Source: Streptococcus intermedius SK54 = ATCC 27335
Lineage (GTDB): Bacteria; Bacillota; Bacilli; Lactobacillales; Streptococcaceae
Direction: 5' to 3'
DNA: 64,000 bases
Assembly (NCBI RefSeq): GCF_000413475.1
Contig: NZ_ATFK01000001.1
Span: forward strand, 372,001-436,000
Under the pieces are notes generated by a model. That model did no database searches. It saw only the letters and a list, made by a program, of their open reading frames with translations, and had not been told where the DNA came from. How positions within the stretch are numbered: position 1 is the first letter of the stretch; each line of letters starts with the position of its first letter. This document shows, piece after piece, positions 1-64,000 of the stretch. The position numbers were made by a program, and so were the translations under genes.

Positions 1-1303
1 CGCGTGTCATAGTGCGGATAGATTTTCCAAAGTCAGGGGAAGTCATCATGTTGACTACATTGGTCGACCCAAGATTGCAAGAAACATCCGTTCCCAAATG
101 TACAAATTCTTGAGCATCATTCAGGAGACTTGGTTCTTGTACTTGCAGGATTTCAGAGCAGAGATTACTCATGATGATTTTACCGTCGATTGGATTTGAA
201 CGGTTAGCTGTATCGATATTTACGACATAAGGATAGCCAGATTCTTGTTGGAGTTTAGAAATTTCTGTTTCTAAATCACGAGCTTTAATTTTCGTTTTAT
301 TAATCTTAGGGTTGGCAACCAATTCGTCATATTTTTCAGTAATATCAATATAAGCAAATGGGACACCGTACTCGCGTTCAATAGAATAAGGACTGAAGAG
401 GTACATTTCCTCATTCTTACGAGCTAATTCGTAAAATTTATCTGGAATGACAACTCCTAAAGAAAGAGTTTTAACCCGAACTTTTTCGTCAGCATTTTCT
501 TTCTTCGTAGAAAGGAAAGCGATGATATCTGGGTGGAAGACATTGAGGTAAACAACCCCGGCTCCCTGACGTTGTCCCAGCTGGTTAGAGTAAGAGAAGC
601 TGTCCTCAAACAGTTTCATCACTGGTACAACACCAGAAGCAGCCCCTTCGTACCCTTTGATGGGAGCGCCTGCTTCACGCAGGTTACTGAGAGAGATCCC
701 AACGCCACCACCGATACGAGATAATTGCAGAGCAGAGTTAATGGAGCGACCGATAGAGTTCATATCATCTGTTACTTGGATGAGGAAGCAAGAAACTAGT
801 TCACCGCGACGGGAACGTCCTGCATTGAGGAAGCTTGGTGTAGCCGGTTGATAGCGCTGGTGAATGATTTCATTAGCGATATCCTTAGCGATTGCTTCAT
901 TACCGTTGGCAAAATAGAGCGCGTTAAATAGAACACGATCTTCCATGCTTTCTAGATAATATTCACCGTCATTTGTTTTAAGAGCATATTGATTGTAGAA
1001 TTTATAAGCTGCCATAAAAGATTTAAAATGGAAATCTTGTGCATGAATGAAAGCAGCTAATTCTTCAATATATTCAGACGAATAAAGCTGGATGAATTCT
1101 TTTTCTAAATAGTTTTCTTGAATTAAATAGTTAATTTTTTCAGTAATAGAAGAGAATTTTTTTGTATTTGGTTCAACATTTTCCTTAAAGAATGCCTCCA
1201 GAGCTTCTTTATCTTTGTGGAGCATAATTTGTCCATTGATTGGACGGTTGATTTCATTGTTGAGACGGAAATACGTCACATCTTCTAATTGTTTGAGTCC
1301 CAT
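1..1303 (-). CDS. nrdE: Class Ib ribonucleotide reductase alpha subunit NrdE, 5' part
   Basis: About 434 codons of the N-terminal part are present; the gene runs off the left edge (the family is usually about 720 residues). It reduces ribonucleoside diphosphates to deoxyribonucleotides together with NrdF, using electrons from NrdH. The translation starts MGLKQLEDVTYFRLNNE and contains the NrdE signatures SFLNAGRSRRGELVSCFL and RIGGGVGISLSNLREAGAP. The ATG at 1303 is preceded by AAAAGGAA at a normal distance. It lies downstream of nrdH on the same strand with a gap of about 100 bases, so the two are probably cotranscribed from the nrdH promoter. Family assignment is secure; the C-terminus cannot be seen. 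Confidence 0.95.
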   Translation of the reverse strand, partial: MGLKQLEDVTYFRLNNEINRPINGQIMLHKDKEALEAFFKENVEPNTKKFSSITEKINYLIQENYLEKEFIQLYSSEYIEELAAFIHAQDFHFKSFMAAYKFYNQYALKTNDGEYYLESMEDRVLFNALYFANGNEAIAKDIANEIIHQRYQPATPSFLNAGRSRRGELVSCFLIQVTDDMNSIGRSINSALQLSRIGGGVGISLSNLREAGAPIKGYEGAASGVVPVMKLFEDSFSYSNQLGQRQGAGVVYLNVFHPDIIAFLSTKKENADEKVRVKTLSLGVVIPDKFYELARKNEEMYLFSPYSIEREYGVPFAYIDITEKYDELVANPKINKTKIKARDLETEISKLQQESGYPYVVNIDTANRSNPIDGKIIMSNLCSEILQVQEPSLLNDAQEFVHLGTDVSCNLGSTNVVNMMTSPDFGKSIRTMTR

Positions 1304-1402
1304 ACTATTCCTTTTCTAAATACTAGATTTGCTATTGGCAAAAGAAAGGGCTTCTATGGCTCATAGAAGCGATTGATTTGCTCTATTATAGGTACAATAA
1401 AA

Positions 1403-1621
1403 TTATGATAATTTTTTCAATTTAGCTGGTTGAAAACCGGAAAATGCTTCCGTTTGAGTTTGTACAACCGGTGCAGCATTAAAACCTAAGTTTTTCACAT
1501 GATCGATATATTCAGGCTGTTCGTCCAAGTTGATTTCACGATATTCCACCTGATTGGTGTCTAGAAAACGTTTTGTCATTTTGCACTGAACACAATTATT
1601 TTTTGAATAAATAGTTACCAT
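1403..1621 (-). CDS. nrdH: Glutaredoxin-like redoxin NrdH
   Basis: This 72-residue thioredoxin-fold protein supplies electrons to the class Ib ribonucleotide reductase NrdEF in the cytoplasm. The redox motif CVQC lies at residues 11-14 of a start reading MVTIYSKNNCVQCKMTK, the usual NrdH arrangement with CxxC near the N-terminus and a total length near 70-75. It precedes nrdE on the minus strand. A promoter with TTGACA and TATACT separated by 17 bases lies just upstream and is divergent from ptsH. Nothing is odd about the gene. Confidence 0.96.
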   Translation of the reverse strand: MVTIYSKNNCVQCKMTKRFLDTNQVEYREINLDEQPEYIDHVKNLGFNAAPVVQTQTEAFSGFQPAKLKKLS

Positions 1622-1657
1622 AATAAACTCCTAATTTTTTTAATTCAGTATGGATTT

Positions 1658-1686
1658 AGTATATCCAAAGCTATAAATTTTGTCAA
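1658..1686 (-). promoter_or_regulatory. Promoter of nrdH-nrdE
   Basis: Read on the minus strand there is TTGACA (1681-1686), a 17-base spacer and TATACT (1658-1663). The predicted start site lies about 30 bases before the nrdH ATG. No convincing NrdR box was found by eye. Confidence 0.75.
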
Positions 1687-1911
1687 CCATTAGGCTCTAA
1701 ATATTGTGCTTATTTTTGTTTTTTGAATTCAACAATACTAGATATGGTATTTTTAAAAAATGGAAAATCAGAGAAGAATCACGCTCTTATCCTCGTTTTA
1801 TCACATAATTATAGATTGAAAATTTGTTTATAAGTTGAAGATTGAAAATCTCGTTTTAATGAAATTTCAGTAATTATCATAAAAAAGCCTTGATGAATAC
1901 ACATAAAATTC

Positions 1912-1940
1912 TTGAAAAAATTTTACAAAGATGTTATAAT
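1912..1940 (+). promoter_or_regulatory. Promoter of ptsH-ptsI
   Basis: TTGAAA at 1912-1917 and TATAAT at 1935-1940 are separated by exactly 17 bases. The promoter lies about 60 bases before ptsH and is divergent from the nrdH promoter. The stretch between the two promoters (about 1687-1911) holds no gene. Confidence 0.8.
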
Positions 1941-2002
1941 CTAAAATTGTAAGGGTTATCACATATGACCCCAAAAAGATTACATTAAAGGAGAGTCAAA
2001 CT

Positions 2003-2266
2003 ATGGCTTCTAAAGATTTCCACATTGTGGCAGAAACAGGTATTCACGCACGTCCAGCAACTTTGTTAGTTCAAACTGCTAGCAAATTTGCTTCAGATAT
2101 TACACTAGAATACAAAGGTAAATCAGTAAATCTTAAATCAATCATGGGTGTTATGAGCCTTGGTGTTGGTCAAGGTGCTGATGTAACAATTACTGCTGAA
2201 GGTACAGATGCTGACGATGCAATTGTAGCAATCGCAGAAACAATGACAAAAGAAGGATTGGCTTAA
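2003..2266 (+). CDS. ptsH: Phosphocarrier protein HPr
   Basis: This 87-residue HPr carries phosphate from enzyme I to the sugar-specific EIIA proteins of the PTS and is a regulatory partner of CcpA. The catalytic His15 is in the motif [10 protein letters not shown] and the regulatory Ser46 in [11 protein letters not shown]; both are at canonical positions. A strong Shine-Dalgarno AAAGGAGAG (1987-1995) fixes the ATG. ptsI follows after one base, so the two are translationally coupled. Length and sequence are those of streptococcal HPr. Confidence 0.98.
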
Positions 2267-2267
2267 C

Positions 2268-4001
2268 ATGACAGAAATGCTAAAAGGAATTGCAGCATCT
2301 GATGGTGTTGCTGTTGCTAAGGCATATCTATTAGTTCAACCGGATTTATCGTTTGAGACTGTTTCAGTCGAAGATACGAATGCAGAAGAGGCTCGTTTGG
2401 ATGCAGCTCTTGAAGCTTCACAGAACGAGCTTTCTGTTATCCGTGAGAAAGCAGTAGAGAGCCTTGGAGAAGAAGCAGCTCAAGTATTTGATGCTCATTT
2501 AATGGTACTTTCTGATCCAGAAATGATTGGTCAGATTAAAGAAACAATTCGTGCAAAAAAAGTGAATGCTGAAGCAGGTCTGAAAGAAGTGACAGATATG
2601 TTCATCACTCTCTTTGAAAATATGGAAGACAATCCATATATGCAAGAACGTGCAGCAGATATTCGCGACGTGACCAAGCGAGTATTGGCTCATTTGCTTG
2701 GTGTGCACTTGCCAAATCCTGCTATGATCAATGAAGAAGTAGTTGTGATTGCGCACGATTTGACTCCTTCTGATACTGCGCAATTAGACAAAAACTTTGT
2801 TAAAGCTTTTGTAACGAATATTGGTGGACGTACAAGCCACTCAGCTATTATGGCTCGTACTCTTGAAATTGCAGCAGTTCTTGGAACGAATAACATTACC
2901 GAATTAGTGAAAGACGGTGATGTGATTGCTGCAAATGGTATCACTGGGGAAGTGATTATCAATCCAACCGAAGAACAAATTGCAGATTTTAAAGCAGCTG
3001 GTGAAGCTTATGCTAAACAAAAAGCTGAATGGGATTTGCTGAAAGATGCTGAAACAGTAACAGCCGACGGAAAACATTTTGAATTGGCTGCGAACATTGG
3101 TACACCGAAGGATGTTGAAGGCGTTAATGCTAATGGTGCTGAAGCCGTAGGACTTTACCGTACAGAATTCCTTTACATGGATTCCCAAGATTTCCCAACA
3201 GAAGATGAGCAATATGAAGCTTACAAAGCTGTTTTAGAAGGCATGAATGGGAAGCCAGTTGTTGTCCGTACAATGGACATTGGTGGTGATAAAGAACTTC
3301 CTTACTTTGATCTTCCAAAAGAAATGAATCCATTCCTTGGATTCCGTGCGCTTCGTATTTCAATTTCGGAAACAGGAAATGCAATGTTCCGCACACAAAT
3401 ACGTGCACTTTTGCGCGCATCTGTTCATGGGCAATTACGTATCATGTTCCCAATGGTCGCGTTGTTGACTGAATTTCGTGCAGCAAAAGCGATTTTGGAA
3501 GAAGAAAAAGCTAAATTGCTTGCAGAAGGTATTGCTGTCGCAGATAATATTCAAGTTGGTATTATGATTGAAATTCCAGCAGCAGCTATGTTGGCTGATC
3601 AATTTGCAAAAGAAGTTGACTTCTTCTCAATTGGTACTAATGACTTGATTCAATACACAATGGCTGCAGATCGTATGAATGAACAAGTTTCTTATCTTTA
3701 TCAACCATACAACCCATCTATCTTACGTTTAGTGGATCGAGTTGTCAAAGCTGCTCATGCTGAGGGCAAATGGGCTGGTATGTGTGGTGAAATGGCGGGT
3801 GATCAAACTGCTGTTCCACTTCTAGTTGGTATTGGTCTAGATGAGTTTTCAATGAGTGCCACATCTGTTCTTCGTACACGTAGTCTGATGAAGAAATTGG
3901 ATACGAAGAAGATGCAAGAACTGGCTCAACGCGCCCTTACAGAATGTGCAACGATGGAAGAAGTTCTTGAACTTGAAAAAGAATATCTTGATTTTGAATA
4001 A
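2268..4001 (+). CDS. ptsI: PTS enzyme I (PEP-protein phosphotransferase)
   Basis: This 577-residue cytoplasmic enzyme transfers phosphate from phosphoenolpyruvate to HPr, the first step of sugar uptake by the phosphotransferase system. The phosphorylated His191 lies in [12 protein letters not shown]. The C-terminal PEP-binding barrel shows [42 protein letters not shown] and GMCGEMAGD. Length is normal for the family. It starts one base after ptsH stops, and a hairpin terminator follows at 4053, closing a two-gene operon. Confidence 0.98.
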
Positions 4002-4052
4002 TCTCAAAACAGAAACTATTGTCGACAAGGACAATTGTAGTGTTGATGATGG

Positions 4053-4086
4053 AAAGGCAGGGATAGTAGCATCCCTGCCTTTCTTT
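4053..4086 (+). terminator. Terminator of ptsHI
   Basis: A perfect 12-bp stem, AAAGGCAGGGAT (4053-4064) with ATCCCTGCCTTT (4071-4082), has a 6-base loop and is followed by a short CTTT. The T tract is weak but the stem is strong. The rest of the gap to uvrC holds nothing recognised except the uvrC promoter. Confidence 0.8.
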
Positions 4087-4330
4087 GTGATAGCAAAAAA
4101 TTTTGACACAATAGCTGATTATTAAAAAGTAGTAGGAAAAATTGCGGAGCAAGTCAACCTTTTGTTCGTTTTGTAAATCTGGAGAAATATTCCATGAAAA
4201 AAGATTTATTCTATCTACAACCTAAAGTATACTTCTAATAACCTATTTAAACCTTGTGATAGTGAAGCTATGGGCTTAAAATTTTCAATAGTTATTTGCT
4301 TGCCCTTTTTTACTTCCTTTTAGCTAATTT

Positions 4331-4339
4331 TGCTATAAT
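4331..4339 (+). promoter_or_regulatory. Extended -10 promoter of uvrC, adjacent to the start codon
   Basis: TGCTATAAT is a perfect extended -10 element and ends 7 bases before the uvrC ATG at 4347. No good -35 is seen. Transcription would begin at or within a base or two of the ATG, giving a leaderless mRNA. Confidence 0.65.
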
Positions 4340-4346
4340 GATAATT

Positions 4347-6155
4347 ATGAACAACTTAATTAAATCAAAATTAGAGTTATTGCCAACTGGTCCAGGATGT
4401 TATATCCACAAGAATAAAAATGGTACGATCATCTATGTGGGAAAAGCCAAGAATTTGCGCAATCGGGTGCGTTCGTATTTTCGCGGAAGTCATGATACTA
4501 AAACGGAAGCGTTAGTGTCTGAGGTTGAGGATTTTGAGTTTATTGTCACTGAGTCTAATATTGAAGCTTTGTTGCTTGAAATCAATCTTATCAAGGAAAA
4601 TCAACCCAAATATAACATCATGCTTAAGGACGATAAGTCCTATCCTTTTATCAAAATTACCAATGAGACATATCCGCGGCTTATAATCACACGTCAGGTT
4701 AAGAAAGATGGTGGTTTATATTTTGGCCCGTATCCTGATGTAGGTGCTGCGAATGAAATTAAGCGCCTACTGGATCGCATTTTCCCTTTCCGAAAGTGTA
4801 CTAATCCACCTGAGAAAGTTTGCTTCTACTATCATATCGGACAGTGTCGAGCTCATACTATCTGCCATAATGCCCCACATTTCTTTCAAGAGATGGCTCA
4901 AGAAGTAGCAGATTTCCTCAAAGGTCATGATAATAAGATTATTGATGAATTGAAAGAAAAAATGACTAGTGCTGCTGAAAAGATGGAATTTGAAAAAGCG
5001 GCTGAATACCGAGATTTGCTTCAAAGTATTGCGACACTTCGCACCAAGCAACGAGTGATGGCAAGGGATTTACAGAATCGGGATGTCTTTGGCTATTATG
5101 TGGACAAAGGATGGATGTGTGTGCAGGTTTTCTTTGTCCGTCAAGGAAAACTCATTGAGCGAGATGTAAATATGTTTCCTTATTACAATGACCCTGACGA
5201 GGATTTTTTGACCTATATTGGACAATTTTATCAGAATACATCTCATCTGGTGCCCAATGAAATTTTGATTCCATCTGATATTGACGAGGAATCAGTACGG
5301 GCTGTGGTGGATACAAAAATTCTCAAGCCTCAACGAGGAGAAAAGAAACAGCTGGTCAATTTGGCAATTAAGAATGCTCAAGTTAGTTTACAACAGAAGT
5401 TTGACTTATTAGAGAAATCTGTTGAAAAAACGCAAGGAGCAATTGAAAATCTAGGCCGGCTCCTCAATATTCCCACTCCAGTTCGGATTGAGTCGTTTGA
5501 TAATTCCAATATTATGGGAACAAGTCCTGTTTCAGCTATGGTGGTTTTTATTAATGGCAAACCCAGCAAAAAAGATTATCGCAAGTATAAGATTAAGACA
5601 GTTATCGGTCCGGATGACTATGCCAGTATGCGGGAAGTCATCAAGCGTCGCTACAGCCGAGTTATGCGAGATGGTTTAATACCGCCTGATCTGATTGTCA
5701 TTGATGGTGGTCAGGGCCAAGTCAACGTTGCTAAAGACGTCATTCAACATCAATTAGGTTTAGATATTCCTATCGCTGGTTTGCAAAAGAACGACAAGCA
5801 TCAGACTCATGAATTGCTTTTTGGTGATCCATTGGAAGTGGTCGAATTATCTCGTAATTCCCAGGAATTTTTCCTTTTGCAACGCATCCAAGATGAAGTC
5901 CACCGTTTTGCCATTACCTTCCATCGCCAGCTCCGGTCTAAGAATTCCTTCTCATCACAACTAGATGGCATTGAAGGTTTGGGACCAAAACGCAAGCAAA
6001 ATCTCATGAAGCATTTCAAATCGCTAACCAAGATTAAAGAAGCAAGTGTTGAGGAAATTGTCGAAGTAGGCGTACCGCGAAAAGTAGCAGAGGCTGTTCA
6101 GGGGAAGTTAAGAAGGGCTATAGATAAAAAAGAAATAATACCCGATACATTTTAA
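4347..6155 (+). CDS. uvrC: Excinuclease ABC subunit C (UvrC)
   Basis: UvrC makes both incisions around a DNA lesion in nucleotide excision repair, acting with UvrA and UvrB. The GIY-YIG domain is at the N-terminus ([20 protein letters not shown]), a UvrB-binding UVR segment follows near residue 200 ([16 protein letters not shown]), then the RNase H-like domain ([22 protein letters not shown]) and C-terminal helix-hairpin-helix motifs ([19 protein letters not shown]). The ATG at 4347 starts [13 protein letters not shown], as expected for streptococcal UvrC, giving 602 residues. A TTG at 4296 is in frame but lies upstream of the -10 element, so it was not used. No Shine-Dalgarno precedes 4347. 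Confidence 0.96.
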
Positions 6156-6160
6156 ATCCT

Positions 6161-6190
6161 CAGGGTTCCAGTGAGGGAACCTGTTATTTC
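6161..6190 (+). terminator. Possible terminator of uvrC
   Basis: An imperfect hairpin pairs CAGGGTTCC with GGGAACCTG, each arm having one bulged G, and is followed by a loose T-rich run. It is positioned immediately after the uvrC stop. Confidence 0.5.
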
Positions 6191-6220
6191 ATAAAAAAAC
6201 CTGCAAGCTCTTCCAATTTA

Positions 6221-6229
6221 TGGTAAAAT
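6221..6229 (+). promoter_or_regulatory. Extended -10 promoter of the nitroreductase gene
   Basis: TGGTAAAAT is an extended -10 element about 33 bases before the nitroreductase ATG. The -35 region is weak. Confidence 0.5.
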
Positions 6230-6261
6230 GAAATGAGTATAATAAGAAAAGGAAAATCCCT

Positions 6262-6867
6262 ATGAAGTTTCTTGAATTAAATAAAAAGCGTCATGCAACT
6301 AAGCATTTCAATGATAAAGCGGTTGATCCAAAAGATGTGCGGACGGCAATTGAAATTGCAACTTTAGCGCCAAGTGCTCATAATAGTCAGCCTTGGAAAT
6401 TTGTAGTTGTGCGTGAGAGAAATGCAGAGTTGGCTGAGGTTGCCTTTAATGCTAATCAGGAGCAAATCAAAGAAGCACCTGTGACGATTGCTCTCTTTAC
6501 AGATACAGACTTGGCGCAGCGCGCTCGTAAAATTGCTCGTACTGCTGGTATAAAAAATATGTCTGAAGAAAAATTGCAATATTACATGCAAAATCTTCCG
6601 ACTAAGTACAGTCATTACACCGAACAGCAAAAGAGTGATTATTTAGCTCTCAATGCTGGATTGGTAGCTATGAATTTAGTGTTGGCATTGACTGACCAGG
6701 GCATTAGTTCCAATATTATCCTTGGATTTGATAAGTCAAAAGTCAATCAAGTGCTAGATATTGATGAGCGCTTCCGTCCAGAACTTTTAATTACCGTTGG
6801 CTACACAGACGATAAACTGGATCCAAGTTATCGTTTGCCAGTGGATGAGATTATTGAAAAACGTTGA
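6262..6867 (+). CDS. Nitroreductase family FMN protein
   Basis: This is a 201-residue member of the FMN-dependent NAD(P)H nitroreductase family, expected to be a cytoplasmic homodimer. The N-terminal RRSx-type flavin motif appears as KKRHATKHF, followed by LAPSAHNSQPWKFVVV, and a helix-rich centre ends in LLITVGYTD near the C-terminus. Its physiological substrate cannot be inferred from sequence. It is followed closely by pepV, an arrangement familiar from related streptococci. AAAAGGAAAA upstream supports the ATG at 6262. Confidence 0.9.
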   Translation: MKFLELNKKRHATKHFNDKAVDPKDVRTAIEIATLAPSAHNSQPWKFVVVRERNAELAEVAFNANQEQIKEAPVTIALFTDTDLAQRARKIARTAGIKNMSEEKLQYYMQNLPTKYSHYTEQQKSDYLALNAGLVAMNLVLALTDQGISSNIILGFDKSKVNQVLDIDERFRPELLITVGYTDDKLDPSYRLPVDEIIEKR

Positions 6868-6884
6868 TAGAAAGGAATGATTTT

Positions 6885-8285
6885 ATGACGATTGATTTTA
6901 AAGCAGAGGTTGAAAAACGTCGCGACGCTCTATTGTCTGACTTATTTAGCCTTTTGGAAATTAACTCCGAACGAGATGACACGAAAGCAGATAAAGAACA
7001 TCCGTTTGGACCTGGACCTGTTAAGGCTTTGGAAAAATTCTTAGAATTAGCTGAACGTGATGGCTATCCAACGAAGAATGTGGACAATTATGCAGGGCAT
7101 TTTGAATATGGCGAAGGAGCTGAAGTGCTTGGAATTTTTGCACACATGGATGTGGTGCCTGCTGGAAGCGGATGGGATACAGATCCCTATACGCCGACTC
7201 TCAAGGATGGTAAATTATTTGCGCGTGGTGCGAGTGATGACAAAGGGCCAACGATGGCTTGCTATTATGGACTGAAAATCATCAAAGAATTAGGTTTGCC
7301 GACGTCTAAGAAAGTTCGTTTTGTAGTTGGTACAGATGAAGAATCTGGTTGGGCTGATATGGACTATTATTTCAAACATGTTGGTCTTCCAGAGCCAGAT
7401 TTTGGCTTTTCACCAGATGCCGAATTTCCGATTATCAATGGTGAAAAAGGAAATATTACAGAATACCTTCATTTTGCAGGGGAAAATAGCGGAGCTGCAC
7501 GCTTGCATAGCTTTACTGGCGGACTTCGTGAAAATATGGTTCCTGAATCTGCAACAGCAGTAGTATCAGGAAATATGCCAAATCTTGTAGATAAATTAGA
7601 CGAATTTGCAAAAGAACATGGGCTTCGCTTTGAATACCAAGAATTATCAAATGGGCAAATGGCAGTAACGATTATTGGGAAATCTGCCCATGGGGCTTCG
7701 CCACAATCTGGTGTCAATGGCGCGACTTATCTGGCCAACTTCTTGACCCAGTTTGATTTCGCAGGTTCTGCTAAAGACTATCTTGAAGTGGCAGGAAACG
7801 TTCTTTTAGAAGACCACGAAGGGAAAGTCTTAAAAGTGGACTATGTAGATGAAAAAATGGGTGCTCTTTCTATGAATGCAGGGGTCTTCCGATTTGATGA
7901 AACAAGCGATGATAATACTATTGCCCTTAATTTCCGCTATCCACAAGGAACCAATCCAGCATCAATCAAATCTAAATTGGAAAACTTACCTGTGGAAAAC
8001 GTGACATTGTCAGAGCATGAGCATGTTCCTCACTATGTTCCAATGGAAGATCCGCTTGTGACAACGCTTTTGAACGTGTATGAAAAACAAACAGGTCTAA
8101 AAGGTCATGAACAAATCATTGGTGGTGGAACCTTTGGGCGTCTCTTGAAACGCGGTGTTGCTTACGGTGCTATGTTCCCAGGATATACAGATACGATGCA
8201 CCAAGCAAACGAATTTATAGAGGTAGAAGATCTTTTCCGTGCAGCAGCAATTTATGCTGAAGCAATTTATGAATTAATCAAATAA
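6885..8285 (+). CDS. pepV: Dipeptidase PepV (M20 family)
   Basis: This 466-residue zinc-dependent dipeptidase of the M20 family removes N-terminal residues from dipeptides in the cytoplasm. Metal-binding motifs are visible in order: IFAHMDVVPAGSGW, FARGASDDKGP, GTDEESGWADM (catalytic Glu pair) and, near the C-terminus, YTDTMHQANEF with the last zinc His. The family's lid domain lies in the middle. The ATG at 6885 is preceded by GAAAGGAA. A TTG at 6864, overlapping the previous stop, is in frame but lacks support. A weak hairpin terminator follows. Confidence 0.96.
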   Translation: MTIDFKAEVEKRRDALLSDLFSLLEINSERDDTKADKEHPFGPGPVKALEKFLELAERDGYPTKNVDNYAGHFEYGEGAEVLGIFAHMDVVPAGSGWDTDPYTPTLKDGKLFARGASDDKGPTMACYYGLKIIKELGLPTSKKVRFVVGTDEESGWADMDYYFKHVGLPEPDFGFSPDAEFPIINGEKGNITEYLHFAGENSGAARLHSFTGGLRENMVPESATAVVSGNMPNLVDKLDEFAKEHGLRFEYQELSNGQMAVTIIGKSAHGASPQSGVNGATYLANFLTQFDFAGSAKDYLEVAGNVLLEDHEGKVLKVDYVDEKMGALSMNAGVFRFDETSDDNTIALNFRYPQGTNPASIKSKLENLPVENVTLSEHEHVPHYVPMEDPLVTTLLNVYEKQTGLKGHEQIIGGGTFGRLLKRGVAYGAMFPGYTDTMHQANEFIEVEDLFRAAAIYAEAIYELIK

Positions 8286-8292
8286 ACCATGT

Positions 8293-8324
8293 AAACTCAG
8301 CTAGAAATAGTTGAGTTTCTTTTA
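8293..8324 (+). terminator. Terminator of pepV
   Basis: A hairpin pairs AAACTCA (8293-8299) with TGAGTTT (8312-8318) and is followed by CTTTT. Confidence 0.55.
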
Positions 8325-8336
8325 AAAGAGAGAAAT

Positions 8337-9042
8337 ATTAGGATTTATACAATTACAGGTACGACAGGTTAACTGGGGCAAAAGGTCGTTGCCGAAGCAC
8401 AGAAACAGTTAGCTTTTAATGAAATTCAGCTATCTGTTCATAGCCCTGCTAGTATAGGGCAGTAGGGATTGATGGCAGAGAAGTTGATTATTTAGATGTG
8501 GATTCTATGATGGAGGCTTGGCGTGGAACGAATGTATTGATTTACATTCCAAGTAGTTCTCATCTAAGTATAGTGTGTGCCAAGGTCTGAAAACTCTGTT
8601 ATTGCAGCAGAAAAGTTTGGAATCAAACATTTTATCTTTGTTGGATCGTTTGTTGATCAAGTCGACAGACTTTTTCACATGGGGAATGTTAAAATAAACT
8701 TTATCTCGTGGGAAGAGAGTGTAGCAGCCATCATCAAACTAGCTATGTCGCCTGTTCTACATGGAAAAATATACATTTTGACTCAAGGTCGTAACTATAC
8801 ATGCTAGAATTAGCTAGCCTTTTGTTTGAAATATTGAGTCGTGAAATTGTCTATCAGCTAGTGACAGTTGAGGATTTTAATGCCTTTATGATTAGCTGAA
8901 AGGATTTGGAATTGAGTTGGCTTCTCTTTACCAAGCTGGTAGTCAAAGCTGCTTGGATATTGTGACAGATGATTTTCGGACGATCACAGGACGACAGGCA
9001 ACCGATTTGAAAAGTTATATGATGAAAAATTATCAAGAATAG
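8337..9042 (+). pseudogene. Decayed NAD(P)-binding NmrA-like oxidoreductase gene
   Basis: A broken gene of about 700 bases. The first codons read IRIYTITGTTG, stop, LGQKVVAEAQKQ, which is a dinucleotide-binding GxxGxLG motif interrupted by TAA inside the glycine motif. Later pieces in other frames read SVIAAEKFGIKHFIFVGSF and, at the end, ITGRQATDLKSYMMKNYQE before the stop at 9042, features of the NmrA/SDR-atypical (quinone oxidoreductase 2-like) family. The start codon also appears lost (ATT at 8337). Several frameshifts and stops make function impossible. The original family is a reasonable but not certain call. Confidence 0.7.
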
Positions 9043-9051
9043 AGGTAAGAA

Positions 9052-9636
9052 ATGGAAACATTAGAAGATATTAAGAAAGCTATTATGGATGATCCACAAA
9101 ATCAATCATATACAGAGCGAGGAATTGAGCCGCTTTTTGCAGCTCCTAAAACGGCGCGAATCAATATTGTTGGTCAAGCACCAGGCATTAAAGCACAGGA
9201 AACACGTTTATATTGGAATGATAAGAGTGGAGATCGCTTACGTGAATGGATGGGTGTTGACTATGATACATTTTATCATTCTGGCTATTTTGCTGTGATC
9301 CCGATGGACTTTTACTTTCCAGGTCATGGGAAATCAGGTGATTTGCCACCTCGCAAGGGTTTTGCTGAAAAATGGCATCAGCCGATTTTAGAATTGCTAC
9401 CAGATCTGGAATTGACTATTCTCATTGGTCAATATGCTCAGAAGTATTATCTTCATCAAAAAGGAACTGTGAAGTTGACGAATACGGTATACCACTATCA
9501 AGACTATTTGCCAGAATTTTTTCCGCTTGTTCATCCCTCGCCTCGAAATCAGATTTGGATGGCTAAGAATCCTTGGTTTATGAAAACTGTAATTCCTGAT
9601 TTGAAGGAACATGTACAAAAGATTATTTCAAGATGA
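9052..9636 (+). CDS. Uracil-DNA glycosylase superfamily protein
   Basis: This 194-residue protein is of the uracil-DNA glycosylase superfamily (family 4/5-like). The first motif reads IVGQAPGIKAQETRLYWNDKSGD, and the second region carries HPSPRNQIW, corresponding to the conserved His loop that inserts into the DNA groove. LTILIGQYAQKYYL gives the central strand. This is not classical Ung. Activity on uracil is likely from the family but not shown. GAGGTAAG before the ATG supports the start, and its terminator overlaps its stop codon. Confidence 0.88.
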   Translation: METLEDIKKAIMDDPQNQSYTERGIEPLFAAPKTARINIVGQAPGIKAQETRLYWNDKSGDRLREWMGVDYDTFYHSGYFAVIPMDFYFPGHGKSGDLPPRKGFAEKWHQPILELLPDLELTILIGQYAQKYYLHQKGTVKLTNTVYHYQDYLPEFFPLVHPSPRNQIWMAKNPWFMKTVIPDLKEHVQKIISR

Positions 9637-9657
9637 GTATTTGCTCATCTTTTTTTG
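9631..9657 (+). terminator. Terminator overlapping the UDG-like stop codon
   Basis: AGATGAG (9631-9637) pairs with CTCATCT (9644-9650) and is followed by a run of T. The TGA stop (9634-9636) lies inside the left arm. Confidence 0.8.
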
Positions 9658-9668
9658 AAACCAAATCT

Positions 9669-9715
9669 TTGACAAAAAAGGTTCGATATAGTATTATAAA
9701 TAAACTTCTATATCG
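9669..9715 (+). promoter_or_regulatory. Promoter of the MarR-ABC operon with flanking dyad
   Basis: TTGACA (9669-9674), 17 bases, then TATTAT (9692-9697). A perfect 8-bp inverted repeat, CGATATAG (9684-9691) and CTATATCG (9708-9715), brackets the -10 box and the expected start site. A dyad placed like this in front of a MarR gene suggests autoregulation. The half-sites are 16 bases apart, wider than a single typical MarR palindrome. Confidence 0.7.
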
Positions 9716-9738
9716 TATAATTTTAGAGGAAAAAACAG

Positions 9739-10191
9739 TTGGATAGAAAAATAATTAATAGTGGGTTTTACATTGGAAAAATTCATCGTTTATCTAATCG
9801 ATTAATGAATCATATTTTGTTAGAACGAGGGATTCAAGCTTTTAATGGAGAACAGGGACGTATTTTACACGCGCTTTGGCAAAAAGATTATCAAAGCCAA
9901 ACCGAACTGTCAGAGCAGACTGGCTTGACGTTGAACACTCTGACCAAAATGATTGACCGAATGATTCGCATGCAGCTTGTGAAACGGTGTTCTCATGAAA
10001 AAGATAAGCGGAAAAAGATGATTTGTCTGACAGATTATGCAAAAGGATTAAAAGCAGAATATGATGCAATTTCTGATGAAATCATTGAAATCTTTTACAG
10101 TGGTTTTTCTGATCTGGAAATCAGTGAATTTGAGATTTATTTAGAGCGTATTTTAGTAAATTTAAGCCAATCAAGAAAGGATGAAGCATGA
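9739..10191 (+). CDS. MarR family transcriptional regulator
   Basis: This 150-residue winged-helix protein starts at TTG (9739) behind AGAGGA at good spacing. The helix-turn-helix reads SQTELSEQTGLTLNTLTKMIDRM and the wing follows with basic residues (RCSHEKDKRKKMICLTDYAK). Helical N- and C-termini fit a MarR dimer. It overlaps the ABC transporter gene by the ATGA tetranucleotide, so it most likely regulates this operon from the dyad at 9684-9715. A MarR gene beside a choline-type ABC importer is also my recollection of the arrangement in pneumococcus. Confidence 0.93.
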   Translation: MDRKIINSGFYIGKIHRLSNRLMNHILLERGIQAFNGEQGRILHALWQKDYQSQTELSEQTGLTLNTLTKMIDRMIRMQLVKRCSHEKDKRKKMICLTDYAKGLKAEYDAISDEIIEIFYSGFSDLEISEFEIYLERILVNLSQSRKDEA

Positions 10192-11720
10192 ACGAGTTAA
10201 TTAAATTAGTCACCAATCAATGGCAGTTTCTGTTAGGTCTTATCTGGGATCATGTCTGGATATCAGGTTTGTCTATCTTACTTGCTTTGATTTTTGGGGT
10301 TGGACTTGGGATTTTTATTAGTTTCAAAAAAAGCTGGGCTGGAGTCGTTATTGGTTTAGTGAATATTCTTTATACAATTCCTTCTATTGCACTTTTAGGG
10401 ATTCTGATTTCGATTACGGGGATTGGTAACAAGACAGCAATTGTAGCACTAACCTTATATGCTCTGTTACCAATGGTACGGAGTACTTATACAGGCGTTT
10501 CTGGTGTTGACCCGCTTCTCATTGAAGCAGCAGAAGGAATGGGTTCTACACGCAAGCAGATTTTAACCAAGGTGCAACTGCCCCTTGCCTTTCCGGTTAT
10601 GATGGCAGGTTTCCGTAATATGGTTACAATGACCATAGCTCTTGCAGGGATCGCTTCTTTCGTTGGTGCTGGCGGTCTTGGTGTAGCAATTTACCGTGGG
10701 ATTACGACTAATAATCAAACCCTAACTTTGGTCGGAAGTGTTTTAGTCGCCCTGTTGGCATTGGTCTTTGATTTTCTTCTTTCTTTGGTTGAAAAATCAA
10801 TCCTACGTCATAAAAAAGTATCTAAAAAATGGTTAGCTGTTTTCAGTTCTATAGTTCTTTTGATGGCAGGAAGCATCGCATTTTTCCAAATGAATCCAAT
10901 GGGCGGAACCGTGAAAATTGCGACCAAACCACAGACAGAAAACTATATCTTAGGTGAAATGCAAAAGCAAGTTATTGAACAATACACCAATCTTAAGGTC
11001 AAAATGACTAAAGGTGTTGGTGGCGGGACAGCCAATATTCACCCAGCCATCACAAAAGGAGAATTTGATATTTATGCTGAATACACTGGTACAATTTGGG
11101 AAGTCATTCTCAAACAATCAGGTTCATATGATGAAAGTCAGTTCAAGACACTTGAAAGTCAATATCGAAAAAAATATCAGTTAGAATGGGTAAATACATT
11201 TGGGTTTAATAACACTTATGGTTTGGCAGTTCGTAAGGATATTGCAGAAAAATACAATATTAAAACTTTTAGTGATCTTGCAAAAGCAGGCCCCAATTTA
11301 ACCTTTGGTGCAGAATACGATTTCTTTGGTCGAGAAGACGGTTTTGCACGTTTGCAATCCATTTATAGTATGAAATTCAAGTCGCAAGTAGATATGGATA
11401 GCGGGTTAAAATATCAGGCTATCAAATCTGGAAAGGTTGATGCAATTGATATTTTCACCACAGATGGACAACTTTATGGAGCTAATCTAGTGGTCTTGAA
11501 AGATGATAAAAAAATTTATCCTTCTTATCAGGCAGGAACAGTTGTTCGAGCAGCTACTCTTAAAAAATATCCGCAGCTAAAAAAAGCCTTAGCAAAATTA
11601 AACGGGATTTTAACAGATAGTAAAATGGCAGAGCTAAACCACAAAGTAGAAAGCGACAAAGAAGAACCGTCAAAAGTTGCTCATGACTATCTTGTAGAGA
11701 AAGGAATTTTGAAGAAATGA
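10188..11720 (+). CDS. Choline/glycine betaine-type ABC transporter, fused permease and substrate-binding protein
   Basis: This 510-residue fusion combines a permease (about residues 1-220, several membrane helices, with the EAA-type loop LIEAAEGMGSTRKQILTKVQLPLAFPV cited here in part: EAAEGMGSTRKQ) with an OpuAC-like binding domain (about 235-510). The binding domain begins GTVKIATKPQTENYILGEM and contains GEFDIYAEYTGT, typical of OpuBC-type choline/betaine receptors. The fusion places the receptor on the outer face of the membrane. Substrate is inferred from family (quaternary amines such as choline, glycine betaine or carnitine). It overlaps the MarR gene and the ATPase gene by ATGA, one translation-coupled operon. 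Confidence 0.92.
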   Translation: MNELIKLVTNQWQFLLGLIWDHVWISGLSILLALIFGVGLGIFISFKKSWAGVVIGLVNILYTIPSIALLGILISITGIGNKTAIVALTLYALLPMVRSTYTGVSGVDPLLIEAAEGMGSTRKQILTKVQLPLAFPVMMAGFRNMVTMTIALAGIASFVGAGGLGVAIYRGITTNNQTLTLVGSVLVALLALVFDFLLSLVEKSILRHKKVSKKWLAVFSSIVLLMAGSIAFFQMNPMGGTVKIATKPQTENYILGEMQKQVIEQYTNLKVKMTKGVGGGTANIHPAITKGEFDIYAEYTGTIWEVILKQSGSYDESQFKTLESQYRKKYQLEWVNTFGFNNTYGLAVRKDIAEKYNIKTFSDLAKAGPNLTFGAEYDFFGREDGFARLQSIYSMKFKSQVDMDSGLKYQAIKSGKVDAIDIFTTDGQLYGANLVVLKDDKKIYPSYQAGTVVRAATLKKYPQLKKALAKLNGILTDSKMAELNHKVESDKEEPSKVAHDYLVEKGILKK

Positions 11721-12436
11721 TTGAATATAAAAATGTCAGTAAATCATATGGAAATCAAGACATTATTAAACAATTGGATTTGAAAATTGAAGACGGTGCC
11801 TTTCTGACGATTGTAGGAACTTCTGGTTCAGGTAAAACGACATTGTTAAAGATGATAAATGGTTTAGTCAAACCGAGTCAAGGGGAAATTCTTATCAATG
11901 GACAAGATGTTCAAGAAACAGATTTGATTGAATTGCGGCGTAACATCGGTTATTCAATTCAAGGGAATGGACTTTTTCCACATTTAACAGTCGCTGAAAA
12001 TATTGCCTTTGTCTTAAATTTACAAAAGAAAAATCAGATAGAAGTAGAGAGAATCATTGACGAAAAGCTGACTATGCTTGGTCTGGATACTCAGTTAAAA
12101 AAACGCTATCCTGCAGCTCTTTCTGGTGGACAAGCTCAACGAGTTGGAATTGCACGTGCATTAGCTGCAACTCCTAGTATTTTGCTAATGGATGAGCCTT
12201 TTGGAGCAGTAGATGCTATTACGCGCTATCAGTTACAGCATGAATTAAAATTACTGCATGAAGATACAGGTATTACAGTCGTGTTTATTACGCATGATAT
12301 AGCAGAGGCCTTGAAATTAGGGACACAAATCCTTGTTTTAGACAAGGGACAAATTCAGCAATACGGTACACCAGAGGAAATCAAACAAGAGCCAGCTAAT
12401 GAATTTGTAAGAAAATTACTTGAATTAGCGAGTTAA
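11717..12436 (+). CDS. Choline/glycine betaine-type ABC transporter, ATP-binding protein
   Basis: This 239-residue ABC ATPase has Walker A GTSGSGKTT, signature LSGGQAQR, Walker B SILLMDEPFGAVD and the H-loop VVFITHDIAEA. It powers the fused permease/receptor encoded immediately upstream, which it overlaps by ATGA. Unlike many OpuA-type ATPases it ends soon after the nucleotide-binding domain and has no tandem CBS domains, so osmotic gating by CBS sensing is not expected. That favours a nutritional importer over an osmosensor, an inference. Confidence 0.93.
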   Translation: MIEYKNVSKSYGNQDIIKQLDLKIEDGAFLTIVGTSGSGKTTLLKMINGLVKPSQGEILINGQDVQETDLIELRRNIGYSIQGNGLFPHLTVAENIAFVLNLQKKNQIEVERIIDEKLTMLGLDTQLKKRYPAALSGGQAQRVGIARALAATPSILLMDEPFGAVDAITRYQLQHELKLLHEDTGITVVFITHDIAEALKLGTQILVLDKGQIQQYGTPEEIKQEPANEFVRKLLELAS

Positions 12437-12443
12437 TATCTAT

Positions 12444-12592
12444 GTGCTCCTTGAGAATGTTTCCTAACGCCTCATTGACTACTTGTGCAGTCTTGTTTGG
12501 TAGCCAGCAAATGAGTTTGTGCAGAGTCATTCTGTGAGCAGACAAGATGTCTTTTCTCGTGTCTGAATCACTGTATCAATCTCGTAGTGCCC
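12444..12592 (-). mobile_element. IS30-family transposase fragment, degenerate
   Basis: On the minus strand 12592 to about 12535 reads GHYEIDTVIQTREKTSCLLT, the DDE-region signature of IS30 transposases, followed by a stop. After a one-base frame change the next stretch reads LPNKTAQVVNEALGNILKE. Both ends of the gene and the terminal repeats are missing. This is a short relic in the gap after the ABC operon. Confidence 0.6.
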
Positions 12593-13037
12593 AGTTCTAG
12601 TCACTCAATGAGGCAACGCTCAGCCATTATCAGTGTGGTAGAATAACTTTGCATCTCTATGTTCATTTGTTTAGGTTTTGATTAACTTACAAGTATAACA
12701 TGGAGGTGCTTTTTTCTATTTTCAAGTGGCTAACTTCATTTTAGAACTTTCGAAGATTTTAAATATCAAAATATTTTATAAATCTTAGTTAAATATATTG
12801 TGTCGAAAAATTTAGTATGTTATAATGAATAATTGTGGGTTAAATATATATGAAAATAGATTAGGATGATTTAAACTAGACCATCTCCTTTTTATATAAA
12901 CGTATTTCCTGATATGTTCAAACAATAGGATTGATATCTAGTTGATGATGAATAGCTATTTTCATGAATTGTGCACAAAATAATTATCCCATAATTATAA
13001 TATAAAGTGACCCAATCACTTTGGAGGTTAAATTAAA
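12593..13037 (+). other. Non-coding stretch with leader of the CAP-domain gene
   Basis: No gene is recognised here. A 10-bp sequence at 12605-12614 is the exact inverse of 12469-12478 inside the IS30 relic. Towards the end TATAAT lies at 12996-13001, then a small hairpin AGTGA/TCACT (13006-13020) directly before the ribosome site TTTGGAGG of the next gene. The -35 region is unclear. Confidence 0.5.
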
Positions 13038-14933
13038 ATGAATAGGTGTTTAAGATTTGTAACAAGATCTGTCCTAGCTACAGCAGCAATGATTCCTGTA
13101 TTGGTTGCTAATGATGTTCAAGCACAAAGTTATGGATATGGCTATTATAATCATTATCAACCAGGATATGATTATTGGAATGGGTATTTTACCCACTATA
13201 CAAATTATTACAATAACTGGGGATACGGCTATAACAATTGGAATAACTATTACAATAATTGGAATTATGGTTATAATAACTGGGGTAATTATTACAATAA
13301 TTGGAACTATAGTTATAACAACTGGGGAAGAAACGACTACAACAATGGTTATAACCGTTTGACAACCGATCCGAATTACACATATTGGAATGGAAATCAT
13401 TATTACCGTATGAGTGATGGTTCTTATCGTATTTATCGTAATGGACAATGGGTTCCTGTTTCAAATAATAACAACAGTAACAATGGTTACAATAACTTAT
13501 TAAAGGATAGACATTATCGTTATTCAAATGGTTATCATTACTATGTGTTGGATAATGGTGATTATTACTATTATCAAGATGGTAAATGGGTATTTGTTAA
13601 GAACTCTACTGAGAATCCAACTACTCCACCGCAACCTGAAACTCCAAAACCAGAACAACCATCTGAAGATCCGAAGCCAGAAGTTCCGACTCCAAGTCCG
13701 GCAGAGCCAGAACAACCGACTCCATCTCCTAGCGATAAACCAGATGAGCCAACAACACCATCAGAACCCAAACCAGAGGAACCAACTCAACCTGAAAATC
13801 CAAACATTAACTTGCCTGAAAATCCTCCAATTAATGGTGCAGATGGTGAGTTCAATCCATTTACTCCAAAACCAGAACAACCATCCGAGGAGCCAAAACC
13901 AGCACAACCGAATCAACCATCTACTCCTGGAAATTCAGGTTTGGTAACAACTGATGAGCCAAGTGAAAATCAAATTCCTGCTTATGTTGAAAAACCAGCA
14001 GAAGGGCTTGAACATTTGCCTTGGGCACCAAATGGACAAACTCCAAAACTTGTTTACCCACCAGGAAAACCAGGTTCAGCAGCTCTTCAGAAAGACAAAA
14101 ACTATTACTATGATGGTAGCACTCATTATTACTATGTACCGTCGAATGCTGAGCGTACTGGCTATTCACCATACTGGAAATGGATGGGAGATAAATGGAA
14201 ACTTCATGGTATGACTGACCCTAATGATCCAGCTCTTGATCCAAAACTTCACAAAAACACGGATGATGACGAGTATATGTATAGTGATAAAAACTCTAGC
14301 GTGAAATTGTTCTCAACTAATTTAGTAACTACAGCAAAAGCAGGTCAACCTCTTCCATTCCAAAATGTTGAAGAATTTAAAAAATATGTTATTGAAAAAA
14401 TGAATCCTAAATTTGTTGATAATGCTGGATGGGATGCTAAAGTTGAATGGAAAATTGAAGACGAAGATATTTTTGAACAATCTAAACAAAATCCATGGGC
14501 TAGAGATTATGTTTTGATTGCTAATCTAAAGAGTGGTGTCAATGATAAAAAGTATAGCGATACAGAATTTGGATATGTTAAATTTGTTTATCGAGTTGAA
14601 GCAACTGATGATACCAACTACATTGCTTTAGATAAAGCAAAAGAGGCGTTTGCTAAAATCAATGAAGAACGTAAAAAACAAGGACTGAAGGAATTAATCT
14701 GGTCCGACGAAATTTATAACTCACAAGCTCTTCCAAAAGCACATTCAATTTCTCGTCAATATGATAGTACAGGATTTGTTGGACGGCGTGATGAAGATCC
14801 ATCAACTGTTGTTAAAAAATGGGCAACTAGTGGTCTTAGAGAATTACTTCTTTCACCTGATGCAACAAAAGGAGCAGTAGCTGCAGTTGTTAATGGCGAA
14901 GGTGTGTATTATTGGACATTCAATTATCAATAA
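13038..14933 (+). CDS. Secreted Tyr/Asn/Trp-rich protein with C-terminal CAP-like domain
   Basis: This 631-residue protein has a signal peptide (cleavage likely after VQA-Q, near residue 30). Residues 31-110 are a low-complexity Tyr/Asn/Gly/Trp segment with six YNNW units. Two tandem motifs follow (about residues 112-185) of the pattern D-x-x-Y-x-Y-x-x-G-x-x-Y-Y ending in GxW, then a Pro/Glu/Lys-rich spacer. A third such motif (KDKNYYYDGSTHYYYV) precedes the C-terminal region. The last 100 residues resemble a CAP/SCP domain (FAKINEERKKQGLKELIWSD, then GAVAAVVNGEGVYYWTFNY). No LPxTG anchor is present, so attachment, if any, would be through the aromatic repeats. Role unknown; surface adhesion or matrix is a guess. 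Confidence 0.8.
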   Translation: MNRCLRFVTRSVLATAAMIPVLVANDVQAQSYGYGYYNHYQPGYDYWNGYFTHYTNYYNNWGYGYNNWNNYYNNWNYGYNNWGNYYNNWNYSYNNWGRNDYNNGYNRLTTDPNYTYWNGNHYYRMSDGSYRIYRNGQWVPVSNNNNSNNGYNNLLKDRHYRYSNGYHYYVLDNGDYYYYQDGKWVFVKNSTENPTTPPQPETPKPEQPSEDPKPEVPTPSPAEPEQPTPSPSDKPDEPTTPSEPKPEEPTQPENPNINLPENPPINGADGEFNPFTPKPEQPSEEPKPAQPNQPSTPGNSGLVTTDEPSENQIPAYVEKPAEGLEHLPWAPNGQTPKLVYPPGKPGSAALQKDKNYYYDGSTHYYYVPSNAERTGYSPYWKWMGDKWKLHGMTDPNDPALDPKLHKNTDDDEYMYSDKNSSVKLFSTNLVTTAKAGQPLPFQNVEEFKKYVIEKMNPKFVDNAGWDAKVEWKIEDEDIFEQSKQNPWARDYVLIANLKSGVNDKKYSDTEFGYVKFVYRVEATDDTNYIALDKAKEAFAKINEERKKQGLKELIWSDEIYNSQALPKAHSISRQYDSTGFVGRRDEDPSTVVKKWATSGLRELLLSPDATKGAVAAVVNGEGVYYWTFNYQ

Positions 14934-15013
14934 TAACCATATTATTTTGTATAAAATATTATCCGATAACTATTTATACTGACTCCAAAAAGTTGGATAA
15001 ATAATTATTTCGA

Positions 15014-15122
15014 ATCTTTGTCAACTTTAGTGGATGATGAGAAGATAACATCGAGAAAAGACCATATTGGTCTTTTCTTTTTTATGTTTAGTGTGATGAA
15101 AACGTGCTTCTTAAAGTTTAAA
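15014..15122 (-). mobile_element. ISL3-family right-end relic
   Basis: CTTTGTCAACTTTAGTGG (from 15016) resembles the ISL3-type terminal repeat also seen at 29374. On the minus strand the adjoining sequence reads KHVFITLNIKKKRPIWS, matching the end of the ISL3 transposase (compare ILIALNIKKERTNLVLS at 29407-29470). Only the last codons and the terminus remain. Confidence 0.6.
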
Positions 15123-15303
15123 GGCTCTATAATCTCTACAGTAGATTTATCCACTACAGAAATGATAGAGCCGAACATTACAGGTTTTTTTGAGTGTATG
15201 AAAAAAGTCCCATATGACCTATAAATGAAAAGCACCTACACTATCATTAGAATAAATCACATGGAACAACTTTATAATACTACAGAATTGATTGGAAATT
15301 TTT
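15123..15303 (+). mobile_element. ISL3-family left-end relic with truncated transposase start
   Basis: Starts GGCTCTATAATCTCTACAG and contains the leader segment AAAAAAGTCCCATATGACC (from 15201) that recurs at 29672 and 51337 in the other orientation. It is followed by CATTAGAA and ATGGAACAACTT at 15261, the transposase start MEQLYNTTELIG. The reading frame loses similarity within about 15 codons. The orientation is opposite to the right-end relic next to it, so this is a composite of two elements. An internal inverted repeat GGCTCTAT/ATAGAGCC spans 15123-15172. Confidence 0.6.
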
Positions 15304-15367
15304 GTCTTAGCTTCAGTTTAGGGAGCCCTGGCTCCAATAGCTGTCGATTGAAACTGTTACAGAGTCC

Positions 15368-16207
15368 TTATTTTCCATTACCAAATAATTTTTTAAATGT
15401 TTTTGTCTGATTTTTTAAAGGAGACAACTGATTTAAATCGACATCATGTGCAAAACCACTAATTGATCCTTGTGAGGTATATTGATGTAAATCGTATTTT
15501 AAATCAGTCTTGGGAGCAGCGTTGTAATAACCATCATTATAACCATAGGTTGGAATCCAGATTGCTGTGAACTTTTTGGTTGAAATACTATGTTCCTCAA
15601 GGAAATAGGTTCCAACATAAATCCCAATATTTTTAGCGCCTAATGATGCTAACTTAGCACGAAAAGCTTCTACACCAGCATTCATGTTCTCCATAGTCTT
15701 TTCTTCAACATCCAACCAATAGTAAGTTGGTTTGTACTTTGAAGCAGCTTTATAAAAGCTTTCAGCTGCTTTTTCCATTTCCTTCTTGCTATTACCTGCT
15801 ACATAAGCGTAGACAGCAACAGGGATATTTCGTTTTTGAAATTCTTCAATATGGCGTTGATAAGATTTATCAATTCCATTTAGATGTGTAGCTGCATTTT
15901 CTTTTTTTGCTTGTGCTCCGCTATGCACGCGTATAATGGCACCAGAAATGTTTTTTGCTAATTGATCATAGTTGATATCACTTGGTCGTTGCCAGCCTGA
16001 TAAGTCAATAATAGGTTTGTAGGCTTTATCTTCCTTGTTAGAATCAGAAGTGTCTTTCTCTTTAGCAGGGATAGTTGATGTTTGTTCAGTGGTAGCCTTT
16101 TGCTGTTTCGTTTCTTTGCTTTCTGCATAATACTTCGCTCCCACAATAATCATAATGAAGCTTACAAAAAAAGCAAATATAACAAGCGGTTTAATCCTCT
16201 TTCTCAT
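15368..16207 (-). CDS. Membrane-anchored GH25 muramidase-like protein
   Basis: This 279-residue protein has a short basic N-terminus, one membrane helix (about residues 7-27), a charged Lys/Thr/Glu linker, then a GH25 lysozyme fold from about residue 65. Family landmarks are PIIDLSGWQRP with the first-strand Asp, AIIRVHSG, VAVYAYVAG, YYWLDVEEKTM with the DxE catalytic region, IGIYVGTYF, and the final DVDLNQ. It would act on peptidoglycan outside the membrane. It stands alone, reading towards the IS relics. Substrate specificity is not visible. A second, much larger GH25 protein lies at 24422-28177. Confidence 0.88.
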   Translation of the reverse strand: MRKRIKPLVIFAFFVSFIMIIVGAKYYAESKETKQQKATTEQTSTIPAKEKDTSDSNKEDKAYKPIIDLSGWQRPSDINYDQLAKNISGAIIRVHSGAQAKKENAATHLNGIDKSYQRHIEEFQKRNIPVAVYAYVAGNSKKEMEKAAESFYKAASKYKPTYYWLDVEEKTMENMNAGVEAFRAKLASLGAKNIGIYVGTYFLEEHSISTKKFTAIWIPTYGYNDGYYNAAPKTDLKYDLHQYTSQGSISGFAHDVDLNQLSPLKNQTKTFKKLFGNGK

Positions 16208-16462
16208 ATAAATTCATTTTAACGTAAAGTTAGATAAAAAGCAAAATAAATTAGTAGAAAAAAGGCATTTGTCACCAAATTGAAATATTAAGGAAAGCGG
16301 TTTATTGGTCATTGCTTAGTTATGTGTGTAGTAATACTTTTTCAAATCAATAATGTAGCCAAAATTCATAGCCTTATCTTTATTTTAGTTAAAGTTTAGC
16401 CTAGATAGCAAAAGGATTGCAAAAAAACCGTTCGTTAAATACTTTTATTTTACCTTAGAAAA

Positions 16463-16471
16463 TGGTATAAT
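16463..16471 (+). promoter_or_regulatory. Extended -10 promoter of ftsW
   Basis: TGGTATAAT, 31 bases before the ftsW ATG. The -35 region (TTTTAT) is weak, as is common with extended -10 promoters. The remaining gap 16208-16462 holds nothing recognised. Confidence 0.65.
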
Positions 16472-16502
16472 GTTCGGTGAAAATTAAGAATATAGGTGAA
16501 CT

Positions 16503-17735
16503 ATGAAAATTGATAAACGCCACCTACTGAATTATTCCATTTTGATTCCTTATTTAGTTTTATCTATTTTGGGACTGATAGTTGTTTATTCAACGTCAAG
16601 TGCTACTTTGGTACAGGTGGGAGCAAATTCGCTCAGATCTGTTTTAAATCAAGGGGTTTTCTGGATAGTCAGTTTACTTGCTATTGCTTTAATTTATAAA
16701 ATAAAGTTGGATTTCTTAAAGGACAATCGACTGATTATCATTGTTATTTTTGTAGAAATCTTGCTTTTAATTTTATCTCGTGTTCTTGGTGCACGAATCA
16801 ATGGAGCTCATGGTTGGTTACGGTTTGGGCCAATTAGTCTTCAGCCGGCTGAGTATTTAAAAATCATTTTGGTTTGGTTCTTGGCATTACGTTTTTCTCA
16901 TCAGCAAGATGAAATCTCAATTTATGACTATCAGGCTTTAACACGAAATCAAGTGATTCCACGTGCACTAAATGATTGGCGAATTATTGTTCTCATTCTA
17001 ATTGGAATTGTAGCAGCATTGCCTGATTTAGGAAATGCGACAATTCTTTTATTGACAGCCATGATTATGGTTGCAGTTAGTGGGATTGGTTATCGTTGGT
17101 TTTCCACTTTTCTTGGTGTGCTAATTACTCTTTCTACAGTTGTTTTAACCAGTATTTGGCTCATTGGTGTGGAAAAAGTCGCCAAGGTTCCTGTGTTTGG
17201 GTATGTAGCAAAACGATTTAGTGCCTTTTTTAATCCATTTAAGGATGTGTCAGGTGCAGGTCATCAGCTAGCTAATTCCTATTATGCTATGAGTAATGGC
17301 GGTTGGTTTGGCTTAGGATTGGGAAACTCTATTGAGAAACGCGGATATTTGCCAGAAGCACAGACAGATTTCGTTTTTTCCATTGTTATTGAGGAATTTG
17401 GCTTTATTGGTGCCAGCTTGATTTTAGCTCTTTTGTTTTTCCTTATTCTACGGATCATTCTGGTGGGAATTCGAGCGAAAGATCCTTTCAATTCTATGAT
17501 GGCTCTTGGTGTTGGTGGAATGTTACTGACGCAAACCTTTGTTAATATTGGGGGAATTTCAGGTTTAATTCCATCGACTGGTGTAACCTTCCCGTTCTTG
17601 TCACAAGGTGGAAATAGCCTGTTGGTATTATCCGTTGCAATTGCTTTTGTGTTAAATATTGATGCGAATGAAAAACGCGAAAGTTTGTATAGGGAAATAG
17701 AAGAAACCAATCACGGTTTAAGAGTTGTTCGCTAA
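16503..17735 (+). CDS. ftsW: Peptidoglycan polymerase FtsW (SEDS family)
   Basis: This 410-residue polytopic membrane protein of the SEDS family polymerises peptidoglycan at the division septum with a cognate class B penicillin-binding protein. About ten membrane helices are visible. Conserved SEDS segments include GAHGWLRFGPISLQPAEYLK, FPDLGN-like LPDLGNATIL, HQLANSYYAMSNGGWFGLGL and GVTFPFLSQGGNSLL. The choice of FtsW over RodA rests on resemblance to pneumococcal FtsW and on the position directly before ppc, as in that species. Confidence 0.9.
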   Translation: MKIDKRHLLNYSILIPYLVLSILGLIVVYSTSSATLVQVGANSLRSVLNQGVFWIVSLLAIALIYKIKLDFLKDNRLIIIVIFVEILLLILSRVLGARINGAHGWLRFGPISLQPAEYLKIILVWFLALRFSHQQDEISIYDYQALTRNQVIPRALNDWRIIVLILIGIVAALPDLGNATILLLTAMIMVAVSGIGYRWFSTFLGVLITLSTVVLTSIWLIGVEKVAKVPVFGYVAKRFSAFFNPFKDVSGAGHQLANSYYAMSNGGWFGLGLGNSIEKRGYLPEAQTDFVFSIVIEEFGFIGASLILALLFFLILRIILVGIRAKDPFNSMMALGVGGMLLTQTFVNIGGISGLIPSTGVTFPFLSQGGNSLLVLSVAIAFVLNIDANEKRESLYREIEETNHGLRVVR

Positions 17736-17773
17736 CTTGAGATTGAGCAAAAGCTTACTGAAAGGTGTAGATC

Positions 17774-20473
17774 ATGTCACTTCAAAAATTAGAAAATTAC
17801 AATAATAAGGAAGTCATCCAAGAAGAAGTTACGATTTTGACGGACTTACTAGAAGAAGTTACACAAAATATGTTAAGTCCTGAAACCTTTGAAAAAATCA
17901 TCGCTTTAAAAGAATTGGCAGCAGTTGGAAATTACGAAGGATTAAATGAAATTGTTCAGAATCTGTCTAACAAGGAAATGTTCTATATTTCACGTTATTT
18001 TTCTATCTTGCCTCTTTTAATCAATATTTCAGAAGACGTTGATTTAGCTTTTGAAATTAACTATCAAAATAATGTTGGTCAAGATTATCTTGGAAAATTA
18101 TCCACAACAATTGATTTAGTTGCTGAAAAGGAAAATGCCGCTGAAATTTTGGAACACTTAAATGTTGTACCAGTTTTAACAGCTCATCCAACTCAAGTAC
18201 AACGGACAACCATGCTGGATTTAACAAATCATATTCACGTTTTGTTGCGTAAATATCGCGATGTGCGGATGGGATTGCTCAATGAAGAAAAATGGCATAA
18301 TGATCTTCGTCGCTATATCGAAATTATTATGCGTACGGATATGATTCGTGAGAAAAAATTAAAAGTGACGAATGAAATCACCAATGTGATGGAATATTAC
18401 AATAGTTCTCTCTTGCAGGCGGTGACAAATCTAGCAGAAGAATATAAGCGTCTAGCTAAAAAGCATGGGATTAGCTTGAAAAATCCCACACCCATTACAA
18501 TGGGAATGTGGATTGGTGGTGACCGGGATGGGAATCCATATGTTACATCCGAAACATTGAAAAAATCTGCTTTGACACAATGTGAAGTGATTATGAATTA
18601 CTACGATGCGAAAATTGCCAATCTGTATCGTGAATTCTCTTTGTCAACAGGTATCGTTAAAGTCAGTGAAGCGGTGCAGGAAATGGCTTATCTGTCAGAA
18701 GATAATTCTATTTATCGCGAAAAAGAGCTGTATCGCCGTGCTTTTTACTACATTCAAACAAAACTGAAAAATACCAAGACTTACTTTATTGACCAGGCAG
18801 AAGTAGAACCACACTATCATAATATTGAAGAATTTAAACATGATTTGCTAGCTATCAAACAATCTCTTCTTGAAAACAAAGGAGAGGCAATGATTTCTGG
18901 TGAATTTACTGAATTGTTGCAAGCAGTAGAAGTGTTTGGTTTCTATCTTGCGTCCATTGATATGCGTCAAGATTCAAGCGTTCATGAAGCCTGTGTGGCA
19001 GAATTGTTAGCCAGTGCAGGAATAGTGGAGCATTATAGCGAGCTTTCTGAGGGCGAAAAATGTCATGTCTTACTAAACGAACTGCTCTATGATCCACGGA
19101 TTCTCTCTGCAACACACGCTGAAAAATCAGATCTCTTACAAAAAGAATTACAGATTTTTCAGACGGCTCGTGAGTTGAAGGATATGTTAGGAGATGCTGT
19201 CATTAAACAAACCATTATTTCTCATGCAACAAGTGTATCCGATCTTTTAGAGTTGGCTGTAATGCATAAGGAAGTTGGTCTCATTGACAAGGAATCTGCA
19301 CGCGTGCAGATTGTACCGCTCTTTGAAACCATTGAAGATTTGGATAATTCCTATGATACGATGAAGAAATATTTATCTCTTCCTATTGCTCAAAAATGGA
19401 TTGCCTCTAATAATAACTATCAGGAAATCATGCTTGGTTATTCAGATAGTAATAAAGACGGTGGCTACTTATCATCCTGTTGGACCCTCTATAAAGCTCA
19501 ACAGCAATTAACAGCTATTGGAGATGAGTTTGGTGTGAAAATCACCTTCTTCCACGGACGTGGTGGGACAGTTGGACGTGGTGGTGGTCCTACTTATGAA
19601 GCTATTACCTCGCAGCCACTCCGCAGTATCAATGACCGAATTCGCCTGACAGAGCAAGGAGAAGTCATTGGTAATAAATACGGAAATAAGGATGCCGCTT
19701 ACTACAATTTAGAAATGTTGGTTTCAGCGACGATCAACAGAATGATTACAAAGAAAAAGAGCGATACTAATACGTCCAATCACTACGAATCCATTATGGA
19801 TCAGGTGGTAGACCGAAGCTATCAAATTTATCGTGATTTAGTCTTTGGCAATGAGCATTTTTATGATTATTTCTTTGAATCAAGCCCAATCAAAGCTATT
19901 TCTAGTTTTAATATTGGTTCAAGACCGGCTGCTCGTAAAACTATTACGGAAATCGGTGGTTTACGTGCTATTCCATGGGTCTTCTCATGGTCGCAAAGTC
20001 GTGTGATGTTTCCTGGATGGTATGGTGTTGGATCTAGTTTTAAAGAATTTATTGATGAAAATCCAAAAGAAAATCTAGCTTTTTTAAGAAAGATGTATAA
20101 AAATTGGCCTTTCTTTCGATCACTTTTATCTAATGTGGACATGGTGTTATCTAAGTCGAATATGAATATCGCCTTTGAATATGCAAAACTATGCGAAGAT
20201 GAAAAAGTTCAAGAAATCTATTACACAATTTTAGATGAGTGGCAGTTGACCAAGAATGTCATTTTGGCTATTGAAGATTATGATGAATTGTTACAGGAAA
20301 ATCCATACTTGCGAGACAGTTTGGATTACCGCATGCGTTATTTTAATATCTTGAATTATATTCAGTTAGAACTCATCAAACGCCAACGCCGTGGAGAGTT
20401 ATCTCCTGACGAAGAAAGGTTGATTCACGTCACAATCAATGGAATTGCGACTGGACTGAGAAATTCAGGCTGA
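17774..20473 (+). CDS. ppc: Phosphoenolpyruvate carboxylase
   Basis: This 899-residue cytosolic enzyme carboxylates PEP to oxaloacetate, replenishing precursors for aspartate-family synthesis in an organism without a complete TCA cycle. Catalytic motifs are [10 protein letters not shown] (His near residue 138), [25 protein letters not shown] and the C-terminal end ATGLRNSG that is diagnostic for the family. Length is normal. It follows ftsW by 38 bases, so read-through from ftsW is possible, and a terminator follows. Confidence 0.98.
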
Positions 20474-20481
20474 TGAAGAAT

Positions 20482-20510
20482 AAAAAATCGGACTATTTCC
20501 GATTTTTTTA
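20482..20510 (+). terminator. Terminator of ppc
   Basis: AAAAAATCGGA (20482-20492) pairs with TCCGATTTTTT (20498-20508) around a 5-base loop, with A and T tracts on the two sides; it may work in both directions. Confidence 0.85.
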
Positions 20511-20516
20511 TATTTT

Positions 20517-20548
20517 TGTAACCAGAAATGCTTCCAATTCGTTATACT
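20517..20548 (+). promoter_or_regulatory. Candidate ECF-type autoregulatory promoter
   Basis: TGTAAC (20517-20522), a 17-base spacer, then CGTTAT (20540-20545) fits the TGtAAC/CGTa pattern of extracytoplasmic-function sigma promoters. A housekeeping-like -10 TATACT (20543-20548) overlaps the downstream half. Position directly before an ECF-like sigma gene suggests autoregulation. Confidence 0.5.
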
Positions 20549-20571
20549 AGTGAAGGAAGGGGGATGAGAAT

Positions 20572-21069
20572 ATCAAATTAGATGATTATGAAAAAGTCTT
20601 GATTGCCTTTGCGAAAGAAATCGTCTATTATCTGCAAGGCTCAGGCGTTCCAAAAGAGCAAGCAGAAGATGTTGTTCAAGATGTTTTTATCAAAATGCTA
20701 GAGTCTGATTTTGTCATCCCTGCTGAAAAAATGCGAGCTTGGATGTATCGTGTGTCTATTCGTCGTTATATTGATAAATACCGGCGTGATAAGCATTATA
20801 TGGAAATTCTGAGACGAGATTTTTTTACAAAGGGAAATCAATTGATTGTTGAAGGATCAGACTACGACTTTCTCATGGAGGAGGTGGAAAAGTTGCCAAT
20901 GCGGGATAAAATCATGTTGGATCTTTATTATTTTCAAGGGTTCTCAATAGGCGAAATAGCAGAAGTGCTTCATTATTCTAAAAGCAAGGTCAAGGTTCAG
21001 CTCATGCGCAGTCGAAAGAAACTTCGACAAGTTTTGGAAAAGAAAGGATATCATCATGGAAACTTTTGA
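20572..21069 (+). CDS. ECF-like RNA polymerase sigma factor
   Basis: This sigma-70-family factor of about 165 residues has region 2 (AEDVVQDVFIKMLES, then MRAWMYRVSIRRYIDKYRR) and region 4 (LPMRDKIMLDLYYFQGFSIGEIAEVLHYSKSKVK cited in part: FSIGEIAEVLHYSKSKVK). The natural start appears to be at 20572, where the codon is ATC instead of ATG: it lies 8 bases after AAGGAAGGGGG and would give M/I-KLDDYEKVLIAFAKE. The first canonical in-frame start is TTG at 20599, which has no ribosome site. The gene overlaps the anti-sigma gene by 14 bases. Confidence 0.85.
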   Translation: MKLDDYEKVLIAFAKEIVYYLQGSGVPKEQAEDVVQDVFIKMLESDFVIPAEKMRAWMYRVSIRRYIDKYRRDKHYMEILRRDFFTKGNQLIVEGSDYDFLMEEVEKLPMRDKIMLDLYYFQGFSIGEIAEVLHYSKSKVKVQLMRSRKKLRQVLEKKGYHHGNF

Positions 21070-22120
21070 AATCGTTGCAAAGAAAAACAAAAAGAGAAAT
21101 AGAAATCGAATCATTCTCTGGTCAATAACAGTAGTGGTAGCATTTTTGGGAATATATATTGGTGCTCGTATGGTTACGGGAAAACTTATCAGCAACCAAG
21201 CTTGGAAGGTAGTCAATGAGGTACAACTAGTTGAAAGCGTTGCTTTTCCTAATATTGAAACTTATACCTGGTCTGCTAATGGTGGGGACATGTTTCATGG
21301 TGGTATTAAAGGTAGACAAGCTAAAGATATTTATGGAATTCCACTCGACTATGGTGAATATAAGGCAGATTTTGGAATTTTTAATATCAATCGAGGAATC
21401 CTTTTTCATGCAAATTCTGGCAGATATACAGAATCTGGGGCAACTATTCAAATAGAAAATAACCAAAAGGTGCCACAATTCTACAATAAAAATGCGAAAG
21501 AAGAGAAAGGAGCACCTGTCCATAAACCAACTAGAGAGCTTCCTTATGTAAAGGAAATGCAAAATCAATTAGTAGAGGTAGCACTGACCTTTGATAAACC
21601 ATATAGTTTAAAAGAAATTCGAGCAATGATTCCTAAGAATCTTAAAACCAATTGGTATTGGATTGGTACAAATTCAACAGGTGATCCAAGTTGGTGGCAA
21701 CCAAGTAATCTATACGGCACGAGTCCAGATTATCTAACGAAAAAAGAATATGTTCATAAAAAGGAAGCAGAAGAAGCTATTAAAAATCTCAAAGAAGGAG
21801 AGAGACTGAGTAACAGAGTTGCCCAAATGAAAGATGTAGATGGATTCTTGGTTAATTTAAAAAAATATATTGCGACTGACATTGGAAAAAGTACCTACAA
21901 TAATGTAACTCCGTCAGATGACATTAAAACCTACTTGAAAAAATTTGGTAAGCTAGACTTGTCTAAGAAAGAAGACCTAGAAAAATTAGAATTCTCAGGA
22001 GTCATCCTAACAGGAAAAGCTGAAAATTTTGCACAGTTGGAAGGTAAGGAGTGGATTTATGCATCAAGCATTGGAGCTTCTATACCAAACCAACCATACT
22101 ACAAGTTAGACAAAGAATAA
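21056..22120 (+). CDS. Membrane anti-sigma factor (Sigma_reg_N/Sigma_reg_C type)
   Basis: This 354-residue protein has a short basic cytoplasmic N-terminus, one membrane helix (about residues 22-42) and an extracellular domain. The layout and the N-terminal segment METFEIVAKKNKKRNR fit the Firmicute anti-sigma family that sits beside small ECF sigma genes, with the outer domain ending in EGKEWIYASSIGASIPNQPYY. The inner part would hold the sigma factor and the outer part sense a signal that cannot be inferred. Its start overlaps the sigma gene by 14 bases, indicating translational coupling. Confidence 0.82.
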   Translation: METFEIVAKKNKKRNRNRIILWSITVVVAFLGIYIGARMVTGKLISNQAWKVVNEVQLVESVAFPNIETYTWSANGGDMFHGGIKGRQAKDIYGIPLDYGEYKADFGIFNINRGILFHANSGRYTESGATIQIENNQKVPQFYNKNAKEEKGAPVHKPTRELPYVKEMQNQLVEVALTFDKPYSLKEIRAMIPKNLKTNWYWIGTNSTGDPSWWQPSNLYGTSPDYLTKKEYVHKKEAEEAIKNLKEGERLSNRVAQMKDVDGFLVNLKKYIATDIGKSTYNNVTPSDDIKTYLKKFGKLDLSKKEDLEKLEFSGVILTGKAENFAQLEGKEWIYASSIGASIPNQPYYKLDKE

Positions 22121-22144
22121 ATTGATAAAAAAGGCGTAAAACAC

Positions 22145-22172
22145 TTGCAATTTGAAGAAAATTTGATAAAAT
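22145..22172 (+). promoter_or_regulatory. Promoter of tuf
   Basis: TTGCAA (22145-22150), 16 bases, TAAAAT (22167-22172) with an upstream TG making an extended -10. A leader of about 65 bases follows. Confidence 0.65.
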
Positions 22173-22243
22173 AGTAAGGAAAGTTAGACTGTATTGCCTA
22201 CTGTCTATCTATAAAATATATTTTATTGGAGGCTTTTACTCAA

Positions 22244-23440
22244 ATGGCAAAAGAAAAATACGATCGTAGTAAACCACACGTTAACATTGGTACCATCGGA
22301 CACGTTGACCATGGTAAAACTACCCTAACTGCAGCTATCACGACTGTACTTGCACGTCGTCTTCCAAGTTCAGTTAACCAACCAAAAGATTATTCATCTA
22401 TTGATGCTGCTCCAGAAGAACGCGAACGCGGAATCACTATCAACACTGCACACGTTGAGTATGAAACTGCTAAACGCCACTATGCTCACATTGACGCTCC
22501 AGGACACGCGGACTACGTTAAAAACATGATCACTGGTGCCGCTCAAATGGATGGAGCTATCCTTGTAGTAGCTTCAACTGACGGACCAATGCCTCAAACT
22601 CGTGAACATATCCTTCTTTCACGTCAAGTAGGTGTTAAATACCTTATTGTCTTCATGAACAAAGTTGACTTGGTTGACGATGAAGAATTGCTTGAATTGG
22701 TTGAAATGGAAATCCGTGATCTTCTTTCAGAATACGATTTCCCAGGTGATGATATTCCAGTAATCCAAGGTTCAGCACTTAAAGCTCTTGAAGGTGATGA
22801 AAAATATGAAGACATCATCATGGAATTGATGAATACTGTTGATGAATATATTCCAGAACCAGAACGTGATACTGACAAACCATTGCTTCTTCCAGTCGAA
22901 GATGTATTCTCAATCACTGGACGTGGTACTGTTGCTTCAGGACGTATCGACCGTGGTACTGTTAAAGTCAACGATGAAGTTGAAATCGTTGGTATCCGCG
23001 AGGAAATCCAAAAAGCAGTTGTTACTGGTGTTGAAATGTTCCGTAAACAATTGGACGAAGGTCTTGCTGGAGATAACGTAGGGGTTCTTCTTCGTGGTAT
23101 CCAACGTGACGAAATTGAACGTGGACAAGTTCTTGCTAAACCAGGTTCAATTCATCCACACACTAAATTCAAAGGTGAAGTTTACATCCTTACTAAAGAA
23201 GAAGGTGGACGTCATACTCCATTCTTCAACAACTACCGTCCTCAATTCTACTTCCGTACTACAGACGTTACAGGTTCAATCGAACTTCCTGCAGGTACTG
23301 AAATGGTAATGCCTGGTGATAACGTAACAATTGATGTTGAGTTGATCCACCCAATTGCCGTAGAACAAGGAACTACATTCTCTATCCGTGAAGGTGGACG
23401 TACTGTAGGTTCAGGTATGGTTACAGAAATCGAAGCTTAA
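22244..23440 (+). CDS. tuf: Translation elongation factor Tu
   Basis: This 398-residue GTPase delivers aminoacyl-tRNA to the ribosome. G motifs are [17 protein letters not shown] and NKVDLVDD; the effector region carries [15 protein letters not shown]. The ATG at 22244 starts [14 protein letters not shown]; a TTG 18 bases upstream is in frame but coincides with the ribosome site TTGGAGG. Codon use is strongly biased to a few codons, as expected for a very highly expressed gene. It is followed by a strong terminator. Confidence 0.99.
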
Positions 23441-23481
23441 TTCAGTTAAGTTCCCAGATGAACAATTAAAGTCAGACAAAC

Positions 23482-23511
23482 GAGCTCCGCTATTGCGGGG
23501 CTCTCTTTTTT
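23482..23511 (+). terminator. Terminator of tuf
   Basis: GAGCTCCGC (23482-23490) pairs with GCGGGGCTC (23495-23503), one mismatched position, loop TATT, followed by TCTTTTTT. Confidence 0.85.
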
Positions 23512-23552
23512 ATGATTTCATTAGACTCAGTCTTTATTTCTATAGTAAATTA

Positions 23553-23561
23553 TGGTAAAAT
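23553..23561 (+). promoter_or_regulatory. Extended -10 promoter of tpiA
   Basis: TGGTAAAAT lies 35 bases before the tpiA ATG. The -35 is not obvious. Confidence 0.55.
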
Positions 23562-23572
23562 GATAGATGTAA

Positions 23573-24355
<783 letters not shown>

Positions 24356-24370
24356 TTCTTATAAAAAGTG

Positions 24371-24405
24371 ATCAGCTTGCTAGACTTTTATAGCAGGCTG
24401 ATTTT
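24371..24405 (+). terminator. Terminator of tpiA
   Basis: ATCAGCTTGCTA (24371-24382) pairs with TAGCAGGCTGAT (24391-24402), one G-T pair, followed by TTTAAAAT. It lies just before the start of the lysozyme gene. Confidence 0.75.
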
Positions 24406-24421
24406 AAAATGGAGAACAAAA

Positions 24422-27400
24422 GTGAGAAAGAAAAGTTTATTTTATTTAACAAGCACAGCTATTTTAATTGCAGCTAGTTCACATCAAGTTTTTGCCGCTG
24501 AATCTGTAAAAGCTTCTACTTCAGAAAGAACAGTAGAGCTCAATAAACAAGAAGCTGATCCTTCACCTAAATTCCAAACAAAAGAAGCGACTCAGGCCTC
24601 TCCAGTAAATCAAGTAACTTCATCTTCTTCATCTGAAAATGAAGCAACTGATTCCTCGACTGCTTTAACTGAGGAGGCTAAAGCGTCTAAAGAAAAATCA
24701 GTTGTGAAAGAAAATCCAGTAGTTGCAAATGAGACTAAAAAAGACAATAAATCAACTTTTTTTGCTGCGCAAAATAATCAAGCAACAGCTAGGAGTAATA
24801 CTGCTGCACAAGTGAAAAAATCAACTTTTGTAGATGTCAGTAGTCATAATGGTTATATCAGCAAAGAAGATTATCAGCGCTTAGCTGAAAAAGGAGTAAG
24901 TGGCGTTGTTGTTAAACTAACAGAAGGAACGAGCTACAAAAATCCTTATGCAGCTTCCCAAATACAAAATGCGCAGGCGGCAGGTATGCAAGTGTCAGCT
25001 TATGCTTTTTCTCATTATACTAATGAAGCAGAAGCAAGGGCAGAAGCTCGCTATTTTGCAGAGGAAGCCAGAAGATTAAATCTTCCGTCATCAACTGTTA
25101 TGGTAAATGATATTGAAGATTCCGATATGCTTTCGAATATCAATACAACCACTCAAGCTTGGGCGGATGAAATGCGGCGTATGGGTTTTTCCAATTTGAT
25201 GTACTATACAAGTGCAAGTTGGCTTGATCGAAACAATCTCAGAACGAAAGGACCAATCCAAACAGAGAGGTTTGGTTTAGAGAATTTCTGGGTAGCCCAA
25301 TATCCAACTTCAAAATTAAGTGCTGATGATGCAAAAACATTGAAATATAATAGTGAAGCAGGAGCTTGGCAGTTTACTTCGCAAGCTGAGTTGCTACCTG
25401 GTCGCCACGTGTTTGATCAAAGTGTTGATTATACTGGACGTTTTACTGATCATGCACCTATTGCAAAAAATGCTTTATCCGGAACGATTAGTATTAAAAA
25501 TAATAATCCTGAAACAGGAACCTTTGATGTGATTGTCTCAAATGTCGGTGCACCTTATGGCGTTCGTGAAGTGAAAGTGCCAATTTGGTCCAGTGTCAAT
25601 GGTCAAGATGATATTATTTGGTATACAGCTGCTAGACAATCTGATGGAACTTATAAAGTAACGGTTAAGGCAAGTAATCACAAAAACTCGGTTGGTGAGT
25701 ATAATATCCATCTTTACTATGTTCAAAATGATGGCCAATTAGTTGGTGTGACTGGAACGAAAACAACTGTATCCATTGGTAAGCCCAAAGGAACAATTAC
25801 CATTCAAAACAACAATCCCAATACAGGAACCTTTGATGTGATTGTATCAGGTGTTTCTAATCCAGCTGGTGGAGTGAAGACAGTCAGTGTTCCAATTTGG
25901 TCTAGTGTCAATGGACAGGATGATATTATTTGGTATACAGCTGCTAGGCAAGCTGATGGAACTTATAAAGTAACGGTCAAGGCAAGTAATCACAAAAACT
26001 CGGTTGGTGAGTATAATATCCATCTTTACTATGTTCAAAATGATGGTCAATTAATTGGTGTAGGTGGAACGAAAACCAATGTTTCTATTGCTAAACCACA
26101 AGGGAAAATTACTATTGCTAATAATAATCCTGAAACAGGAACCTTTGATGTGATTGTTTCAGAAGTTTCCAATCCAGCTGGTGGAGTGAAGACAGTTAGT
26201 GTTCCAGTTTGGTCTAGCGATGGTGGACAGGATGATATTATTTGGTATACAGCTGCTAGACAAGCTGATGGAACTTATAAGGTGACTGTTAAAGCAACTG
26301 ATCATAAACGATCCACAGGTGAATATAATATTCATCTATATTATGTTCAACATGATGGTCAGTTAGTAGGAGTGACTGGAACAACGACAACTGTTTCGAT
26401 GGCTCGTCCTAAAGGTACTTTGACAATTACGAATAATAATCCGAATGCAGGAACCTTTGATGTGATTGTATCAGGTGTTTCCAGCCCATATGGTGTTCGC
26501 GAGGTAAAATTACCGACTTGGTCTAATGTAGATGGTCAAGATGACATTATCTGGTATACTGCTAAAAAGCAAGCAGATGGAACCTATAAGGTAACGGTTA
26601 AAGCTAGTGATCATAAATATTCAACGGGCATATACAATGTTCATCTTTATTATGTACAAGATGATGGTAAATTAGTAGGTGTATCAGGGACACAAACAGT
26701 TGTTTCTTTAGCTAAGCCACAAGGACAAATTACCATTCAAAACAATAATCCTCATACTGGGACCTTTGATGTTATCGTGTCAAATGTTTCTAATCCTTAC
26801 GGTGTACGCGAAGTCAAGTTGCCAATTTGGTCTAGTGTGAATGGACAGGATGATATTATCTGGTATACGGCAGCTAAGCAAGCAGATGGAACCTATAAGG
26901 TAACGGTTAAAGCTAGTGATCATAAAGACTCGGTTGGTGAGTATAATATTCATCTATATTATATCCAAAATAATGGTAAACTGGTGGGTGTAACTGGAAC
27001 AAAAACCAATGTTTCCGTTGCTAAACCACAAGGGAAAATTACTATTGCCAATAATAATCCTGATACTGGGACCTTTGATGTGATTGTATCAGAAGTTTCC
27101 AATCCAGCTGGTGGAGTGAAAGCAGTTAGTGTTCCAATTTGGTCTAGTGTCAATGGGCAGGATGATATTATTTGGTACACTGCTACAAAGCAAGTCAATG
27201 GAACCTATAAAGTCACAGTCAAAGCCAGTGATCATAAATATTCGACCGGTTTATATTATGTTCATTTATACTATGTTCAAAATAATGGAACATTGATTGG
27301 AGTAGGTGGTACATCAACCAATGTCACAATTTCTCCAGATAAGCTGAAACCAACTGGAAAAATCACTATTCAAAACAACAATCCCAACACAGGAACTTTT

Positions 27401-28177
27401 GAAGTTGTCGTATCCAATGTTTTCAGTCCCAATGGTGTTCGTGAAGTGAAACTACCAACTTGGTCTAGTGTCAATGGACAAGATGATGTTAGTTGGTACA
27501 CAGCCACAAAACAAGCTGATGGAACTTATAAATTATTTGTCAATGCTAGTAATCATAAAAACTCCACTGGTGAATACAATGTCCATCTATATTATGTCCA
27601 AAATGATGGTCAATTAGTTGGTGTGGGGGGGATTAAACTTCAAGTTAACAAAAGAGTCTATGAAACGCCATATTATTCTCAACGTGATAGTCGTTGGGCA
27701 GGACGAACTTATGGTGGCTATACGTTTGCTGCAACAGGCTGCGTTCCAACGACAGTCGCTATGGCAATTTCTGGTATTACAGGACAGACTGTCTTGCCAA
27801 CGACTGTGGCCGATTATCTCTATCATTCTACGAATGAATTTAATAAGAGAAGTTACGGAACAACGAGCCACGGAATTGTATTAGCAGCACGGCATTGGGG
27901 TCTAAAAACAGAGACTTTAGGGTCAACTGCAGCTGTACGAGAAGCACTTGCTATGGGGCATCATGTGCTTGGTGCAGTAGGAACTAGTGTGTTTGCAAAT
28001 TATCCTGTCACACATGAATTAATCATGAAAGGTTATAACAACGGAATGACCTATGTAATGGATCCTTATAATGCTAGTAATAATGGCTATTATTCAGTAG
28101 ATTATTTATTTAGAGTACGGAGTTTGGATCCAACTGATAATACAGAGGGGTCACCATTTATGACAATCAGAGCGTAG
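24422..28177 (+). CDS. Large secreted GH25 lysozyme with seven Bsp-like repeats and C-terminal C39-like peptidase domain
   Basis: This protein of 1251 residues starts at GTG (24422) behind GGAGA. It has a signal peptide ending VFA-AES and a Ser/Thr/Lys/Glu-rich linker to about residue 130. A GH25 muramidase domain follows (about 137-350: FVDVSSHNGYIS, GVVVKLTEGTSY, MVNDIEDSDM). Seven tandem repeats of about 103 residues, each starting near G-x-I-T-I-x-N-N-N-P and containing GTFDVIVS, match the GBS Bsp-like repeat family. The last 175 residues are C39-like, with Cys in ATGCVPTTVAM and His in THELIMKGYNNG, suggesting a peptidase or amidase. Two cell-wall-cutting domains flank the wall-binding repeats. 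No LPxTG anchor is present. A role in autolysis or cell separation is inferred. Confidence 0.9.
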   Translation: MRKKSLFYLTSTAILIAASSHQVFAAESVKASTSERTVELNKQEADPSPKFQTKEATQASPVNQVTSSSSSENEATDSSTALTEEAKASKEKSVVKENPVVANETKKDNKSTFFAAQNNQATARSNTAAQVKKSTFVDVSSHNGYISKEDYQRLAEKGVSGVVVKLTEGTSYKNPYAASQIQNAQAAGMQVSAYAFSHYTNEAEARAEARYFAEEARRLNLPSSTVMVNDIEDSDMLSNINTTTQAWADEMRRMGFSNLMYYTSASWLDRNNLRTKGPIQTERFGLENFWVAQYPTSKLSADDAKTLKYNSEAGAWQFTSQAELLPGRHVFDQSVDYTGRFTDHAPIAKNALSGTISIKNNNPETGTFDVIVSNVGAPYGVREVKVPIWSSVNGQDDIIWYTAARQSDGTYKVTVKASNHKNSVGEYNIHLYYVQNDGQLVGVTGTKTTVSIGKPKGTITIQNNNPNTGTFDVIVSGVSNPAGGVKTVSVPIWSSVNGQDDIIWYTAARQADGTYKVTVKASNHKNSVGEYNIHLYYVQNDGQLIGVGGTKTNVSIAKPQGKITIANNNPETGTFDVIVSEVSNPAGGVKTVSVPVWSSDGGQDDIIWYTAARQADGTYKVTVKATDHKRSTGEYNIHLYYVQHDGQLVGVTGTTTTVSMARPKGTLTITNNNPNAGTFDVIVSGVSSPYGVREVKLPTWSNVDGQDDIIWYTAKKQADGTYKVTVKASDHKYSTGIYNVHLYYVQDDGKLVGVSGTQTVVSLAKPQGQITIQNNNPHTGTFDVIVSNVSNPYGVREVKLPIWSSVNGQDDIIWYTAAKQADGTYKVTVKASDHKDSVGEYNIHLYYIQNNGKLVGVTGTKTNVSVAKPQGKITIANNNPDTGTFDVIVSEVSNPAGGVKAVSVPIWSSVNGQDDIIWYTATKQVNGTYKVTVKASDHKYSTGLYYVHLYYVQNNGTLIGVGGTSTNVTISPDKLKPTGKITIQNNNPNTGTFEVVVSNVFSPNGVREVKLPTWSSVNGQDDVSWYTATKQADGTYKLFVNASNHKNSTGEYNVHLYYVQNDGQLVGVGGIKLQVNKRVYETPYYSQRDSRWAGRTYGGYTFAATGCVPTTVAMAISGITGQTVLPTTVADYLYHSTNEFNKRSYGTTSHGIVLAARHWGLKTETLGSTAAVREALAMGHHVLGAVGTSVFANYPVTHELIMKGYNNGMTYVMDPYNASNNGYYSVDYLFRVRSLDPTDNTEGSPFMTIRA
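25478..27650 (+). repeat. Seven in-frame tandem repeats of about 310 bases
   Basis: Repeat starts lie near 25482, 25790, 26102, 26413, 26722, 27032 and 27355. Copies differ in two alternating variants: PYGVREVK (copies 1, 4, 5) and PAGGVKTVSV or close (2, 3, 6); copy 7 reads PNGVREVK. The near identity of some blocks suggests recombination between copies. Confidence 0.9.
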
Positions 28178-28294
28178 GTTGTACTTATTCTGATGAGAAT
28201 GAAAAATATATATTTTGACCCGTGGTGCTATATATAAAAACATAACAATTTAATAACGATTGCTATATTTTATTGTGAATATTGGTACAGTCAA

Positions 28295-28323
28295 TTAGTT
28301 TGTATTGCAGTAGTATGTATAAT
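28295..28323 (+). promoter_or_regulatory. Possible promoter of the CPBP protease gene
   Basis: TTAGTT (28295-28300), 17 bases, TATAAT (28318-28323), 20 bases before the ATG at 28343. Confidence 0.45.
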
Positions 28324-28342
28324 TAAGAAAAGGTAAATTTAC

Positions 28343-29194
28343 ATGGGAAAATTAGAGCTTAACAGCACAATGCTTGAATTGAAAAAGTCAGAGGGAGCAG
28401 GTTTTAAGACATTTGCACTTTGCTATCTGCTTTATATTGCTGTAATGGTTATTTTTCAGATTATATTCAGAGGCAGTCAACAAATCGTAGGAGTTCTTGC
28501 TGGCTACTTCGCTGCAATGCCCGTTTGTGTGGGCTTTATGGTTAAGGTCGGTAAAAGGAGCTTTGCATCTCTGGGGATGAGTAAAGAAAAGTTTTTACTC
28601 AGATATTGTGCCGGCTGGCTTGTCTCTCTTGTTATGCTGGCAATTGTGTGGGGGATTAATATTCTGCTTGGCGGGGTGAGCTTTCAGTTCAATAAGAACT
28701 TCAACATAACAGTCTTCTTAATGTTACTTGCCGGATTTGTAGTTCAGGGCTTTATGGAAGAGTTTTTGCTTAGAAGCCTGTTGTTTACTCAGATTGCTGT
28801 AAAGTGGGGCATGGCTGCGGGTATAATTTCCAATTCGATAATATTTGGACTCGGACACATCAGTAATTCAGGTGCTTCCGCGATCAGCCTAATCAATACC
28901 GTTCTAATCGGAACATTTGCAAGCCTTATATTCTACTATTATGACAATGTATGGCTGGTGAGCGGATTTCATTCGGGATGGAATTTCATATTGGGACCAG
29001 TTTTCGGCATTATAGTGAGTGGCTTTGCACAGCCTACAAGCGTACTTCTCACTGAGGCGGACATGAATCAAACCATATTGAACGGAGGCAGATACGGCTT
29101 TGAAGCGGGACTGCCCGTGACTGTTATATCTATTTTGCTGATAGTGATTTACTGGGTTAAAATTATACGCAAGCCAAAGGCTGTACCGGGATAA
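28343..29194 (+). CDS. CPBP family intramembrane metalloprotease
   Basis: This 283-residue membrane protein has about eight hydrophobic helices. The CAAX/CPBP signature is present: EExxxR as MEEFLLRSLLF and the second motif FGLGHISNSG with His, plus a later helix SGFHSGWNF with a third His. Codon use (GGC, GCC, CTG, GGA rich) differs from the neighbouring streptococcal genes and suggests transfer from another Firmicute. It is convergent with an AraC-regulator fragment of similar composition. Its substrate is unknown; bacterial members include bacteriocin-immunity proteins. Confidence 0.88.
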   Translation: MGKLELNSTMLELKKSEGAGFKTFALCYLLYIAVMVIFQIIFRGSQQIVGVLAGYFAAMPVCVGFMVKVGKRSFASLGMSKEKFLLRYCAGWLVSLVMLAIVWGINILLGGVSFQFNKNFNITVFLMLLAGFVVQGFMEEFLLRSLLFTQIAVKWGMAAGIISNSIIFGLGHISNSGASAISLINTVLIGTFASLIFYYYDNVWLVSGFHSGWNFILGPVFGIIVSGFAQPTSVLLTEADMNQTILNGGRYGFEAGLPVTVISILLIVIYWVKIIRKPKAVPG

Positions 29195-29211
29195 TACACA
29201 TAAACTGCCAC

Positions 29212-29373
29212 TTATCGGGATTTTATTTTCTCTGAGGAGTTCTTAAATTCATTGGGTAACATCCCAAATTCTTTTCTAAATGTACGGTAAAAACCAGAAT
29301 AGTCGCCAAAGCCACATTCTGCATAAGCTGTTGTTATGTCTTTGCCGGAGGCAATCGAAGCCTTACACAAATA
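29212..29373 (-). pseudogene. C-terminal fragment of an AraC-family regulator
   Basis: The minus strand reads 53 codons ending KNSSEKIKSR-stop at 29212. It includes the second helix-turn-helix of an AraC-type DNA-binding domain: DITTAYAECGFGDYSGFYR then TFRKEFGMLPNEF. The fragment is cut exactly at the terminal repeat of the ISL3 derivative (29374), so insertion or deletion at that boundary removed the rest. It is foreign-looking like the adjacent protease gene, and the two were probably acquired together. Confidence 0.8.
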
Positions 29374-29753
29374 GGCTCTTTGTCAACTGTAGTGGGTGAC
29401 GAAAAGTTACAACCTGGAGAGGACCAAATTGGTTCTCTCCTTTTTGATATTTAAAGCGATGAGAATTCTAGTTTTAAAGTTTTCAAAGTTTCGGAAGCCA
29501 AAAGCGTTGCGCTTGATAAGGTTGTTAGTAGCTTCTAGCTTAGCGATGATTTCTTTATGTGTACCAGCATCTAGATAATCCAAAATAGTAATATTAGGGT
29601 CTTTCATTCCGAGTAAGGTTGTGATAAAATTTCATTGTTCCATAAGAGCCTTTCTAATGATGGTTTTGTCGCTTTTCATTATAGGTCTTATGGGACTTTT
29701 TTATGAACACAATAAAAAACTCTATGACTTCTACAGAAAAAATCATAGAGTTT
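29374..29753 (-). mobile_element. Internally deleted ISL3-family element
   Basis: About 380 bases bounded by GGCTCTTTGTCAACTGTAG (29374) and, read inward from the other side, AACTCTATGATTTTTTCTG (29753). The minus-strand transposase remnant starts at 29643 (MEQ, stop, NFITTLLGMKDPNITILD) and jumps from the N-terminal ~36 residues (THKEIIAKLE) to the C-terminal ~40 (ATNNLIKRNAFGFRNFENF), ending at 29407. The catalytic core is gone, leaving a MITE-like derivative. A Shine-Dalgarno GAAAGG precedes the start. Confidence 0.75.
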
Positions 29754-29781
29754 GATTGTTTTCAACTGAATTTATCTTTTG

Positions 29782-31155
29782 TTATTTTCCCAAGCAAAAT
29801 TGGCTGAAAAGCTGAGTAATGAGTTCATCAGGAGCTGCATCCCCTGTGATTTCGCCGAGGATTCTCCACGTCTGAGTTAGATCGACTTGAACTAAGTCTA
29901 CCGGCATTCCCAAATCTAGTCCCTCATTAACAGCATGAAGACTTTCGATGGCCTTTTCGATTAGAGAGATATGACGAGAGTTCGAGAGATAAGTAGCGTC
30001 TTGTTCTGCAATGCCAGCATTTTCAAAGAAAAGTTGATTGATTCGTTCTTCAATTTTATCAATATTTTGATTTTGAAGAGCCGAAATCTTGATAAAATCA
30101 TCTGGGAGTTGAGTAGTTTCAATCTTTTCGTCCAAATCTGTCTTATTAAGTAGCAAGATACGATTGGTGTTTTGGCTGATTTCTAAAAGTTTATGGTCTT
30201 GTTCTGTTAAGGGCTCGTTTGCATTTAGCACAAGAAGTACAAGATCAGCATCTTTGAGAGCTTTTTTGGATCGCTCTACTCCGATTTGTTCGACAATATC
30301 ATCTGTATCACGGATACCAGCAGTATCAATCAATTTTAATGGCACGCCATTAATGTTGACATATTCTTCAATGACGTCACGAGTGGTACCAGCTATATCT
30401 GTCACAATAGCCTTATCCTCACATAAAAGATTGTTGAGTAGGCTAGATTTGCCAACATTAGGGCGGCCGATAATAGCGGTAGAAATTCCTTCACGTAGAA
30501 TCTTACCTCGGCGTGCTGTTTTTAAAAGTTGAGTTAAAAGTTCTTCAAAGTCAGCCGTTTTTTCACACAGAAGTTTGGTCGTCATTTCCTCAACATCATC
30601 ATATTCTGGATAGTCAATATTGACTTCAACTTGAGCCAGCGTGTTAAGTATTTCTTGACGTATATTATTGATGAGATCGGATAGAGACCCATCTAATTGC
30701 TTGACAGCAATATTCATAGCTTTATCCGTTTTTGCTCTGATAATGTCCATGATCGCTTCAGCTTGTGTCAAATCTACACGTCCATTGAGAAAGGCTCGTT
30801 TGGTAAATTCACCAGGTTCTGCGATTCTGGCACCTTCTCGAATCACTAATTGAAGGATTTCATTCGTAACAGCGATTCCACCGTGCGTATTGATTTCAAT
30901 CACGTCTTCGCGTGTAAATGTTTTGGGAGAACGCATTGCTCCAATCATGACTTCATCTAAAATTTCGTCTTTTGCTGGATCAACAATATGGCCATAATTT
31001 AGTGTATGGCTGGCAACTGTACTTAAATCTTTTCCTTTAAAGATTTTTTGAGCAATGGCAAAGCTCTCTGTTCCACTCAGTCGAACAATACCGATAGCTC
31101 CTTCACCAAGAGGAGTAGAGATAGCAGCAATCGTATCAAATTCTTTGGTTAACAT
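29782..31155 (-). CDS. mnmE: tRNA modification GTPase MnmE
   Basis: This 457-residue GTPase, with MnmG, installs the aminomethyl-type modification on the wobble uridine of certain tRNAs. The N-terminal tetrahydrofolate-binding domain begins [22 protein letters not shown]. The G domain carries [28 protein letters not shown] and LNKTDL, and the protein ends in the catalytic FCLGK, the diagnostic C-terminal motif. AAGG precedes the ATG at 31155. It is transcribed alone on the minus strand. Confidence 0.98.
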
Positions 31156-31477
31156 CCTTTATTCCTTGTATAGTGTATTCAAATGCAATCTATATTCATT
31201 GTAACGCAAAACTATGTTCGTCGCAAGATTTTTACATATTATTTTTATCTAAAAATATTTTCAATAGTCTTTTTAAAATGATAAACCAAATTTAAAAACA
31301 GTCTATTTTATCATTCGGTTTTTGTCTTTGGCTGAAAAAATATTATATAAAAAACAAAGATTTTCAGCATTTTATAATCAATGAAAACTGAATATTCGGA
31401 TTTTTTGTTAATTTGTAAAACATAATGATTTAAAAAGAAAGTGGTTTCATTTTTTGAGTGATAAAGTTCTCAAATCA

Positions 31478-31486
31478 TGGTATACT
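31478..31486 (+). promoter_or_regulatory. Extended -10 promoter of rpiA
   Basis: TGGTATACT, 27 bases before the rpiA ATG. A TTGAGT at 31454 is 21 bases upstream of the -10, too far for a standard promoter. The stretch 31156-31477 is A+T-rich with no gene. Confidence 0.6.
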
Positions 31487-31513
31487 AGAAACAGATTGAT
31501 TAAAGGAGTAAAA

Positions 31514-32197
31514 ATGGAAAACCTCAAAAAGATAGCAGGAATCAAAGCTGCAGAATATGTGAAAGATGGGATGATAGTTGGTTTGGGTACTGGTTCGACT
31601 GCTTATTATTTTGTAGAAGAAATTGGTCGGCACATCAGAGAAGAAGGATTGAACATAACGGCAGTTACAACTTCAAGCGTAACGAGTGAGCAAGCTCGAC
31701 GTTTAGGCATTCCTCTAAAATCAATTGATGAAGTAGCAGAAATTGATGTAACGGTAGACGGGGCTGATGAGGTGGATGATGCCTTTAACGGTATCAAAGG
31801 TGGTGGTGGCGCCCTGCTTATGGAAAAGGTTGTTGCAACTCCAACAAAGACCTACATTTGGGTAGTGGATGAAAGTAAAATGGTTCGTCAATTAGGTGCG
31901 TTCAAATTACCGGTAGAAGTGGTGCAATATGGTGCAGAACAGCTTTTTCGTCGCTTTGAACATGCCGGCTATAAACCGTCATTTCGTGAAAAAGATGGCA
32001 AGCGATATATCACTGATATGCAGAATTTTATCATCGATCTTGACTTAGGTGTGATTGAAAATCCAGTTGAATTTGGGCGAGAATTAGATCATGTAGTTGG
32101 TGTTGTAGAACATGGGCTCTTTAATCAAATGGTGGATATGGTTATTGTTGCTGGAAAAAATGGCGTGCAAATTTTAAAATCAACTAAAGAAAAATAA
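31514..32197 (+). CDS. rpiA: Ribose-5-phosphate isomerase A
   Basis: This 227-residue enzyme interconverts ribose 5-phosphate and ribulose 5-phosphate. Motifs are [36 protein letters not shown] and DESKMV. AAAGGAG precedes the ATG at 31514; an in-frame ATG-like upstream extension to 31454 overlaps the promoter and is rejected. It heads a pentose/nucleoside salvage block: rpiA, a deoB relic, punA, deoD. Confidence 0.98.
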
Positions 32198-32215
32198 AAG
32201 GAGAGTGGAATTTTA

Positions 32216-32348
32216 TGTTGACTAAAATTATATTCATGTCCTTATCATGGATTCAGTCCGAATTGGTATTGCACTAAATGTTGTTTTTTTAGATCGAAAA
32301 ATGTTAGAGCGTGTAAAAGAAGTTGTTCTAACGAAAATTACAAAGTAG
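32216..32348 (+). pseudogene. Remnant of phosphopentomutase gene deoB
   Basis: A ribosome site AAAAGGAGAG and ATG (32216) begin a short frame. After a one-base shift it reads NYIHVLIMDSVRIGIAL, recognisable as the first strand of DeoB (typically RIHLVVLDSVGIGA, where the Asp binds metal). It then continues as NVVFLDRKMLERVKEVVLTK to a stop at 32346, which I cannot assign. Nearly all of the roughly 400-codon gene is deleted. In relatives deoB lies between rpiA and punA, so position supports the call. Confidence 0.65.
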
Positions 32349-32362
32349 TTTAATATTTCATC

Positions 32363-32390
32363 TCCCTTTCGGGTAAAATCTTGAAAGGGA
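32363..32390 (+). other. Inverted repeat in the punA leader
   Basis: TCCCTTTC (32363-32370) pairs perfectly with GAAAGGGA (32383-32390) across 12 bases. No T tract follows, so it is not a standard terminator. It may be an mRNA-stabilising hairpin or a leftover of the deoB deletion. Confidence 0.45.
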
Positions 32391-32416
32391 AGAGTATAAG
32401 AATAAGGAGTAAAGAT

Positions 32417-33226
32417 ATGAAGTTAATGAACAAAATTAAGGAAACAGCACAATTTTTAAAAGGTAAGGGAATTGCCGCGCCGGAATTTGGCTTGATTCTT
32501 GGTTCTGGCTTAGGAGAATTAGCTAGTGAGATTGAGAATGGTATTAGTATTGACTATGCAGATATTCCCAATTGGGGTCGCTCAACAGTAGTGGGGCATG
32601 CCGGTAAATTGGTCTATGGTGAGTTAGCAGGTCGGAAAGTATTAGCTTTGCAAGGACGATTCCATTTTTATGAAGGAAATCCGATGGAAGTGGTGACATT
32701 CCCTGTTCGTGTGATGAGAGCACTAGGCTGTGAAGGTGTTATTGTCACAAATGCTGCTGGAGGAGTTGAATATGGTCCCGGTACTTTAATGGCTATTTCA
32801 GATCATATCAATTTAACTGGACAAAATCCTTTGATTGGAGCAAATTTGGATGAATTTGGTCCACGCTTCCCAGATATGTCTGACGCTTATACAAAAGCTT
32901 ACCGTGAAAAAGCACATGCTGTAGCAGAAAAATTAGGCATTGACTTGAAAGAGGGAGTTTATCTGGGTGTGACAGGACCAACTTATGAAACACCGGCAGA
33001 AATTCGTGCGTTCCAAACATTAGGTGCTAGTGCCGTCGGTATGTCAACGGTTCCAGAAGTGATTGTAGCAGCTCATTCAGGTTTGAAAGTATTGGGAATT
33101 TCAGCCATTACAAACTTTGCAGCTGGTTTCCAAAGTGAGCTAAACCACGAAGAAGTGGTAGAAGTTACAGAACGTATCAAGGAAAACTTTAAAGGACTTG
33201 TAAAAGCAATCCTTGCAGAATTGTAA
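32417..33226 (+). CDS. punA: Purine-nucleoside phosphorylase PunA
   Basis: This 269-residue phosphorylase (trimeric type) cleaves inosine and guanosine to base and ribose 1-phosphate. Family motifs are LILGSGLGELA, VVGHAGKLVYGEL, LQGRFHFYEG, VTNAAGGV, DHINLTGQNPL and GMSTVPEVIVAAHSG. AAGGAG before ATG 32417 sets the start; the next ATG (32426) is possible. It is probably cotranscribed with rpiA, although a deoB relic lies between. Without DeoB the ribose 1-phosphate released here needs another phosphopentomutase. Confidence 0.96.
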   Translation: MKLMNKIKETAQFLKGKGIAAPEFGLILGSGLGELASEIENGISIDYADIPNWGRSTVVGHAGKLVYGELAGRKVLALQGRFHFYEGNPMEVVTFPVRVMRALGCEGVIVTNAAGGVEYGPGTLMAISDHINLTGQNPLIGANLDEFGPRFPDMSDAYTKAYREKAHAVAEKLGIDLKEGVYLGVTGPTYETPAEIRAFQTLGASAVGMSTVPEVIVAAHSGLKVLGISAITNFAAGFQSELNHEEVVEVTERIKENFKGLVKAILAEL

Positions 33227-33240
33227 GAAAAAATACAGAA

Positions 33241-33283
33241 AGAGCGTAGAGTTTTCTTGCTGAAGTCAACTCTGTCTCTTTTT
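33241..33283 (+). terminator. Possible terminator of punA
   Basis: An imperfect hairpin (AGAG..TAGAGTT with AACTCTG..CTCT) is followed by TTTTT. Confidence 0.45.
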
Positions 33284-33416
33284 GAATTTAATTAAAATCG
33301 AAAGGAATAAAGCCCGCACAAAAGTTTTTCTGAAAAGAAAAGGTTTCTAGAAAATGATATATTTCTGTTGCTTGTACTTTTCAGTTTGGTTTTTTGACGG
33401 GTTTGGTAACTTATTT

Positions 33417-34127
33417 ATGTCTATCCACATTGCAGCAAAAGAAGGCGAAATTGCCGATAAAATTTTACTACCTGGAGACCCTCTTCGTGCCAAATTTATT
33501 GCTGAAATTTTTTTAGAAGACGCTGTATGCTTCAATGAAATTCGCAATATGTTTGGTTATACAGGGACTTATAAGGGACAACGTGTCAGCGTTATGGGAA
33601 CTGGAATGGGAATTCCGTCCATTTCTATATATGCGCATGAATTGATTGTGAACTATGGTGTGAAACGTTTAATTCGTGTAGGAACTGCTGGTTCATTGAA
33701 TAAAGATGTTCATGTACGTGAATTGGTGTTGGCGCAAGCAGCAGCGACAAATTCAAATATCATTCGTAATGATTGGCCTCAATATGATTTTCCGCAAATT
33801 GCAAGTTTTCATCTGTTGGATAAGGCTTATCATATTGCTAAGGGATTTGGTATGACAACGCATGTTGGAAATGTCCTATCGTCAGATGTTTTCTATTCAA
33901 ACTATGGTGAAAAAAATATCGAACTTGGTAAAATGGGGGTTCTGGCTGTGGAAATGGAAGCGGCAGCTCTTTATTATTTAGCTGCTCAATATAATGTTGA
34001 AGCACTCGGTATTATGACTATTTCAGATAGCTTGGTGAATCCAGATGAAGATACAACAGCAGAAGAACGACAAACGACTTTCACAGATATGATGAAAGTC
34101 GGCTTAGAAACACTTATTTCAGAGTGA
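33417..34127 (+). CDS. deoD: Purine-nucleoside phosphorylase DeoD
   Basis: This 236-residue hexameric-type purine phosphorylase accepts adenosine as well as 6-oxopurine nucleosides. Motifs are [51 protein letters not shown] and TISDSLV with the catalytic Asp. The start at ATG 33417 ([11 protein letters not shown]) matches the usual N-terminus. No clear Shine-Dalgarno is present, and an in-frame extension to 33354 reads hydrophobic sequence foreign to the family. It overlaps the next gene by one base (TGATG). Confidence 0.96.
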
Positions 34128-34882
34128 TGGTTGGAAACTTAGATCTAAAAGAAGAGATAGTGTATGCTATTTCTCGCTATGATTATGCTCATGCTTATAA
34201 ATTGGCTAAAAGGCTAGATAATGTAGAAGCAAAGCTCGTTGAAGTTTTGTATATCATGGCAGAAAGGAGAGAGTTAAATATCCACCCTGCTATGGAATGT
34301 CAGTTAGAAATTAGAAATGATTTTCAACTTTTTTGTCATGAGTCTGAGGAAGATGAGCAATTAGCAAATTATCTCTATGATTTAGAAGCAAAACTGAAGA
34401 ATGAACAAGTGATTGATTTTATTCGTGCTGTTAGTCCAGCTATTTATCGGATTTTTATGCGTTTGGTTAAGCTGGAAATTCCTGATATTGAATCCTATAT
34501 TCACAATTCTCGAGAAGCGAGTTATGATCGTTGGAACTTTGATAAGATGAAAAATATAGGGCATCCAATTTTGAGCACTTTTCATGCCGAAAGCACGGTT
34601 CATTCTTCCAGTCTAGCCAGTTTGATTTTGCTACTGGATTTGTCAGAGCAAGTCAAGATAATGGTCAAAGAGTTGCGAAAGTTGGAGAAATCTGTTAGAA
34701 ATCCTTTGGCACATTTGATTAAACATTTTGATGAAGAAGAGTTGTACTCCACTACTGGGTTTTCTTCTCAATTTTTTATGGAAATATTAATTTTGCTGGC
34801 ACAAGCAACTGGTATCACTTATGATAAAGAGCAGTTTTATTTTGATCGTGTTAATCAAGTCATCAAAACATTGCTTGATTAA
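34127..34882 (+). CDS. Uncharacterised helical protein with a HEPN-like RX4H motif
   Basis: This 251-residue protein is not confidently recognised. It appears all-helical, soluble and without signal peptide. Near residue 190 it has LRKLEKSVRNPLAHLIKHF; the RNPLAH core fits the RX4-6H signature of HEPN nucleases, and the C-terminal part resembles the helical domain of Csm6-like proteins. No CARF or CRISPR gene is near. It overlaps deoD by one base and ends at a terminator, so it belongs to the purine-salvage operon. RNase activity is a hypothesis. A GTG three bases upstream is an alternative start. Confidence 0.65.
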   Translation: MVGNLDLKEEIVYAISRYDYAHAYKLAKRLDNVEAKLVEVLYIMAERRELNIHPAMECQLEIRNDFQLFCHESEEDEQLANYLYDLEAKLKNEQVIDFIRAVSPAIYRIFMRLVKLEIPDIESYIHNSREASYDRWNFDKMKNIGHPILSTFHAESTVHSSSLASLILLLDLSEQVKIMVKELRKLEKSVRNPLAHLIKHFDEEELYSTTGFSSQFFMEILILLAQATGITYDKEQFYFDRVNQVIKTLLD

Positions 34883-34899
34883 ATGTTTCATTCCATTAT

Positions 34900-34942
34900 A
34901 AAATCCCATACAAACCATTAAATTTCTTGTATGGGATTTTTA
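34900..34942. terminator. Bidirectional terminator
   Basis: AAAATCCCATACAA (34900-34913) pairs perfectly with TTGTATGGGATTTT (34927-34940). It sits between convergent genes and has A/T tracts on both sides. Confidence 0.85.
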
Positions 34943-34943
34943 A

Positions 34944-37118
34944 TTATTTAGATGAGGAGCTGGATTCTTCTGTTGATGAAGAACCACTACTTGTTGATTC
35001 AAACTGTTCTGGATGAAGAGCACGATAACTTGGTGAATTGAACAAATCAACGGTTGAATTACCATTTCGTTTGCTATAAAGACTTGTAGATTCAGCACCC
35101 TTTTTCTTCTCAATAGCTAATAATGATTTGAGTGAATTGGTGTAAGAATAGTCTTTAGGGTTCACTTTTCCTAAATTATTTCCTTTGTAGAATCGAAGTA
35201 AGTCTCCTGTTTGAATCAGGTCGCTCATTTTTAACTGCTCATTGGCTGTATTGCGAATTTTTTCAAGTTCTGCTTTGGTTGTTTCATCAGGATTGGTAAT
35301 TTCTTGTCCTGTTTCAGTATAGTAAGTGCGTCCGCTATAACTTGTATACTTAGGAGTTACAAAATAGTTTGATGAACGAAAGGCAACGGTTTGCTGATGT
35401 TTTGGTGATAACAAATCTTGTCCGACTTGTAAAAACTGTTTGGAGTCAATACCAAGCAAATGTTCTAGAGTAGGCAAGAGATCAATCTGTCCACCGTAAG
35501 TATTGACAATTTTCCCTTTTGTCATTCCTGGAATAACAACCATATAAGGAACTCTTTGGAGCATAGCGTTATCATAACTAGACCAAGTTTCAGAGTTTTT
35601 GCCAAGCAGAGGTGCAAGTGATGGATTGCGAGAATTTGAAATACCATAATGGTCGCCATACAGTACGATAATTGAATTTTCATAAAGTCCAGACGCCTTT
35701 AAATAATCAAAGAATGATTTAACAGCAGAATCAAGATAATTAGCAGTAGCGAAATAACCATTAATAGTTTCATCTTTCGTCGTAGCCAGTGGGAAACCAG
35801 TTTCATCACCAGTCAAACTAGTAGTGTAAGGATAGTGATTAGAAACGGTGATATATTTTGCATAGAAAGGTTGCTGTAAACGTTCAAGATATTTAATAGA
35901 ATCTTTGAACATAATCTTATCATTTAGACCATATTGGAAAGAGTTTGACTTATTTTGTTTGGAGAAATAAGATGCATCAAAGAAATTGTTATATCCCCAT
36001 TGCTTGTAGGTGGTGTTTCGATTCCAGAAACTACCAGCATTCCCGTGGAAAACAGCACTAGAATTGTATCCATTTTTTGAGAGGATGTATGGGGCAGCTT
36101 GCTGTGTATTTGTGCCGCCATAGTTTACCATGTAAGAACCTTGATTGAGTCCAAATAATCCAGTTTCTAACATAGTTTCAGCATCAGATGTCTTCCCAGC
36201 TTTGACCTGATTAAAGATATTGGAGAAAGCTAAGGTTGAGTTTGAATGATAGAGTGAGTTGAGGAAAGGAGTTACTTCGTATTCTTTACCTCCAGACTTC
36301 AATTTATAATCAATTAGGAATTGTTGGAAACTTTCTAAGTGAAGGTAGATGACATTTCTACCTTTAGCAATCCCATAATACTCTTTATTTGGTTCAGCAT
36401 AGTGTGATTTAACATATTTTTCAACTGGTTTCAAATCTTCAGCACTTGCTTTGGAGCGTTCTTTATTGGCACTATATGTTTGATTGGCACTATACCCAAG
36501 AAAGGCAGGTAGCCCTAAGGCGCGGACAACATAATAATTGGAGAATCCACGTGTCAATAATTCTGGACGGTCAATTTCTGCCAGAAAGAGGTTGGCTGAA
36601 AAAAGCATACTAGACAGAGCAGTAATAGCGAAGCTAGCTCGTTTATTGAACGACCGATCATCCAAACGAATCCATTTCTTATAGAAAAGAAAACCTAAGA
36701 TTGGAAAATCAATGATGTAAATCAAATCTCCAGGTCTAAATAACTCAAGAGCAGCTTCTCCTAGACCAGCAGAAACGCTACTTGAAGCCAACATGGTATT
36801 AACAGTGACAAAATCACTAAACTCGCGATAATAGATTGAATTTGAAATGAGCCAAACAAATAATAAAATGTAAAGCGTAACTGCGAGAATGTAAAAAACC
36901 TTGGTTCTCTTAATATAAAGTGCTAGCCCAATCAGTAATAATCCTAATGGAAGAGGATTGATTATAGAGAGAAAGACTTGATAAGCGCCTTGAATATCCA
37001 GATTAAAATCAACAGAATAGGCCCACATGGTTTTAAGCCAATAAAGAGTCAGTAAGGTCAAGATAAAACCTAGTCTTGTACTCATAAAATTGAGTATATT
37101 CCTAGTCATATTTTTCAC
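34944..37118 (-). CDS. LtaS-family membrane phosphoglycerol transferase (sulfatase fold)
   Basis: This 724-residue protein has five N-terminal membrane helices and a large extracellular alkaline-phosphatase/sulfatase domain. Landmarks are NVIYLHLESFQQF (metal Glu), VKAGKTSDAETML (nucleophile Thr), TVSNHYPYT and IIVLYGDHYGIS (metal Asp-His). The family polymerises glycerol phosphate of lipoteichoic acid or adds glycerol phosphate to other wall polymers; which applies here is not clear. The C-terminus is a Ser/Glu-rich tail (STSSGSSSTEESSSSSK). Start ATG 37118; a second ATG three codons on is possible. Monocistronic, sharing the terminator at 34900. Confidence 0.9.
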   Translation of the reverse strand: MKNMTRNILNFMSTRLGFILTLLTLYWLKTMWAYSVDFNLDIQGAYQVFLSIINPLPLGLLLIGLALYIKRTKVFYILAVTLYILLFVWLISNSIYYREFSDFVTVNTMLASSSVSAGLGEAALELFRPGDLIYIIDFPILGFLFYKKWIRLDDRSFNKRASFAITALSSMLFSANLFLAEIDRPELLTRGFSNYYVVRALGLPAFLGYSANQTYSANKERSKASAEDLKPVEKYVKSHYAEPNKEYYGIAKGRNVIYLHLESFQQFLIDYKLKSGGKEYEVTPFLNSLYHSNSTLAFSNIFNQVKAGKTSDAETMLETGLFGLNQGSYMVNYGGTNTQQAAPYILSKNGYNSSAVFHGNAGSFWNRNTTYKQWGYNNFFDASYFSKQNKSNSFQYGLNDKIMFKDSIKYLERLQQPFYAKYITVSNHYPYTTSLTGDETGFPLATTKDETINGYFATANYLDSAVKSFFDYLKASGLYENSIIVLYGDHYGISNSRNPSLAPLLGKNSETWSSYDNAMLQRVPYMVVIPGMTKGKIVNTYGGQIDLLPTLEHLLGIDSKQFLQVGQDLLSPKHQQTVAFRSSNYFVTPKYTSYSGRTYYTETGQEITNPDETTKAELEKIRNTANEQLKMSDLIQTGDLLRFYKGNNLGKVNPKDYSYTNSLKSLLAIEKKKGAESTSLYSKRNGNSTVDLFNSPSYRALHPEQFESTSSGSSSTEESSSSSK

Positions 37119-37319
37119 AAATTGTACTTCCTTGTCTTATTTCCTAAAATTTTCACTATTAAGTATAACATATTTTCGATTTAAGTAGGTAATTTAAAAT
37201 GTAGCATTCTCTTTTATCAGATAAAAAACAGAGTGAAATTTTTGTAGACTGAAAATAAGTAGAATCTTTACGCATTCTAATTTTATTTGAAATCATTTTG
37301 TAATAAGTAATACATTTTT

Positions 37320-37348
37320 TTGAGAAAATTCATAATATTTGATATAAT
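37320..37348 (+). promoter_or_regulatory. Promoter abutting the methyltransferase start codon
   Basis: TTGAGA (37320-37325), 17 bases, TATAAT (37343-37348) with TGA before it, making a perfect extended -10. The box ends 7 bases before the ATG at 37356, so the mRNA should begin at or next to the start codon. Confidence 0.75.
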
Positions 37349-37355
37349 AGGGCTT

Positions 37356-38519
37356 ATGAAAAAGCTTACTATTCCTTCTTGCGCTGAAGAAAAAATTAAA
37401 AAAGGACAATTTGTTATAGAAAAACAAGATTTCCCATCTCTTCCTTTTCATCATCAAGCCGTAGAACTAATTAATACGAAAGGGCAATTTGTAGGCATCG
37501 CATATTTATCAGAACAAAATAAGGGAATTGGATGGTTTATCTCACATAAAAAAATAACTTTTGATATTCCGTTTTTCTGTCAGTTGTTCCAGCATGCGAA
37601 AAAAAAGCGGCAAGTTTATCAACAATCTGAAGAAACGACAGCTTACCGTCTTTTTAATCAAGAAGGAGATGGATTTGGTGGTTTTACAATAGATTTGTAT
37701 CAAGACTATGCTGTCTTTTCTTGGTATAATCTCTTTGTTTACGAAATGAAAGAGACCATTGTTCAAGCGTTTCAACACGTTTTCTCAGAAGTTGCAGGAG
37801 CATATGAGAAAATTCGTTTCAAAGGGTTGAATGTTGAATCCGCTCATGTGTATGGGCAAGAAGCACCAACATTTTTCCCAATTTTGGAAAATGGTGTTCG
37901 GTATCAAGTCTTTCTAAATGATGGCTTGATGACAGGCATTTTTCTCGATCAGCATGAAGTGCGAGGAAGTTTGGTAGATGGTCTCGCAGCTGGGAAATCT
38001 CTGTTAAATATGTTTTCCTATACAGCAGCTTTTTCGGTTGCAGCAGCTATGGGAGGAGCAAGTCAGACGACCTCTGTTGATTTAGCAAAACGGAGTCGTG
38101 AGCTATCTGAAGCACATTTTAAAGAGAATGGTTTGGATCTGAGTTATCATACATTTTTTGTGATGGATGTGTTTGACTACTTTAAATATGCAAAGCGACA
38201 TGGTCTGACCTATGATGTGATTGTGTTAGATCCACCGAGCTTTGCAAGAAATAAAAAACAAACTTTTTCAGTGGCTAAGGACTATCATAAGTTGATTGCT
38301 CAGTCTTTAGAAATTTTAAATCCTCACGGAATGATTATTGCTAGTACGAATGCTGCGAATATTTCACGTAGTAAGTTTAAAAAAGAAATTGAAAAAGGTT
38401 TTGCAGGAAGCAAGCACCGTTATCTGAAAGAATACGGTTTGCCGGCAGATTTTACTTATAATAAGAAAGATGAAAGAAGTAATTACCTCAAGGTATTTAC
38501 CATTAAGGTGGACAAATGA
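37356..38519 (+). CDS. Class I SAM-dependent rRNA methyltransferase, RlmI-like
   Basis: This 387-residue protein has an N-terminal PUA-like domain ([22 protein letters not shown]) and a C-terminal Rossmann methyltransferase. Motif I is [19 protein letters not shown], an acidic strand reads [10 protein letters not shown], and motif IV is [14 protein letters not shown]. This matches the RlmI (23S rRNA cytosine-5) group. The ATG at 37356 follows the promoter by 7 bases without a proper ribosome site. An in-frame start at 37320 would lie inside the -35 box. The gene overlaps aroD by ATGA, so the aro operon starts here. Confidence 0.9.
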
Positions 38520-39193
38520 AATTAGTCGTATCAGTGATGCCTAAAAATTTAGAAGAAGCGCAAAATATTGATAGCTTGCGCTATAATGACGCAGATATTA
38601 TTGAATGGCGCGCTGATTTTTTAGCAAAAGATGATATTCTGACTGTTGCGCCTGCTATTTTTGAAAAATTTGCTGGTCGTGAATTGATTTTCACTCTGAG
38701 AACAATTGGGGAGGGTGGAAAGATTGAATTGACGGATGATGAATATATTTCTATCATTAAGGAAGTTTCAACAATATATCAACCCGATTATATTGACTTT
38801 GAATATTTTTCTCATAAAGATAGATTTGAGGAAATGTTGGATTTTCCAAATCTTGTTTTGAGTTATCACAATTTTGAAGAAACACCTGAAAATATGATGG
38901 AAATTTTATCCGAGTTGACCAGTTTGACTCCAAAAGTAGTAAAAGTTTCTGTTATGGCACATAGTGAGCAAGATGTACTGGATTTGATGAACTATACGCG
39001 TGGTTTTAAAACACTCAATCCGGATCAAAATTTTGTGACCATTTCCATGGGACAAATTGGAAAAATTTCACGAATTACATCGGATTTGACAGGTTCAAGT
39101 TGGTCTTTTGCTAGTTTGGATGAGTCTAGCGCTCCAGGGCAAATCTCTCTTGCTAATATGAAACAAATTCAGGAGATTTTGAATGAAAATTGA
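38516..39193 (+). CDS. aroD: 3-dehydroquinate dehydratase, type I
   Basis: This 225-residue enzyme performs the third step of the shikimate pathway through a Schiff-base lysine. The active-site region is [13 protein letters not shown] with the Lys, and [11 protein letters not shown] holds the catalytic His. Substrate-binding residues follow in [15 protein letters not shown] and SSAPGQISL. It overlaps the upstream methyltransferase by four bases and aroE by eleven, so it is translationally coupled in the aro operon. Confidence 0.96.
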
Positions 39194-40037
39194 CGGCTAT
39201 ACTCGTTTAGCGGCAGTTGTTGCCAATCCAATCAAACATAGTATTTCTCCTTTTATTCATAATGCAGCGTTTGAGCAAGCGGGAGTTAATGGAGTTTATC
39301 TAGCTTGGGAGATTTCAAAAGATGACTTGAAAGCAACTGTTGAAAATATTCGTCGCTACGATATGTTTGGAATCAATTTGTCTATGCCTTATAAACAGGC
39401 TGTGATTCCTTTTTTAGATGAGCTCACGCCGGCTGCACAGATGATAGGGGCAGTGAATACTGTTGTAAATCAAAACGGGAAATTAATTGGTTATAATACA
39501 GATGGTAAGGGATTTTTTATGAGCTTGCCATCTTTTGTCATCAAAGGCAAAAAAATGCTTATACTTGGGGCTGGTGGAGCTGCAACAGCTATTATTGTGC
39601 AGGCTGTTTTAGAAGGTGCTGATGAGATTTTTGTGTTTACGAGACAAACCTCTTTTGAGCGTGTTTCACAGCAAATGAAGCAAATTCAGCAGGCAGCTAG
39701 CACGAAAATTTCAGTGTTACCATTAGAACAGAGAGAATTATTGCAAGAAAAGCTTAATGTTTCTGCTTTGTTGGTCAATGGGACCAGTCTAGGGATGGAT
39801 GAAAAGACATCACCAGTCCCCGACACTATTCGTTTATCAAAAACCCTCCTAGTGGCGGATGTGATTTATCAGCCATTTGAAACACCATTTTTACAATGGG
39901 CAAAAAAACAAAATGTGCAAGTCGTTAATGGCTTAGGTATGCTACTGTATCAAGCAGCAGAAGCATTTAAATTGTGGACAGGAAAAGATATGCCAACTAA
40001 GGAAATTTGGCAGGCATTGGAACAGGAGTACAATTAA
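39183..40037 (+). CDS. aroE: Shikimate dehydrogenase
   Basis: This 284-residue NADPH-dependent enzyme reduces 3-dehydroshikimate. Shikimate-binding motifs: [26 protein letters not shown] (catalytic Lys) and [20 protein letters not shown]. The cofactor loop is [12 protein letters not shown]. Helix end [18 protein letters not shown] is typical. It starts inside the end of aroD and is followed four bases later by the aroB ribosome site. Confidence 0.97.
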
Positions 40038-40047
40038 GGAGTTGCCT

Positions 40048-41115
40048 ATGAAGTTAAATGTGAACCTCCCCAATCATCCTTACGATATTGTCATTGAAAA
40101 GGGGATTTTAGCAAAGGCTGGAGAATGGCTGGCAAGTTTGTGGTCAGATCAAAAACTTGTTGTCATCACCGATAATCATGTGGCAAGTTTATATGTCGAA
40201 ACAGTCAAACGTAGTTTAGAGCTTGCAGGTTTTGAAGTATTTGTGTTTAATTTTCTGGAAGGTGAAGCCAGTAAAAATTTAACAACAGTTACTAACGTTT
40301 ATGAATTTTTAGCAAAAGTTGGATTGACCCGTAGCGATGGTATTGTAGCCTTAGGAGGTGGCGTGGTTGGTGATTTAGCTGGTTTTGTGGCTTCAACTTA
40401 TATGCGGGGTGTTCATTTTGTACAGATACCGACTAGTTTGACTGCTCAAGTAGATTCTTCAATCGGTGGGAAAACGGGTGTCAATACACCGTGGGCAAAG
40501 AATATGGTGGGAACTTTTACTCAGCCAGATGGAGTTCTGATTGATCCAGATGTTTTAAAAACTTTGGGACAACGGGAGCTGATTGAAGGTATGGGAGAAG
40601 TTATCAAGTATGGTTTGATTGAAGATGTAGAGTTGTGGAAGGAACTGTCTGATATGGACGGTAGTCCAGAGTCTATTTTAGAGCACGCAGAAAGTATCAT
40701 CTATCATTCTTGCAATGTCAAACGAAAATTAGTAGTAGAAGATGAACTTGATAATGGAGTGCGTCTTTATCTAAATTTTGGTCATACTATTGGTCATGCA
40801 GTAGAAGCGACTGCAGGTTATGGAAAAGTCATGCATGGAGAAGCTGTTTCTATTGGAATGGTCCAGGTCGCACGTGTGGCAGAAAAAGAAAAGCTAATGC
40901 CTAAGGGAATAACCACAGAGATTGAGAAGATGTGTTGTAAGTTTGGTCTCCCGACTGATTACCAACCTTGGTGTCAGGAAGAACTCTATCAAGCTTTACT
41001 TCATGATAAGAAAGCTAGAGGAAAGATGATTAAATTGGTTCTTGTTCCAAAATTGGGCACGGCAACCATTTATCAGATTCCTTTAGAAGAAATGAAGGCT
41101 TATTTAGAAAAATAA
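40048..41115 (+). CDS. aroB: 3-dehydroquinate synthase
   Basis: This 355-residue NAD- and zinc-dependent enzyme converts DAHP to 3-dehydroquinate. Motifs are [49 protein letters not shown] and the zinc ligands in [23 protein letters not shown] and [16 protein letters not shown] before ATG 40048 sets the start; a TTG two codons upstream is in frame but less well placed. Confidence 0.98.
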
Positions 41116-41148
41116 GAGCTTAGTGTATATAAAATATGAGGTAACTAA

Positions 41149-42315
41149 ATGAGATATTTAACTGCTGGGGAGTCACATGGACCGCGTTTAACAGCTATCA
41201 TTGAGGGAGTACCAGCTGGACTTCCTCTTACGACAGATTACATCAATTTAGAACTCAAACGCCGTCAGGGTGGATACGGTCGTGGAGCTCGCATGAAGAT
41301 AGAGAGCGATAAAGTGGAAATTACTTCTGGTGTTCGTCACGGGCGAACCATGGGCGGTCCGATTACACTCAATGTGATAAATCTGGATCATCAAAAATGG
41401 TTGGACATTATGAATGTGGCAGATGTGGATGACCCAAAAAAAGAACTGCGTAAGATAACCAGGCCTCGCCCGGGTCATGCAGATCTGGTTGGAGGTATGA
41501 AGTACCGTTTTGATGACTTGCGCAATTCTTTGGAGCGATCTTCTGCACGTGAAACGACCATGCGGGTTGCAGTAGGAGCTGTTGCCAAGCGACTCTTAGA
41601 AGAAATTGGAGTTGAAGTAGCCAGTCATATCGTAAGTTTTGGTGGTATTGATGTTGAAATTCCGGAAAATTTGACTGTTGCTGAAATCAAGAAACGAGCT
41701 TGTCAATCAGAAGTTTTGATTGTCAATCCAGAACGGGAAGAGGAAATCAAGAGCTATATTGATCAGATAAAGAAAGATGGCGATACCATTGGTGGAATTG
41801 TTGAAACCATTGTCGGTGGTGTGCCAGTTGGACTAGGGTCTTATGTTCAGTGGGATAGGAAATTAGATGCTAAAATTGCTCAAGGGGTAGTTTCTATTAA
41901 TGCATTTAAAGGTGTGGAATTTGGGGTTGGTTTTGAAGCAGGGCGGCTTAAGGGAAGTCAGGTTATGGATGAAATACTCTGGTCTAAAGAGGATGGCTTT
42001 ACTCGTCGTACCAATAATCTTGGTGGTTTTGAGGGTGGTATGACTAATGGAGAGCCTATCATAGTACGCGGAGTGATGAAGCCGATACCGACTCTCTATA
42101 AACCACTTATGAGTGTTGATATTGAAACACACGAACCTTACAAGGCAACAGTAGAACGGAGTGATCCGACTGCTTTGCCAGCTGCTGGTGTAGTAATGGA
42201 AGCTGTTGTTGCAACAGTACTTGCAACGGAGATCTTGGAGAAATTTTCTTCGGATAACCTAGACGAATTAAAAGAAGCAGTTCAACAATACCGTGATTAT
42301 GTGAAAGGTTTTTAA
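41149..42315 (+). CDS. aroC: Chorismate synthase
   Basis: This 388-residue flavin-dependent enzyme makes chorismate from EPSP. Signature motifs are [66 protein letters not shown] and [26 protein letters not shown] before the ATG supports the start. Its stop overlaps the following membrane-protein start (TAATG). Confidence 0.98.
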
Positions 42316-43151
42316 TGCTTATTTATATTTGTACCATGTTACTCGTAGGACTATTTGCGGGGATTTTGGGGGCTTTATTAGGACTTGGGGGCGGAATTGT
42401 TATCACGCCTGTACTCACTCTCTTATTTGGAGTGGACATTAAGTATGCAGTGGGAGCCTCTATTATTGCAGTTTTAGCAACTAGTTCAGGCTCTGCTATT
42501 GCTTATCTTAAAGATGATATGCTCAATCTACGGATTGCTATGTTTTTAGAAATTTTTACAACTTTAGGCGCCTTTGTGGGTGCGGTGTTATCAGTGATAA
42601 CAGATTCACAGTTTCTTTTTTTACTTTATGGAGCTCTTATGCTCTTTCAAGCATTTAATATGTACCAGAAAATTCGTTCTAAAAAAGAAGAGCATTTACC
42701 TAGTCAAAATGATGTTATTGCTGAAAAGCTGAATCTAAGTGGAGAATATTTTGATAAAGGCTTAAATCGGACGATTAAATACCAAGTAGCTAATGTTCCA
42801 GGTGGTTCCATTGTTATGTTTTTTGCAGGCGTTATGTCGGCTCTCTTAGGCATTGGTGCAGGCGCCTTTAAAGTATTGGCTATGGATACGGTGATGAAAA
42901 TGCCTTTAAAAGCTAGTTCAGCAACCGCTAATTTTATGATGGGAGTTACAGGAACTGCTTCAGCCATCTTTTATCTTTTTGTAGGACAAATCAATCCGGT
43001 ATTAGTGACACCAATCGCCTTAGGTGTTCTAGTCGGCTCTTTTATCGGAAGCCGCATCATGCCATATGTGCCTGTAAAAGTTTTGCGATGGATTTTTCTT
43101 GTTGCTTTGTTAGCTCTTGGTATGCAAATGTTTATACGAGGTGTGAAATGA
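42315..43151 (+). CDS. TauE/SafE family membrane transporter
   Basis: This 278-residue integral membrane protein has about eight helices in two repeats, each with the glycine-rich TauE signature (GILGALLGLGGGIVITPVL and VMSALLGIGAGAFKVLAMD). The family exports sulfite, sulfoacetate or related organic anions; the substrate here is unknown. It is embedded in the aro operon, overlapping aroC by one base and the next gene by ATGA. My recollection of pneumococcal gene order has aroC followed directly by tyrA, so this pair looks like an insertion. Confidence 0.85.
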   Translation: MLIYICTMLLVGLFAGILGALLGLGGGIVITPVLTLLFGVDIKYAVGASIIAVLATSSGSAIAYLKDDMLNLRIAMFLEIFTTLGAFVGAVLSVITDSQFLFLLYGALMLFQAFNMYQKIRSKKEEHLPSQNDVIAEKLNLSGEYFDKGLNRTIKYQVANVPGGSIVMFFAGVMSALLGIGAGAFKVLAMDTVMKMPLKASSATANFMMGVTGTASAIFYLFVGQINPVLVTPIALGVLVGSFIGSRIMPYVPVKVLRWIFLVALLALGMQMFIRGVK

Positions 43152-43528
43152 CAGATAAGATGCGAGAAGAAAAAGAACAGCTGGATTTGGTAATGGGGAA
43201 AATTCTTCGCGTAGGAATTTTATTATCCCTTATTTTTATGTTTCTTGGTCTGATTTTTTACTTTTTTAGTGGGCAGCAGGTGATTTCTTTAGGAAATTTA
43301 GAACAGTTTAATCCAGTTGACTACGTGAAGAGCCATTCCATTTTTGATGCAGTAACGTTTATGTTACTAGGATCTTTTATGCTTATTTTGACACCGATTT
43401 TTCGAGTGATTTCGACATTTATCATTTTTTTCAAAACAAAAGATAAAATGTACATGATGTTCACAGCAATTGTTATGATTATTATTTTGGTGTCGATTAT
43501 TCTAGGGTTTATCATTGAACCAAAGTAA
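43148..43528 (+). CDS. DUF1634-type small membrane protein
   Basis: This 126-residue protein has three predicted membrane helices (about residues 22-42, 68-92, 100-122) separated by short charged loops. It fits the DUF1634 family, whose members usually accompany TauE-type transporters, and probably forms part of the same transporter. ATGA overlap with the preceding gene supports the start at 43148; an in-frame upstream extension would lie wholly inside that gene. Confidence 0.75.
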   Translation: MTDKMREEKEQLDLVMGKILRVGILLSLIFMFLGLIFYFFSGQQVISLGNLEQFNPVDYVKSHSIFDAVTFMLLGSFMLILTPIFRVISTFIIFFKTKDKMYMMFTAIVMIIILVSIILGFIIEPK

Positions 43529-43538
43529 AGGAGTGAGC

Positions 43539-44645
43539 ATGGAAAAGAAAGTTATTTACATTGCAGGTCTTGGCTTGATTGGATCATCAATCGCACTTGG
43601 AATTCGACGTGATCATCCAAACTATATCATATTAGGCTATAATCGTGGAGAAGAGTCAAGAAAGATCGCCCTTGAAAAAGGCTTAGTGGATAAAGTGACC
43701 AACCAGTTTGCTGAATTTGCTCCTCTGGCAGATGTGATTATTCTTGCTATCCCTATCAAGCAAACCATTGAGTTTATCCGACAATTAGCCACTCTAGATT
43801 TAAAAAAGGCTGTCATTGTCTCAGATGCTGGTTCTACTAAAGCTGAAATTGTAACTGCTGCTGAAGAAGCTCTAAGGGAGAAAGATATTCGATTTGTAGG
43901 TGCGCATCCTATGGCAGGTAGTCATAAAACGGGTGCTCGTGCAGCAGATGTGAATCTGTTTGAAAATGCCTATTATATTTTTACTCCGTCTCATTTGACG
44001 AAAGATGGCACGATAGAGGAAATGAAAGATCTCTTATCGGGTTTGCATGCTCGGTTTATCGAGATTGATGCCAAAGAGCATGATGATGTAACTAGCCAAA
44101 TTAGTCATTTTCCGCATATTCTAGCTTCGAGCCTCATGGATCAAGCAGCTGCATATACTCAACAGCACGAAATGACACAACATTTCGCTGCTGGAGGCTT
44201 TCGTGATATGACACGGATTGCAGAGAGTGAGCCAAGCATGTGGACTTCGATTTTGTTGACCAATCCAGATGCTATTTTAGAGAGAATAGAGGATTTTAAG
44301 AAGCGATTAGATATCATTTCAAGTGCTATTCAGAATAAAAATGAAGATCTAATTTGGAATTTTTTTCAACATGGGCGGCAAGTCCGAAAAGCTATGGAAA
44401 TTCATAAACGAGCTGGTGTGGATAGCTTTTATGACATTTTCATCAATGTTCCTGATGAAGAAGATGCTATTTTAGGTATCCTAGAACTTCTAAGAGGAAC
44501 GTCCATTGTTAACATTCACATCAACGAAGAAAATCGTGAAGACATTAACGGAATTCTCCAAATCACCTTTAAAAATCGTGAAGATTTGGAAAAATCTGCT
44601 AAAATAATAAGAGAAAAGACACATTATCCAGTCTTTTTAGATTAA
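43539..44645 (+). CDS. tyrA: Prephenate dehydrogenase
   Basis: This 368-residue enzyme makes 4-hydroxyphenylpyruvate for tyrosine synthesis. The NAD-binding loop is [17 protein letters not shown], the catalytic region [16 protein letters not shown] with His, and [16 protein letters not shown] follows. The C-terminal ~75 residues resemble an ACT regulatory domain ([20 protein letters not shown]), consistent with feedback control by tyrosine. AAAGGAGTGAGC before ATG 43539 fixes the start. Confidence 0.96.
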
Positions 44646-44656
44646 GGAGGAAGACT

Positions 44657-44995
44657 ATGTCAAATATTTATGATTTAGCAAATGAACTTAGCCGTACTCT
44701 GCGTGACCTTCCTGAGTACAAAGCTGTTGTCGAAAGTAAAAAAGCAGTAGATGCTGATAGTGAAGCGAAAGCTCTTTTAAAGGATTATCTAGCTTTTCAA
44801 CAAGAATTGCAAGCGATGGCACAATCAGGTCAAATGCCCACGCAAGAAGTACAAGATAAGATGAAATCCTTTGGGGAAAAAATTCAAGTAAATCCTGCTC
44901 TGACTGAATTTTTCAACAAACAACAGCAATTATCTATTTACTTGGCGGACATTGAACGTATCATTTTTGATCCAGTTCAAGAATTGCTAAAATAA
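44657..44995 (+). CDS. YlbF/YmcA family protein
   Basis: This 112-residue soluble helical protein is of the YlbF family. Features are the N-terminal helix [20 protein letters not shown] and [31 protein letters not shown] near the C-terminus (cited in part: [19 protein letters not shown]). In Bacillus, relatives form an RNase Y-specificity complex; the role in streptococci is not established. AAGGAGGAAG precedes the ATG. It lies at the end of the first aro segment, before a terminator. Confidence 0.85.
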
Positions 44996-45012
44996 ACAAT
45001 ATACACAGGTTG

Positions 45013-45041
45013 GCTGATTCAAAATTTGAATCAGCTTTTTT
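45013..45041 (+). terminator. Terminator after the YlbF-like gene
   Basis: GCTGATTCAAA (45013-45023) pairs with TTTGAATCAGC (45025-45035) and is followed by TTTTTT. Confidence 0.85.
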
Positions 45042-45189
45042 GGTCAGGGCAAATAAACCTTGTAAAACAAGTCTCTTCCAGAAATATGTGAATTTTCTGC
45101 ATCTTTTTGGAAAATGCTTGTTTTTTAATGATTTCTGAGTATAATGAATTATATCTACTGGACAAATTTTCAATATATTATCAACCATG

Positions 45190-45335
45190 AGACACCTATT
45201 TGAGGTATCCAGCCATTGTAGGATGTGAGGGAATTCTGGAACAAGTTCAATTTAGCTTAACAGAAGAAGAGAATGAAACTTAGCTCGTTCTGCACCATTC
45301 ATCGAGCAAAAATTTTTAGAAACTTTATCGTCTTA
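45190..45335 (+). pseudogene. C-terminal relic of a lactate/2-hydroxyacid dehydrogenase family gene
   Basis: One frame reads YPAIVGCEGILEQVQFSLTE with EEENE, then after a frame change LARSAPFIEQKFLETLSS to a stop at 45333. Both fit the end of L-LDH/L-HicDH-type proteins (PAIVGREGI..., L-T-E-E-E, ...SAxxI...L). Everything N-terminal is missing. The rest of 45042-45408 has no recognised gene. Confidence 0.5.
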
Positions 45336-45408
45336 AGAGGTTGAGGGCAAGTAGAATCTGAAGAAATGAAGTCATCCCCCACTCACTTTTGTTTCCCTCC
45401 TTTTTTTA

Positions 45409-45417
45409 TGGTACAAT
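45409..45417 (+). promoter_or_regulatory. Extended -10 promoter of aroA-aroK-pheA
   Basis: TGGTACAAT lies 30 bases before the aroA start. It marks a second transcription unit within the aromatic block. Confidence 0.6.
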
Positions 45418-45423
45418 ATGTAA

Positions 45424-47196
<1,773 letters not shown>

Positions 47197-47200
<4 letters not shown>

Positions 47201-48030
47201 AAATTGGATTTTTAGGTCCGAAAGGGTCTTTTTCTCACCATGTGGCACAAGAAGCCTTTCCAGCAGATACTTTAGTTGCTTTTGAAAATATCACAGATGT
47301 TGTAAAGGCTTATGAAATAGGTGAAGTAGATTATTCTGTGGTGCCGGTTGAAAATTCAATTGAAGGCAGTGTCCATGAAACATTGGATTATCTTTTTCAT
47401 CAGGCTGCCATTTATGCTGTGGCGGAAGTTGTACAACCGATACAACAACAGCTATTGGCTACAGCAACTGAGAAGCCAGTAGAAAAAATCTTTTCTCATC
47501 CGCAGGCAATTGCGCAAGGCAAAAAATATATCCGTCAGCATTATCCACAAGCTAAAATCGAAATAACAGCTAGCACAGCTTATGCAGCCCGTTTTGTGGC
47601 TCAACATCCTGAAGAAAATTATGCAGCCATTGCTCCTAAAACTGCAGCCAGTGAATATAGTCTGCAGATTATTGCAGAAGATATTCAAGAAATGGATGAG
47701 AATTTCACTCGTTTTTGGTTGCTTGGACAGTCAATCTCGGATTTGCCATTGTATCCGAAGGAAAAGAAAATGACGCTTGCTTTAACTTTGCCAGATAATC
47801 TACCTGGTGCTTTATACAAAGCTCTTGCAACTTTTGCATGGCGGGGAATTGATTTGACAAAGATTGAAAGCCGTCCATTGAAGACAGCTTTGGGAGAATA
47901 TTTTTTCATTGTGGATATCAATAATGAAAAAGCGAATTTGGTGTCATTTGCGATAAAAGAGTTAGAAACAATTGGTATTACTTATAAAATTTTAGGAAAT
48001 TATACTGTTTATACCATTTCAGAAAAGTAG
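47197..48030 (+). CDS. pheA: Prephenate dehydratase
   Basis: This 277-residue enzyme makes phenylpyruvate for phenylalanine synthesis. The start MKIGFLGPKGSFSHHVAQEAF and VVPVENSIEGSVHETLDYL are family hallmarks. The catalytic ENFTRFWLLG corresponds to the TRF motif. The C-terminal ACT domain carries GALYKALATFAWRGIDLTKIESRP with the ESRP effector motif, so allosteric control by phenylalanine is expected. It is a monofunctional dehydratase without a chorismate mutase domain. Confidence 0.97.
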
Positions 48031-48042
48031 ATTGGAGAAATT

Positions 48043-50809
<2,767 letters not shown>

Positions 50810-50836
50810 AAACCTTTTAGCGAAAGGCTTTATGAA

Positions 50837-50859
50837 GTCACTGGAAACAGTGGCTTTTT
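50837..50859 (+). terminator. Terminator after the RlmD-type gene
   Basis: GTCACTG (50837-50843), loop GAAA, CAGTGGC (50848-50854), then TTTTT. A compact hairpin with a tetraloop. Confidence 0.8.
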
Positions 50860-50940
50860 AGCTTTGGTGGGGATGTATCAAAGTAATCATTCAAGGTGAA
50901 GCGGTAGGAATGATACTGGAGGAACTGAGTCAGAAGTAAT

Positions 50941-51132
50941 TATTTCTTCCCATATACTTATCATTATAAAATTTCATCTGCTTTACTTCATATTAAGCCT
51001 GCTGGAGACCTTATTGAGAATTATATGAATTTAAGCGTAGTAGATATTGTAGTTCCGTTTGCTTTTTCAATATTTTTGACAATACTATTTCTATATTTGT
51101 TAAAAAGTTTGGTGAGTTATGATAAAAAGTGA
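50941..51132 (+). pseudogene. C-terminal relic of a lantibiotic-protection ABC permease
   Basis: One frame reads YKISSALLHIKPAGDLIENY, then MNLSVVDIVVPFAFSIFLTI and LFLYLLKSLVSYDKK before a stop at 51130. This resembles the end of MutE/EpiE-type permeases of lantibiotic immunity transporters. No start or N-terminal part is present. It overlaps the next fragment by 14 bases, as intact immunity operons often do. Confidence 0.6.
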
Positions 51133-51310
51133 ATTTCTTAAACTAAAGAACAGTACAGAATTTTATTTAGTCAGCACATATGCTTTACTAGAACTTCTGG
51201 TTATTCCCATATATTTATTTTTTAGGAATGATCGCATATCAACAGTAAATCTATCCCTAATTATAATGTTATCCTTTCCCATTTTAGCTTCAATTTTAGT
51301 TTTTGAATAA
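51119..51310 (+). pseudogene. N-terminal fragment of a second lantibiotic-protection ABC permease
   Basis: It starts MIKSEFLKLKNSTEFYLVST and contains two hydrophobic helices (LLELLVIPIYLFF and LSLIIMLSFPILASILVF). It stops after 63 codons where the ISL3 left end begins. The start and overlap with the preceding fragment fit the MutG/EpiG-type partner permease, usually about 240 residues. Truncation by the IS relic makes it non-functional. Confidence 0.6.
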
Positions 51311-51430
51311 GAGCCCTTCTAATGATAGTTTCGTAACTTTTCATTATAGGTTTTATGGGACTTTTTTCTACAACAAAATAGACTCCATAATTCCTACAGT
51401 AGTTTTACTCAATACAGAATAGATCCCTAT
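51305..51430 (-). mobile_element. ISL3-family left-end relic
   Basis: The segment from GAGCCCTTCTAATGATAG through CTTTTCATTATAGG, TATGGGACTTTTTT (51337-51367) and CCTACAGTAG matches the leader and terminus of the element at 29644-29753. On the minus strand it is the upstream end of a transposase gene whose body is absent. Confidence 0.6.
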
Positions 51431-51444
51431 GATACAGAACTGAA

Positions 51445-51489
51445 CTACCCCCAAAAGTTAGATTTTGTGTGTCTCACTTTTGGTGGTAG
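51445..51489. repeat. 14-bp inverted repeat, probably IS ends
   Basis: CTACCCCCAAAAGT (51445-51458) is the inverse of ACTTTTGGTGGTAG (51476-51489) with one mismatch. The sequence resembles IS3-family terminal repeats facing each other across 17 bases. The remaining 51490-51690 is A+T-rich with no gene. Confidence 0.45.
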
Positions 51490-51690
51490 CATATAAGCTG
51501 AGTTTAAAAAGGAGGGAAACTTTTAGAAAGTAGATTATTTTTTCCCAATAAATTACCTCGTAAACCACCTATAGTTATTTAATGTAACATAAATATAATG
51601 TTATTTATTCATTCATGTATTTAAATACGGTTTAAAATGTAACTTATGGTAAAAAAACTAAATTTTAAACAATATTATTTTAGTTTTAAA

Positions 51691-51719
51691 TTGACTATTA
51701 ACATAATTCATAGTAGAAT
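51691..51719 (+). promoter_or_regulatory. Promoter of the MerR-family regulator
   Basis: TTGACT (51691-51696), 17 bases, TAGAAT (51714-51719). The gene starts about 100 bases downstream. Confidence 0.6.
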
Positions 51720-51818
51720 GATAGCTAAAATAGTGGATATATAATAAATAAGATGTTTGATTGCTTGAAGACAACCTCTAAGTGGTGAATGGAATATTAT
51801 GAAGATAGGAGTGGATCG

Positions 51819-52685
51819 ATGGTAGCAGACAAATTATTTTCTATCGGGCGAGCAGCAAGTGTAAGCGGAGTATCTACTAAAACCTTGCGGTACTACGAGA
51901 GTTTAGGGTTAATCATGCCGACAAAAGTCTCAGATGAAAATGGATATCGTTATTATGACAGAGAAACTCTCTTATTGATTCCTGTGATTAAATACTACAG
52001 ACAAATCGGTTTAGATTTGAAGAGAATCAAAGAACTTATCTCAGAAGCTAGTTGTTCCAATCATTATTATTTTTTAGAACAACGAAAAGATGAAATCAAG
52101 GCTGAGAAAGAAAAGTTACTTGTTTCAATGGCTTCGGTTGATGATTGGATGCAGTTAATTATTGAAGGCGAACTTTGTTTGAAAAATCAGGAACTATCGT
52201 ATCCTCCGAAAAAGAAATCGAGTGTAAACCTTAAGTACTATGCTGAAGAAAAACATTTTTGTCAGATTAAGCAAGATTTTTCTTATAACTTTAAAGAATC
52301 AATTATTAATCTTGAATGGATTAAATATTTAGAGGAAAATCAGTTAGAAGTTTCTGGCCCTGTAATATTGAAATACGACTCGTATTCAGAAAAGATAGCA
52401 GGAAAGATTAAGTTTGCTACAATCATGCAACACTGTTTTCCTGAAGCCCACTGTGGCTACACCTTTGGTGGTTTTTTGGCGCTAAGTGCTTATCATATTG
52501 GTTCTCTAGCAACGATTGGTGATACCTATCAACAAATCATCTCTCATGCAAAGGAAAATGGTATTTCACTGCAGAATGAGACTTATGAGCGACATGTTAT
52601 TGACTATTGGGTTACACAACGAGAAGATGAATTTGTAACAGAAGTGATTATCCCCGTCATAAAAAAAGATGAGATCGAATACTAA
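51819..52685 (+). CDS. MerR-family regulator with C-terminal effector-binding-like domain
   Basis: This 288-residue protein has an N-terminal MerR winged helix (FSIGRAASVSGVSTKTLRYY, ENGYRYYDRETLLLIPVIKYYR), a dimerisation helix to about residue 115, then a C-terminal domain of about 160 residues resembling GyrI-like ligand-binding domains. AGGAG at 51807-51811 favours ATG 51819 over an in-frame ATG at 51789. It lies directly upstream of the choline microcompartment operon, whose promoter has the MerR-type 19-bp spacer. It is therefore the probable activator, with choline or a derivative as possible ligand (inference). Confidence 0.88.
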   Translation: MVADKLFSIGRAASVSGVSTKTLRYYESLGLIMPTKVSDENGYRYYDRETLLLIPVIKYYRQIGLDLKRIKELISEASCSNHYYFLEQRKDEIKAEKEKLLVSMASVDDWMQLIIEGELCLKNQELSYPPKKKSSVNLKYYAEEKHFCQIKQDFSYNFKESIINLEWIKYLEENQLEVSGPVILKYDSYSEKIAGKIKFATIMQHCFPEAHCGYTFGGFLALSAYHIGSLATIGDTYQQIISHAKENGISLQNETYERHVIDYWVTQREDEFVTEVIIPVIKKDEIEY

Positions 52686-52699
52686 TAATAATAATTTTA

Positions 52700-52723
52700 G
52701 ACAGCAGTGATGCTGTCTTTTTT
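52700..52723 (+). terminator. Terminator of the MerR gene
   Basis: GACAGCA (52700-52706), loop GTGA, TGCTGTC (52711-52717), then TTTTTT. Confidence 0.85.
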
Positions 52724-52994
52724 ATAAATTATGAAAATGACATGCAGAAAATTCAGGCAATCTAATATGTATAAAGGCACTCAGGATAAAAAGTTTGCCC
52801 TTAGTGGAATGTTTTCTTAAGCAATTGAACGTTTAAACGATTAAAAACAGGTGTTATTTTTTGAAAATTAGGAAAATTTAATGTTATATAATAGAGGTTT
52901 TTTTGCTAAATAACTGTAATACAACAGATATAATGGTGTTCAAGTTACTATAAAAATAACGATGTAATGATAAAAAATTTTTTTCAGAAAAAAG

Positions 52995-53025
52995 TTGACT
53001 TTACCCTTGTGTAAGGGTTTACAAT
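52995..53025 (+). promoter_or_regulatory. MerR-type promoter of the choline microcompartment operon
   Basis: TTGACT (52995-53000) and TACAAT (53020-53025) are 19 bases apart, two more than standard. Within the spacer is a dyad, ACCCTT (53003-53008) and AAGGGT (53013-53018), centred between the boxes. A long spacer with a central operator is the hallmark of MerR-activated promoters. A leader of about 85 bases follows to the strong ribosome site AAAGGAGG. The stretch 52724-52994 has no gene. Confidence 0.8.
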
Positions 53026-53116
53026 ATTATTGATAAGTATGTAACAAAGTAAACACACTTAAATATCATTTATATAAATTTGTATAAAGAAAATAAATTT
53101 AAAAGGAGGTAGTGAC

Positions 53117-53395
53117 ATGAATTCCGAAGCATTGGGAATGATTGAAACTAAAGGTTTAGTCGGTTCAATTGAAGCGGCTGATGCAATGGTTAAGGCGGCA
53201 AATGTTACCTTAATTGGGAAAGAGCATGTAGGTGGCGGTCTAGTAACTGTCTTGGTTCGTGGAGATGTTGGAGCTGTAAAAGCTGCAACAGATGCAGGTG
53301 CAGCAGCAGCTCAACGAGTTGGCGAATTAGTTTCTGTACACGTAATTCCACGTCCTCATATAGAAGTTGAGACTATTTTGCCACATAGCAAATAA
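53117..53395 (+). CDS. Microcompartment shell protein, hexameric BMC type
   Basis: This 92-residue single BMC-domain protein will form hexameric tiles of the shell. It starts [20 protein letters not shown], with [20 protein letters not shown], the pore-loop region and the end [13 protein letters not shown], all canonical. It is the first gene of the operon, behind AAAGGAGGT, so likely the most strongly translated shell protein. Three single-BMC proteins are present in the window; this one and those at 54749 and 55060 are paralogues. Confidence 0.96.
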
Positions 53396-53425
53396 TTTGT
53401 GAAGGACGACGAGAGGTAATAACAT

Positions 53426-54454
53426 ATGGAACAAGTTAGTCAAAGCGTAATCAATACTTCTCCTACTGACAATCAGACGGTTGCCCGTCAAAAAATGATG
53501 GAGACAACAAAAGCTTTTCATATTGCTGGTATTAGAAGTGGGATTGTTTCGGGCTTGTTTTATGGATTGTATTCATTTGTAATCATGATTTTGCAAGGTT
53601 ACGATCCAATTAAATCAGCCGTAGGGATTTTAGCAGCGCCATTTGTAATGGGTGCTCTTAATGACTTATTAGGTGGATGTGTTCTGCTATTAAATGTTAG
53701 TAGAAATGGGAAATTTAAAGAATTAGGTCGGACTTTAGCAACCAAACCTGGAAAAATCATGTTGCTTGGCTATGTTCTAGGTGGACCTGTTGCTAATGGA
53801 GCCTATCTTGTAGGATTGTACCTTGCAGGAGCTTTTGCTATTCCAATTTCTGCTACCACAGCAGCATTTGGGGCACTGTTCTCTGCTATTTTCCTCAAAC
53901 AAAAATTAAGTTTCCGTGTGATCATGGGTATGCTGTTATGTGTAGTAGGGGCTGTTATTATCAACTTAGTGAAACCAGATAGTGCGCCAAACTTCACTTT
54001 AGGAATTATTCTAGCCACTGTTGCCGCTATTTGTTGGGGACTTGAAGGGACTATTTCAGCCTTTGGTGGAGCCATGCTTGACTCAGAAGTAACAGTAACA
54101 TTGAGACAACTTGTTTCAGGGCTCATTCAAATGGTCATTATTGTTCCGTTGATTGGAGCAACCGGATTATTTGTGGCAACATTAACATCTCCTTTCTTAG
54201 TACTGATGTTAGTTGTTTCTGGAACTTTGGTTGGTTTTTCTTACATGGAGTGGTATCGTTCAAATGCGATGATCGGAACGGCAATTGGTATGTCCTTGAA
54301 CATTACTTACGCATTCTGGGGAGTGTTGCTTAGTATTCTCTTTTTGGGACAACCAATTACAACAACAATTATCGTCGGCTCTATCGTAATTATTGTTGGT
54401 GCAATTGTTGTAACAACAAATCCACTTGATTTCTTCCGAAAGAAGGAGGTTTAA
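53426..54454 (+). CDS. DMT/EamA-family transporter
   Basis: This 342-residue membrane protein has about ten helices in two EamA-like halves (AVGILAAPFVMGALNDLLGG; LGIILATVAAICWGLEGTIS) and a hydrophilic N-terminus of about 35 residues. It is the second gene of the microcompartment operon. Transport of choline inward, or of trimethylamine outward, would suit the pathway; the substrate is not visible in the sequence. It is separated by one base from the next gene. Confidence 0.85.
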   Translation: MEQVSQSVINTSPTDNQTVARQKMMETTKAFHIAGIRSGIVSGLFYGLYSFVIMILQGYDPIKSAVGILAAPFVMGALNDLLGGCVLLLNVSRNGKFKELGRTLATKPGKIMLLGYVLGGPVANGAYLVGLYLAGAFAIPISATTAAFGALFSAIFLKQKLSFRVIMGMLLCVVGAVIINLVKPDSAPNFTLGIILATVAAICWGLEGTISAFGGAMLDSEVTVTLRQLVSGLIQMVIIVPLIGATGLFVATLTSPFLVLMLVVSGTLVGFSYMEWYRSNAMIGTAIGMSLNITYAFWGVLLSILFLGQPITTTIIVGSIVIIVGAIVVTTNPLDFFRKKEV

Positions 54455-54455
54455 C

Positions 54456-54728
54456 ATGGCAATTCTACCAGCTAGAACAGCTGTACTAGATTATATGAAT
54501 ACAGTAGATGAGGCAGATGTTTACCAAGTTATGGAAGCGCTTAAAAATGTTTATGGTAAAGAAAAACATTTTACAGTTCCAATATTTTTAGAACATTTAA
54601 TGTCATTAGAATGTAATGGATATTTAGTTCAGACTGGATATAGTTTAAATACAGATGGAAATTTGAGTATCCGCTACCAAATCAATGAGGACGGCAAACA
54701 AGCTGTTCAAAAATATATTGTAAAGTAA
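54456..54728 (+). CDS. Small winged-helix-like protein of unknown role
   Basis: This 90-residue soluble protein is not assigned to a family. Predicted helix-helix-helix-wing order (DEADVYQVMEALKNVYG, FTVPIFLEHLMSLECNGYLV, then a strand-turn-strand NLSIRYQINEDGKQAVQKYI) resembles PadR/MarR-type winged helices. AGGAGGTTTAAC precedes the ATG. It sits between the transporter and a shell gene. It might be a local regulator or a structural cargo adaptor; neither can be decided. Confidence 0.6.
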   Translation: MAILPARTAVLDYMNTVDEADVYQVMEALKNVYGKEKHFTVPIFLEHLMSLECNGYLVQTGYSLNTDGNLSIRYQINEDGKQAVQKYIVK

Positions 54729-54748
54729 TATAAAAAGGAGTAAATCAA

Positions 54749-55045
54749 ATGAGATATCGTGGAGGACAAGCTTTGGGTCTCGTAGAAACTGTCGGTTTAG
54801 TTCCGGCGCTAGAAGCTTGTGACAAGATGTTAAAAGCGAGCAATGTGAAGTTAGTTTCTTACGAAAATATAGGTTCGACATTGGTTACAATTATGGTTGT
54901 AGGAGATGTAGCAGCGGTTGAAGCAGCGGTTGAAGCAGGTGCACAAGCAGCGGCAGCTATTGGAAAATTAACGTCTCATAATGTTATGCCACGACCAATT
55001 CCTTCCGTTGGGGATATTGTTTCAGTGCATGATATTGATAATTGA
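54749..55045 (+). CDS. Microcompartment shell protein, hexameric BMC type
   Basis: This 98-residue single BMC-domain protein starts RYRGGQALGLVETVGLVPAL and has MLKASNVKLVSYENIGSTLV and SHNVMPRPIPSVGDI at the end. It is a canonical hexamer-forming tile. The central segment AAVEAAVEAGAQAAAAIG is typical of the second helix. AAAAAGGAG precedes the ATG. It differs from the other two tiles in the pore-facing loop, which may tune metabolite passage. Confidence 0.95.
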   Translation: MRYRGGQALGLVETVGLVPALEACDKMLKASNVKLVSYENIGSTLVTIMVVGDVAAVEAAVEAGAQAAAAIGKLTSHNVMPRPIPSVGDIVSVHDIDN

Positions 55046-55059
55046 TAAAGGAGAATATC

Positions 55060-55377
55060 ATGGAAAGATATCAAGCTATTGGAGCCATTGAAACATTTGG
55101 TCTTGTATTTGTACTTGAAGCAGCAGATGCTATGGTGAAAGCTTCTGATGTAGAAGTGATTGGCTATGAAAATACTGCGTCAGGTTATATTTCTGTTATT
55201 GTTCAAGGTGAAACAGCAGCATGTAAAACAGCTGTTGATGCAGGTGTGAAGGCTGTTGAAAATATGGGAACAGAGGTTTACAGTCATGTTGTAATTCCTG
55301 GCCCACATGAAGATTTGAGAAAGATCATTGATCGCTATTCGTTATCGGTTTTGTTGCCAGATGAAACGATAGAATAA
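55060..55377 (+). CDS. Microcompartment shell protein, hexameric BMC type with C-terminal extension
   Basis: This 105-residue single BMC-domain protein starts MERYQAIGAIETFGLVFVLE, with MVKASDVEVIGYENTASGY and the end SHVVIPGPHEDL. A tail of about 15 residues (IDRYSLSVLLPDETIE) extends beyond the usual end. AAAGGAG precedes ATG 55060. The gene lies between a shell gene and the aldehyde dehydrogenase-like gene. Confidence 0.94.
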   Translation: MERYQAIGAIETFGLVFVLEAADAMVKASDVEVIGYENTASGYISVIVQGETAACKTAVDAGVKAVENMGTEVYSHVVIPGPHEDLRKIIDRYSLSVLLPDETIE

Positions 55378-55392
55378 GGACGTTTTACTTTG

Positions 55393-56748
55393 ATGAGATA
55401 TATCGATAACGATTTAGATTCCATTCAAGAAATGAGGAATCTAATTCAGAATGCTCAAATATCTTTTCTCCAATTACAAAATCTTGAACAAAATGAACTA
55501 AATGTTTATGGTGAAAAATTTATAGAGGAAATAGAAAAAGAAGCGGATGGATTAATTACAGATGTTGTATCAGGAAATCAATATGGTCTGGAGTCTGACG
55601 AGATCTTTCTATTTCACCATTTTCTAGATAAATTTAAGAAGACTATCCAACAAGAAAACTATATTGGGATTCTTGAAGGAAATATTGATGAAAAAACTAT
55701 AGAAATAGGAGCACCTATAGGGGTCGTATCAGTTTTATTACCTGCCTTTCCAACATTTACCCTTCTGATTAATATTATTTTATTAGCTATGAAGTCAGGG
55801 AATACAATGGTAGTTGTTGCAAACAAACATACTAAGGAAGTCACGATTGAATCGTTTAAATATTTGGTTACCTTAGCAGAACAAGCTGGTTACCCTGAAG
55901 GAGGCATTGGAATCACAGAGAGCATTAGTGATTCAAGTGTTTTGGAACTATACAATAGTGAAAAAGTATCGTTGATTGTGAATATTGGGTGTTCAGAATA
56001 TATTAATAGACAATTTAAGACAACTACACCGTTGATTTATGGTGGAGAAGGTTCAGGTCCAGTGTTTATTGAACGGACAGCAAATATTGAGAAAGCAATT
56101 GAAGATATTATTCATTCTAGAAGCTTTGATAACGGGATTTTACCAGGGTCTGAACAGTTTTTGGTCACGGAAAATATTATCGAACAAGAGATACGATATA
56201 TGTTAACCTGCAAAGGAGCCTATATCTTAAATGAGACAGAGTGCGAACAATTAATTGCGTTTTTGAATCGATCAAAAAATAATACTTTGTGTAATTTTGC
56301 GGGTCATTCTGCTACATGGTTAGCCAAAATGGCAGGTTTTGAAGTTCCTGACTCAACAAGAGCACTTGTTTCCTTACAAGATTACATCAATCATGAAGAT
56401 TTTTTCAATCAAAAATTACTTTGTCCAATTATTATCGTATATCTTGAACCCGATTGGCAGATGGCATGTAAGAAATGTATGAGCTTATTAGCAGAGCTGA
56501 AGATGGGCCATACATTAACTATTCATTCTAAAGACTGGGAGGTTATCAAAGAATTTGCGCTTGTTAAGGAAGTTGGGCGTATTGTTGTAAATTCTCCTAC
56601 GGTCTGTGTGGCGACAGGTGTTATGTCTAATTTAGCTACCTCTTTAATTCTTGGGGGTGTCACTACTGGTAGGGGATATACTTCAGAAAATGTTACTCCA
56701 AAACATTGGACATATAGGCGTCAGATTGGATTTAAAGTTGAACAGTGA
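55393..56748 (+). CDS. Aldehyde dehydrogenase-like protein lacking the catalytic Cys
   Basis: This 451-residue protein matches the acylating CoA-dependent aldehyde dehydrogenases of microcompartments and AdhE in layout. Cofactor-domain segments are IGAPIGVVSVLLPAFPTFTL and LLAMKSGNTMVVVANKHT. Where relatives have FDNGxxCASEQ, this one reads SFDNGILPGSEQFLV: Pro251 (codon CCA at 56143) replaces the nucleophilic Cys. The rest of the fold looks intact, including GYTSENVTPKHW near the end. It may be a structural or regulatory pseudoenzyme, with an active aldehyde dehydrogenase beyond the window. It starts at ATG 55393 (a TTG one codon upstream is possible). Confidence 0.85.
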   Translation: MRYIDNDLDSIQEMRNLIQNAQISFLQLQNLEQNELNVYGEKFIEEIEKEADGLITDVVSGNQYGLESDEIFLFHHFLDKFKKTIQQENYIGILEGNIDEKTIEIGAPIGVVSVLLPAFPTFTLLINIILLAMKSGNTMVVVANKHTKEVTIESFKYLVTLAEQAGYPEGGIGITESISDSSVLELYNSEKVSLIVNIGCSEYINRQFKTTTPLIYGGEGSGPVFIERTANIEKAIEDIIHSRSFDNGILPGSEQFLVTENIIEQEIRYMLTCKGAYILNETECEQLIAFLNRSKNNTLCNFAGHSATWLAKMAGFEVPDSTRALVSLQDYINHEDFFNQKLLCPIIIVYLEPDWQMACKKCMSLLAELKMGHTLTIHSKDWEVIKEFALVKEVGRIVVNSPTVCVATGVMSNLATSLILGGVTTGRGYTSENVTPKHWTYRRQIGFKVEQ

Positions 56749-56790
56749 GAATTCTGCCTGAATATTTTATAAGAGAAAGGAAAATCCAAA

Positions 56791-59337
56791 ATGGATATGA
56801 ATGAATTTACCGCTAAGTTAGAAGAAGCGACTAAGAAATTAAGTACTGAAGATCGTGCATCCTTAGTTAAAATTTTTCAAAGCGTTTCAGAAGATATTAC
56901 AAAACCAGATTTCGTTGCTTCTGGTTCTCAATATGTAGAATCAGATGGTGTAGATATCCCGGATGGGATTACTCCTCGTCTACAAGCCTTGAAAGATCAA
57001 TATTTGAATGCAACACCAACGATTTCCTTGATTCGTGCAGTCAATCTAACAAAAATCTCTAAAGAAAACGAAGGAATGCCTAAAGCAATCCTAAGAGGTA
57101 CTGCTTTTAAAGAATTTTGTAAGATCGCTCCTCTTGTCATTCAAGATCATGAATTGTTGGTAGGCGCACCAAATGGTGGTGCTCGTTGGGGGGCGTTCTC
57201 TCCAGATATTTCATGGCGTTGGCTCCGTGATGAGATTGATACAGTGTCTACTCGCCCTCAAGACCCTTATTTCCTATCGGAAGAAAACAAACGAATTTTA
57301 CGTGAAGAAATTTTCCCATATTGGAAGGGTAAATCAGTCGATGAAGCTTGTGAATCTCAATACCGTGAAGCGGGTGCTTGGGAACTTTCAGGTGAATCTT
57401 TTGTATCAGACTGTTCTTACCATGCGCAATCAGGTGGAGGCGACTCTAATCCGGGTTATGACGTTGTTGGTATGAAGAAAGGAATGCTGGACATCAAGGC
57501 TGAAGCGGAAGCTTGCTTGAAAGAACTAGACTATGCAAATCCTGATGATCTTGAAAAGATTTATTTCTATAAAGCACGTATTCTCACTGCAGAAGGTGTG
57601 ATGATCTATGCACAACGTATGTCAGAATACGCAGCTCAATTAGCAGCGAAGGAAACCAATCCAAAACGTAAAGCGGAATTGGAGATGATTTCTCGAGTAA
57701 ATGCGAACGTTCCAGCTCATAAACCAGAAACTTTCTGGGAAGCAATGCAATACGTTGTAACCATCCAACACTTGTTACTTTGTGAAGAAAACCAAACTGG
57801 ACTGTCAATTGGGCGTGTAGATCAGTATATGTATCCATTCTATAAGAAAGATAAAGAAGCGGGGCGCATGAATGATTATCAAGCATTTGAATTGGCTGGT
57901 AGCATGTTCATCAAGATGTCTGAAATGATGTGGCTAACTTCTGAAGGTTCATCACAATTCTTCGCAGGTTATCAGCCATTTGTAAATATGTGTGTTGGTG
58001 GTGTAACTCGGGAAGGACGTGATGCTACAAACGATCTCACTTACTTACTGATGGATGCCATTCGTCATGTTAAAGTTTACCAGCCAACCTTAGCAGCTCG
58101 TATTAATAATAAATCACCTCGTAAGTATTTGAAGAAGATCGTTGATGTTGTTCGTGCGGGAATCGGTTTCCCAGCTTGTCACTTTGATGATACACATATC
58201 AAGATGATGCTTGCCAAAGGTGTATCGATGGAAGATGCACGTGACTATTGCTTAATGGGGTGTGTGGAACCACAAAAATCAGGTCGTTTGTATCAGTGGA
58301 CTTCTACATCCTATACCCAATGGCCAATTTTGATTGAAACAACACTCAATCATGGTATTCCGCTTTGGTATGGAAAACCTGTGACACCGGATATGGGATC
58401 TCTCAATCGATACAAGACATTTGAGGAATTTGAACATGCAGTGAAAGAGACTATTAAGTATGTCACTAAATGGACTTCTGTCATGACTGTTATTTCACAA
58501 CGTGTGCAGCGTGACTTGGCACCAGTTCCACTCATGTCTATCATGTATGAAGGAACAATGGAACATGGCCGAGATGTTAAGGCTGGCGGGGCCATGTATA
58601 ACTTTGGACCTGGTGTGGTTTGGTCTGGCTTAGCCAACTATGCGGACTCTATGGCAGCCATTAAGAAACTTGTGTTTGAAGATAAGAAATATACTTTGGA
58701 AGAATTAAATAGAGCTTTAGTTGCCGACTTTGAAGGATACGATCAAGTGCGCGCAGACTGTCTAGCAGCTCCTAAATATGGTAATGACGATGACTACGTA
58801 GATTACTTTACTTCAGATATCATCGGATTTACAGAAGAAGAACACCGTAAATATAAGACTTTGTACTCTGTCCTCAGTCATGGAACCTTGTCTATTTCAA
58901 ACAATACTCCATTAGGACAAATTACAGGAGCTTCTGCGTCTGGGCGTCGAGCTTGGAAACCATTATCAGATGGGATCTCTCCAGACCATGGAATGGATAC
59001 AAAAGGTCCTACAGCAATTATTAAATCTGTCTCTAAGATGGCAAATGAAAATATGAACATTGGACTTGTTCATAACTTCAAGATTATGGCTGGTTTGCTC
59101 GACACACCTCAAGGTGAGGAAAGCTTGATTACATTGCTTCGTACAGCAAGTGTTCTTGGAAATGGTGAAATGCAGTTTAACTACTTGGATAATGCAGTTT
59201 TGATTGATGCGCAGAAACATCCTGAAAACTATCGTGATTTGATTGTTCGTGTAGCAGGTTATAGTGCGTTCTTCGTTGAATTGTGTAAAGATGTTCAAGA
59301 TGAAATTATTTCTCGTACAGTTTTAACACAATTTTAG
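56791..59337 (+). CDS. cutC: Choline trimethylamine-lyase CutC (glycyl radical enzyme)
   Basis: This 848-residue enzyme cleaves choline to trimethylamine and acetaldehyde inside the microcompartment. All key residues of characterised CutC align at a constant +2 offset: Tyr210 and Asp218 ([11 protein letters not shown]), Phe397, Cys491 and Glu493 in GCVEP, Tyr508 (YQWTSTSY), and the radical Gly823 in RVAGYSAFF. The GCVEP motif separates CutC from pyruvate formate-lyase and diol dehydratases. The length fits the shorter CutC type. The amphipathic N-terminal 35 residues could be an encapsulation signal. AGAAAGGAAAA precedes the ATG. A hairpin follows before cutD. Confidence 0.97.
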
Positions 59338-59351
59338 TCTGAAAATAGATG

Positions 59352-59393
59352 TTGTTGTAGTGGTTTCCAAATTTTTGAAGACTGCTACAACAA
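59352..59393 (+). other. 15-bp hairpin between cutC and cutD
   Basis: Bases 59352-59366 pair without mismatch with 59379-59393 (core TTGTTGTAG with CTACAACAA, then three G-T pairs), loop of 12 bases. No T tract follows, so it is not a normal terminator. It could protect the 3' end of cutC mRNA or reduce cutD expression. Confidence 0.65.
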
Positions 59394-59409
59394 TCGTTAG
59401 GAGAAGATT

Positions 59410-60396
59410 GTGGAAGCAGTGAATAAAAAACATGAAACGCGCATTAATGTTTTTAATGTACAGAAATATAATTTATATGATGGTCCAGGTATACGGACAA
59501 TTGTATTTTTTAAAGGTTGCCACATGCGTTGTAAATGGTGTGCAAATCCAGAAGGGTTAACATTTGGACCCAATATGATGTACAAAGAAACTTTGTGTAA
59601 ACCGTACAATACTTGCGCAACATCTTGTCCACTAGGAGACATCTGCTTTAAATATAAAACCAACGACAACATTCCTTATGATTATGAAGACACAGATCAT
59701 CCGATAGATATCAAGAGGTTTGATAAGAAAAAACCAACAGTTGATGATATTAAAGGTTGTCCAGAAGGAGCATTAACAATCGCTGGAGAATCAAAAACTA
59801 TTTCAGAATTAATGGAAATTATCCATGAGGATGATGCTTTTTATGAAATGTCTGGAGGTGGAGTTACTCTATCTGGAGGAGAATGTCTAGCTCAAGGAGA
59901 AGGTGCGTTAGCATTATTACAAGCATGTAAACAAGATGGATTAAATACCGCAGTTGAGACTGCTGGTTATGTTCCTAACAAAGTCATGTTGAAAGTCGCG
60001 GAGTATACAGATTTATTCCTATTTGATTTAAAGCATATGGATTCAAAACGTCATAATGAATTGACCGGCGTTAGCAATGAGCGAATCTTGAGCAATTTCA
60101 AATCAGTCATTGAAGGCGGTTATAATGTCAAAGTCAGAATGCCGATGCTAAAAGACATTAATGATAGGGAAGAAGAAATCCAAGACATTATTAATTTCCT
60201 AACTCCTTATAAAAATTTTCCCAATTTTAAAGGGATTGATTTGTTGCCTTATCATAAATTGGGGGTGAATAAATATTATCAATTAGGGATGGACTATGAA
60301 ATTGAAGGAGATCCTTCGTTGAGTCAATATGATTTAGACAGAATAGAAAAATATATATTAGCAGCTGATTTTCCAGTAACTGTGGTGAAACATTAA
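59410..60396 (+). CDS. cutD: CutC-activating radical SAM enzyme CutD
   Basis: This 328-residue glycyl-radical-enzyme activase generates the Gly823 radical on CutC. The N-terminus reads YNLYDGPGIRTIVFFKGC and the radical-SAM cluster motif is CHMRCKWC (CxxxCxxC). A Cys-rich insert (CKPYNTCATSCPLGDIC, CPEGAL) should hold further iron-sulfur clusters, as in other activases of this group. SAM-binding GGVTLSGGE follows. It starts at GTG 59410 behind TAGGAGAA; a second GTG lies three codons later. It follows cutC, as in known choline clusters. Confidence 0.96.
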   Translation: MEAVNKKHETRINVFNVQKYNLYDGPGIRTIVFFKGCHMRCKWCANPEGLTFGPNMMYKETLCKPYNTCATSCPLGDICFKYKTNDNIPYDYEDTDHPIDIKRFDKKKPTVDDIKGCPEGALTIAGESKTISELMEIIHEDDAFYEMSGGGVTLSGGECLAQGEGALALLQACKQDGLNTAVETAGYVPNKVMLKVAEYTDLFLFDLKHMDSKRHNELTGVSNERILSNFKSVIEGGYNVKVRMPMLKDINDREEEIQDIINFLTPYKNFPNFKGIDLLPYHKLGVNKYYQLGMDYEIEGDPSLSQYDLDRIEKYILAADFPVTVVKH

Positions 60397-60418
60397 TTTA
60401 ATTTGGAGAGGAGTAGAA

Positions 60419-60769
60419 TTGATTGAAGAACTTGGGAAAATAGATCGGATTATCCAGGAGTCTGTACCAGGAAAACAAATTACTCTAGCCCATGTTATTG
60501 CGGCTCCAATTGAAGCGGTGTATGAATGCTTAGGAGTAGATCATGAAGGAGCAATAGGAGTAGTATCACTTACTCCTAATGAGACAGCTATTATAGCAGC
60601 CGATATCGCCGGAAAGGCAGCGAATATTGATATTTGTTTTGTTGATCGATTTACGGGTTCCGTGATGTTTAGTGGGGATATACAAAGTGTCGAAACATCG
60701 CTGGAAGATATTTTGGAGTATTTTAAGAACTCCTTAGGTTTTTCAACTGTTCCATTAACAAAATCATGA
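60419..60769 (+). CDS. EutS/PduU-type circularly permuted shell protein
   Basis: This 116-residue BMC protein is of the permuted type. The N-terminal segment RIIQESVPGKQITLAHVIA forms the beta-barrel strand typical of EutS/PduU, followed by AIGVVSLTPNETAIIAADIA and GKAANIDICFVDRFTGSVMF. Such tiles form closed-pore hexamers. It begins at TTG 60419 behind GGAGAGGAG. Its stop overlaps the next gene by ATGA. Confidence 0.93.
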   Translation: MIEELGKIDRIIQESVPGKQITLAHVIAAPIEAVYECLGVDHEGAIGVVSLTPNETAIIAADIAGKAANIDICFVDRFTGSVMFSGDIQSVETSLEDILEYFKNSLGFSTVPLTKS

Positions 60770-61212
60770 GAAAAAGATTACTACTAATAGGTCCATCTGA
60801 TGAAGAAAATAGAGAGCTCCTATATTTTTTAGAAAATAAAACGAGCTTACGCATTAGACCATCCATTATGTATTATGACAAAACGATTTTGTTCCCCAGT
60901 ACCTATTTGCGAAGCCCATGGATGAAAAAATATCTGATAGCAATGCAGCAAAATGCTTATTTGGTTTTGATGCTTGCCTCTTGTAAAAGTAAGAGAGGGA
61001 TTTATTCCCCAAACTTTGCTAAGGCCTTTCGAGCTCCGACCATCGGAGTGATACTGTATGATGAAACTCAATCGAAAGAAAGAGTATCTGACTGTAAAAT
61101 GGAGTTAGTCAATGCTGGTGTGGACGAAACAGTTGAATTGAATTTAAAAAATTCAGTAGAGTGTGATCGTTTTTTACAAAAAATAAAATTAGATAAAGAA
61201 GGTAGTTCATGA
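60766..61212 (+). CDS. EutP/PduV-like protein without a P-loop
   Basis: This 148-residue protein resembles EutP/PduV, small GTPase-like proteins of microcompartment operons, in length, position after a EutS-type gene and layout (RKRLLLIGPSDEENRELLYF; TYLRSPWMKKYLIAMQQNAY; APTIGVILYDET). The Walker A site expected at the N-terminus (GxxxxGKT) reads GPSDEENR, so nucleotide binding is unlikely. NKxD is not clear either, with YDETQS in its place. The assignment rests on layout and context, so another origin is possible. It overlaps both neighbours by ATGA. Confidence 0.65.
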   Translation: MRKRLLLIGPSDEENRELLYFLENKTSLRIRPSIMYYDKTILFPSTYLRSPWMKKYLIAMQQNAYLVLMLASCKSKRGIYSPNFAKAFRAPTIGVILYDETQSKERVSDCKMELVNAGVDETVELNLKNSVECDRFLQKIKLDKEGSS

Positions 61213-62351
61213 GAATACAAGAGTTCAATGTAGGGCCGCGATTTATTTTTGGTGAGGACGCAATCAGTGAGCTCTCTAATCTAGATATTAAAAAAGCTTA
61301 TATTATATGTGATCCGTATATGGAACAGAGTGGGATGGTTTATCATGTATTAGATCAGCTGGATCAAAATGCTGTTGAAACCAAGATTTTTTCTGGCGTT
61401 GTTCCAAACCCAACTGTTGAAAGTATTTCAAAAAGTATTTCTGAAATTAGATCATTTAAACCAGATACGATTATTGCTTTGGGAGGTGGTTCGGCCTTAG
61501 ATTCTTCTAAAGCTATCATTTTAACCTATACAAGCTTAGAAAAGGTTGCCAAACCAACTTTAATAGCGATTCCGACAACAAGCGGTTCAGGAAGTGAAAT
61601 TACTTCTTTTGCAGTGATTTCTGATTTGTTGACAGAGGAAAAATATGCTCTGGTAGATGACTCTTTGGTTCCTGATATTGCTATTTTGGATACGACTTTT
61701 ACAATGAGTGTACCTTCAGGAGTTACAGCAGATGCTGGTATGGACGTCTTAACTCATTGTTTGGAAGCTTATGTAGCTGACGGGGCAAGTGATTTTTCAG
61801 ATGCCTGTGCTGAGAAAGCTATAGTGTTAGCTTGGGAAAATTTACCCCTTACTTTTAGAGATGGAAACAACAAAGTGGCTCGGGAAAAGATGCACAATGC
61901 TTCTTCTTTAGCAGGAATCTCGTTCAATAATGCTGGATTAGGAATCTGCCATAGTTTATCGCACGCAATTGGAGCATTCTTCCATAGTCCTCATGGGAGA
62001 ATCAATACGGTATTGTTACCGCATGTTATAGCGTTTAATTCTTCTTTATCCAATCTCACTGTAACGCCAACAAGTTCTCGATATGCAAAACTTGCAGCTA
62101 TGTTACAGTTTGACTTTCGAAATGAAAAAGAAGGTGTAGAAAAGTTAATTGCAGGAATTAAACAATTATCCACTCAGTTTGGAATTCGTGGCACTCTTGA
62201 TGACTTGGGAATTGATAAAGCAGACTTTATCACACATATTCCAGAAATGGCTGAGCGAGCTTTGGCAGATGCTTGTACACCAGCAAATCCACGAAAAGTA
62301 ACAAAAAGCGATTTAGAATCAATTTACTATTTGTTAGCAAGAAGTGTATAG
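61209..62351 (+). CDS. Iron-containing alcohol dehydrogenase
   Basis: This 380-residue group III (iron-type) alcohol dehydrogenase should reduce acetaldehyde from choline cleavage to ethanol, regenerating NAD+ inside the shell. NAD-binding motif GGGSALDSSKAI, IPTTSGSGSEIT, and metal ligands in MDVLTHCLEAYV, GICHSLSHAIGAFFHSPHG are visible. It overlaps the EutP-like gene by ATGA. A 68-base gap with a small GAAAGC/GCTTTC hairpin follows. Confidence 0.95.
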   Translation: MRIQEFNVGPRFIFGEDAISELSNLDIKKAYIICDPYMEQSGMVYHVLDQLDQNAVETKIFSGVVPNPTVESISKSISEIRSFKPDTIIALGGGSALDSSKAIILTYTSLEKVAKPTLIAIPTTSGSGSEITSFAVISDLLTEEKYALVDDSLVPDIAILDTTFTMSVPSGVTADAGMDVLTHCLEAYVADGASDFSDACAEKAIVLAWENLPLTFRDGNNKVAREKMHNASSLAGISFNNAGLGICHSLSHAIGAFFHSPHGRINTVLLPHVIAFNSSLSNLTVTPTSSRYAKLAAMLQFDFRNEKEGVEKLIAGIKQLSTQFGIRGTLDDLGIDKADFITHIPEMAERALADACTPANPRKVTKSDLESIYYLLARSV

Positions 62352-62419
62352 AATAAGAAAGCAACTCCGCTTTCAGTGTTATTTGTATCAAAATTGAAAT
62401 TCGATTGGAAGAAAATGTT

Positions 62420-63043
62420 ATGAAGTATTTAACTGAAAATGATTTAAGAATAGCATATCGTGATATTCCCTTCGAAGTTTTCACAATTCGTAGTAACGAA
62501 AAACTAACGCCAGGAGCACGGACATTTTTATCGGATAGAAAAATTAAAATTATTGATGATAATGATGGTAAAGCAAGGAGTCAAGTAAATCATTATAGTG
62601 GTAGAGGCCAACCACAAGCTTCTTCAGTATCATTTGTTCCAAATGATTTTGAATTACTTGCTGTTCGTTGCGATATGTTATCAGCAGCACAAATGTTGTG
62701 TGGACTAGATATAGCGATAGCAGAAGAGTTAAAATTGCTAGAGCGTTATCTGTCAACTCCATCTGGAACAGTTGATATAACCTCTTCTACGTTTTTCCAA
62801 AACCTAAAAGAGGTTGATCAGGCAGGCTTAGTAGAACAGTTGTCTAATGTAGGATTATTTATCAATACTCAGAAAGGTGAAATCTTACTGAAACTGTACC
62901 CTATTTATTTCAGTTTATTAGCTTATACTGAAAAAAGCAGGGATTCAGATGATATACGATTTGTTACAACTTTATCACGATTAGGAAATATAATTTCTTA
63001 TTACCTTGGGAAGGAGGAGAGAGAAACGAATGAGCCACAATAA
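62420..63043 (+). CDS. EutT-like protein lacking the Cys metal motif
   Basis: This 207-residue protein begins MKYLTENDLRIAYRDIPFEV and continues with LTPGARTFLSDRKIKIID, which resembles the N-terminus of EutT-type cobalamin adenosyltransferases. The remainder is helical (ELLAVRCDMLSAAQMLCGLD), with an Arg and Asp as in the family. The HX11CCX2C metal motif of EutT is absent. Choline cleavage needs no B12, so the ancestral activity would have no substrate here. Its ATG follows GGAAGAAAA. It overlaps the EutJ-like gene by 14 bases. Confidence 0.6.
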   Translation: MKYLTENDLRIAYRDIPFEVFTIRSNEKLTPGARTFLSDRKIKIIDDNDGKARSQVNHYSGRGQPQASSVSFVPNDFELLAVRCDMLSAAQMLCGLDIAIAEELKLLERYLSTPSGTVDITSSTFFQNLKEVDQAGLVEQLSNVGLFINTQKGEILLKLYPIYFSLLAYTEKSRDSDDIRFVTTLSRLGNIISYYLGKEERETNEPQ

Positions 63044-63872
63044 CTTATCTAAATCTTGTGATCACTATGTAGCGGATTTCGAATTGGTCGAGAAACAGCC
63101 AATTACCGATGGGAAAGGGCCCTACTTTACTGGAGTAGACTTGGGAACTGCCTATATCGTATTGGTCGTTACGGATGAAAATAAGAAGATTGTTGCTGGA
63201 ACTCATCGTTCTGCATCAGTTGTTCGTGACGGTATGGTAGTCGATTATATTGGCGCTGTTCAGATTGTTCGAGAACTGAAAGAAGATCTAGAAAAAAAAT
63301 TAGATACAGAATTAGTCTATGCCTCGGCTGCGATTCCTCCTGAAACAGATTTGTTAGATGGCGGTGTCATTAAAAATGTTATTCAGAGTGCAGGGTTTGA
63401 ATTGACTGCTATTTTGGATGAACCCACGGCAGCCAATACAATTATTGGAATGAAAGATGGAGTAATTGTTGACATTGGAGGAGGCACAACAGGGATTTCA
63501 GTTGTAAAAAATGGTGAAGTCATTAAATGTGTAGATAAACCAACAGGAGGTACTCACTTTACGTTGGTTGTATCTGGTGCTTATCACATGCCTTATGAAG
63601 AGGCGGATCGATACAAACGGAATCCTGCAAATCATAAAGAACTATTAACTATCTTAAAACCTGTCGTCGAAAAAATTGCATCTATCATTAGTAAAAACAT
63701 CAAAGGGTTGGATGTCGACACTATCTTTTTAGTCGGTGGTACCAGTTGTTTGACTGGTATCGAGCAGATTATTGAAAAAGAAACTCAGATTAAGACAATC
63801 AAACCGCAAAATCCTATGTTTGTTACTCCGATTGGTATTGCAATGAATTGTACTGATGAGATTATTTATTAA
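63030..63872 (+). CDS. eutJ: EutJ-like actin-fold ATPase
   Basis: This 280-residue protein is of the EutJ family, an actin/Hsp70-fold ATPase found in ethanolamine and related microcompartment operons and thought to act as a chaperone. Phosphate motifs are FTGVDLGTAYIVLVV and VIVDIGGGTTGISVV, and the adenosine motif is IFLVGGTSCLTGIEQ. AAGGAGGAG precedes ATG 63030; a TTG at 63006 is in frame inside the previous gene and is rejected. Confidence 0.92.
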   Translation: MSHNNLSKSCDHYVADFELVEKQPITDGKGPYFTGVDLGTAYIVLVVTDENKKIVAGTHRSASVVRDGMVVDYIGAVQIVRELKEDLEKKLDTELVYASAAIPPETDLLDGGVIKNVIQSAGFELTAILDEPTAANTIIGMKDGVIVDIGGGTTGISVVKNGEVIKCVDKPTGGTHFTLVVSGAYHMPYEEADRYKRNPANHKELLTILKPVVEKIASIISKNIKGLDVDTIFLVGGTSCLTGIEQIIEKETQIKTIKPQNPMFVTPIGIAMNCTDEIIY

Positions 63873-63889
63873 CATAGAAGGAGAGTCGT

Positions 63890-64000
63890 ATGTTAGTTGC
63901 AGAATTAGTGGATACAATCTGGGCTACTAGGAAATCAGAAGCACTCAATGGAGTAAAATTTTTATTGGCAGAAGTGAAAGGTGGACGAAGATCTGGCGAA
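63890..64000 (+). CDS. EutN/CcmL-type microcompartment vertex protein, 5' part
   Basis: The first 37 codons of a gene that runs off the window. They read MLVAELVDTIWATRKSEALN and then GVKFLLAEVKGGRRSGE, the N-terminal strand pattern of pentameric vertex proteins that close the corners of the shell. GAAGGAGAG precedes the ATG. The locus clearly continues to the right. Confidence 0.9.
   Translation, partial: MLVAELVDTIWATRKSEALNGVKFLLAEVKGGRRSGE

What the first reader, a model, noticed from the sequence alone, without database searches (positions are those of the whole stretch)
55393..56748. Aldehyde dehydrogenase-like protein with Pro in place of the catalytic Cys
The active-site motif reads NGILPGSEQ where AdhE-type relatives have NGxxCASEQ. 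Codon 251 is CCA. The reading frame is intact over 451 residues and sits in the operon directly before cutC, so it is under selection for something other than thioester chemistry. A pseudoenzyme in a microcompartment could be a scaffold, a CoA or NAD+ store, or an assembly partner of an active paralogue.
Basis: partly seen in the sequence, partly recalled or inferred. Interest (0 to 1): 0.75.

Follow-up and report, generated by a model that had tools for sequence, protein, structure and literature searches.

The report
Dead aldehyde dehydrogenase in choline microcompartment
In streptococci that carry choline-breakdown genes, the gene beside the choline-cleaving enzyme encodes an aldehyde dehydrogenase look-alike with proline in place of the catalytic cysteine in all 39 distinct streptococcal-type versions compared; it is predicted to be inactive and likely survives as a building part of a protein-shelled organelle, and in our family trees its nearest active cousin is the enzyme of the E. 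coli type of that organelle.

Summary
Window 55393-56748 encodes a 451-aa aldehyde dehydrogenase-fold protein, directly before cutC, with CCA (Pro) at codon 251. It is no recent mutation: all 39 distinct copies of the streptococcal type have Pro, and other Cys-less relatives have Ser, Pro, Ala or Met.

The bare fact is in print: Axen 2014 and Sutter 2021 report an inactive second AldDH (Ser/Pro for Cys) in GRM1 choline loci. Not seen in my searches: (1) one loss of Cys suffices on the trees, and the dead clade's sister is the single active AldDH of GRM2 (E. coli) loci, not GRM1's active CutF (100/95; AU p 0.0026); (2) in streptococci the oxyanion Asn, the NAD/CoA-contact motif and the C-terminal tail are gone too, yet dN/dS is 0.055 in the one informative pair; (3) it accompanies CutC in 12 of 13 streptococcal genomes, is absent from 271 without CutC, and was deleted in one.

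Best explanation: CutB is likely an old cut AldDH, replaced as catalyst by CutF and kept as a core-assembly subunit touching CutC and/or CutF. A NAD+/CoA store is disfavoured in streptococci. Partner binding is untested.

The parts
55393..56748 (+). cutB: Cys-less aldehyde dehydrogenase-fold protein, 451 aa (predicted pseudoenzyme)
56143..56145 (+). codon 251, CCA = Pro, in place of the catalytic Cys
   Evidence: 39 of 39 distinct streptococcal-type copies Pro
55747..55764 (+). residues 119-124 FPTFTL in place of TNPTST (oxyanion Asn120 replaced by Pro)
   Evidence: 39 of 39 Pro vs Asn in 91 of 91 Cys-bearing relatives
55819..55827 (+). residues 143-145 ANK in place of PHP (NAD/CoA-contact motif, matched to Cphy1178 P161-H162 by motif and numbering offset)
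56509..56511 (+). His373 (GHT motif), kept; matched by motif and offset to H387 of Cphy1178
   Evidence: His in every set counted; H387 mutant inactive in Cphy1178
56710..56730 (+). residues 440-446, last strand (oligomerisation region by comparison with Cphy1178), with Y441 and R443; the protein ends soon after, without an encapsulation-type tail
56791..59337 (+). cutC choline TMA-lyase, 848 aa
   Evidence: TIGR04394 over cut-off
59410..60396 (+). cutD activating enzyme
   Evidence: TIGR04395 over cut-off
54749..55045 (+). BMC shell gene
   Evidence: PF00936
55060..55377 (+). BMC shell gene directly before cutB
   Evidence: PF00936
53117..53395 (+). BMC shell gene, first of the locus
   Evidence: PF00936
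53426..54454 (+). EamA/DMT-type transporter
   Evidence: PF00892
60419..60769 (+). EutS-like BMC shell gene
   Evidence: PF00936; NF012012 100.5 bits, below its cut-off of 123
60766..61212 (+). EutP/PduV-like gene
   Evidence: PF10662
61209..62351 (+). iron-containing alcohol dehydrogenase
   Evidence: PF00465, PF25137

Best explanation
This gene encodes CutB, an aldehyde dehydrogenase-fold protein in which the catalytic cysteine, the oxyanion asparagine and the motif likely to contact NAD+ and CoA are all replaced; it is predicted to be catalytically dead and likely works as a structural subunit that helps assemble the enzyme core of the choline microcompartment. Shown by sequence: the replacements, a tree that needs only one loss of Cys, purifying selection, the conserved place before cutC, and the sister relation to the active AldDH of GRM2 loci. 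Inferred: an ancestral choline-locus AldDH both oxidised acetaldehyde and bound the CutC-containing core. In the GRM1 line a second, separately derived AldDH (CutF) took over the chemistry, and CutB kept only the binding role. In GRM2 the sister enzyme is recruited by a CutC-like N-terminal domain that lacks catalytic residues (Kalnins 2020; PMC6325248). So GRM1 would pair a dead AldDH with a live CutC where GRM2 pairs a live AldDH with a dead CutC domain. In streptococci the encapsulation-type tail is gone too, so CutB would have to enter the compartment by riding on CutC or CutF. Untested: the partner, the localisation, and whether the protein is inactive in an assay.
For: Of 128 columns at least 90% conserved in 91 Cys-bearing relatives, 70 are lost in 39 distinct streptococcal-type copies, including C251P, N120P, PHP143-145 and K70/K73. 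Changing C269 or H387 abolishes activity in the characterised relative Cphy1178 (PMC4762007, passages). dN/dS is 0.055 at dS 0.70 for G015-G043, against CutF 0.057 and CutC 0.029. Decay is uneven: residues 41-60 and 141-180 (cofactor domain) fall to 0.32-0.48 pairwise identity vs 0.79-0.84 in CutF, but 1-20, 221-260, 341-400 and 421-440 stay within 0.08 of CutF. Co-occurrence: 12 of 13 CutC genomes vs 0 of 271 without, Fisher p 2.9e-20. Elsewhere in the phylum a non-Cys AldDH stands just upstream of CutC in 11 of 13 CutC genomes. Trees: non-Cys rows form one clade 100/100, sister to GRM2 AldDH 100/95, and again without fast rows 100/97. Relatives of the E. coli GRM2 AldDH keep Cys in 112 of 112 and share G217, G428 and R443 with CutB in 112 of 112. 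Gene order is compatible: BMC-BMC-CutB-(ADH)-CutC vs BMC-BMC-BMC-AldDH-EutN-ADH-CutC. Kalnins 2020 passages: the CutC N-terminal part ensures CutF encapsulation in GRM2. Fold confidently predicted, pLDDT 92.
Against: CutB is dispensable somewhere: G221 kept CutC and CutF but only the first 18 codons of cutB, and G339 and G378 have CutC without a CutB, all three with a CutC of ordinary length. So an obligate adaptor role cannot be general. CutB evolves faster than CutF (mean identity 0.68 vs 0.78 over 66 pairs; the other finite dN/dS values printed range 0.048-0.128, mostly at saturated dS). Decay is not confined to the cofactor domain: 281-300 and 401-420 also drop by 0.26 and 0.21. No binding, localisation or phenotype was tested, and no complex could be modelled. 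The streptococcal protein has no tail. GRM1 CutC lacks the N-terminal domain that recruits AldDH in GRM2, so the contact cannot be identical. Non-streptococcal CutBs keep most cofactor residues, so a cofactor-linked role there is not excluded. The tree program warned of long branches meeting among the fast CutB rows; one search left them out.
Confidence: 0.55

Rival explanations
1. CutB is a cofactor reservoir or sensor that binds NAD(H) or CoA without turning over.
For: Non-streptococcal members keep the PHP motif start and Glu341: P143 in 85 of 85, H144 in 84 of 85 and E341 in 84 of 85 of the second-search set; P143 in 11 of 11, H144 in 10 of 11 and E341 in 11 of 11 of the cut-locus set.
Against: In the streptococcal type P143 is kept in 1 of 39, H144 in 2 of 39, E341 in 0 of 39 and N120 in 0 of 39, and the strongest decay is in the cofactor domain. 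A role shared by the whole clade would then not rest on cofactor binding.
Confidence: 0.12
2. CutB forms mixed oligomers with CutF and tunes or stabilises it, with no contact to CutC (partner is CutF alone).
For: The AldDH fold is predicted intact, including the last strand of the oligomerisation region; CutF carries a C-terminal tail that streptococcal CutB lacks.
Against: CutB sits beside cutC, or one gene away, in 23 of 26 loci, and far from cutF. CutB and CutF are only 28% identical, and three genomes have CutF without CutB.
Confidence: 0.18
3. CutB is a relic in slow decay with no present function.
For: Deleted in G221 down to an 18-codon stump, with EutP also reduced to a possible fragment (E 0.005); evolves faster than CutF and CutC.
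Against: Open frames of 447-453 aa in 12 of 12 streptococcal loci, low dN/dS, and persistence in a clade that spans streptococci, an enterococcus and named clostridial proteins after what the trees need as a single loss of Cys.
Confidence: 0.1
4. CutB catalyses a different reaction with another residue as nucleophile.
For: His373, Cys359 and Cys362 are conserved in CutB, and the NG-x-x-x-x-x-EQ loop is kept.
Against: Cys359 and mostly Cys362 are also present in active relatives (77 and 65 of 78), so they are not new; position 251 drifts between Ser, Pro, Ala and Met, unlike a catalytic site.
Confidence: 0.05

Closest known systems
Putatively inactive second AldDH of GRM1 choline loci (Axen 2014 PMC4207490; Sutter 2021 PMC8217296; CutB)
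   Same: Same kind of locus, same loss of the catalytic Cys to Ser or Pro, second Cys-bearing AldDH in the locus.
   Different: The streptococcal form has also lost the oxyanion Asn, the PHP motif and the C-terminal tail.
GRM2 CutF, single acetaldehyde dehydrogenase of E. coli-type cut loci
   Same: Sister clade in the trees; shares G106, G217, E352, G428, R443 in 108-112 of 112 relatives; lies between BMC genes and cutC.
   Different: Keeps Cys251 in 112 of 112; works beside a 1128-aa CutC with an extra N-terminal domain.
GRM1 CutF (own-genome paralogue, L005:3464-5116)
   Same: Same fold family and locus.
   Different: Has Cys and a long C-terminal tail; belongs to a separate clade; 28% identical.
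ALDH16A1 and crystallin-type inactive aldehyde dehydrogenases of animals (recalled, no call)
   Same: Aldehyde dehydrogenase fold reused without catalysis.
   Different: Unrelated lineages, no microcompartment.

Membership tests
GRM1 inactive second AldDH (CutB) | Encoded in a choline locus with CutC and a second, Cys-bearing AldDH | tested here: met
GRM1 inactive second AldDH (CutB) | Catalytic Cys replaced by Ser or Pro | tested here: met
   Pro251
GRM1 inactive second AldDH (CutB) | Groups with other Cys-less cut AldDHs in a tree | tested here: met
   one clade of 31 rows, 100/100
GRM1 inactive second AldDH (CutB) | C-terminal encapsulation-type tail (seen in most other members here, not a published criterion) | tested here: not met
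   38 of 39 streptococcal-type copies have 5 or fewer residues beyond position 451; 11 of 11 other cut-locus members have 33-56
Acetylating acetaldehyde dehydrogenase (TIGR02518, EutE type) | Catalytic Cys in the G-x-x-C loop | tested here: not met
Acetylating acetaldehyde dehydrogenase (TIGR02518, EutE type) | NCBIfam curated cut-off | tested here: not met
   293.4 bits vs 620.1
Acetylating acetaldehyde dehydrogenase (TIGR02518, EutE type) | Fold | tested here: met
Acetylating acetaldehyde dehydrogenase (TIGR02518, EutE type) | CoA- and NAD+-dependent aldehyde oxidation | not testable with these tools
   needs an assay
AdhE | Fused C-terminal iron alcohol dehydrogenase domain | tested here: not met
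   451 aa, ends after the AldDH fold
Core adaptor of a microcompartment | Binds core enzymes or shell and is needed for their assembly | not testable with these tools
   needs co-purification or a deletion strain

The most novel reading that the evidence does not exclude
Choline microcompartments are built around one conserved contact between CutC and the CutB-lineage aldehyde dehydrogenase, with a dead copy of one partner serving as the adaptor: GRM2 kept the AldDH alive and added a dead CutC domain, while GRM1 kept CutC alone and let the AldDH die, importing a new AldDH (CutF) for the chemistry. CutB would thus be a former enzyme turned dedicated metabolosome core adaptor.
Probability: 0.3. 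Interest if true: 0.75.

Novelty: new variant of a known kind. Interest (0 to 1): 0.5.

Why it matters
[quoted passage not shown] If it is dead, pathway models and annotations of TMA-producing bacteria are wrong on this point. If the trees are right, the shared name CutF hides that GRM1 CutF and GRM2 CutF are not orthologues, so results on GRM2 CutF should not be moved to GRM1 CutF by name. If CutB is an adaptor, it would be a dedicated assembly protein in a metabolosome; Kalnins 2020 says metabolosomes have no specific additional adaptor proteins. The gene numbered next to the D. alaskensis CutC gene, Dde_3283, is in a published fitness heatmap, which makes the question directly testable.

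Tried and rejected
Sequencing error or recent mutation: rejected, Pro in 39 of 39 distinct relatives of the streptococcal type.

Replacement nucleophile: Cys359/Cys362 first looked like a clade-specific CxxC, but active relatives carry them too.

Clade hallmarks as proof of a new function: G106, G217, E352, G428 and R443 first looked specific to the dead clade. One search showed that GRM2 enzymes share them, so they most likely predate the loss of Cys. Only Y216 (137 of 145) and, in part, N197 (131) and Y441 (136) are specific.

First AU test (p 1.7e-7) left P0083 out of the CutF group, where it belongs, and so overstated the case; with P0083 in gave p 0.0026, the value used. Trees used subsets: one search took 6 of 39 streptococcal-type, 6 of 10 intermediate, 8 of 85 second-search, 10 of 11 cut-locus CutBs (L081, a long branch, left out), E. 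raffinosus, and the E. coli AldDH plus 10 of its 120 listed relatives. One search dropped a further 15 fast or odd rows.

The single-protein scan of genome contigs found one relative, an active AldDH in a locus that looks like ethanolamine use. dN/dS for most pairs is saturated; G012-G179 (0.106) rests on dS 0.03; only G015-G043 is informative. A complex could not be predicted (single chains only).

Literature: a functional study of CutB was not found in the searches (listings; passages read in eleven papers, among them PMC5026066, PMC8667426 and PMC5311937, which did not mention it at the terms searched). Figures are not held, so Sutter 2021 Fig. 5 or Ravcheev 2019 Fig. S2 may already draw the GRM2 relation. 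Zarzycki 2015, Martinez-del Campo 2015 and Kuehl 2014 are not held and were not read.

Full report
OBSERVATION. The reading frame is as described: 55393-56748, 451 residues, ATG start (a TTG lies one codon upstream), CCA at codon 251. The gene lies between a BMC shell gene and cutC. The window is part of a 1.95-Mb genome, G000:C1:372001-436000. The names of the closest homologues point to Streptococcus (the genome itself is unnamed). The rest of the locus runs beyond the window. It includes the active paralogue (550 aa, NGTICASEQ, L005:3464-5116) and, named by resemblance and by the matching Enterococcus annotation, a PduL-type phosphotransacylase. I call the locus GRM1 by its gene content; it was not formally typed.

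CONSERVATION. The first protein search gave 261 hits, of which the best 120 were listed. The 32 closest (54-92% identity) all have Pro; the next ten have Pro 6, Ser 3, Met 1; the remaining 78 have Cys. The named ones among the 32 are Streptococcus and one Lactococcus; many are unnamed. A profile search gave 987 hits, 120 listed, 85 of them new: Ser 81, Pro 2, Ala 2; the named ones are mainly clostridia, and their loci were not seen. In all, 145 distinct sequences without the Cys (Ser 92, Pro 48, Ala 4, Met 1) and 108 with it were compared.

CO-OCCURRENCE. Among 284 genomes of the genus, CutC passes its cut-off in 13. CutB (59% identity or more) is in 12 of these and in none of the other 271, whose best hits are 30% identical or less (Fisher p 2.9e-20). 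The three copies that marked with stops have open frames of 447-448 aa; the stops are most likely the proteins' own ends. From the two BMC genes through CutB, CutC, CutD and on to CutF and PduL the order is the same in all 12; the EamA gene was not found in two, L047 and L051. The exception, G221, keeps only the first 18 codons of cutB in the gap between the shell gene and cutC (E 7e-6), and a possible fragment of EutP (E 0.005), so this is a secondary loss. Among 398 genomes drawn across the phylum, 13 others have CutC. In 11 of the 13 an AldDH without Cys stands just upstream of CutC (Ser 8, Ala 2, Pro 1), in four of them with an alcohol dehydrogenase between; G339 and G378, one genus, have none. 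Enterococcus raffinosus also has a Pro form there.

HOW DEEP THE LOSS GOES. Of 128 columns conserved at 90% or more in 91 Cys-bearing sequences, 70 are lost in the 39 distinct streptococcal-type copies. In the characterised microcompartment enzyme Cphy1178 the catalytic Cys is C269, the base H387, the oxyanion residue N138, the CoA-activating residue E357, and P161/H162 contact the cofactors; changing C269 or H387 abolishes activity (PMC4762007, passages). Matched by motif and numbering offset (not by superposition; least sure for E357), the window protein has Pro251, Pro120, Lys341, Ala143 and Asn144; only His373 remains. Outside the streptococcal type P143, H144 and E341 are mostly kept; N120 is kept in 9 of 11 cut-locus members but is Ser in 82 of 85 of the second-search set. 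So the cofactor site most likely eroded after the Cys was gone. Streptococcal-type copies also end near position 451 (38 of 39 with five or fewer extra residues), whereas 11 of 11 other cut-locus CutBs carry tails of 33-56 residues, most of which look like amphipathic helices by eye. C-terminal encapsulation peptides are typical of this AldDH type (PMC8217296, passages).

SELECTION. In the one close, unsaturated and informative pair (G015-G043, dS 0.70) dN/dS is 0.055 for CutB, 0.057 for CutF and 0.029 for CutC; the other finite CutB values printed are 0.048-0.128, at dS that is saturated or, for G012-G179, tiny. Over 66 pairs CutB is 68% identical, CutF 78%, CutC 91%. The largest drops against CutF are in the cofactor domain (41-60, 141-180, 201-220), but 281-300 and 401-420 drop too; 1-20, 221-260, 341-400 and 421-440 stay within 0.08 of CutF. 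The predicted model is confident (pLDDT 92) and matches the Listeria and Geobacillus dehydrogenases.

ANCESTRY. Trees of 74-76 rows place all non-Cys sequences in them on one side of one branch. In one E. coli record (of 322 E. coli genomes with a match) the GRM2 locus has one AldDH and a 1128-aa CutC. A Klebsiella record has the same CutC length, but its AldDH lies in an unannotated gap and its frame is interrupted there, so only 437 aa were compared. The E. coli AldDH keeps Cys, yet in a careful tree rooted on AdhE it and its relatives are the sister of the CutB clade (100/95), not of GRM1 CutF. The result holds without the fast-evolving rows (100/97), and grouping GRM2 AldDH with GRM1 CutF is rejected at AU p 0.0026. 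Of 112 relatives of the E. coli enzyme of 480 aa or more (of 120 listed), 112 have Cys, and 108-112 share G106, G217, E352, G428 and R443 with CutB. These were not shown one by one to lie in cut loci. Gene order is compatible with orthology.

MECHANISM. [quoted passage not shown] That N-terminal extension is described as likely not functional, lacking the catalytic glycine and cysteine (PMC6325248, passages), and in E. coli it resembles residues 60-427 of the window's CutC (22% identity, E 6e-19). GRM1 lacks that domain but has CutB beside cutC. The most economical reading is that CutB keeps the binding half of an old dual role while the newer CutF does the chemistry. Everything from 'binds' onward is inference. 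The three loci without CutB show that it is not indispensable.

WHAT IS KNOWN. [quoted passage not shown] Sutter 2021 marks a putatively inactive second copy in GRM1A and GRM1B (PMC8217296, figure legend). Ravcheev 2019 lists CutB and CutF among CoA-acylating AldDHs (PMC6620236, supplement legend) and says proteobacterial Cut proteins cluster apart from those of Firmicutes (passages). A 2026 review still calls CutB a predicted oxidoreductase (PMC13258700, passages). No functional study of CutB turned up. Dde_3283, numbered next to CutC Dde_3282 in D. alaskensis, is named in the text as part of a fitness heatmap, but the figure is not held (PMC4215793, passages), and I did not check that protein's sequence.

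VERDICT. A real, conserved and already reported pseudoenzyme. The streptococcal form is a more eroded variant, and the link to GRM2 CutF is the part that gives a testable mechanism.

Noticed in passing
L005:6616-10281 (just beyond the window) and L044-L046, L048, L050-L054: A pyruvate:ferredoxin oxidoreductase-like gene (named by resemblance) follows the cut locus in 10 of 13 streptococcal loci and lies in several frames in L047; the stretches fetched for L049 and L055 show none but end nearby. It could supply low-potential electrons for CutD.
   Followed up: no
L055:8182-8235 and 12489-12653: Genome G221 has lost cutB (18-codon stump) and apparently EutP (possible fragment, E 0.005), while the other cut genes seen are present.
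   Followed up: partly
54456-54728: A 90-aa ORF without a Pfam match is conserved at 64-72% in the 12 other streptococcal cut loci and has weaker counterparts in some other cut loci.
   Followed up: no
G275:C4:86361-87755: A second, partial CutC-like stretch with a stop codon lies near the intact cut locus in G275.
   Followed up: no
G000:C1:332345-334717: A further glycyl-radical-enzyme family gene (543 bits to the CutC model, below cut-off) elsewhere in the window's genome.
   Followed up: no
L100, L101 (G339, G378): Two genomes of one genus have a cut locus with CutC but no CutB.
   Followed up: partly
L114:9859-11538: In the Klebsiella record the AldDH frame of the cut locus is interrupted (89 and 437 aa pieces) and not annotated; related Klebsiella proteins are full length (P0208).
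   Followed up: partly
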